In this document: one piece after another, positions 1-33,509 of the stretch | Layout of the letters: each line of letters opens with the position of its first letter | How positions within the stretch are numbered: the first letter of the stretch is position 1 | From: a virus | Direction: 5' to 3' (one strand) | IMG/VR virus record: IMGVR_UViG_3300020469_002318 | Coordinates: 1-33,509 of that record | Length of the DNA stretch: 33,509 nucleotides | The notes under the pieces: model-generated | Seen by the model: only the letters and a program-made list of their open reading frames with translations | The model's database searches: none | What the model was told of the DNA's origin: nothing | Translations under genes and position numbers: made by a program

Positions 1-205
1 CTGGTTCTCTGATTCCGTCGATATCGACTGGAGGTGCTGCTATGAAAGCAACGATGAAACATGCTGCTGCTGCGAGCAAACATGGGATCATGAGTACACC
101 GAACCAACCAACATATATTCTATTGTTAGTTGAAGTTACCCATTCGCAGAACGGTGTCCATCCTTGGAGGAGACCTTGTTCCCTAGTTTTTGAAAGAGTT
201 GTCAT
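1..205 (-). CDS. psbA: Photosystem II reaction centre protein D1 (5' part only)
   Basis: The gene starts at 205 and runs off the left edge, so only the first 68 codons are present. The N-terminus is D1: a [14 protein letters not shown] block, the first membrane helix (about 38-57), then [11 protein letters not shown]. The Asp equivalent to D61 near the Mn cluster is D63 here. D1 binds the pigments and the water-oxidation cluster and turns over quickly in light; phage copies are thought to replace the host protein during infection. It has its own consensus promoter (359-387) and a leader of about 147 bases with several hairpins. No strong ribosome binding site precedes the ATG. Identity is certain for the visible part. 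Confidence 0.97.
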
Positions 206-352
206 TAGTAAGACGATTTGTAAGTAGGACATCTAGGGATAGATGTGAAACTTATTTCTGAGAATCCCTTTACTCTCAGATAGAAAGACGAAGTATTATA
301 CTGCCTACGAAGGTCTTGGTTGGGAGCAGTTTTGTGTGAGGAAACTCACGCA
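206..352 (-). promoter_or_regulatory. Hairpin-rich psbA 5' leader
   Basis: This is the untranslated leader between the predicted psbA start of transcription (near 352) and the ATG at 205. Three short inverted repeats are visible: 336-340 with 345-349 (GTGAG/CTCAC, 4-base loop), 257-263 with 274-280 (7 bp, TCTGAGA/TCTCAGA) and 230-235 with 240-245 (6 bp, CATCTA/TAGATG, 4-base loop). No open reading frame of note occurs. Structured RNAs upstream of psbA (PhotoRC motifs) are described in marine cyanobacteria and cyanophages; I could not test membership. Confidence 0.45.
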
Positions 353-358
353 ATCTTT

Positions 359-387
359 ATTATATATGAATTGTAAAGTTTTGTCAA
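359..387 (-). promoter_or_regulatory. Consensus sigma70-type promoter of psbA
   Basis: On the minus strand TTGACA (382-387) is followed by a 17-base spacer and TATAAT (359-364), a perfect match to both hexamers. The TGA stop of the upstream halogenase gene (384-386) lies inside the -35 hexamer. The first 14 bases, TTGACAAAACTTTA, are identical in the hli promoter at 3894-3922. Confidence 0.85.
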
Positions 388-1493
388 GTTTTTGGAAAGA
401 CATTATCAATCCAGTTTTTGAAGGTAGTATTATGCCATTGACCATAGGTGACTTCTTCAGTCTCATCGATCAATTGTACCCTAGATTTTGACTGAGCAAC
501 CTCAATGTATTCAAAGAAACGATCATCGTAAATATGATTTCTACTTACATCCATAGCAAAATTCCAAAAGTCTGTATTATATTTTGATCCATTAGCATAA
601 TGCCAGAGAATAAAATTTTGATGCTCAATAATATCATTGTTAAATTTTTTAAGAATTGAACTCTTTGACCTACCATCAAAGATCCATTGAGATACTAAAG
701 TAGTCCATCTTAAATAACATTCTACAGCACTAGCTTCCAATGGTTCAATAAACAATAGTCTATTACCATTAAGAATAACCTTATCATTTTGAATAGGTTT
801 CTTAGCAACATAGTTATCAAAACTTACTGTAGTTTCTGGAAGAACATCGAATGCCAAGTGCATACTTTTTCTTGCATCATAATCAGAAGTTATCTTGTTG
901 TTATAAAGATAACCATATGAAGTATGTTCTTTATTAGGGATAACAAATGTCCACCCATCAAGAGTTGCTACTGCCCTAGTCCATTTTTGATTATGATCTA
1001 CTTCATTCTTCTGTCCTAAGACAACAGAGTTCAAAGGATTCTTTATAGTGTTATAGTATGTTAGATCCTTAGGTGTTCCTCTACAATCAAAAACATAATC
1101 AGCATCTATATCATTACAATCTTCTACATTCTGTTCTATAAACTTACATACATTCTTTTCAATCATATACTCTCTCAACTTATGAGGAGAATAATGTGTC
1201 GCAACAAAATCCATAGGGAATGCATGGAAGAATTTATCTTTCTTCTGTCCCCATCCCTCATATAATATACCAGATTTTATTGTGGCATCTATTGGATTAT
1301 TATACCAATCAATATCTAATACTTCAGAAATAATTCCAGTAAAATTTGGAAGAGAACCTTGACCAACCTTTTCAATAGGAATAGATGGGTCATAGTATAT
1401 CTCAATTTCTACATCAGTATTATGATGCTCACGCAAAAGGTGCAGAGCAACGATTAAACCACCGTTACCTGCACCAACAATTGCTATCTTCAT
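384..1493 (-). CDS. Flavin-dependent (tryptophan-type) halogenase-like protein
   Basis: The 369-residue protein begins with an FAD-binding GAGNGG loop (residues 7-12). It keeps three hallmarks of flavin-dependent halogenases: a Lys in the active-site position (K73, in TIKSG), a GWTFVIP block (180-186) matching GWxWxIP with Phe for the second Trp, and FIEPLEAS (248-255) matching the FLEPLES region that holds the catalytic Glu. It is much shorter than PrnA (about 540 residues), so the C-terminal substrate domain is reduced. The family uses FADH2, oxygen and halide to form HOCl and a chloramine on Lys. The substrate is unknown, and a plain monooxygenase is possible. The ATG directly follows the stop of the small gene upstream. 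Confidence 0.75.
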   Translation of the reverse strand: MKIAIVGAGNGGLIVALHLLREHHNTDVEIEIYYDPSIPIEKVGQGSLPNFTGIISEVLDIDWYNNPIDATIKSGILYEGWGQKKDKFFHAFPMDFVATHYSPHKLREYMIEKNVCKFIEQNVEDCNDIDADYVFDCRGTPKDLTYYNTIKNPLNSVVLGQKNEVDHNQKWTRAVATLDGWTFVIPNKEHTSYGYLYNNKITSDYDARKSMHLAFDVLPETTVSFDNYVAKKPIQNDKVILNGNRLLFIEPLEASAVECYLRWTTLVSQWIFDGRSKSSILKKFNNDIIEHQNFILWHYANGSKYNTDFWNFAMDVSRNHIYDDRFFEYIEVAQSKSRVQLIDETEEVTYGQWHNTTFKNWIDNVFPKT

Positions 1494-1754
1494 TTAAAAT
1501 GGATTGCCTGGAGCAGGAAGTCCTAAACCAGAAGTAGGAGAGAGTGGTGGTAGATCATTAGATCCTAATGGGAGTGACTCTGTTCCACCCAATGCACCAA
1601 TGCCTGGAATAGATCCAGTAACTGATTCCATAACTTGTGATTTAATACCATCAATGATGGCATCTCTGCTGACATATACAGATACCCCACCAACAACAAT
1701 GGCAAGAGATACAACACCAGACGATACTGCGATGACATTAATAATTTTTTGCAT
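1494..1754 (-). CDS. Small single-pass membrane protein, proline/glycine-rich tail
   Basis: I do not recognise the family. The 86-residue product has one hydrophobic helix (about 7-28), a short amphipathic stretch (about 32-46) and then a Gly/Pro/Leu-rich tail ending PAPGNPF. The stop abuts the ATG of the halogenase gene (TAAATG), which suggests translational coupling. Function is unknown; a membrane-associated role is inferred only from hydrophobicity. Confidence 0.7.
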   Translation of the reverse strand: MQKIINVIAVSSGVVSLAIVVGGVSVYVSRDAIIDGIKSQVMESVTGSIPGIGALGGTESLPLGSNDLPPLSPTSGLGLPAPGNPF

Positions 1755-1777
1755 GATTAATTTTCTTAGTAAATTAT

Positions 1778-2314
1778 TTAGAGGAGTTTTTTTCTCAGTT
1801 CTTTATAAACATGAGCAGCATCAGATATAGTATAAGGGTCGTTAGGACAATTATTCATTTTACCTGGTTCCTCAAACAACTCCTCTATTATACCACCAAC
1901 TACATATGCTGCATACCTCCAAGTCCTATTACCATATCCACGATTAATATTTTTAACTAACATACCTATCCCTTCTGCTAACTCTCCGTTACCATCAGGA
2001 AGCATTTCTACTTTCTCAATACCCAATGCTTCTTTCCATGCATGCATTACATAATTATCATTGACAGCAGTACAGTAGATGGAATCTATACCAAAGTCTT
2101 TCTCAAACTTATCGTAGTATGATTCCCAATTAGGAAGCATGTCTGCAGTACAAGTTGGAGTGAAAGCACCAGGTACACCAAACAATATAACCTTCTTATT
2201 TGCAAACCATGCAGAGGTTGAGTAGTGATCATCTATTATTCTCTTACCGTCATCAGATGTAAGAGATCCTGCTAGGATAAAATCCATATCAGGTATTCTT
2301 TTCTTACGAATCAT
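1778..2314 (-). CDS. Peroxiredoxin (Prx5/AhpC-TSA-like)
   Basis: The 178-residue protein has the peroxidatic motif PGAFTPTC, that is PxxxTxxC with P48, T52 and C55, preceded by a VILFGVPG strand. The downstream Arg that completes the site is probably R133 in NRTWRY. This pattern is typical of the Prx5 subfamily, which reduces hydrogen peroxide and organic hydroperoxides using thiol reductants. In this neighbourhood of hli genes and psbA it would limit photo-oxidative damage in the infected cell; that role is inferred. C81 or C156 might act as a resolving Cys. It is the last reader-size gene before the tiny-gene array. Confidence 0.88.
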   Translation of the reverse strand: MIRKKRIPDMDFILAGSLTSDDGKRIIDDHYSTSAWFANKKVILFGVPGAFTPTCTADMLPNWESYYDKFEKDFGIDSIYCTAVNDNYVMHAWKEALGIEKVEMLPDGNGELAEGIGMLVKNINRGYGNRTWRYAAYVVGGIIEELFEEPGKMNNCPNDPYTISDAAHVYKELRKKLL

Positions 2315-2341
2315 ACTAAAATTATTACTGTAACTTATATA

Positions 2342-2443
2342 TTATATTATACCGAGAGTTCCTGCTGTAACTCCCACAGTCAGGAAAAAAAAGAATTCAA
2401 ACACAGGCATATATCCTGCATTCTTCATTAGGAATTGAGTCAT
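2342..2443 (-). CDS. 33-residue membrane peptide
   Basis: The frame begins MTQFLMKNAGY and has one hydrophobic helix with a run of Phe (FEFFFFLTVG) ending GTLGII. A GAGGAG ribosome binding site lies 11 bases before the ATG. It is the last of the tiny genes behind the promoter at 3894-3922. I recognise no family. The good ribosome binding site and unbroken array support it as a real gene. Confidence 0.55.
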   Translation of the reverse strand: MTQFLMKNAGYMPVFEFFFFLTVGVTAGTLGII

Positions 2444-2470
2444 TTGTGCTTGTGCTCCTCAGCTTTTTGT

Positions 2471-2545
2471 TTATGAAAATACGAACGGTAGTCCGTTGAC
2501 TGCAGTAAATGCTACTGCACATGCGAATGTTAATGTGTAAATCAT
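2471..2545 (-). CDS. 24-residue hydrophobic peptide
   Basis: The frame reads MIYTLTFACAV then VNGLPFVFS, which is one short membrane helix and little else. It starts two bases after the preceding stop (TAACCATG), so translation is probably coupled. Its size recalls the one-helix subunits of photosystems or cytochrome b6f, but I match it to none of them. It is supported mainly by its place in the array. Confidence 0.45.
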   Translation of the reverse strand: MIYTLTFACAVAFTAVNGLPFVFS

Positions 2546-2547
2546 GG

Positions 2548-2721
2548 TTAAGTTCCTTGGTATACTGGTGACATTACTCCACCTTCGGGATCATCATCGT
2601 CATCATCATTTGCAGCACGGAGGAATAATTCCACACCCACAAGCAGTGCTACTGGATAGAAACACCAGAGTACTGCTTGGAATGGACTGATATCGGTTGA
2701 TGCTACGATAAAATCGGACAT
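2548..2721 (-). CDS. 57-residue one-helix membrane protein with poly-Asp tail
   Basis: The product has a short polar N-terminus, one hydrophobic helix (VLWCFYPVALLVGVELFL, about 17-34), an Asp run (NDDDDDDPEGG) and a C-terminus ending SPVYQGT. The same layout, helix plus Asp run, appears in the unrelated gene at 9054-9299. A 35-base gap precedes it. I do not recognise the family. The acidic face would be on the side opposite the short N-terminus; function is unknown. Confidence 0.6.
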   Translation of the reverse strand: MSDFIVASTDISPFQAVLWCFYPVALLVGVELFLRAANDDDDDDPEGGVMSPVYQGT

Positions 2722-2756
2722 TAATGGTTGAGTAAAATTTTAATACGAATAGTTAT

Positions 2757-2876
2757 TTAGGTAATTGTACCTACCAGAGATGCTGCACTAGCAGATACTA
2801 CTAACCAAGGTAGGTTTATTGCCACCAGTAGTTTTACTAGAGTAGATCTTTTGATCGTGAACAATGTGCAAGTCAT
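2757..2876 (-). CDS. 39-residue membrane peptide
   Basis: The frame begins MTCTLFTIKRST and contains one hydrophobic stretch (LVKLLVAINLPWLVVSASAA) that could be a membrane anchor or a signal sequence with an SASAA cleavage-like end. Its ATG overlaps the previous stop as TAATG, the same junction as its three upstream neighbours. No family is recognised. Confidence 0.5.
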   Translation of the reverse strand: MTCTLFTIKRSTLVKLLVAINLPWLVVSASAASLVGTIT

Positions 2877-2956
2877 TATATGTACGCTACTGTTGGAGCA
2901 TACGCTGTTGCTGCTGCAATTGTTCCTAAGAACATTATCTGGATAAGAAGTTTCAT
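2876..2956 (-). CDS. 26-residue hydrophobic peptide
   Basis: The frame begins MKLLIQIMFLGT and is Ala-rich (TIAAATAYAP), long enough for one membrane helix only. Both ends form TAATG overlaps with the neighbouring tiny genes, which argues for coupled translation and so for a real gene. It matches no one-helix photosystem subunit I know. Confidence 0.45.
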   Translation of the reverse strand: MKLLIQIMFLGTIAAATAYAPTVAYI

Positions 2957-3054
2957 TATACTATTACACCTGTAGGAATGGCAGACATAATTGCTACCAT
3001 AAAGATGTAAGGTACAAACTTAAAAGGAACTGGTTTTCTCTTTAATGAGTTCAT
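2956..3054 (-). CDS. 32-residue membrane peptide, basic N-terminus
   Basis: The product has a basic start (MNSLKRKPVPFKF) followed by one hydrophobic helix (VPYIFMVAIMSAIP) and ends TGVIV. The ending echoes the TGQ(I/L)IPG tail of the hli genes upstream, which may hint at a decayed hli relative. TAATG overlaps occur at both ends. Function is unknown. Confidence 0.5.
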   Translation of the reverse strand: MNSLKRKPVPFKFVPYIFMVAIMSAIPTGVIV

Positions 3055-3170
3055 TATACAATACCTGGTATAAGTTGACCTGTTGCTAAGTAGATGCCAC
3101 CGAATAGAACGAATGCAAACATTGCTGGTCTACCGACTGCTCTCTCGAAGATGTCTTTATTACTGTTCAT
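3054..3170 (-). CDS. Divergent high-light-inducible-like protein (38 residues)
   Basis: The product has one helix with VGRPAMFAFV in place of the hli core NGRxAMxG, and the hli-type ending ATGQLIPGIV. It keeps Glu (E9) and Arg (R14) but has Val where the chlorophyll-binding motif has Asn. It starts inside the stop of the hli upstream (TAATG). It is best read as a diverged hli copy; pigment binding is uncertain. Confidence 0.65.
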   Translation of the reverse strand: MNSNKDIFERAVGRPAMFAFVLFGGIYLATGQLIPGIV

Positions 3171-3313
3171 TATACGAAACCTGGTATGATTTGTCCTGTT
3201 GTTAGGTAAGCACCTAGTCCTGCGATGATGCCAAGCATTGCGAATCTGCCATTAAGCTTTTCTGCAAATACCTTTTCCTTTTCGATTGTTTTTGTTTCTG
3301 TTTTGTTAGTCAT
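3170..3313 (-). CDS. hli: High-light-inducible protein (47 residues)
   Basis: A charged N-terminus (TETKTIEKEK) leads into the chlorophyll-binding core AEKLNGRFAMLG and one helix ending TTGQIIPGFV. Hli proteins are one-helix relatives of light-harvesting proteins that bind chlorophyll and carotenoid, quench excess energy and aid photosystem II repair. The stop overlaps the next ATG as TAATG. The AExxNGRxAM motif is intact, so identity is firm. Confidence 0.9.
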   Translation of the reverse strand: MTNKTETKTIEKEKVFAEKLNGRFAMLGIIAGLGAYLTTGQIIPGFV

Positions 3314-3359
3314 TGTTCTTAGATTGAGTAGGGGTAGAATTGAAAGAGACCTGTTAAGA

Positions 3360-3473
3360 TCAGAAGATTCCTGGTATTATCCAACCAGTGAATCCATAAT
3401 TTACGACGAGTGCAAAGAAACCCATCATCGCTAGGCGACCATTAGTTTGCTCTGCTTCTTTCCAGTATTTCAT
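3360..3473 (-). CDS. hli: High-light-inducible protein (37 residues)
   Basis: This minimal hli starts MKYWKEAEQTNGRLAMMG, so the motif begins at residue 6, and ends GWIIPGIF. The ATG follows the stop of the hli upstream with no gap (TAAATG). At 37 residues it is little more than the pigment-binding helix. A 46-base untranslated gap separates it from the next gene. Confidence 0.88.
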   Translation of the reverse strand: MKYWKEAEQTNGRLAMMGFFALVVNYGFTGWIIPGIF

Positions 3474-3626
3474 TTAGAATATACCTGGAATGATTTGTCC
3501 TGTTGTTGCGTATGCTCCGAATGCTGCAACGAATCCAATCATTGCCATCCATCCGTTAAACTTTTCTGCTTCTGGTGTCATGAGTTTGTCCTGTTTGTTG
3601 ATTGTGAATTGTGAATTGATCTTCAT
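3474..3626 (-). CDS. hli: High-light-inducible protein with Arg-to-Trp change in the core
   Basis: The 50-residue product carries AEKFNGWMAMIG, an hli core in which the usual Arg after NG is Trp, and the common ending TTGQIIPGIF. I chose the ATG at 3626, not an internal one at codon 16, because AGGAG lies at good spacing before it. In this family Glu and Arg pair to hold a chlorophyll, so the substitution may alter pigment binding. It sits ten bases after the larger hli upstream. Confidence 0.85.
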   Translation of the reverse strand: MKINSQFTINKQDKLMTPEAEKFNGWMAMIGFVAAFGAYATTGQIIPGIF

Positions 3627-3636
3627 CTAAGTCTCC

Positions 3637-3867
3637 TTAGAATCCTGCTAGTCCAAAGAAAAAGAAATTTCCAGTGGCAACATAGGATACGAATCCTGCT
3701 ACGAGACCGATCATTGCTAATCTACCGTTAAGTTTTTCAGCATTAGGTCCATAACCTTCGTAGCCTTCTTCTGCTCTAAGTTTTGGTTCTATAGAGAAGA
3801 TGTTCTGGCGACCACCAGATTCTGTTGTTGTATAACGATCAGTAGATCTGGTTGTTGTAGAAGTCAT
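3637..3867 (-). CDS. hli: High-light-inducible protein, long form (76 residues)
   Basis: This is the first gene behind the consensus promoter at 3894-3922. It has a Ser/Thr-rich N-terminus (about 1-18), a linker, the intact core AEKLNGRLAMIG (about 43-54) and one helix ending NFFFFGLAGF, which differs from the TGQIIPG ending of the shorter copies. The leader is only about 20 bases and AAGG lies very close to the ATG. It probably protects photosystem II in the infected cell. Confidence 0.92.
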   Translation of the reverse strand: MTSTTTRSTDRYTTTESGGRQNIFSIEPKLRAEEGYEGYGPNAEKLNGRLAMIGLVAGFVSYVATGNFFFFGLAGF

Positions 3868-3893
3868 AACCTTTTGTAAAGTTGTGTAACATA

Positions 3894-3922
3894 ATTATAT
3901 AGCAAACATAAAGTTTTGTCAA
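3894..3922 (-). promoter_or_regulatory. Consensus sigma70-type promoter of the hli/tiny-gene array
   Basis: TTGACA (3917-3922), a 17-base spacer and TATAAT (3894-3899) on the minus strand match the consensus perfectly. The predicted transcript starts near 3887, about 20 bases before the first hli ATG. It shares the 14 bases TTGACAAAACTTTA with the psbA promoter. Confidence 0.85.
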
Positions 3923-3933
3923 ATTTGTTTACA

Positions 3934-3947
3934 TTCGGATGTCCGAA
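3934..3947. promoter_or_regulatory. Inverted repeat just upstream of the hli promoter
   Basis: TTCGGATGTCCGAA is a 6+6 inverted repeat with a 2-base centre. It lies about 12 bases upstream of the -35 hexamer, where an activator could bind. It is G/C-containing in an otherwise very AT-rich spacer. No known operator is assigned. Confidence 0.3.
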
Positions 3948-4040
3948 CATGAGTAAATATACCTTATATTACCTATAATTTAATCTTATTTTAACATTTG
4001 TGTTTCATATTTGTAACACTCTCTTAATATAACATGGCAT

Positions 4041-4071
4041 AAAAAAAGACCCTCCACTAAGTAGAGGGTCT
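4041..4071 (-). terminator. Rho-independent terminator after the small outer-membrane-like gene
   Basis: On the minus strand AGACCCTC (4064-4071) pairs with GAGGGTCT (4047-4054) across a 9-base loop and is followed by a run of seven T. It lies 24 bases past the stop of 4095-4469 and separates it from the hli promoter. Confidence 0.9.
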
Positions 4072-4094
4072 CGATCCATCTCGAACTCTATTAT

Positions 4095-4469
4095 TTAGAA
4101 TACGAATTTTGTACCGATCTTACCAGAGAAGTCGATGTCATCGCTAGGTGTTGTTGCACCGTAGACCTCTGCATAAAGAGAAACTTTCTCTGTAAGTCCT
4201 GTAGATCCACCAAGGTATCCAGCAAGTTCTACATCACCGAAGTCATCTGTTGACTCTGTGTGAGTTACTGTAGGACCACCAGAAACATACCAGTTAAGAC
4301 CACCAGGTGTTGCTCCTTCGTATCCAACTTGAAGTTCTAGAGCACCAGATGTGTATGAACCATCAGGGTATGAACCATTTGCTTCTACATTCACATATGG
4401 ACCAGCAAAAGCTGCACCAGCGAAGAGGAATGGAGATGCTGCTACTGCAGCGATTGTTAGTTTAGTCAT
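4095..4469 (-). CDS. Small secreted outer-membrane (beta-barrel-like) protein
   Basis: The 124-residue product has a clear signal peptide (1-22, ending AGAAFA before GPYVN). The mature part is rich in alternating strands with Gly, Thr and Tyr, and ends GKIGTKFVF; a terminal Phe is the usual assembly signal of outer-membrane barrels. At about 100 mature residues it could form only a small barrel. A phage gene for a host-exported envelope protein could alter adsorption or superinfection, which is inference. It is expressed alone: promoter, structured leader, gene, terminator. Confidence 0.75.
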   Translation of the reverse strand: MTKLTIAAVAASPFLFAGAAFAGPYVNVEANGSYPDGSYTSGALELQVGYEGATPGGLNWYVSGGPTVTHTESTDDFGDVELAGYLGGSTGLTEKVSLYAEVYGATTPSDDIDFSGKIGTKFVF

Positions 4470-4585
4470 GTTTTTTTTAAAGTATCTCGCAAGGCATTAA
4501 AAAACCTGCGGATGATAGACCCCTCGACATGGGATCTTGATTACATCTACGCAGGGTTACGATCTTTCGAGTCCTTTGTATGAAG
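4470..4585 (-). promoter_or_regulatory. Structured 5' leader, candidate cis-regulatory RNA
   Basis: The leader of about 115 bases folds on paper into a stem of CCTGCG (4550-4555) with CGCAGG (4505-4510), extended with a bulge, then GATG (4544-4547) with CATC (4511-4514), capped by GATCCC (4531-4536) with GGGGTC (4518-4523) and a 7-base loop. Upstream CTCGA (4567-4571) can pair with TCGAG (4523-4527) at that loop, a possible pseudoknot. Six T follow the outer stem (4499-4504), so it could act as an attenuator, or simply terminate the glycan operon. wcaG-type RNAs are known in cyanophages; membership is untested. Confidence 0.5.
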
Positions 4586-4586
4586 T

Positions 4587-4620
4587 TATTTATATTAACA
4601 GAACTTATCTTTCCTGTCAA
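4587..4620 (-). promoter_or_regulatory. Overlapping sigma70-like and T4-late-like promoter
   Basis: TTGACA (4615-4620), a 17-base spacer and TAATAT (4592-4597) form a good sigma70-type promoter. The T4 late octamer TATAAATA overlaps the -10 region (4587-4594). The TGA stop of the upstream glycosyltransferase (4617-4619) is inside the -35 hexamer. The site serves 4095-4469. Confidence 0.6.
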
Positions 4621-5405
4621 GCCCCTTCAAAACCTGGTGGCAATTTACCTAGGTATGGGTTCAAATCGAAGTACTGATTCCAGTCCTCCACTAGAGGAGC
4701 ATCGTTTCTCCAGAAGTTCCAGAGAGCATCGTGACAATTCTTATGATATACATCCACATGCTGATCATGAATGTCTGATCCCATGTCACATCGATACATG
4801 AATATTGGCATAGAGAATGTCAAACCACTGTTATAGATTAAATCATCTGCTACAGATCTAGGTTTAATTCTACAGTCTAACTTATATTTTCCTTTCTTTA
4901 GATACAATCCTAAAAGTTTTTTTGCATATGTTCGATTGATAACATAAGCAGCAGTAGAGAAATCATTTACAAATCTATGATGGATCTGCATCACAGGTAT
5001 TGCTGGATTGATAACTGCTAACTGTAATATATCCCAAGCAGCAGGTGCCCATCTAAACCATTCTTTCCAAGTAAATGGCCAGTGCTTAACAGAATCCATG
5101 TCACAATCATCTTCCATTATGATTGCATACTCATCGTCTGATGTTTCCATCCAGTATTGAATTGCTTTTAGATGTGATGTAACACAACCTATCTCACCCG
5201 ATGACATATTATCTGGATACTTACCATACACAATATCACTCAGATCGTCTTCACGACCATCGTAAGCAGAGATTCTAGTGTTTGCTACCTCCCAATACGA
5301 AAGCATCTGTTCTGTACGCAAACGACGGTCTTCCTTACCATCTAAATTAATCCAATAGATGTGTGGAAGATCTTTTAATTTTGATGCAGATTTATTTTTA
5401 TCCAT
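4617..5405 (-). CDS. GT25-type LPS glycosyltransferase
   Basis: The 262-residue protein has the GT25 pattern: IYWINLDGKEDRR near the N-terminus (about 17-29), GCVTSHLKAI in the middle, IIMEDDCD as the acidic nucleotide-sugar/metal motif, a STAAYVINRTYAKKLL segment and ADDLIY. The family includes lipooligosaccharide galactosyltransferases and collagen glycosyltransferases. It is the last gene of the glycan operon and overlaps the upstream gene by 8 bases. The donor sugar is unknown. No signal peptide or membrane segment is seen, so it acts in the host cytoplasm. Confidence 0.85.
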   Translation of the reverse strand: MDKNKSASKLKDLPHIYWINLDGKEDRRLRTEQMLSYWEVANTRISAYDGREDDLSDIVYGKYPDNMSSGEIGCVTSHLKAIQYWMETSDDEYAIIMEDDCDMDSVKHWPFTWKEWFRWAPAAWDILQLAVINPAIPVMQIHHRFVNDFSTAAYVINRTYAKKLLGLYLKKGKYKLDCRIKPRSVADDLIYNSGLTFSMPIFMYRCDMGSDIHDQHVDVYHKNCHDALWNFWRNDAPLVEDWNQYFDLNPYLGKLPPGFEGA

Positions 5406-6345
5406 GTTTGTCTATCACTTTCTGAACAGTAGGTAAGTAATGATCAGTAATTACTTTTGCCCAACAGAAGTTCTTAGCATACTCTAAGATCTCATCTCTA
5501 TGAGCAACGGAGTACTCTCTGTTCTTCTTAATAGCATACTCTACATATTGTGGATCGTCAATCTTATCCTCTTCAACTACAGTAATAAATTCTTTATCAA
5601 GATCTAGATTAGCAGTAGCAAACTGACTTACAACTACACCAAGACCAGCAGCAAATGCTTCCATGATAACCAGAGAGTGTGCTTCACCGTCTGATAGGAG
5701 CACAAGGTTACCATAGTCTGTCAGATAGTCATGTAGATATTCTTTCTTCCATTCACCAAGATAATTATGGTTCTGATTAAATCTTTTGTCTGCTATATTA
5801 CCAGCAAAGAAGAGACTATCTATGGACTGGAACTTATGTTGACGCTTCCTGTAATCAATCTTTGCTAGATAGATGCTACGATCAGGGAACTCTGGATTAT
5901 CTGTATTACGGAACTTGGTGAGATCGACTCCGTTAGGTACAACAAATAAATTGTCATCAGGAATACCACCAAGTATAGAATAGGCTTTTTTAATACTATC
6001 TGAGAGACAAAATACATTTGGTTTAGCTTCTTGAAATAGTCCAAAGATTCTACCGTAAGCATCCATCTTGTTTGGTTGCTCAAGGTATGCAAAGTGTGTC
6101 GTACATGCACAAGGATACTGTATGTAAGGATACAATACTATCCAATCATCATATTGTATATGAACAAAGTCAGGTTGGTAATCATTAATTCTTTTAATAA
6201 TCTCCTTAGGATTATTAATGTTTATGATATCAACTTTATGATTTAATCTTTCTAGGTTTACTTTGTAATCCCAGATCAAACTTTCAACTGCTCCCCATCC
6301 CACAGGTGGAATTGGTGTAGCAGGTCCTACGATACTGATTTTCAT
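5398..6345 (-). CDS. GT4-type glycosyltransferase (paralogue of the next gene upstream)
   Basis: The 315-residue GT-B protein starts MKISIVGP and has IPPVGWGAVE (12-21), VVPNGVDLTKF in the middle and the GT4 donor-site EX7E pattern in EAHSLVIMEAFAAG near 222-235. Its first 45 or so residues closely parallel the neighbouring 6342-7301 gene (GWGAVExLIWDY, then HxVxIIN), so the pair looks like a tandem duplication. The ATG overlaps the preceding stop as ATGA. Donor and acceptor are unknown. Confidence 0.85.
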   Translation of the reverse strand: MKISIVGPATPIPPVGWGAVESLIWDYKVNLERLNHKVDIININNPKEIIKRINDYQPDFVHIQYDDWIVLYPYIQYPCACTTHFAYLEQPNKMDAYGRIFGLFQEAKPNVFCLSDSIKKAYSILGGIPDDNLFVVPNGVDLTKFRNTDNPEFPDRSIYLAKIDYRKRQHKFQSIDSLFFAGNIADKRFNQNHNYLGEWKKEYLHDYLTDYGNLVLLSDGEAHSLVIMEAFAAGLGVVVSQFATANLDLDKEFITVVEEDKIDDPQYVEYAIKKNREYSVAHRDEILEYAKNFCWAKVITDHYLPTVQKVIDKHG

Positions 6346-7301
6346 AATAATGATTCAAGTTTGGGGATGTATTCATAAGCAAGTATATTTTCAAGACCGA
6401 ATTCGTTGATACCGTATTCCCTGATCTCTTTTCTATGTTGCTTAGCCACTTGTCTGTTCTCTTCTATAGTCTTAAGAACAGTATCGACATTATTTATTTC
6501 TGTCTCTGGGATGACATCTATCCAAGGTTTAGATGTATCTAATTCAGCAGCAACAGTCTCTGAACACACAACACCTAGACCACATATCAATCCTTCCTTA
6601 ATAACAAGTGGTGTAGTATTTTCTACCTCACTAAGCAATGCAATATTAGAATAACATGTGATGTAATCATTTAATTTTTCTCTAGGTATTTCACCTTTAT
6701 AATTTGCAGTGTTCTTAAACTTACCACCACGCTCCATCCTTCCCATAAAATCTACAGTGTCTATCTCTTCCAAAAGATACTGACGCTTACGATCTACAAT
6801 CTGAGAGAAACATAATGTTCTATTCCAACTAGCAAACTCATCAAACTTATATGGATATGGTCTCACACCTAGTTTACTTAACCAACAGTTATCTTTGTTA
6901 GCACCATACTTAACCCATGAATCAATATCTTTTTGACTTGATGCAAAGATATGAAAATCTTTATTGTGAATTATTCTATCAGCAACCTCTCCATACTGAT
7001 CTCTACCCCACATGTGAGGTGTATTTACATATGGATAGTGACTAGAAACAATCAGTCTCTTACATAGAGGAACAAGATCAGGAATTATATCACTAAAAAC
7101 ATCGTAATGTAGATGCACTACATCATACTTACCATGCTCAACCTCAAACTTAATTAGTTCTCTATCAGGTGTATTGATTATTTCAACACGGTGACCAAGT
7201 TCTCTAAGGACTGTTGTATAATCCCAGATCAACATCTCTACAGCACCCCAACCGTCTGGTGGAATCTGCATTATACCTGGACCTACTTGAGCGATCTTCA
7301 T
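6342..7301 (-). CDS. GT4-like glycosyltransferase (tandem paralogue)
   Basis: I place the start at 7301 because its ATG overlaps the previous stop (ATGA) and GGGAGG lies upstream at good spacing; a longer TTG-started version adds five residues. The GT-B N-terminus MKIAQVGPG leads into IPPDGWGAVEMLIWDY, shared with the 5398-6345 gene. The C-terminal half has SEVENTTPLVIKEGLICGLG, a weaker version of the GT4 EX7E donor motif with Glu at both ends. Its substrate probably differs from that of its paralogue. Confidence 0.82.
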   Translation of the reverse strand: MKIAQVGPGIMQIPPDGWGAVEMLIWDYTTVLRELGHRVEIINTPDRELIKFEVEHGKYDVVHLHYDVFSDIIPDLVPLCKRLIVSSHYPYVNTPHMWGRDQYGEVADRIIHNKDFHIFASSQKDIDSWVKYGANKDNCWLSKLGVRPYPYKFDEFASWNRTLCFSQIVDRKRQYLLEEIDTVDFMGRMERGGKFKNTANYKGEIPREKLNDYITCYSNIALLSEVENTTPLVIKEGLICGLGVVCSETVAAELDTSKPWIDVIPETEINNVDTVLKTIEENRQVAKQHRKEIREYGINEFGLENILAYEYIPKLESLL

Positions 7302-8137
7302 TGATAATCCTCCCAATACATAACCTTCTTAATATCATCATGAAAAGCAGGACTGTGAGTTATTAATGATGCAATGTTTTGATAGGCACTATGAAAAACA
7401 AATACTTTTTCGTAGTCATCATCTTGTGGATTCTTACCATAGAATACACCATCAACAAGTTTCATATCTTGCTGATCATTAGCAGCACAATGATTGAATG
7501 CACCGTTAGTAAAATGATATCCTCCTAGTTCATTCAATGTCAAGCAGAGAATAAGTTCATCAGTGACACCAGGATGGACTCCACCATCTTTAAATATATC
7601 TTTAAAGATTTCACCATAACGATTGAATATATGATCATGCTTGTCCTTCTGAAATAAGAATGCACCAGATGATGCATAGTTATATGTGAGTCTATCCTCA
7701 GGAAGATACTTAGATAATCCACCTGTCATTACTTCTACCTTATTCATGTAGTCAGCAAGGGTAGGAACCCACCAATGTTGAGTACATAAAAAATTATCTT
7801 CTGCCTCTTCAATAAGTTCATCAACTCTATCATTGATGATAACAGTATCAGTATCTAAGTAAATACAATGCTCAGTCTCTACATGTTTGAAAAGATTATA
7901 TCTTTCTGCCCATATATGAGGTTGGAAATAATTCCTATCATCTTTATTCTCTAATTTTTCTGCCTTAGTTTTGATAATTTTTACATTGGGATCATCAATA
8001 TCTAATCGATCATCCATGTCAATGATAACAATCTCATGATCTTGTTTAATCCTCTCTAAAGATTCACAAGCTCTCATCAAATTCTTATAATAACTATCTC
8101 CACCACCAACGATGAAACCAAAACTTAGTTTTGTCAT
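7298..8137 (-). CDS. GT-A glycosyltransferase with DxD motif
   Basis: The 279-residue protein starts with a GT-A-like strand (LSFGFIVGGGDSYY), reads VIIDMDD near 40 and has the metal/nucleotide-sugar motif YLDTDTVI (about 93-100). Downstream are YASSGAFLF and VTDELILCLTLNEL, the kind of acidic segment that follows DxD in GT8 and related families. I do not assign a CAZy family firmly. Both ends overlap neighbours by ATGA. It probably adds a hexose to the phage- or host-borne glycan. Confidence 0.75.
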   Translation of the reverse strand: MTKLSFGFIVGGGDSYYKNLMRACESLERIKQDHEIVIIDMDDRLDIDDPNVKIIKTKAEKLENKDDRNYFQPHIWAERYNLFKHVETEHCIYLDTDTVIINDRVDELIEEAEDNFLCTQHWWVPTLADYMNKVEVMTGGLSKYLPEDRLTYNYASSGAFLFQKDKHDHIFNRYGEIFKDIFKDGGVHPGVTDELILCLTLNELGGYHFTNGAFNHCAANDQQDMKLVDGVFYGKNPQDDDYEKVFVFHSAYQNIASLITHSPAFHDDIKKVMYWEDYQ

Positions 8138-9057
8138 AACAATCTCAAGAGTCCATTAATACGATTAACATATGTATGATGCTTTTTAGTGTGTTGCATC
8201 TGTCTACGAAGAAGTTCCTTGTCATTCATATGACGAAGACCTTCTTCAAATAATTCTGGAATGCTTTCTTTGCAGATGATTTCAGGACCAGCAAACTCAG
8301 CAAGTTTAGGTGAGTTAGTCAGTCCTAGATTACCATAACTCATAGTCTTAAATAATCTACAAGTTTTAGTACCCCATCTCTTATGAGTATCATTCCTTAA
8401 ATCAGGAGACAAGAAAGACTTTTGCATGAGGTCTCTCATGACATCACCTTCAAGAGGATTAGTCCACGGATTAGACCATGCAGTCTTCACATCTATTTTA
8501 GCACACATTTGTCCAAATTCTTGTATTAAATGTGCGTTCTTAAAACGACCCTCTGCTGACACACTACCAATATGATAGTATATTTTTTCTCTCTCAATAT
8601 TTACCCACTCTTCATCAAATTCTTCTGGCATAAGATCAGTTGCCCAAGCAAGATATGTAATATCATATCCCTGTACTTGAGATTCTCTTCTATCAATACA
8701 AACTCCAGTATCTAACTCTTCAAAATCTTTAATGTTGTGATGAAACTCATAGTTATCATTGTCCATACTATCTTGATGATATCTAACATCAATTAGTTTC
8801 TTTACATTACCAAGATACTTCTGAGGATTGACACATACATGTACATAGTAAACAGATGATGATCTTAAAGGTATGTTTTTATCAGCATAACCCTCAGTAA
8901 AGAAAACGCAATCATCATAATCAAAATCATCTGGATAATCTTTATCATGAAACCAGTAAACTTTGTGACCACTACGCTCTAATGCTTTTTTAAATCCTTC
9001 ATGAACATACGAATAGGTATCAGTATGTAGTGGGTAACCCCAGAGAACACATTTCAT
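8134..9057 (-). CDS. GT-B-like glycosyltransferase
   Basis: The 307-residue protein has a Rossmann-like first half (MKCVLWGYPLH, then GHKVYWFHD) and a second half with YYHIGSVSAEGRF and KTCRLFKTMSYGNLGLTNSP, resembling the C-terminal donor domain of the CgeB/DUF3880-like glycosyltransferase group. The end (FEEGLRHMNDKELL) also fits that domain. The sugar is unknown. The ATGA overlaps place it firmly in the glycan operon. Confidence 0.65.
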   Translation of the reverse strand: MKCVLWGYPLHTDTYSYVHEGFKKALERSGHKVYWFHDKDYPDDFDYDDCVFFTEGYADKNIPLRSSSVYYVHVCVNPQKYLGNVKKLIDVRYHQDSMDNDNYEFHHNIKDFEELDTGVCIDRRESQVQGYDITYLAWATDLMPEEFDEEWVNIEREKIYYHIGSVSAEGRFKNAHLIQEFGQMCAKIDVKTAWSNPWTNPLEGDVMRDLMQKSFLSPDLRNDTHKRWGTKTCRLFKTMSYGNLGLTNSPKLAEFAGPEIICKESIPELFEEGLRHMNDKELLRRQMQHTKKHHTYVNRINGLLRLL

Positions 9058-9299
9058 TTTCTTACGATAATAATATCACCCTCATCATCATCGTCATCAT
9101 CATCTTCTTGTTGAGGATTGAATACAAGAAGAGACTCTCCAGATTTTACATCTCTCATTTCTGGATGAATATTTCTTACCTCTCTGGGTGCTTCAAAATC
9201 TTGTAAAGTTACAGTCATCATCTTCCACATGAATGCAAATGCTGCACCACATAAAGATACAAAAAACACAAGGTAAATTAAGACTGCAAAATCACTCAT
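9054..9299 (-). CDS. Small one-helix membrane protein with acidic tail
   Basis: The 81-residue product has an N-terminal hydrophobic helix (about 5-28), a polar middle and the acidic run EDDDDDDDEGD before IIIVRK. The Asp run is encoded by repeated GAT/GAC codons, visible as a CATCAT-type simple repeat near 9079-9102. ATGA overlaps at both ends place it inside the glycosyltransferase operon, so it could anchor or organise the enzymes at the membrane; that is a guess. Family not recognised. Confidence 0.65.
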   Translation of the reverse strand: MSDFAVLIYLVFFVSLCGAAFAFMWKMMTVTLQDFEAPREVRNIHPEMRDVKSGESLLVFNPQQEDDDDDDDEGDIIIVRK

Positions 9300-10012
9300 T
9301 TTTTTAATACTGTTAGAGGAATAAGCATATAGTCCTCTGCTTTTTTAACCTCTCCATCAACACAAAGCATATCATCTATGCAGTGTGATGGAACTAGGTC
9401 TGGGTGACACCACCAATCTTCAAATGGGTGAGAGTCATCTACCGAGATGTTATCAGCAATAAGCTTATAACCAAAAGACTTAAGATACTCTCTTGAAGCA
9501 TCCCTGACAGTGTTGCCATCATTGTACGAGTCATGTTCAAATGTAATAGTTGCGAATTTGTACTTGGATAGATCTATCTTTTTCAAAGCATCAAATGTAA
9601 CCTGTGCTGGTTCACAATCAACTTGTAGATAATCAAATACTGGTCCTAATTTAACCTCTTTAAACAAAGCATCAAAGTCTGCAGTAGTAGCATCACCTAA
9701 AGCAACAGGTGCTTTACGATGTTCATTGTACAGGTCTGCTTCATGCTCTTTGATTTCAAAACCTATGCCTGTCCATTCATATCTAGCTTCAAGAAGGGCA
9801 GTATTATTAGAGATAACAGGATGTCCTGACCCAATCTCTACAAATGTTCCTTTAGGTTTTCCATCAAGCATACACAGGACAAACATGTCCTGATAACACT
9901 GAGAAAAATTCTGCCTGTCTATTAAATTTAAACCAGGAAAAGTTCTTCTAAGTTTAGATGCTTTGTCAGAAGTATAGAAGGTTGGCATTTGCCATGCATT
10001 AGGATCTGTCAT
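9296..10012 (-). CDS. FkbM-like SAM-dependent methyltransferase
   Basis: The 238-residue protein has GTFVEIGSGHP as the SAM-binding motif I (about 55-65), GIGFEIKEHEA, and a later VDCEPAQVTFDALKKIDL with FATITFEHDSY. That layout is typical of FkbM-family O-methyltransferases, where an acidic residue follows the motif FVEIG and a V(D/E)xE segment follows. Next to glycosyltransferases such enzymes usually cap sugars with O-methyl groups. The acceptor is unknown. Confidence 0.78.
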   Translation of the reverse strand: MTDPNAWQMPTFYTSDKASKLRRTFPGLNLIDRQNFSQCYQDMFVLCMLDGKPKGTFVEIGSGHPVISNNTALLEARYEWTGIGFEIKEHEADLYNEHRKAPVALGDATTADFDALFKEVKLGPVFDYLQVDCEPAQVTFDALKKIDLSKYKFATITFEHDSYNDGNTVRDASREYLKSFGYKLIADNISVDDSHPFEDWWCHPDLVPSHCIDDMLCVDGEVKKAEDYMLIPLTVLKK

Positions 10013-10728
10013 TGTTGATAAGATTTATTGTCTTTTGCTAGATGTACAATTTTTTGTTCAAAAGGATAGTCAGGATAACATTCTGGAAATGCATAGTCAG
10101 GTGAAAGAGCATGTAATTTATCCTCATTATCAATGAAGAATTTGTTTAAATGACTTTCATCATGCCACACTGCTATTATATCATTCTCATAATCCTTGTC
10201 AACTCTATCTTTTAGAGTCTTCATCATGGGAATAACAGCAGAAGTTTTACCACCCCACAAACATCCTTGATAGTAATTGGTTTGATCACCTGTCACACAT
10301 GCTCCTGATTTAGGATTCCTTTCGTAGGTTCCTGTACCAGTTTTATAATGACATGGATGATGAACTCCAATAAAATCTTTAGCAGTAAAAAGTTCGTTGC
10401 TCTCTATTCTTTGTCTGACTTCCATGTCAGCATCCAAGAAAAGAATCCAGTCAAAGTCCTTGAGTCTATCCTCTATCGTTAAGATAGTATGAAATCTTTC
10501 TAAGGTAATTGCTGGCCAAGGTTTATGTTCTGTCGGAACAAATGTAATGTTGTCAGGAAGGTCTCCCTCTACTTTACCATCACTAAAAACAAAGAAGTGT
10601 TTTTCAACCCAACTTGATGGTGCTAAGTTATCCATACAAGAATTAAAATAGCTAGGGAAGAATTCAAGATACTTATTAGTACCGATGAATATAATCGCTA
10701 ACTTTCCATTAGGTAATGCAACTTTCAT
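10009..10728 (-). CDS. GT6-family (ABO-type) glycosyltransferase
   Basis: I start at the ATG at 10728, which overlaps the previous stop (ATGA); a TTG four codons upstream is less likely. The 239-residue protein has the GT6 landmarks in order: FLDADMEV with a true DxD (D99, D101), GVHHPCHY (121-128), TYERNPKSGA (134-143), YYQGCLWGGKT (152-162) and WHDESHLNKFF (188-198), whose E191 aligns with the key Glu of the blood-group A/B and alpha-1,3-galactosyltransferases. GT6 enzymes add Gal or GalNAc alpha-1,3, often to Fuc-alpha-1,2-Gal. The GT11 gene next door could supply exactly that acceptor. There is no membrane anchor, as in bacterial homologues. Confidence 0.9.
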   Translation of the reverse strand: MKVALPNGKLAIIFIGTNKYLEFFPSYFNSCMDNLAPSSWVEKHFFVFSDGKVEGDLPDNITFVPTEHKPWPAITLERFHTILTIEDRLKDFDWILFLDADMEVRQRIESNELFTAKDFIGVHHPCHYKTGTGTYERNPKSGACVTGDQTNYYQGCLWGGKTSAVIPMMKTLKDRVDKDYENDIIAVWHDESHLNKFFIDNEDKLHALSPDYAFPECYPDYPFEQKIVHLAKDNKSYQQ

Positions 10729-11534
10729 ACCAATTCCCAACCTTTACAATATAAATCCTTGGTATCATTTTGGGCATCCAAAGGAGGACCGAACCATTTA
10801 GATGGTGCAACCACTCTCTTATCTTGATTAGTAGACAACCATGCACCCCACCAAGAGAATGATGAGTTAGCAATAATAAAATCATTACACATGGTCATTA
10901 AACAAAGATCAACATACTGATTGTCTGCTTGAGATACTATGAAACGATCATCAGAAAATAACTCCTGCTCCATACACCAAGAAGGATCGTCTGAAAAAAT
11001 GACGACGGTGCGATCTGAGTCGTACATACTCAGTGCTTTCCTATAGTAATTTATATCAACAATAGGATGGTGTTTATAGTGAACATAGTCTGTTCTTCTA
11101 ACATGAAGTGCAATAGGATTATCAACTCCTCTCATCATTTCTTTACATGGATCTGCAATCTCATCAAGGAAAGTAAAGTCTTCTAATAATTCTTCTCTAA
11201 CATTTAAAAAATATTTTTCTGACTGAAAGAATCCAAGAAGTGATGCAAAATCTGGACAATTATTATATAACTCTTCGTCAAAATGAAATGATTTTTCTTC
11301 TACAATAGGACGACTATCATCAATCCTTTGTATTTGTAACGGACTCATTGATGTTAATTTGAATGGTTGGAACAGTTGATGTTCTTCCCAGTCATCCTTA
11401 CTAGATCTCCAATTAGAAGGAGGTACACACCAGTTGTACCCCCTATTTTTTGCTATACCTTTCACAGCAGCATATTGAAACATCTGATTTGCTAGACGCT
11501 CTTTACGCTTGCCAACATAATTAATACCAATCAT
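10725..11534 (-). CDS. GT11-family alpha-1,2-fucosyltransferase-like protein
   Basis: The 269-residue protein carries the GT11 signatures: RLANQMFQYAA (13-23) matching GxLGNQxFQYA, HVRRTDY (144-150) as the GDP-fucose-binding HxRRxD motif, FSDDPSWC (180-187), and CNDFIIANSSFSWWGAWL (216-233). The family transfers L-fucose from GDP-fucose to galactose in alpha-1,2 linkage. The two genes just upstream, fcl and gmd, make that donor. It overlaps fcl and the GT6 gene by ATGA on each side. The linkage is inferred from the family. Confidence 0.9.
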   Translation of the reverse strand: MIGINYVGKRKERLANQMFQYAAVKGIAKNRGYNWCVPPSNWRSSKDDWEEHQLFQPFKLTSMSPLQIQRIDDSRPIVEEKSFHFDEELYNNCPDFASLLGFFQSEKYFLNVREELLEDFTFLDEIADPCKEMMRGVDNPIALHVRRTDYVHYKHHPIVDINYYRKALSMYDSDRTVVIFSDDPSWCMEQELFSDDRFIVSQADNQYVDLCLMTMCNDFIIANSSFSWWGAWLSTNQDKRVVAPSKWFGPPLDAQNDTKDLYCKGWELV

Positions 11535-12478
11535 TTAGTCTGTATAAAAGTGTGCTCTATAAACCATTTATATGTCTCAGCGAGACCTTCATCTAAAGTA
11601 TATTTTGGTTTCCATCCTTTGTCTGATATCGTACTGTAATCTAATGGTCTCTTAGGTGTACCATTAGGACGATTAGTATCCCATTCTATCTTACCATTGT
11701 ATCCAGTAACAGCAGCAACCTTATGTGCTAGATGGAAGATAGAAACATCTTGTCCCGATCCAACATTGAGTAACTCAGCATTTTGATAATGTTCCATAGC
11801 AAACATACATGCGTCTGCTAGATCATCAACATAGGTAAACTCTCTCATAGGTGTACCATCACCCCAACAAGTAACAACATCTTCAGTAGCGTTGTTAAAC
11901 TTAGTCATCAATGCAGGTATCACATGTCCATTTTCGGGATGGAAATTATCACCAGGACCATATAGATTAGATGGCATCAATGATACACCCTTAAATCCAT
12001 ACTGTTTGTGATACATCTTCAACATTTCTATACCATGTATCTTAGCAATGGCATATGCTTCATTAGTAGGTTCTAATTCACCTGACATTAATGACTCTTC
12101 TTTTACAGGAGTCTCAGCAAACTTAGGATAGATACAAACTGATCCTAGGAATAAAAATTTCTTGACATGCCATTTATATGCATAATGAATAAGATTCATT
12201 TGAATCTGTGTATTCTGATAGATAAACTCTGCAGAGTACACATCATTAGCATGAATGCCACCGACTCTAGCAGCAGCATCAAAGACAAAATCTATTTTAG
12301 TATCTCTAAAAAAATTCTCAACTGCTACAGGATCAAGAAGATCAACTTCTTGACGAGTACGAGTGATAATATTCTCGTACCCATCTTGTTTAAGACGACG
12401 AACTATTGCAGATCCTACTAGTCCTTTGTGACCTGCAACGAAGATTCTAGATTGTTTATGCATTGTTCTCAGTCTCAT
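11531..12478 (-). CDS. fcl: GDP-L-fucose synthase
   Basis: The 315-residue short-chain reductase has GHKGLVGSA (16-24) for NADPH, LGSVCIYPK (111-119) with the catalytic Ser113 and Cys115, and Y142xxxK146 in NEAYAIAKIHG. The whole pattern matches E. coli Fcl/WcaG (S107, C109, Y136, K140), which epimerises and reduces GDP-4-keto-6-deoxymannose to GDP-L-fucose. Its ATG overlaps the C-methyltransferase stop (ATGA), and the methyltransferase gene separates it from gmd, its pathway partner. Confidence 0.95.
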   Translation of the reverse strand: MRLRTMHKQSRIFVAGHKGLVGSAIVRRLKQDGYENIITRTRQEVDLLDPVAVENFFRDTKIDFVFDAAARVGGIHANDVYSAEFIYQNTQIQMNLIHYAYKWHVKKFLFLGSVCIYPKFAETPVKEESLMSGELEPTNEAYAIAKIHGIEMLKMYHKQYGFKGVSLMPSNLYGPGDNFHPENGHVIPALMTKFNNATEDVVTCWGDGTPMREFTYVDDLADACMFAMEHYQNAELLNVGSGQDVSIFHLAHKVAAVTGYNGKIEWDTNRPNGTPKRPLDYSTISDKGWKPKYTLDEGLAETYKWFIEHTFIQTK

Positions 12479-13719
12479 TGAGCAATAACAATTTCTGGTT
12501 CTGGTAAGGGGAATAAAAATCTCTTACCTTTGAACTTAGGATTCTTTAGGAAGAAATCTCTAAAGTGCCAAGGCAATACGATGTGAACATCATAATCCCA
12601 TAACATAACATCCTCTTCATCCTTAATAGGAATCCAAGTACCAGGTGTATAAGAACCATCCTTGTCTGGATTGACATCACCTATGACTGCAATATCATTA
12701 GGAGTAATTTCCCATGTCTGGAGAGTTACATTACCTTTAGTACTAGCACCTAATGCACAGATCTTGGCATTGTTCTTCTTATAATAATCAAGCATCTTCC
12801 AGAACTGTTCCTTACATGAATTGATTCTATCACCAAATTCATCCCAAGGCACAGTAGTATCTAAACCCTGTTCAATTTCACTAGCAAGAAGAGCAGTTAA
12901 TTTTGTAGTACATTCCTTACCTAAAGGAGAAACAACTACAGAAATACTACCACCATTAACATCATTAAAATCAAAGTCAATGATATTAAATCCTGCCTTG
13001 TCCATAATATATTTGATCTGTCTCATACCATAGTATGATAGATGCTCATGGCATACAGTATCAAATGAATTCTGCCTTAACATCTCAGGCATGTAACTTT
13101 GTTCTAACACCCAAACACCACCTGGCTCTAAACAAGCACGAACTTGTCTAGCAAACTCACATGGATCTTCTAAGTCATAGAACATAGAGAAGGATGTTAT
13201 AACCTTTGCCTTCTGTTTACCAAACCTTTCATGAAATTTCTCTGCAGAAAAGAAGTCAGCAATGTAACTTACATTCTCAGGAATATAATCTTTGAATTTT
13301 TTAGAGGTAGGATCGATACTAATTAACTGACAGTCCTTAGGGAAGAATCCCAAGAAGGTTCCATCATTACCAGCAATATCAACTATGATATCACCAGACT
13401 CAAGTTCAACATCACTCTGAATTTTCAATGCCTTCTCTTTGAGATGGCGAATCATACTTTTGTTTAGTCCAGAACGGTATCCGTACTCATCTCCATACAT
13501 GGTAGGGAGATCAAAGGTATGTTGTAATTGAACATGACCACATCCACCTTTCTTCTCATTACATTTAACGAGAGTTAGGGGACCTTTGTACATGTCCTTA
13601 TCAATTTCTTTAGGGAATATACCAGAAAGATATTGATCACCTAGGTCGAGGACGACATCAAAATGTTCGTTGCCACAGACCCTACATTTTTTAATTTCGT
13701 GAAATTTGCTACAGTTCAT
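12475..13719 (-). CDS. Sugar C-methyltransferase (TylC3-like, zinc-binding)
   Basis: I start at the ATG at 13719, which overlaps the gmd stop (ATGA), instead of a GTG five codons upstream. The 414-residue protein has three parts: a zinc-binding N-terminus (C12, C15, C53, C60), a SAM-binding domain with [14 protein letters not shown] (about 109-122) and [14 protein letters not shown], and a C-terminal Rossmann-like domain with [15 protein letters not shown]. This is the layout of NDP-hexose C-methyltransferases acting on 4-keto-6-deoxy sugars. The intermediate shared by its neighbours gmd and fcl is such a sugar. Confidence 0.88.
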
Positions 13720-14708
13720 TGTCCGTAAATACACATGTCTTCTACAAGATCAGTAAATGATAACTCAGGTTCCCACCCCAAGACTTCTTTTGCCTTGGTT
13801 GCATCACCTAAAAGTTCTTCGACCTCTGTTGGGCGGTAATATTTAGGGTGAACTTTGATGATGTTTCTACGGAGAGATTTGCAATAACCAACCTCTTCCA
13901 TACCTTCACCTCTCCATTCAATATTCAACCCAAAATAGGTTGCTGCTTCCTCAACAAATTCTCTAACGCTACGCATCTTACCAGTAGCAAGAACAAACTC
14001 GTCAGGTGTATGATGTTGAGTGATCATCCACATACCACGAACAAAGTCCTTGGCATGTCCCCAATCTCTCTTAGCATCTAAATTACCTAACAGTAGTTCT
14101 GACTCCATCCCTGTAGAGATACGAGACAGACCTCTTGTAACCTTTCTAGTTACAAAAGTTTCGCCTCTCCTAGGGGATTCATGGTTGAATAGAATTCCAT
14201 TACTAGCATGGATTCCATATGCTTCACGATAGTTTCTTGTTATCCAATAGGCATACAACTTGGCACACCCATAAGGACTACGAGGATAGAACGGTGTAGT
14301 TTCTTTTTGTGGGACTTCTTGCACTAACCCATATAACTCTGAGGTGGATGCTTGATAGAACTTACACTCGTGATCTAGAAGACGAATTGCATCTAGAAGA
14401 CGAAGGGTTCCAAGAGCATCTACCTCACCAGTATACTCAGGTATCTCAAACGACACCTTTACATGACTCATAGCAGCGAGATTATAAACCTCATCAGGTT
14501 TGATCTTTTGAACCAAACTAATGATGCTACCTGAGTCAGTCAGGTCTCCATAATGGAGTTGAATCTGATCATATATGTGATCGATCCTGTGTGTATTAAT
14601 GAGGGAAGAACGACGGACTATGCCATGAACTTCATATCCTTTTTCAAGGAGAAATTCAGCAAGGTACGATCCATCCTGTCCAGTAATACCTGTGATTAGT
14701 GCTTTCAT
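13716..14708 (-). CDS. gmd: GDP-mannose 4,6-dehydratase
   Basis: The 330-residue enzyme has GITGQDG (7-13) for [17 protein letters not shown] (32-44), the catalytic ASTSELYG (120-127; T122, E124) and Y146xxxK150 in SPYGCAK, then [16 protein letters not shown]. These are the diagnostic Gmd blocks. It converts GDP-D-mannose to GDP-4-keto-6-deoxymannose, the first committed step to GDP-L-fucose. It heads the sugar-nucleotide part of the operon; its ATG directly follows the stop of the small gene upstream. Confidence 0.97.
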
Positions 14709-15092
14709 TTAACCGAATGATATAGACTCACCTGCACCCAGACCTTCACTTAAATCTTCAAGATCAATACCTGTCATAATATCGGTTGCTAATCCGACAT
14801 TAAGAGTGCTGGTATCGATATCTATATTATATGTTTCTGTTGTACCTGATCCTACAGTGAAAGTTACATCACCGCCTAGTGGTGAATGAAATCCATCATC
14901 ACCGAATAAAGGAGAGGTAGAGGAATGCTGTGCAGAGTTATCAGCTATAGAACGGAGTTTTAAATAAGTACTCCAGAGTTCTTTTAGCGTATCTGTCTCT
15001 TCGTCTATATTTAGTGCTTCTATGACTGCGAGTTTAACCCCATCAGCAGCAGTCTGATAGGTGTCATAGGCATGATTTTTTCCACAAGACAT
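14709..15092 (-). CDS. Unknown 127-residue phage protein, possibly structural
   Basis: The N-terminal half is helical (DTYQTAADGVKLAVIEAL, then LKELWSTYLKLRSIA) and the C-terminal half is a Gly/Thr/Ser-rich, strand-like region ending GAGESISFG. There is no membrane segment or signal peptide. The compact helix-plus-beta layout resembles small tail or fibre-associated proteins of cyanophages, but no motif proves it. Its stop touches the gmd ATG, so it is co-transcribed with the glycan operon. Confidence 0.65.
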   Translation of the reverse strand: MSCGKNHAYDTYQTAADGVKLAVIEALNIDEETDTLKELWSTYLKLRSIADNSAQHSSTSPLFGDDGFHSPLGGDVTFTVGSGTTETYNIDIDTSTLNVGLATDIMTGIDLEDLSEGLGAGESISFG

Positions 15093-15094
15093 GA

Positions 15095-15295
15095 TTAAAG
15101 ATCTTCAGAGATTACATCCATTAGGACATCGTAGTCCGCAAAATCGTTGCCTGAAAATTGAATGAGTCCTTCGTTCTCGTAGTACCTTCTAACCTTCTTG
15201 TATAGTTTAGGATGCTTCAGGTCTAGGAAAATTTCCTTGTTTGCTGCAGCACGAAGTGTACTCAAGTCTTTCTTGAACTTACTCGACAAAGACAT
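15095..15295 (-). CDS. Unknown 66-residue basic protein
   Basis: The product is soluble and charged, with a Lys/Arg-rich middle (LKHPKLYKKVRRYYENEG) and an acidic end (DFADYDVLMDVISEDL). It is the first gene after the consensus promoter at 15320-15348, with a leader of under 20 bases and no visible ribosome binding site. I do not recognise the family. Being first behind that promoter suggests early expression. Confidence 0.65.
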   Translation of the reverse strand: MSLSSKFKKDLSTLRAAANKEIFLDLKHPKLYKKVRRYYENEGLIQFSGNDFADYDVLMDVISEDL

Positions 15296-15319
15296 TGTTT
15301 TGGATATGTTAACTCAACT

Positions 15320-15348
15320 ATTATAGTCTAGTGGTTATCGTTTGTCAA
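15320..15348 (-). promoter_or_regulatory. Consensus sigma70-type promoter ahead of the glycan operon
   Basis: TTGACA (15343-15348), a 17-base spacer and TATAAT (15320-15325) on the minus strand match consensus perfectly. The -35 lies inside the 3' end of the small gene 15328-15474. No promoter of this quality is seen between here and 4620, so it may drive all genes from 15295 to 4617. Confidence 0.8.
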
Positions 15349-15474
15349 TTCTTTTTCTGTTTTGAAAATATCATATGCAAATTTGACACCTTCCTTTGAC
15401 AAAAGTATCTTCTTTGCAACAGTCATCTCTTTACTATAGAAAATAACTGGTTGGTTCTTGCAGTCTCCACTCAC
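15328..15474 (-). CDS. Small protein with GTG start (48 residues)
   Basis: This frame opens with GTG at 15474, overlapping the previous stop as GTGA, with AAGGAG eight bases upstream, which decides the start. An internal ATG at 15426 gives a 32-residue version with a poorer site. The sequence is polar and Lys-rich (TVAKKILLSKEGVKFAYDIF) and ends KELTNDNH. The promoter for the next genes is embedded in its last codons. No family is recognised. Confidence 0.5.
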   Translation of the reverse strand: MSGDCKNQPVIFYSKEMTVAKKILLSKEGVKFAYDIFKTEKELTNDNH

Positions 15475-15677
15475 TTAACTAACTCCTTCTTACCTTTAAA
15501 GGTTCCTTTCGTGCAGAAATAGAAAGTATAATTTTCTGTGGTCACATAGTAACCATCTATTGATTGTCCATCATCCGTATAACCATACGCTTTGACTTTC
15601 TCATCAATGCCATCAAGTCTGAAATTTTTATTATCTCTTATTAAATATTCGTGGTATCTGGCATCTAAGTCGATCAT
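15471..15677 (-). CDS. Unknown 68-residue protein
   Basis: The product begins MIDLDARYHEYLIRDN and has a Tyr/Phe-rich strand-like stretch (GYYVTTENYTFYFCTKG) ending KKELVK. It is linked by an ATGA overlap to the zinc-ribbon gene upstream and by GTGA to the gene downstream. There are no membrane helices. Function is unknown. Confidence 0.6.
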   Translation of the reverse strand: MIDLDARYHEYLIRDNKNFRLDGIDEKVKAYGYTDDGQSIDGYYVTTENYTFYFCTKGTFKGKKELVK

Positions 15678-15922
15678 CGTTCCTCGTAGGTAAGTTTGCG
15701 GATCCGTCTTTTACGGCGTTGTTCTTGCCATTCTAACTGATCTTTCGTTAAATGTCCAGTTTCCCTGACATTCGCTGTAGTATTTATTAATAATATTTCT
15801 GATAGGTTAACTGCCGACACAGTATCTCCATCCAGAATAGTTCGGTTTGTACACCCACAACTCTGAACTTTATTGCTACTGACCAATTCAGTATTACATC
15901 TCTTGCATTTAATTCTTAGCAT
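15674..15922 (-). CDS. Small zinc-ribbon-like protein
   Basis: The 82-residue protein starts with a metal-binding-like cluster: KCKRCNTE (CxxC at C6 and C9 roughly) and SCGCTN about 14 residues later, a four-Cys ribbon. The C-terminus is very basic (WQEQRRKRRIRKLTYEER), which suits nucleic-acid binding. Similar small ribbon proteins occur in cyanophages, but I assign no name. It sits between the oxygenase run and the small unknown genes. Confidence 0.6.
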   Translation of the reverse strand: MLRIKCKRCNTELVSSNKVQSCGCTNRTILDGDTVSAVNLSEILLINTTANVRETGHLTKDQLEWQEQRRKRRIRKLTYEER

Positions 15923-15925
15923 AAT

Positions 15926-16588
15926 TCAAATAAAAGTAACTTCAGTAAATCTTGTAGTGGTTTTAAAAAAATTGTCCGTTATTGCTTGACCGTGGAACCA
16001 CTGACCAGGAAAAACAACTCCTTGATTAAACCTATCCAATATGCATAACTCTTCAGTGAACTGCTTCTTTGTTCTCCAAGGATTGCTATGTTCTGTATCT
16101 CTCTTTTTTAAGAATGCTTTTGCTTTTGTATTGGCAGCATGGTATAGAGTAGTACCTGCTTTCATATGATGAGATGGATTCATATAGATCATAAAGTTTA
16201 ACTGTCCATCCACATGTGGATGCCAATAGTTACCAGCACCAGGATAATCTGATATTAATCTAAAAGTATTAGTAGTATTTGGAACAGCATTTGGATCTAT
16301 ATTTGCAACACCATAAGCATCAGCAAGCATTTCAATAAGAAACTTTCTATTTTGATCCCATCTATTATCAATGGCCGTCTGACCATCCATAAAGTCTATA
16401 CCATTCTTAGACCCCTTAATAGATTTATGAGTTCTGATTGCTTGAATAGAACTCAGGTATGAATACACCCTATCTGGATACTTATATACATCATCAACAA
16501 ACATGATCCTAGAATCCCTCCAAGGTTCGACATTGATCGCCCAGTTAGAATTAAATTCAAAATCAGATGCTTTAAAAAATTTAGTCAC
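15926..16588 (-). CDS. 2OG/Fe(II) oxygenase-like protein A
   Basis: The 220-residue protein has a double-stranded beta-helix pattern with H125-V-D127 in WHPHVDGQLNFMIYMN, distal H199 in VFPGQWFHG and a basic residue R213 in TTTRFTEVTFI. HxD...H is the iron triad of 2-oxoglutarate dioxygenases and the late Arg binds 2OG. The layout resembles the DUF6445-like group. It probably hydroxylates an unknown substrate. It follows another oxygenase with an ATGA overlap. Confidence 0.75.
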   Translation of the reverse strand: MTKFFKASDFEFNSNWAINVEPWRDSRIMFVDDVYKYPDRVYSYLSSIQAIRTHKSIKGSKNGIDFMDGQTAIDNRWDQNRKFLIEMLADAYGVANIDPNAVPNTTNTFRLISDYPGAGNYWHPHVDGQLNFMIYMNPSHHMKAGTTLYHAANTKAKAFLKKRDTEHSNPWRTKKQFTEELCILDRFNQGVVFPGQWFHGQAITDNFFKTTTRFTEVTFI

Positions 16589-17184
16589 TCGAACATGAAT
16601 GTGTAGTTTACTCTTCGATTATTTGATCCCTCAATCATAGAGACCTTGTTAGTTTCGTGAAAATATTTAGAGTTAAAAATTAAAAGTCTGTTGCATGCAT
16701 ATGGGATGACAGTCTTCTTGGATTTAGTATACTCTAGATATTTTCTTATCATTATTATATCATTATTATACTCTTCCCAACTCCAACTTGGTGGTGGTTG
16801 TATATCATAAAGAATTAATCCATTCTTCTCTGAATCTTGGACAGATTCATTAGGACTAACCCAAAGATTAATATTATATTTTGCTGGATCTGCATGAGGT
16901 GTAACTCCATCAGCATTATTATCGTGTACAAATGCCCAACCTCTAGAAAATTCTCCTAAAAATTGATATTTTAATTTGAGTGAGGTGACTATATCCTCCA
17001 ACAGAACAATTGGAAATGAATCTTTTGAGAAGTTTATAGAATAGTATCCCTCATAGGAATCATTCTTAACATCTGTAGTCAATGCAAAGTCTCTTAACTC
17101 ATCTATAACCTCAGGAAGAAATAAATTATCTTCTATGAAGTAACGATCATCTTTAATTATCTTTTCTACAGTACTTGAATGCAT
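16585..17184 (-). CDS. 2OG/Fe(II) oxygenase-like protein B
   Basis: In this 199-residue protein the iron-binding triad reads H97-A-D99 (TPHADPAKYNINLWV) and H176 (NSKYFHETN), with R190 or R191 for 2OG near the end (NNRRVNYTFMFE). A Pro/Trp-rich insertion (IQPPPSWSWEEY) lies between the strands. The 5' end overlaps the previous gene by 32 bases, longer than the usual ATGA; no clearly better start is visible. Its substrate is unknown. Confidence 0.72.
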   Translation of the reverse strand: MHSSTVEKIIKDDRYFIEDNLFLPEVIDELRDFALTTDVKNDSYEGYYSINFSKDSFPIVLLEDIVTSLKLKYQFLGEFSRGWAFVHDNNADGVTPHADPAKYNINLWVSPNESVQDSEKNGLILYDIQPPPSWSWEEYNNDIIMIRKYLEYTKSKKTVIPYACNRLLIFNSKYFHETNKVSMIEGSNNRRVNYTFMFE

Positions 17185-17767
17185 AAGTAAAACGATGATC
17201 AGATTTAAGAGGAGTTGCTCTATGCCAAACCCATGCAGTAAATTTTAGTATGGTATTTGGTACTGGTGGTATAGCAATAATTTTATCATCAAGATAAAAC
17301 TCAGTTGCCCCACCCTCATTTAGACCAGTATAGAGTTCGTTGCCATAAAATATAAAAGTTACAGCATCGTAACCATCTGCACAGTCTTGATGAAAATTTG
17401 CTATCTCTCTAGGAGCAAAGCAATTAATATATGCTCTATACAATTCATACTGTTCCATCTCTGGAAACCTAGAACATATATTTTCATCAAACATATCAAT
17501 TATATGCTGATCCTTATCACTTATTGCTATGTTCCTTTCGGCCTCAGGTACAATCTCTCCATTATCCAACTCACCAACTCCAATCATTTCATCCATGATG
17601 TCATAGATCATTCCTGTTGGTTTTAAATTACCAGCATCACTCTCACCCCATATGTAAGGTGAGTCTTTAGCAAACTTTACTGCATAAGAAAAATCTTGTG
17701 CTGATAAAAATTTAGGAACTGTTGCAATGGATGGTTTAAGATCCGTAATATAATTATAGTCTCTCAT
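17153..17767 (-). CDS. 2OG/Fe(II) oxygenase, prolyl-hydroxylase-like
   Basis: The 204-residue protein carries H126-Q-D128 (FHQDCADGYDAVTFIFY), distal H182 (WVWHRATPL) and R192 (HRFTYAFKY), spaced as in the prolyl 4-hydroxylase-like superfamily. The GGATEFYLDD loop before the second half also matches, where such enzymes read GGxTxF. Known members hydroxylate proteins, and some act on small molecules or sugars. It joins its upstream neighbour by ATGA. Confidence 0.83.
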   Translation of the reverse strand: MRDYNYITDLKPSIATVPKFLSAQDFSYAVKFAKDSPYIWGESDAGNLKPTGMIYDIMDEMIGVGELDNGEIVPEAERNIAISDKDQHIIDMFDENICSRFPEMEQYELYRAYINCFAPREIANFHQDCADGYDAVTFIFYGNELYTGLNEGGATEFYLDDKIIAIPPVPNTILKFTAWVWHRATPLKSDHRFTYAFKYCRKDN

Positions 17768-18333
17768 AAATCAATACTGTTAACAGCAGTTACTCTCCAT
17801 ACTATACTGTATCTATACACATATGGATGCCTTGGTCCTAGACCTCTATGCCAATAATTAGATGGAAAAATAATAACTCTGCCAGGCACATACTCATGCT
17901 CTTCTATAACATTACCATGTTGTTCATCAAGTATTTGGAACTGACCACCCCACTCTTTTTCCCATTGGCAATTTGAGAAGTACATGATAGTTGAATTACT
18001 AAGATCACCATCAAGATGAGCACTACCATCACAAAAAGAATGCTGTAAATTTATATCTATTCTCGACAAATAATATGTTGTATCAGTTACCTCTTCAATA
18101 TGTCGCAACATATTAAGAAACATAGGTGCTTTAGGTGACCAGTTTGTAACTGTATTAACACTAGTTCTTTCAAATAAATTCTCACCAAATAATCTATGAG
18201 TACCACCTCCACCATCAGGATAGCGTCTGCCATTTGCTTCATTAGTACATGAAACAGGTAGATTAACCACCATCTCATCTGTAGTTGCTACAAATGCAGG
18301 AGAAAATAAGTTGTCATATACTTTAGCAATCAT
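17764..18333 (-). CDS. 2OG/Fe(II) oxygenase-like protein C
   Basis: I start at the ATG at 18333, which forms an ATGA overlap with the previous stop; another ATG four codons upstream is possible. The 189-residue protein has H106-L-D108 (SAHLDGDLSNSTIMYFS), GGQFQI, distal H162 (FPSNYWHRGLG) and R174 (YRYSIVWRV), all in the order expected for the fold. Ligand spacing is close to P4H-type enzymes. Substrate unknown. Confidence 0.82.
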   Translation of the reverse strand: MIAKVYDNLFSPAFVATTDEMVVNLPVSCTNEANGRRYPDGGGGTHRLFGENLFERTSVNTVTNWSPKAPMFLNMLRHIEEVTDTTYYLSRIDINLQHSFCDGSAHLDGDLSNSTIMYFSNCQWEKEWGGQFQILDEQHGNVIEEHEYVPGRVIIFPSNYWHRGLGPRHPYVYRYSIVWRVTAVNSIDL

Positions 18334-18977
18334 ACTCTTACCCATAGATGTGGTGATGTAACAATGTTTTCATAACGATCATCAACTGTTTCTGAAGATG
18401 TAATGAATATATCATACACTATAGATGCTCTATAATGTGATCCAGAAAAACCTCTAACATTATGCATTACACTAGATGGAAATACAATTAGATCTCCATC
18501 TACAGGATTGAATTGAAATATCCCTAGGTGTGGTTTTAAATTTAATGGTAACATATCCATTTCATTACCACTTGTAAGATTTAAAGTTCCTCCACTACCC
18601 TCAGTCCTTAGATAATAGACTCCACTAAAATGAGATCCTTTATGGTAATGATTTGGATTGCCACCATCCTCCAATCTAGTTACATTCGGCCATGACTTCT
18701 GGAAAAAAACAGAATAGTCTGAATCATCAGTGATCTCTTTTAAATATTCTCTAACTGCCTGACCCATATGATAGTTTAACCAATAGAATTGCTTAGTAGT
18801 ATGTAACAAAAAGAACTCTGGTATGTCTTGATCACCTGTAAAATTTCCACAATCATTAATCTCTTCTACATTTTTATTATAAAATTTTTCACATACATCC
18901 ATCATGCCATCCCATTCTTTCTTGGGGCATGTAACATTAGTTTTATAAAAAGGAGTAGGAAAAAGATAATCTATCAT
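18330..18977 (-). CDS. 2OG/Fe(II) oxygenase, TIGR02466-like
   Basis: The 215-residue protein starts YLFPTPFYKTNV and has HYHKGSHFSGVYYLRT (110-125), then GDLIVFPSSVMHNV (161-174) with distal H172 and YRASIVYD with R183. This matches the TIGR02466 putative oxygenase group, in which HxH or HxN and SGVYYL replace the plain HxD; the first ligands are probably H110 and H112. The gene at 32131-32742 belongs to the same group. It heads the five-gene oxygenase run and overlaps the methyltransferase gene by ATGA. Confidence 0.82.
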   Translation of the reverse strand: MIDYLFPTPFYKTNVTCPKKEWDGMMDVCEKFYNKNVEEINDCGNFTGDQDIPEFFLLHTTKQFYWLNYHMGQAVREYLKEITDDSDYSVFFQKSWPNVTRLEDGGNPNHYHKGSHFSGVYYLRTEGSGGTLNLTSGNEMDMLPLNLKPHLGIFQFNPVDGDLIVFPSSVMHNVRGFSGSHYRASIVYDIFITSSETVDDRYENIVTSPHLWVRV

Positions 18978-19592
18978 TGCTGAACTTCAATCAACGGAGT
19001 ATATAACCAACCCTCTCTTGTATAATTACAATGAGATGGTACATTTGTACTGTCGTATTGATATACAGAAATTTTATACTCAGCAGATGGACACTCAGTA
19101 AGAAGTGTGCGTTGAAGACGATCAAAGTATTGTCCTACATTATTATTATCTCCGTTAACAGAGCAAAAGAATGAAAATTTAGAATCTTTCTTTGCCAAAT
19201 CCTTTATACATTTAATTAAAAAATACATGTTAGTACATCCATATTTCAATAACTCTTCATCAGCATCCTCAATGTAAGGATCATGGAAGAAACAATCATA
19301 CTTGTCGAGGTTGTCTATACATGGCCATGCTTGTTTAATTATTTTTGCTTTAGGATATTTCTTTGCCCACTTTAATGCTTTTTTATATACACCTTCATCT
19401 GGTTCAAGAATAGTATGAGATTTGATATCAAACTGTTGGATTTGTGTAGCGGAATAACCATACCCAAAACCAATTTCCAATACATCACCTGCTGGTTCTA
19501 GTAAATTGATACAAGTTTCCATATAATGCTTCTCCCACTCCATCATATACATGTGGGTATCAGAAGTACCATAAAGAGTATCGTCTTTAAAT

Positions 19593-19600
<8 letters not shown>
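18974..19600 (-). CDS. SAM-dependent class I methyltransferase
   Basis: The 208-residue protein has VLEIGFGYGYSATQI (about 40-54) as motif I, HTILEPDEGVYKKALKW as motif II with the acidic ribose-binding residue, and YDCFFHDPYIED as the motif IV region. The layout resembles guanidinoacetate/arginine N-methyltransferase-like enzymes, but the acceptor cannot be told. It overlaps the nuclease-like gene by 8 bases and the first oxygenase by ATGA. Confidence 0.8.
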
Positions 19601-22088
<2,488 letters not shown>

Positions 22089-22100
22089 AACACAATTTTA

Positions 22101-22114
22101 ATCCTTATAAGGAT
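22101..22114. repeat. Perfect 14-base palindrome at a ribosome binding site
   Basis: ATCCTTATAAGGAT reads the same on both strands. On the minus strand its second half, AAGGAT, is the only ribosome-binding-like sequence before the ATG at 22088 (12 bases away). It could bind a dimeric protein or fold to mask the site. Confidence 0.4.
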
Positions 22115-22116
22115 AT

Positions 22117-22353
22117 TTATTCGACTCCAGCATTCCAATCTTTGAATGATGATTGCAGTTGTCCCTTGTTTTCTTCAGCATAATCATCTGCATAACCCTT
22201 CATCTTCTTCCATTCGTTATGCAAGGCACCTAATATCCATGACTGAGAAAGACTTTTAGGTCCATGCTCAAGTAGTTCTAGGTATCTTTTGTTGGTTGTG
22301 TAGTCTTTGTATTCCTGTCTCCAGTTGGAGTCGTCGTAGGATTTATTTTTCAT
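22117..22353 (-). CDS. Unknown 78-residue phage protein
   Basis: The product is helical and charged (WRQEYKDYTTNKRYLELLEHG, SQSWILGALHNEWKKMKGYADDYAEENKG) with no membrane segment or recognised motif. It overlaps the end of the basic protein gene by 11 bases, so it is translated with it. It is probably a small virion or scaffold-associated protein, going only on context. Confidence 0.6.
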   Translation of the reverse strand: MKNKSYDDSNWRQEYKDYTTNKRYLELLEHGPKSLSQSWILGALHNEWKKMKGYADDYAEENKGQLQSSFKDWNAGVE

Positions 22354-22822
22354 AAGTAAATGTTTTTCCTTTGATTTGTGTTACACCCTCTGGTGATTTA
22401 CCTTGGGGTTTAAATTTGCCTATACCCTTTCTCTTCGTCTTACCCAATCCACCCTTTCTAGTTGCACTTAATGAAGCACTCTTTTTAGTTTGTACAATGA
22501 CTGCATCCTGATCATACTTCTTACCCAACTTCTTAATTTCTTTCTTGAACTTTCTCTTACCTTTCTTGCCAGACGAAACTACATGACTGCGTTCACTTCC
22601 TCCTTCCCATTTACCTTTCGTTTTCGTAGGACCAGGAAGACCACGACCACGAATATCTTTATCTAATTGTTTGTTTCTTGCTTTATTTTCTTTGGAAGAC
22701 TTACCAGTACGAGTTCCAGAGAGGACTGCCATGCCTCCCTTATCTGATTTACTTTTAATACGGCTTAAACTACTCTCCTGTACTTGAGAGCATTCTAGCA
22801 TGAATTGTGTAAATGTCTTCAT
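22343..22822 (-). CDS. Very basic internal-head-like protein with capsid-targeting-type leader
   Basis: The 159-residue protein starts MKTFTQFMLE followed by Cys. T4 internal protein IPIII starts MKTYQEFIAE, a ten-residue leader that targets proteins into the prohead and is cut by the gp21 protease after (I/L)xE. MLE here fits with Leu. The rest is about one third Lys plus Arg (for example KKGKRKFKKEIKKLGKKY) and should bind DNA. I read it as a protein packed in the head with the genome. No other family match is known to me. Confidence 0.65.
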   Translation of the reverse strand: MKTFTQFMLECSQVQESSLSRIKSKSDKGGMAVLSGTRTGKSSKENKARNKQLDKDIRGRGLPGPTKTKGKWEGGSERSHVVSSGKKGKRKFKKEIKKLGKKYDQDAVIVQTKKSASLSATRKGGLGKTKRKGIGKFKPQGKSPEGVTQIKGKTFTYEK

Positions 22823-22846
22823 GTCTTGTGACAGTTTCCTAATTGG

Positions 22847-22854
22847 TATTTATC
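22847..22854 (-). promoter_or_regulatory. Weak T4-late-type promoter octamer
   Basis: GATAAATA on the minus strand differs by one base from the T4 late octamer TATAAATA and lies about 25 bases ahead of the ATG at 22822. A late promoter would suit a head protein. The mismatch keeps it tentative. Confidence 0.35.
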
Positions 22855-22969
22855 CTCCGACATACTTATCGTACTCATCGGCAGCATCTATTATTGCTTT
22901 CTTCATCTCTTCTATGTCCCATTCAATCTCTTCAGAGTTTGAATCCTGAGAAGGTGTCTTTTTTGACAT
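22850..22969 (-). CDS. 39-residue protein overlapping the end of nrdB
   Basis: The frame starts at the ATG at 22969, inside the last codons of nrdB, with GGAGGAA nine bases upstream, a strong site. It is polar and acidic (SKKTPSQDSNSEE, then IEWDIEEMKKAI) and ends DKYVGG. The overlap with nrdB is 38 bases in another frame. It was short enough to be missed by length cut-offs. I know no homologue. Confidence 0.6.
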   Translation of the reverse strand: MSKKTPSQDSNSEEIEWDIEEMKKAIIDAADEYDKYVGG

Positions 22970-24083
22970 CTTGTTTGATTCCTCCAACGACATAAGACTC
23001 TACCTCCGTCTCTTGTGGTGCTACTTGTAATCCCTTAGAACTAATCCAATGGGTTGTCCAAGGTAATGGATTGTTTCTCATTGCAATATCATAGATAGGA
23101 TCTATTCCTATTGCTCTCATTCTCTTGTTAGCAATCCACTCAACATACTGTCCTAATAATTTTTCATTCAAACCTATCATACTACCATCTTTAAACAGAT
23201 ACTCTGCCCATTCTTTTTCCTGCTGTACTGCTGACTTAAATGCATTAACAAGCCATCCCTTTTCTTCCTTAGCAATTTCAATCATATCAGGATCATCACC
23301 CTTCAACCAATTGTTTAAGATTGTTTGCGTGATGACAAGATGCTGATTTTCGTCTCTGGCGATGAGAGAGATAATTTTAGCGGATCCTTCCATAAGCTTG
23401 AGTTCGCCAAACGCAAACGAGCAAGCGAACGAGACATAGAATCGTATGCCTTCAAGGATGTTGACATTAGCAACTGCTCTATAGAGATATCTTTTAAGGT
23501 CTTTTTGTGTCCACTGCGATGATGGTGATCCCTTTGAATTTTGTGACCAGAGATTGCTTGAACCCCATTCTTGAGCGTAGTTAATAAATTCATCGTATGC
23601 CTGAGTAATAGATTCTGCTCTTTTGAGAATCATCTTATCTCCTATTATAGTATCAAAAACTTCTGATGGGTCAGAATATATATTTTTGATGATATATGTA
23701 TAGGATCTACTATGAATCATCTCCATAAGTTGCCACACATTCATACATGCTTCTAGTTCTGGTAGAGAACAGTATGGTGCAAATGCTAAACCAGGTGCTC
23801 TACCTTGTATAGAATCGAGCATGACCTGATACTTTAAGTTAGAAGTAAATATATGTTTTTGTTCTGGTCTTAGTGTCTGATAGTCAGCACGATCTTTCTG
23901 TAGAGATACCTCTTCGGGTCTCCAGAAATATCCTAGTTGTTGCTGAGTTAGTTTGTCAAAGACAGGATACTTATATGAATCATATCTTTGTACTCCTAAA
24001 GGAGCACCAAAAAACATCGGTTGTTTCTTAGTGTCAACTGTAGTACTCGTATTGAATACGGTCATTCCTTTAGGTTCTGACAT
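22932..24083 (-). CDS. nrdB: Ribonucleotide reductase class Ia, small (R2) subunit
   Basis: I start at the ATG at 24083, 13 bases after nrdA, because the longer frame runs back into nrdA. The 383-residue protein has the diiron set D90 (LDSIQGR), E121 and H124 (EMIHSRSY) and the radical Tyr128, aligning with E. coli R2 D84, E115, H118 and Y122. The last residues (DTFSGFKL) are the usual acidic/aromatic tail that binds the large subunit. With NrdA it turns ribonucleotides into deoxynucleotides for phage DNA. Confidence 0.96.
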   Translation of the reverse strand: MSEPKGMTVFNTSTTVDTKKQPMFFGAPLGVQRYDSYKYPVFDKLTQQQLGYFWRPEEVSLQKDRADYQTLRPEQKHIFTSNLKYQVMLDSIQGRAPGLAFAPYCSLPELEACMNVWQLMEMIHSRSYTYIIKNIYSDPSEVFDTIIGDKMILKRAESITQAYDEFINYAQEWGSSNLWSQNSKGSPSSQWTQKDLKRYLYRAVANVNILEGIRFYVSFACSFAFGELKLMEGSAKIISLIARDENQHLVITQTILNNWLKGDDPDMIEIAKEEKGWLVNAFKSAVQQEKEWAEYLFKDGSMIGLNEKLLGQYVEWIANKRMRAIGIDPIYDIAMRNNPLPWTTHWISSKGLQVAPQETEVESYVVGGIKQDVKKDTFSGFKL

Positions 24084-24096
24084 TTTTTCGTTAGTT

Positions 24097-26394
24097 TTAA
24101 ATTGCACAAGCGTCACACTCTGATGTGGATTCAATCTCACTTAGTAGTGATTCTAAACCCTGTTTTACTTCTTCGACTTCAACCTCGTCTGTCTTATTAT
24201 CATATGTATTCTGATAGTAAGATGTTTTCCAACCATACTTATAGGTTGTTAACAAATCATTTGCCATGACTGAGACAGGCACTTCATTATCAGGATAGTT
24301 GTCTGGATTGTATGACCAGTTACCACTAATGGCTTGATCAAAAAACTTTTGCATAACAGCAACAACTTTAACATAACCATCATTACTTTTCATATCCCAT
24401 AGTAATGTGTAATGTGGTTTTAGTGATTGATATGCTGGAACAATCTGCTTAAGAGGTCCTTTCTTGGACTTTTTAATGGACAAATAATCTCTTGGTGGTT
24501 CAATTCCGTTTGTTGAATTAGACACAACGGAACTGCTCTCCGATGGCATTTGTGCCGACAGAGTTGAGTTCCGTAACCCATATTGTTTGATGTCAGTCCG
24601 TAAAGTATCCCAATCATAGTTTAATGTATTAGGTACAATCTCATCTATATCCTTTTTATATGTATCAATAGGTAAAATTCCATCAGCATACTTAGTTCTA
24701 TCAAAATATCCACAAGCACCTTGCTCCTTTGCAAGTTGATTTGATGCCTTCAAAAGATAGTATTGGAATGCCTCTGTTAGGTCATGAACCATGTTGTGTG
24801 CTTCTGGATCATTATAAGATAACTTATGCTTGGCAAGGTAATGTGCAAGTCCAATATAACCTATACCAAGTGACCTACGATTCTTAGTTCCAATCTCTGC
24901 TGCCTTGACAGGATACCCTTGGAAATCAATCAATGCATCCAATCCACGAACAGCAAGATCACATAACTCTTCAAGACTGTCAAGACTTCTTAGAGTTCCT
25001 ACATTGATAGCAGACAATATACACAAAGCAATCTCACCATTAGGATCATCTATGTGCTGTAGTGGTGTAGTAGGTAGTGTAATCTCCTGACAGAGGTTAC
25101 TCATCTCTACTTTGTCCTTGAATGAACTATGAGTATTCACATGGTCGATGTTCATGATATAAATTCTACCTGTCTCTGCTCTCTCCTTGAGTAGACTTAG
25201 TATCAGTTCTTGTGCCTTAACTCTTCTTGAGGGGATTGTTGGATCATTTTCGTAACGCTGATATAAGTCATCAAACCTATCGGTCCCAAAACTCTCAAAC
25301 AAGTCAGGACAATCATGAGGGGAAAAAAGCGTGATTTCCTTATTTTCGATAAAACGCTCATAGAATAACCTACTTAACTGAATACTATAGTCTAACTTTC
25401 TGACTCTGTTGTCCTCTGTTCCTTTGTTGTTTTTGAGGACGAGGATGTCTTCGATTTCTTTGTGCCAGATTGGGAAGTGGACAGTTGCTGATCCACCACG
25501 GATGCCATTTTGAGTGCAACATCTGACAGTACTTTCAAACTTTTTGAGGAAAGGAACAACACCTGTGTGCTGTACTTCTCCACCCCTGATTTTACTGTTG
25601 ATTCCCCTGATTCTACCAGCGTTGATACCAATACCAGCCCTTTGTGCGACATACTTACCAATGGCCATGTCAGAAGTAAAAATGCTATCCAAGGTGTCGT
25701 CAATATCAACCAGAACGCAAGACGCATATTGACGAATTGGTGTTCTGACTCCTCCCATGACTGGTGTTGGGATGTTGATCCTGTGTCTGCTGATTGCTTC
25801 GTAGTATCTTTTGACATAATCTAACCTTTTTTCTTTTGGATAATCTGCAAACATAGTAGCTGCTATCATCATGTACATGAACTGTGGAGTCTCATATACT
25901 TGACCAGTACTACGGTCTTGTACTAGGTACTTGTCAACAACTTGGCGAAGTCCTGCATAAGTAAACAGAAAATCTCTATCATGATCTATAGACTTATCTA
26001 GTTCATCTATCTCGTCATCATTATACTTTGTTGTGATATCTTTATCATAGATACCCTTCAGTATACATTGAGTAATATGATCTCCAAGACTAGGATGATC
26101 TTTAATCTTTGCATAAAGACTTTTTCTTAGACTAAACAGCAACAGTCTAGCAGCAACATACTGATAGTTAGGGTTCTCTAGAGATATAAGATCACTAGAA
26201 GATTTAATAAGAATCTCTTGAATCTCTGCAGTTGTAATTCCATCATAGAATTGCAACCCAGATTGTATTTCTATTTGACTAGCAGAGACACCTGCAAGAT
26301 CCTTGCATGCCTCTTCTACCATTACATGCATCTTATTAAGATCAAGAGGTTCGATGCTTCCAGACCTCTTCTTGACCTTAGTTCCGTTACTCAT
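24097..26394 (-). CDS. nrdA: Ribonucleotide reductase class Ia, large (R1) subunit
   Basis: I start at the ATG at 26394 (ATGA overlap with the primase gene); a TTG four codons upstream is less likely. The 765-residue protein is colinear with E. coli NrdA, including the N-terminal ATP-cone-like region (VKKRSGSIEPLDLNK), C226 in YASCVL (E. coli C225), SNLCQE and CILSA for the other active-site Cys, the SYYQNT Tyr pair, and a CDAC tail for reduction by thioredoxin or glutaredoxin. It needs no B12. It lies between DNA primase and nrdB, as in other T4-like phages. Confidence 0.97.
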   Translation of the reverse strand: MSNGTKVKKRSGSIEPLDLNKMHVMVEEACKDLAGVSASQIEIQSGLQFYDGITTAEIQEILIKSSSDLISLENPNYQYVAARLLLFSLRKSLYAKIKDHPSLGDHITQCILKGIYDKDITTKYNDDEIDELDKSIDHDRDFLFTYAGLRQVVDKYLVQDRSTGQVYETPQFMYMMIAATMFADYPKEKRLDYVKRYYEAISRHRINIPTPVMGGVRTPIRQYASCVLVDIDDTLDSIFTSDMAIGKYVAQRAGIGINAGRIRGINSKIRGGEVQHTGVVPFLKKFESTVRCCTQNGIRGGSATVHFPIWHKEIEDILVLKNNKGTEDNRVRKLDYSIQLSRLFYERFIENKEITLFSPHDCPDLFESFGTDRFDDLYQRYENDPTIPSRRVKAQELILSLLKERAETGRIYIMNIDHVNTHSSFKDKVEMSNLCQEITLPTTPLQHIDDPNGEIALCILSAINVGTLRSLDSLEELCDLAVRGLDALIDFQGYPVKAAEIGTKNRRSLGIGYIGLAHYLAKHKLSYNDPEAHNMVHDLTEAFQYYLLKASNQLAKEQGACGYFDRTKYADGILPIDTYKKDIDEIVPNTLNYDWDTLRTDIKQYGLRNSTLSAQMPSESSSVVSNSTNGIEPPRDYLSIKKSKKGPLKQIVPAYQSLKPHYTLLWDMKSNDGYVKVVAVMQKFFDQAISGNWSYNPDNYPDNEVPVSVMANDLLTTYKYGWKTSYYQNTYDNKTDEVEVEEVKQGLESLLSEIESTSECDACAI

Positions 26395-27374
26395 ACTTTT
26401 TTCCAAGTGTTAAATTTGACTTTTGCTTCTAAGTTTTGATATGTGTTTAATTTTAGCATGGGCATCACATCATGTCCAGCAAGAACCATATCGTTTATGT
26501 CCTTTTCCTCAAGAGATGAAGGCCATATCACTACCTTTTCTCCTCTATCAATGGTGTCTGAGATTCTTGTACAAATCTCACGATTCCTTGGCTCGTTATC
26601 ATAAACCCAAACAGGATCGCTAACACCCCACTTCCCAACATCACCGTCTGCACCGCACATAGCAATGCTATTTGGAACGAACGAGCTGTCGAAGGGTCCT
26701 TCTGTAATATAGACTGGAGTTTCTTCTTTGATTTGATCCAATCCATAAATTTTTGGTGCATCATCATAAAGCATTATAGTGATATATTTAACAGAGTTTG
26801 GAACTAGACTTCTTCCCTGAAATCCTACCAGTTCTTTTTTATAAAAGAGTGGTATGACTATACGAGGTTCTTCAATTACATTTGATCCAAATGTCTGCTT
26901 TAGTGAGTTCGTAAACTCACAAAATTTCTCCGCATAATAGAATTTATTAGGATCGATTTTTCTACTTTCAAGGTATGTGCGGCCTTGAACATTGTCACTG
27001 CAAAAGGGTAGGTTTACCTTAGTATTAAATGTTGGGGATTCAAATTCTGTTACCTCTTTGGGGGCAGCAATAGCAGAAGCACCTTTTCTACCAGCAAACC
27101 CACCTTTAAACTTCTCCATAACAAATTTTTTATGAAGAGTAGTATCTATCTGTTTAAGAAAATTGGCAAAAGAAAGTGAAGCACCACAGTTATGGCACTT
27201 AAAGTTAGTATTATTCTTTATTGAATAGAAATATCCTCTTGCTTTATTCTTATGTTTCTGCGAGTCTCCACAGATAGGACAACGAAAGTTGTACAGATCT
27301 GGTTTTACTTTTTTAAACTTTTCAAGACGAGCTGATAGAAGACTAATATATTTCGAGTCTATCAGATCCATCAA
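26391..27374 (-). CDS. 61: DNA primase (T4 gp61-like)
   Basis: The 327-residue protein starts with a zinc ribbon (C32, C35, C60, C63 in RCPICGD and KCHNCGA), followed by a linker and a TOPRIM-like domain with YITEGPFDSSF (E225) and VYDNEPRN (about 258-265). That is the DnaG/gp61 layout that makes RNA primers for lagging-strand synthesis with the gp41 helicase. It sits directly before nrdA. Two adjacent Met codons make the start uncertain by one residue. Confidence 0.9.
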   Translation of the reverse strand: MMDLIDSKYISLLSARLEKFKKVKPDLYNFRCPICGDSQKHKNKARGYFYSIKNNTNFKCHNCGASLSFANFLKQIDTTLHKKFVMEKFKGGFAGRKGASAIAAPKEVTEFESPTFNTKVNLPFCSDNVQGRTYLESRKIDPNKFYYAEKFCEFTNSLKQTFGSNVIEEPRIVIPLFYKKELVGFQGRSLVPNSVKYITIMLYDDAPKIYGLDQIKEETPVYITEGPFDSSFVPNSIAMCGADGDVGKWGVSDPVWVYDNEPRNREICTRISDTIDRGEKVVIWPSSLEEKDINDMVLAGHDVMPMLKLNTYQNLEAKVKFNTWKKV

Positions 27375-27756
27375 TGCGTACAGTTTCTTCTAATATTATA
27401 CTTGCTGCCTGTGCATTAGTCAAGACTGGTTTAATTATTCTTTGTCCGACTGGACTAACCAAGAAAGATATAACAGCAATAGAACCAGCGATAGTCCACA
27501 TTTTCTTTTCCATCGTTCTAAGACGGTCATCGACTTTTCTGATGTCTCTCTCGCATCCTTTCTTGATTTCATCTGTCTTACGAGTTACTTCTCTGTGAAC
27601 ACTATCAACCTTTTCAAATAAAACAGCATCAATCCTATCTTGCTTATCAAGTTTTTCGTTATGAACAGCAAGAAGTTGTCCCATCTTTACAGAGTTTTCC
27701 TGTAAGGTTGAGACAACTTTTTCCAATCTTTCTAGTATGGCAGAATTTACATCCAT
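27343..27756 (-). CDS. Coiled-coil protein with one membrane helix
   Basis: The 137-residue protein has a long helical, heptad-like region (about 1-88; LERLEKVVSTL, EKVDSVHREVTRKTDEIKKG), a hydrophobic segment (about 88-103, WTIAGSIAVISFLVSP) and a polar tail. The layout resembles XhlA-like or spanin-type phage lysis accessory proteins, but no family is sure. It overlaps the primase start by 32 bases and the next gene upstream by 10. Confidence 0.6.
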   Translation of the reverse strand: MDVNSAILERLEKVVSTLQENSVKMGQLLAVHNEKLDKQDRIDAVLFEKVDSVHREVTRKTDEIKKGCERDIRKVDDRLRTMEKKMWTIAGSIAVISFLVSPVGQRIIKPVLTNAQAASIILEETVRIDGSDRLEIY

Positions 27757-27956
27757 CGTTTTCTAGACCCTGCACCACCGTACAAATATCGCTTCAAAGG
27801 TTTTTTGTCTTTTTTCTTTTTACCGAGACCTTTATCATAACCAGCAACTGGTCCTTTAGCATCTGCATTAGAGCCAAATCCACCACTCTGCCCGACTGCA
27901 TTGCCGACCATTTCTTCTTTAACAAGTTTAATGATCCTAGCAAGGCGACGATCCAT
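27747..27956 (-). CDS. Small Gly/Lys-rich protein (69 residues)
   Basis: The start is set at 27956, where the ATG overlaps the previous stop as TAATG; a longer frame adds nine residues inside the upstream gene. An N-terminal helix (ARIIKLVKEEMVG) leads to a Gly-rich loop, a basic run (KKKKDKK) and the ending YLYGGAGSRKRWM, a type of ending I recall from small cyanophage virion-associated proteins. Function is unknown. Confidence 0.6.
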   Translation of the reverse strand: MDRRLARIIKLVKEEMVGNAVGQSGGFGSNADAKGPVAGYDKGLGKKKKDKKPLKRYLYGGAGSRKRWM

Positions 27957-28327
27957 TAGATATCTCGTAATTGTTCCAGACAATAATTATCATCAACAAT
28001 ATTATTTAGTTCAGTGGAAGGATATTCTGGTATCCTACCAAGATAAGAAAGGAAACTCTTAGTGCAAGACCATAGTTCCTTATCCAACTTGAAAAATAAC
28101 AAAGGCACTCCTGCATCACCAAAGACATTAAAAAGGACTATAAAATGATTCAGAATCAGATGAGTTCTTAACTCGCCACTGTTCTTATATCGTTTCAGTA
28201 GTCTTTTTATGTATTTTATTCGTTTTAAATCATCATAAAAGTCATCCTCAGTTACTGCCTGAGGATTTTCATAATTTTTTATAGCGAAAAGGAGATAGTT
28301 ACTATCATTCAGTTCATCAAATCTCAT
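27956..28327 (-). CDS. Unknown 123-residue phage protein
   Basis: The protein is soluble and mostly helical. A basic central helix (IKYIKRLLKRYKNSGELRTHLILNH in two pieces, about 36-60) is followed by a hydrophobic stretch (FIVLFNVFGDAGVPLLFF) and an acidic end. The central pattern recalls a domain found in many T4-like phages that lacks a known role. It is coupled to the next gene by TAATG. Confidence 0.6.
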   Translation of the reverse strand: MRFDELNDSNYLLFAIKNYENPQAVTEDDFYDDLKRIKYIKRLLKRYKNSGELRTHLILNHFIVLFNVFGDAGVPLLFFKLDKELWSCTKSFLSYLGRIPEYPSTELNNIVDDNYCLEQLRDI

Positions 28328-28348
28328 AATAAAATGAAATAAATTTAT

Positions 28349-28852
28349 TTATTCGTCAGTAGGATATGCAATACCGTTAGCACCTGTAGACACACCAGAC
28401 ATAGCAACTAGAGTTTCAGATTTTACTCTGAGAGAACCGTGCATATCAATATATGTCGTTACACCTACCCATCCTTGGTGTCCTACATGGTAGGAACCTG
28501 ATGTCTCAGTTGATATACCATAGACTAGCGAATCATACTCTGATCGATCCTCCTGATATACACTATCTAACACTGAACTCTTAGGAAGTTCACTGATATA
28601 ATAGCTTGTTGCCGAGATACTTACTGCAGATAAACCTGCTGTAGTATCTATGGTTAGTATTCTGTCACTAGTTATACCTGTGACTACTGCATCGCCGTAA
28701 TAAGTACCGACTCCGCCTCTTGCTCCTACTCGGATTACCTGTCCGACAGTTACATCGGATGTGAAGGTAGTACCAGTACCTGTGACAGTTGTACCGTCAA
28801 CTGCTACTGTACCAAAAGTAGCAATGTTATCATTGTTGCCCCACAGAGCCAT
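28349..28852 (-). CDS. Beta-rich structural protein (probable virion surface or tail)
   Basis: The 167-residue protein starts MALWGNNDN and consists of Gly/Thr/Val-rich strand repeats (GTVAVDGTTVTGTGTTFTSD, then VGQVIRVG) with no helix. Starts of the type MALWGN followed by VDGTTVTGT strands occur in cyanophage structural proteins. It has its own late-type promoter at 28886-28893, in line with a late virion gene. Its exact place in the virion is unknown. Confidence 0.72.
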   Translation of the reverse strand: MALWGNNDNIATFGTVAVDGTTVTGTGTTFTSDVTVGQVIRVGARGGVGTYYGDAVVTGITSDRILTIDTTAGLSAVSISATSYYISELPKSSVLDSVYQEDRSEYDSLVYGISTETSGSYHVGHQGWVGVTTYIDMHGSLRVKSETLVAMSGVSTGANGIAYPTDE

Positions 28853-28885
28853 GTTTCTACACCCGAACTACAATTTGCTTAGAAT

Positions 28886-28893
28886 TATTTATA
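28886..28893 (-). promoter_or_regulatory. T4-late-type promoter octamer
   Basis: An exact TATAAATA on the minus strand lies about 34 bases before the ATG at 28852, the spacing expected for a gp55-dependent late promoter. Confidence 0.7.
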
Positions 28894-28896
28894 AAC

Positions 28897-29085
28897 TCAG
28901 GAACCTAGTAGTGCTTTCTCTAGTGCTTCGACTAGCTGATCGTCTACTTTATTGCCTGATTTGGCAGCAGCCTTCTTAAGAAGTCCGATGACAAACACCT
29001 TTAGTTTATCCTCTAGATCCTCTGGGATCTTGTCTACTGCTTTATCTATTATATTGATAGCAATAGGTAGTAAAAATTTAGTCAT
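28897..29085 (-). CDS. Small amphipathic helical protein
   Basis: The 62-residue protein is almost entirely helix-prone: a hydrophobic start (FLLPIAINIIDKAVDKI), a charged turn and a second helix (KLKVFVIGLLKKAAAK). It could lie on or across the membrane in a holin-like way, or be a minor virion protein. Nothing in it settles this. It stands alone with short gaps on both sides. Confidence 0.55.
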   Translation of the reverse strand: MTKFLLPIAINIIDKAVDKIPEDLEDKLKVFVIGLLKKAAAKSGNKVDDQLVEALEKALLGS

Positions 29086-29112
29086 GATTATGTAATATGC
29101 TATTACTATATA

Positions 29113-29814
29113 TCAGTCGTATTTCTTTTTACCACCAACCATTCTACCTGATCCTTTTTTATCAAAGAATTTGATGCCATGCTTCTTCATATCTGAGTAC
29201 TGAGCATCTTTCTTTTTCTTGTCTGTTTGTTTTCTTTTCACTCTTTCCCTCGCTGCTTGTGCGTTTTTCATAAAGTCTTTATAACTTGTTAGGTCTTCTT
29301 CTAACTTCTTTGTTGCTTTTTGAATGCCAGAGTATCTTTTACCAACTTTTTTCATGTCATTATCAATTGCTGCACCTGCCATATCAGCAGAAGATTTCCT
29401 GACATAACTTCCTAATGTTTTCTTTTTAAGTTCTGAAAGATAATCTTCCCTTGTTACACCTGCCTTTGATCTTTCTCTTTCAGCAACTGATTTGATAAGC
29501 ATTTTTAATACTGCTCTCTTTCCAAATGGATTTTTCTTTTTCTTAGGATGTGTCATTGCAATTTCATTGACACTATGCTTCTTACCTTTCATTAACATAC
29601 CATCTGGCATTACATGATAACCTTCTGGTATTGCTTTACACTTTTGCTCATCCTTACAAAAGTATTGTCCTTTACCACATTTTGTAGATTCGCTTCTAGT
29701 TATTTTTTCATCCTTCTCATTGCTTGCAAGATTCTTCTTAAGTTTTTTCTTTGAAATTTTCGGACCACCGATTAGATCACCATACTCATCTCGGTACTCT
29801 TCTTTCCAGTTCAT
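29113..29814 (-). CDS. Lysine-rich probable virion protein with Cys motif
   Basis: The 233-residue protein has a short Cys cluster (KCGKGQYFCKDEQKCKAIPEG, about 46-65, CxxxxxxxCxxxxxC) and a later block (KKTLGSYVRKSSADMAGAA, about 131-149) followed by MKKVGKRYSGIQKATKKL. Both block types recur in T4-like cyanophage proteins of unknown structure. The end is very basic. It is coupled to the next gene upstream by a one-base overlap. A role in the head with packaged DNA is inferred. Confidence 0.65.
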   Translation of the reverse strand: MNWKEEYRDEYGDLIGGPKISKKKLKKNLASNEKDEKITRSESTKCGKGQYFCKDEQKCKAIPEGYHVMPDGMLMKGKKHSVNEIAMTHPKKKKNPFGKRAVLKMLIKSVAERERSKAGVTREDYLSELKKKTLGSYVRKSSADMAGAAIDNDMKKVGKRYSGIQKATKKLEEDLTSYKDFMKNAQAARERVKRKQTDKKKKDAQYSDMKKHGIKFFDKKGSGRMVGGKKKYD

Positions 29815-30254
29815 TATAATTCACCCTTTGCAATCTTTGCCTTTACTACATCCATAGCAGTAGCACCCTTACCATACTTTTTCTCAGTTTGTTTTTGAAG
29901 AACAGTCTTACCTTTTATCTTTTCATTATCAGGTGTGCGTCTACTTGGGGTGCTCTTACTAGAACCACCACCTGTACCATACTTCACAAGTTTATCATCT
30001 CTCATTCTATCATAACCTTCTTCAGGAATATAATCTTCTCTCTTATATGCTGGAACCTTTGCTCCTTTCACACCTCTTCTAGACTTGTGCTCCTCTCTAC
30101 GCTTATCAATAGTCTTTCCTCTCTTATTCTCCGAATCAAACATTGCAGGTTCACCATGTCCTGGTCCAGACCTTCTGTAATTTCTTATAGATGCTTTACC
30201 GTAATCAGATCTACCCTTATCTACTTTTGCCTCAGCTAGATTTTTTTTTTTCAT
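29814..30254 (-). CDS. Basic Ser/Lys-rich phage protein, start in an A11 run
   Basis: The 146-residue protein begins MKKKNLAEAKVDKGRSDYG and is very rich in Lys, Arg and Gly, ending DVVKAKIAKGEL. Its start codon and first codons lie in a run of eleven A at the end of the upstream gene, 23 bases before that gene stops. Slippage in the run would fuse the two products. Low complexity and context suggest a DNA-associated virion protein. Confidence 0.6.
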   Translation of the reverse strand: MKKKNLAEAKVDKGRSDYGKASIRNYRRSGPGHGEPAMFDSENKRGKTIDKRREEHKSRRGVKGAKVPAYKREDYIPEEGYDRMRDDKLVKYGTGGGSSKSTPSRRTPDNEKIKGKTVLQKQTEKKYGKGATAMDVVKAKIAKGEL

Positions 30255-30909
30255 ACATTAACCAAGTGCTTTCGGTCAATGCTGCTTTAGGATTATATGA
30301 TTCCATGCCTTGTTTTCGCATGAATTCTTTGAATGCTGGAGAGTTGATTCCTCTCTTAGGATCTTTCATCCTGTTTGCCTTTGATCTCTCTCTGTATGGT
30401 TTATCAGATTCATCATCAGGTTTTGAACTCTCAGGATTTCTCATTGCACGGTAGTTTTCCTGTGCTTCTTCTTCTGGAATATATTCTTCCTCTTTCATAT
30501 GGTCTGCTGCTTTATATAAAGGCTTACCATCTTTACCTTTCATACCTTTCTTATAGTTCTGGTATGCTGGCGTATTACCTTTCTTGTCAGCATTAGTAAC
30601 AGTCATTTCCTCAGTTGATAACTGTGCTATTGCTTCCTCAATACTTGGATTAATTTTAATACTATTCTTTACTTTCTTTTCTTTAATAGTTTCTTCTTTT
30701 TCATCAGAAGTTGCAGCGTCTTTAGACCTATACATCTTAGTTGCATCTTTTCTCTCTTGGAGATCATGAGCAATCTTCTCAGCAATCTCTCTGCGTAATT
30801 TCTCAGCAGGAGATTCCTCTACAATCGGTTCCTCGATTATAGATTCGGTAAAGACATTCTGAATACTATTAAGTATCAGTGTCTTGGCAGTTTCATCAAT
30901 GTTACGCAT
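30232..30909 (-). CDS. Charged repeat-like phage protein
   Basis: The 225-residue protein has a helical, acidic N-terminus (ETAKTLILNSIQNVFTESI; EEPIVEESPAEKLRREIAEK) and a lower-complexity C-terminal half with two similar units, TPAYQNYKKGMKGKDGKP and SPAFKEFMRKQGMES. It ends MYEKKKSS in an A11 run. A late-type promoter lies 32 bases upstream. The role is unknown; its neighbours suggest a virion protein. Confidence 0.6.
   Translation of the reverse strand: MRNIDETAKTLILNSIQNVFTESIIEEPIVEESPAEKLRREIAEKIAHDLQERKDATKMYRSKDAATSDEKEETIKEKKVKNSIKINPSIEEAIAQLSTEEMTVTNADKKGNTPAYQNYKKGMKGKDGKPLYKAADHMKEEEYIPEEEAQENYRAMRNPESSKPDDESDKPYRERSKANRMKDPKRGINSPAFKEFMRKQGMESYNPKAALTESTWLMYEKKKSS
30241..30251 (-). 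repeat. A11 homopolymer in overlapping coding ends
   Basis: Eleven consecutive A on the minus strand (T on the plus strand) lie where genes 30232-30909 and 29814-30254 overlap. A +1 shift, or a transcript lacking one A, joins the upstream frame to the downstream one. Confidence 0.8.
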
Positions 30910-30920
30910 CGAAGCTTTCT

Positions 30921-32129
30921 CTACGCTTTCTTCTTAGTTTTATTTATAAACGACTTAACCTTCTCTAATGGAGTTAGTTGCTGTACATACTCACGATAAG
31001 AGTCTGTACCCACTCCTCTCATGGATGCAGGAACACCAGAGACAGGTCTTTTAGTTACATATTCACTCAAATCTTTTATCCAAGATTTAAACATCAGTCC
31101 TTCGTTAGTCACTGCTATGACATAGTTTGCACCTCTACGAACTATTCTACCAATCAAGCCATGGTTTAAATTTTCTACCAGATTTCCTATATCAAACAGT
31201 TTTTTATCAAGATATATTTCTCTCAGCGTGTTTCCTGCAAGTTTAGGAGCAATCTGCCACAATTCTACACCCTCAGTCTTAGCAGCAGCACCCATAGATT
31301 TCTGTACTGTGTTAAATAATTCTCTTGCAACTACACCTTTAGCTGCTTTTGGAAGACCTTTTTTAAATGATTCAAAGTCTCCATCTGCTGCTAACGCTCG
31401 TAGTTTGGAAGCAGACATGCCCTCGACACCTTCAGCATCGGGATCCCTTTCTCCTGCGGAAATAACATTAATCGCGTCAAAATTATAGAGTTCCCCGTTG
31501 TATTTGTTTGCGATCCCCTCAAACTCTTTCTGTCTGTCAGCACCAACAACGATATTAACGCTGGAGTACCCTTGTGTGTCGGCTTGTGATAACGCATCGA
31601 ATATAGTACGAACTGATGGATCATATACAATGTTATTGGTATGATCTGGAAATAATTTTTTCATAAAAAGAACCTTTTCCTCGGTGTCGAGTGGATTCTT
31701 TTGAGGATCTACTGAGTGTGATGGATATATTGTGTACTCTCCTTCCTGTGCTGTGTCTGCAATCTTACTAAGAAGTTTTTCATGACCAGCAGTAGGTGGA
31801 TTAAATCTTCCAAAACCAATGGTTAATGTACCACGAGTTTTTTCTACTGGTTCTTGCTCTGCTGGTTCTTCTGGTTGTGCTTGTGGTGTAGCAGGTGGAC
31901 CTTGATCGGGTACAACACCACGAGCAGCCATTCCTGGTTTAGTAGGATCAGTTTCTTGTGCTGGTTTGCGACCACTATTAAAAACTAATTCACCTTCAAT
32001 AGTACGACCTACAATTCTTCCATTAGGATCCAACCATGAACCATGACCATCCCCAGTCAAACCAAGCTTTGATGCTTGCTTTGCTGCGTTAGTCTGAGCT
32101 TCAGTTATGAATTGTGCAAAATTTTTCAT
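30921..32129 (-). CDS. Nucleotidyltransferase with capsid-targeting-type leader
   Basis: I start at the ATG at 32129, right after the oxygenase stop and about 40 bases below a late-type promoter; a frame 12 codons longer runs into that gene. The 402-residue protein starts MKNFAQFITE then Ala, like T4 IPIII (MKTYQEFIAE), with ITE fitting the gp21 cleavage rule. A Pro/Gln-rich linker (about 55-98) leads to a cytidylyltransferase-like fold: GFGRFNPPTAGH (105-116; the (H/T)xGH motif) and GMSASKLR (237-244; the SSTKIR-like motif). Such enzymes join NMP to phosphorylated substrates, for example NMN. It is probably packed in the head, so an enzyme delivered or used in the capsid is possible. Confidence 0.78.
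   Translation of the reverse strand: MKNFAQFITEAQTNAAKQASKLGLTGDGHGSWLDPNGRIVGRTIEGELVFNSGRKPAQETDPTKPGMAARGVVPDQGPPATPQAQPEEPAEQEPVEKTRGTLTIGFGRFNPPTAGHEKLLSKIADTAQEGEYTIYPSHSVDPQKNPLDTEEKVLFMKKLFPDHTNNIVYDPSVRTIFDALSQADTQGYSSVNIVVGADRQKEFEGIANKYNGELYNFDAINVISAGERDPDAEGVEGMSASKLRALAADGDFESFKKGLPKAAKGVVARELFNTVQKSMGAAAKTEGVELWQIAPKLAGNTLREIYLDKKLFDIGNLVENLNHGLIGRIVRRGANYVIAVTNEGLMFKSWIKDLSEYVTKRPVSGVPASMRGVGTDSYREYVQQLTPLEKVKSFINKTKKKA
30941..30948 (-). promoter_or_regulatory. T4-late-type promoter octamer inside a coding end
   Basis: An exact TATAAATA lies within the last codons of the nucleotidyltransferase gene, 32 bases before the ATG at 30909 of the next gene. Confidence 0.6.
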
Positions 32130-32130
32130 T

Positions 32131-32742
32131 CTATTCAGCAAACACTCTTCTGGTATCCTCTGCAATCTTATTTATATTGAATGATATAGTCATACGAAGA
32201 TTTTTAGTATTGTTTTTTCTAACACAGTGTTTTAAATGTGATGGGAAAATTATTAAGTCTCCCTCTACAACATCAAATTTAGTACTCTCTTTTAAATGAG
32301 AATTCTTTTCTTCATCCATAAAACTATCATCAAACATAAAAGAATATACATCCATCTGAGGATTCATAAACACTGTAGGACTATGAACCTTAGGGTCATA
32401 ACAAATATAATGTACTGCAGAAAAGAATCCTGGTAAATGAGAGTGTGGTTCTTGGAAATTAGATTCTTCATAAGCATTCATCCAAATCTCATCGATATAT
32501 GGTCTATGTTTTAAACCAATATCTTCCTTAAACTGTCGTAAAATAAAATTATAATACTCCTTGAAATGTTTAGGGAAAGCACCATCGTACTCAGTTCTTA
32601 CATTACAGTTCCATCCAGTAGGAGTTTCATTAACAGAATGATCCTTGTATGAGTTGTATCTATCAAGCATGTATGCTTTCAAGTCTGTAACATCTAGATT
32701 GTATTTGTACATTCTAGTCGGAAAGATATCATAATAAGACAT
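32131..32742 (-). CDS. 2OG/Fe(II) oxygenase, TIGR02466-like (second copy of the group)
   Basis: I start at the ATG at 32742; a TTG-started version is seven residues longer. The 203-residue protein begins YYDIFPTRMYKYNL, then has H100-S-H102 (EPHSHLPGFFSAVHY) and GDLIIFPSHLKHCV (161-174) with distal H172, and R183 (LRMTISFNIN). It belongs to the same group as 18330-18977, which also ends its metal site at H172 and R183. Here it stands far from the other oxygenases, between a lysine-rich gene and the nucleotidyltransferase. Confidence 0.8.
   Translation of the reverse strand: MSYYDIFPTRMYKYNLDVTDLKAYMLDRYNSYKDHSVNETPTGWNCNVRTEYDGAFPKHFKEYYNFILRQFKEDIGLKHRPYIDEIWMNAYEESNFQEPHSHLPGFFSAVHYICYDPKVHSPTVFMNPQMDVYSFMFDDSFMDEEKNSHLKESTKFDVVEGDLIIFPSHLKHCVRKNNTKNLRMTISFNINKIAEDTRRVFAE
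32169..32176 (-). promoter_or_regulatory. T4-late-type promoter octamer inside a coding end
   Basis: An exact TATAAATA lies in the C-terminal codons of the oxygenase gene, 40 bases before the chosen ATG at 32129. It supports both the shorter start and late expression of the nucleotidyltransferase. Confidence 0.6.
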
Positions 32743-32747
32743 ATTTT

Positions 32748-33509
32748 TTACTGTAGTTTCCAATATACAGAAGACTTATCTGACTGTGATGATGCGTACA
32801 AATATATCTCTTTCATTATCTGATCAGCATCTTTGTGTGACGATACCCAATCTAATAATTTTAATCCTGCATATTTACTATACTTCCATGCTTGTTCTGC
32901 CTCTGTTTTAATCCATGCTAAATCAGTTGCTTTATTCTTTAAACCCTTTGCTTTATATTTTACCAGTAATTTATAAATCTCGTCATCCAACTTACCATTC
33001 TTAGCATTAGTCCAAGTATCTGCTCCACCATACTCAGGTAGTGTACCAAACTTACCATCCTTTAATAGTTCTTGTACCTTCTTACCTTGTATCTTACCCT
33101 GTGCAGCAGACTTACCTTTCAATTCTAACTTCCAATCACCCTTAGTAGGACCACCAAAATTTCTTGCTTGAAACTTCTCAAAGGTACTTGTACCATAGTA
33201 TAGATACACATCCATAGGGTGACTATCTTTCTGTCTACCATTGTCAAATGTTAAATCATACTTTTCAAACTTTGCTTTTTCATTTTTCTTTCTCTCTACA
33301 GCAGGTATATCGTTCAACAGTTTCATCTTAGGTGAACCTTCAATCTTCTTCAAAGATATACCAACCAACTGTTCATCTATTCTCAATTGTAATAGAGCAT
33401 TATTTAAACAATCAATAGTAGTTTCTTTATCAAGATGTTTCTTTACTTTAGTCTTATCTTTTACCATCCATATATCAGCAGGATTCCATTTGTCTTCTGA
33501 TGATAAGTT
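32748..33509 (-). CDS. Unknown lysine-rich phage protein (5' end outside the window)
   Basis: An ATG at 33467 is in frame, but the frame stays open to the window edge and reads SSEDKWNPADIWMVKDK, which looks like true protein, so the gene very probably begins beyond 33509. The visible 253 residues are rich in Lys with scattered Trp (GDWKLELKGKSAAQGK, AWIKTEAEQAWKYS) and end SSVYWKLQ. The WNPADIW stretch followed by a basic domain hints at a nucleic-acid enzyme, but I recognise no family. The gene downstream starts five bases after its stop. Confidence 0.65.
   Translation of the reverse strand, partial: NLSSEDKWNPADIWMVKDKTKVKKHLDKETTIDCLNNALLQLRIDEQLVGISLKKIEGSPKMKLLNDIPAVERKKNEKAKFEKYDLTFDNGRQKDSHPMDVYLYYGTSTFEKFQARNFGGPTKGDWKLELKGKSAAQGKIQGKKVQELLKDGKFGTLPEYGGADTWTNAKNGKLDDEIYKLLVKYKAKGLKNKATDLAWIKTEAEQAWKYSKYAGLKLLDWVSSHKDADQIMKEIYLYASSQSDKSSVYWKLQ

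Follow-up and report, generated by a model that had tools for sequence, protein, structure and literature searches.

The internal proteins IPI, IPII and IPIII of bacteriophage T4 are small basic proteins that begin with a ten-residue leader in the register M1 K2 x3 [YF]4 x5 x6 F7 I8 x9 E10/A (the slash, here and below, marks the cleavage position); in the T4 record, ipII and ipIII start with MKTYQEFIAE/A and ipI with MKTFKEF. Ten residues are enough for the incorporation of IPIII, with residues 4 and 7 acting in targeting and residues 8 and 10 in processing (PMC9026906). A precedent for a head-packed enzyme that is ejected with the DNA is the T4 Alt ADP-ribosyltransferase, as noted in the T4 record, although its leader (MELITE/L) and its chemistry differ from those of the protein described here. 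In cyanophages, the SAM hydrolase gp6 of S-CREM2, comparable to phage SAM lyases, is a leader-bearing virion enzyme whose catalytic domain is unlike that of a nucleotidyltransferase. The closest system is the cyanophage family PHROG 395 (T4-GC190), which was placed among the cyanophage core proteins by Sullivan and colleagues (PMC3037559); since its virion association has been reported from 2010 on, this is already known and not new. Here we describe a member of this family in which the first ten residues are probably a T4-type capsid targeting sequence, by which the enzyme would be packed, trimmed and injected with a set of similarly tagged proteins.

We analyzed a stretch of DNA of 33,509 nucleotides from a virus of ocean cyanobacteria (IMG/VR record IMGVR_UViG_3300020469_002318, positions 1 to 33,509; hereafter the window). 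An ORF encoding 402 aa lies on the minus strand (30921-32129), with an ATG start at 32129 and the N-terminus MKNFAQFITEAQTN...; a TTG at 32165 is an alternative start that would lengthen the protein by 12 aa, homology, however, begins at the ATG. The protein falls into PHROG 395 ('cytidyltransferase'; E 7e-98), and PF01467 (cytidylyltransferase-like superfamily) scored 22.8 bits, just above the gathering cut-off of 21. Matches were found in 558 phage records, covering at least 80% of the length in 382, mostly Synechococcus and Prochlorococcus myoviruses; the virion protein ORF91 of S-SCSM1 is 48% identical over the full length. The layout of the ORF is as follows.

30921-32129, minus strand: whole ORF, comprising leader, mini-domain, Pro/Glu-rich variable linker, nucleotidyltransferase and C-terminal beta domain
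32100-32129, minus strand: leader MKNFAQFITE (residues 1-10), resembling a capsid targeting sequence, with the cut predicted after E10 (conservation, mapping onto T4)
31974-32096, minus strand: mini-domain of about 40 residues, 12-52, LGLTGDGHGSWLDPNGRIVGRTIEGELVF (HMM search)
31344-31829, minus strand: nucleotidyltransferase core, residues ~101-262 (PF01467, AlphaFold2, Foldseek)
31782-31811, minus strand: motif GRFNPPTAGH (T/HxGH), near-invariant in the alignment of 38 homologues
31398-31418, minus strand: motif MSASKLR (SxSKxR), residues 238-244, conserved in the alignment of 38 homologues
31059-31268, minus strand: C-terminal beta domain, residues 288-357, VENLNHGLIGRIVRRGANYVIAV...FKSWIKD (AlphaFold2 model)

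Among the loci searched, the C-terminal beta domain was confined to nucleotidyltransferase ORFs; it is matched by PHROG 4808, whose label (ribonucleotide reductase alpha subunit) looks wrong. Relatives outside the cyanophages (HTVC008M, L184:3950-5740; DLP6, L185:2297-4465) have different N-termini and long C-terminal additions.

The genes flanking the ORF match a block of S-SCSM1 (ORFs 89-97) that is mostly annotated as virion proteins, and the locus is syntenic with that of described family members. These neighbors and two further features of the window are listed below.

27747-27983, minus strand: neighbor ORF, partly related to two virion proteins (S-SCSM1 ORF97 and S-CREM2 gp160)
28349-28852, minus strand: neighbor ORF, related to S-SCSM1 ORF95 (virion protein), 47% identity
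29113-29814, minus strand: neighbor ORF, related to PSSM7_194 (start MKTYSQFIEE/G)
29814-30254, minus strand: neighbor ORF, its C-terminal domain fused directly to a leader in other loci
30232-30909, minus strand: neighbor ORF, related to S-SCSM1 ORF89 (virion protein)
32748-33467, minus strand: neighbor ORF, its 5' part cut off by the end of the window, related to virion protein ORF90 of S-SCSM1
32169-32176, minus strand: T4-type late promoter box, exact TATAAATA, about 40 nt upstream of the 402-aa ORF
22343-22822, minus strand: second leader-bearing ORF, MKTFTQFMLE/C followed by a SAM lyase (PF23780), strongly basic

The C-terminal domain of ORF 29814-30254 is fused to a leader in six IMG/VR loci (MKTFKQFIGE/EGYDHMRD...). 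PSSM7_194 was considered as an additional confirmed virion example and dropped, the S-SM1 member of its cluster being devoid of a leader. The box upstream of the 402-aa ORF agrees with the late-type promoter of the original prediction. Its count alone is no evidence, because the window holds 4 copies of TATAAATA where 4.2 are expected; three of the four sit just upstream of genes in the block of the 402-aa ORF. The box was found upstream of 7 of 80 homologues against a background of 1.2%, and with so few homologues carrying it and a copy number at chance level we rejected the promoter as decisive evidence.

The leader had been likened to that of T4 IPIII, and the parallel holds: both are in identical register (MKTYQEFIAE/A in T4, MKNFAQFITE/A here), with an aromatic residue at 4, F at 7, I/L at 8 and E at 10, and across the alignment of 38 homologues F4, F7 and E10 are invariant. 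All of the 80 best IMG/VR relatives start with MK or MN and carry a recognizable leader. The (I/L)xE cleavage rule, which ITE was proposed to fit, is likewise followed by most of the family: the pattern M..[IL]xE[small] fits 66 of these 80, and most of the remainder either have F at P3 or lack one residue. Some homologues (MKSFFQFLE/S) violate the rule, and the enzyme of Pelagibacter phage HTVC008M is devoid of a leader. In T4 plus four cyanophage genomes the leader core occurs inside proteins at 16 sites per 278,944 residues, a frequency from which 0.2 gene starts carrying it would be expected, versus 10 observed. A search against the T4 internal-protein leaders had been suggested as a check; within T4 the leader pattern recovers IPII and IPIII, together with gp61.1. 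The latter (L099:18966-19130) is a 54-aa protein of unknown function with an internal-protein-like start, MKTFKEFIKE/D, and may be packaged.

ITE/A is the sole [IL]xE[AGSEQ] site within the 402-aa protein, so that the predicted trimming by the protease would be limited to the leader. Moreover, in three phages the leader site resembles the cleavage site of the same phage's major capsid protein, both read from sequence: FLKE/A and FLAE/A in S-SCSM1, FLTE/A and LLTE/A in S-CREM2, and FLNE/A and ILTE/T in S-SM1. An internal [DE]Y[IL]xE motif was also considered as a source of extra protease sites and rejected, as it showed no enrichment among virion proteins.

Virion proteomics of related cyanophages, the other check that had been proposed, is available from published work on orthologues, that is, from phages other than that of the window. 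The orthologue was detected in the virions of S-SM1 (as T4-GC190; PMC3037559), S-SCSM1 (ORF91; PMC9602691), S-SZBM1 (2 peptides; PMC9146016) and S-CREM2 (gp154, 3 peptides; PMC10665884), and was undetected in S-PM2 (PMC3037559). The leaders of the detected orthologues are MKKFSAFLNE/A in S-SM1, MKSFLQFLKE/A in S-SCSM1, MRFRQFIIE/A in S-SZBM1 and MKNFSSFLTE/A in S-CREM2.

We also studied if the leader predicts virion presence. From T4 and the window we derived a strict pattern and tested it on three proteomes: four of five leader genes were virion-detected (P ~0.006), corresponding to two of three distinct families. A relaxed pattern, allowing L at position 4, GTG starts and F at P3, gave 7 of 8 (P ~1e-4) over the same number of proteomes; it is post hoc, having been widened after gp13 and gp14 of S-CREM2 were inspected. 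With this relaxed pattern, S-CREM2 alone has five leader-bearing genes (gp6, gp13, gp14, gp136 and gp154), all virion-detected against a base rate of 24% (P ~6e-4). The leader-bearing ORF30 of S-SCSM1 was undetected in the virion, and the pattern scan of S-SM1 covered ~138 of 174 kb. We take these P values as support and not as proof, because the relaxed pattern is post hoc and homologous genes across phages are not independent.

An abundant, soluble late enzyme could also co-purify with virions, its N-terminal helix having another purpose. Such carry-over is allowed for by the authors of the S-CREM2 study among their virion-detected proteins, it would suit the low peptide counts (2-3) of the orthologues in S-SZBM1 and S-CREM2, and the translational repressor RegA is also on the S-SCSM1 virion list. 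Nevertheless, we consider it unlikely: virion proteomics of four different phages has yielded the orthologue, detection follows the leader in all five S-CREM2 genes, and ribonucleotide reductase, gp32 and PhoH of S-CREM2 are absent from its virion list.

The leader recurs on unrelated proteins. Besides gp154 (the nucleotidyltransferase), the S-CREM2 SAM lyase gp6 is leader-bearing, the virion-detected kinase gp14 combines a leader with two copies of the mini-domain, and gp12, also virion-detected, has a displaced leader-like stretch (LRFASFMAE/A) plus the mini-domain; gp6, gp12, gp14 and gp154 are the four non-structural, non-lysis enzymes on the S-CREM2 virion list. By HMM search, the mini-domain of the 402-aa protein recurs in the HNH protein and the kinase of S-CREM2 (i-Evalues 3.6e-13 and 2.2e-09). 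Since the S-CREM2 and S-SZBM1 orthologues keep the leader without the mini-domain, both elements are separable. gp12 (L091:7704-10313, minus strand) is a Cas9 by annotation, and gave no Pfam match, only an HNH-like motif seen by eye.

In the window, the second leader-bearing ORF (22343-22822) matches PF23780 (S-AdoMet lyase) at 57 bits versus a gathering cut-off of 28, and is 51% identical to the virion-detected S-CREM2 gp6; most of its 80 relatives start with MKT[FY]KEF..E. In S-CRM01, six adjacent genes (131c-126c, L269:4819-9820) have leader-like N-termini, among them a nucleotidyltransferase, a mini-domain protein and a kinase, this last reported as virion-associated. A search with S-CREM2 gp154 yielded one further locus only. 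S-CREM2 has another virion-detected nucleotidyltransferase, gp156 (L093:26012-26725), which is of the NTP_transf_2 type, with a PF01909 score just over the cut-off; S-CRM01 125c looks like it.

The proposal of a virion-borne nucleotidyltransferase, taken up by means of a leader like that of the T4 internal proteins, is thus well supported by the four proteomes, the conservation of the residues mapped as functional in T4 and the co-tagged virion proteins. We propose that, late in infection, F4 and F7 would bind the protein to the scaffold core of the prohead, and that a gp21-type phage protease would cut after E10 (FITE/A), freeing a 392-aa enzyme inside the maturing head; in this the cargo differs from the small basic T4 internal proteins. 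The virion-borne enzyme would then pass with the DNA into the newly infected cell and there probably adenylylate a small molecule, as one of a similarly tagged set (SAM lyase, kinase, HNH nuclease), some with the shared mini-domain, that cyanophages would load in advance for use in the first minutes after infection. Because relatives are found in virions and the same tag is present on other virion enzymes, cyanophages probably inject such a ready-made enzyme set along with their DNA.

There is also a small chance that the leader targets the protein to the head and stays uncut or only partly cut, leaving the enzyme bound to core remnants. The P1' residue is variable (A, S, T, V, N), the P3 residue departs from the rule in some clades, and targeting and processing residues are separable in T4 (PMC9026906); however, the invariance of E10 in the 38-sequence alignment is more than targeting alone would require, and argues for cleavage of the leader.

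As for the enzyme itself, the (T)xGH and SxSKLR motifs of the original prediction are present and conserved: FGRFNPPTAGH (TxGH) lies at residues 106-116, and T/HxGH, GxDR and SxSKxR are conserved in the alignment of 38 homologues. With the T/HxGH and SxSKxR motifs conserved and the canonical HxGH found in a sister clade, catalysis has likely been retained. The core of the AlphaFold2 model is confident (pLDDT ~90), the mini-domain and C-terminal domain being moderate. The nearest solved structures by Foldseek are phosphopantetheine adenylyltransferases and NadD, about equally close, with TM about 0.6-0.7 by target length; these enzymes and NadM share the alpha/beta fold and the T/HxGH and SxS motifs with the 402-aa protein, but identity is 12-20%, and the protein is below all curated NMN/NaMN adenylyltransferase cut-offs of NCBIfam (NadD, 16.4 vs 112.45 bits; NadR, 13.7 vs 341.15; NadM, 13.6 vs 127). 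In sequence searches of the PDB, the single protein gave no match and the profile nothing significant. The suggestion of an NMN- or phosphocholine-type enzyme divides: the fold is near that of NMN/NaMN and phosphopantetheine adenylyltransferases, while phosphocholine cytidylyltransferases were not among the 50 structural matches listed and, with nothing in its favor, the phosphocholine-type reading was rejected. The enzyme class leans to an adenylyltransferase of the NMNAT or phosphopantetheine type, and an NMN/NaMN-type substrate is, tentatively, the likeliest.

A purely structural or scaffolding role in head assembly, with a reused fold and no catalysis after ejection, would suit a marine cyanophage core gene that adjoins a block of virion proteins, and T4 IPIII does influence head assembly (PMC9026906), yet it is improbable in view of the conserved T/HxGH, GxDR and SxSKxR and the HxGH of the sister clade, which suggest retained catalysis.

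Our preferred reading remains that of a packed, trimmed and injected enzyme. In the literature searched (subscription papers and preprints aside), no link between cyanophages and capsid targeting was made, and work on PHROG 395/T4-GC190 describes the leader neither as a capsid signal nor as a module shared among packaged enzymes. Our analysis adds a mechanism of import that can be tested, together with the presence of the same tag on unrelated virion enzymes. By extension, marine and freshwater Kyanoviridae may well load and inject interchangeable enzymes (nucleotidyltransferase, SAM lyase, kinase, HNH nuclease) by one N-terminal module, a T4-type leader to which the GDGHG mini-domain may be added. 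If true, head-packed proteins would be predictable from sequence alone across abundant ocean viruses, the leader pattern providing a simple test for further injected proteins. The tag mechanism would also address a puzzle of cyanophage proteomics, namely why metabolic enzymes are found in purified virions and if they are contamination or not. Finally, it predicts that a SAM-destroying enzyme, suited to blunt restriction-modification, and likewise an adenylyltransferase-like enzyme would be active as soon as infection begins, in viruses that are very common in the ocean.
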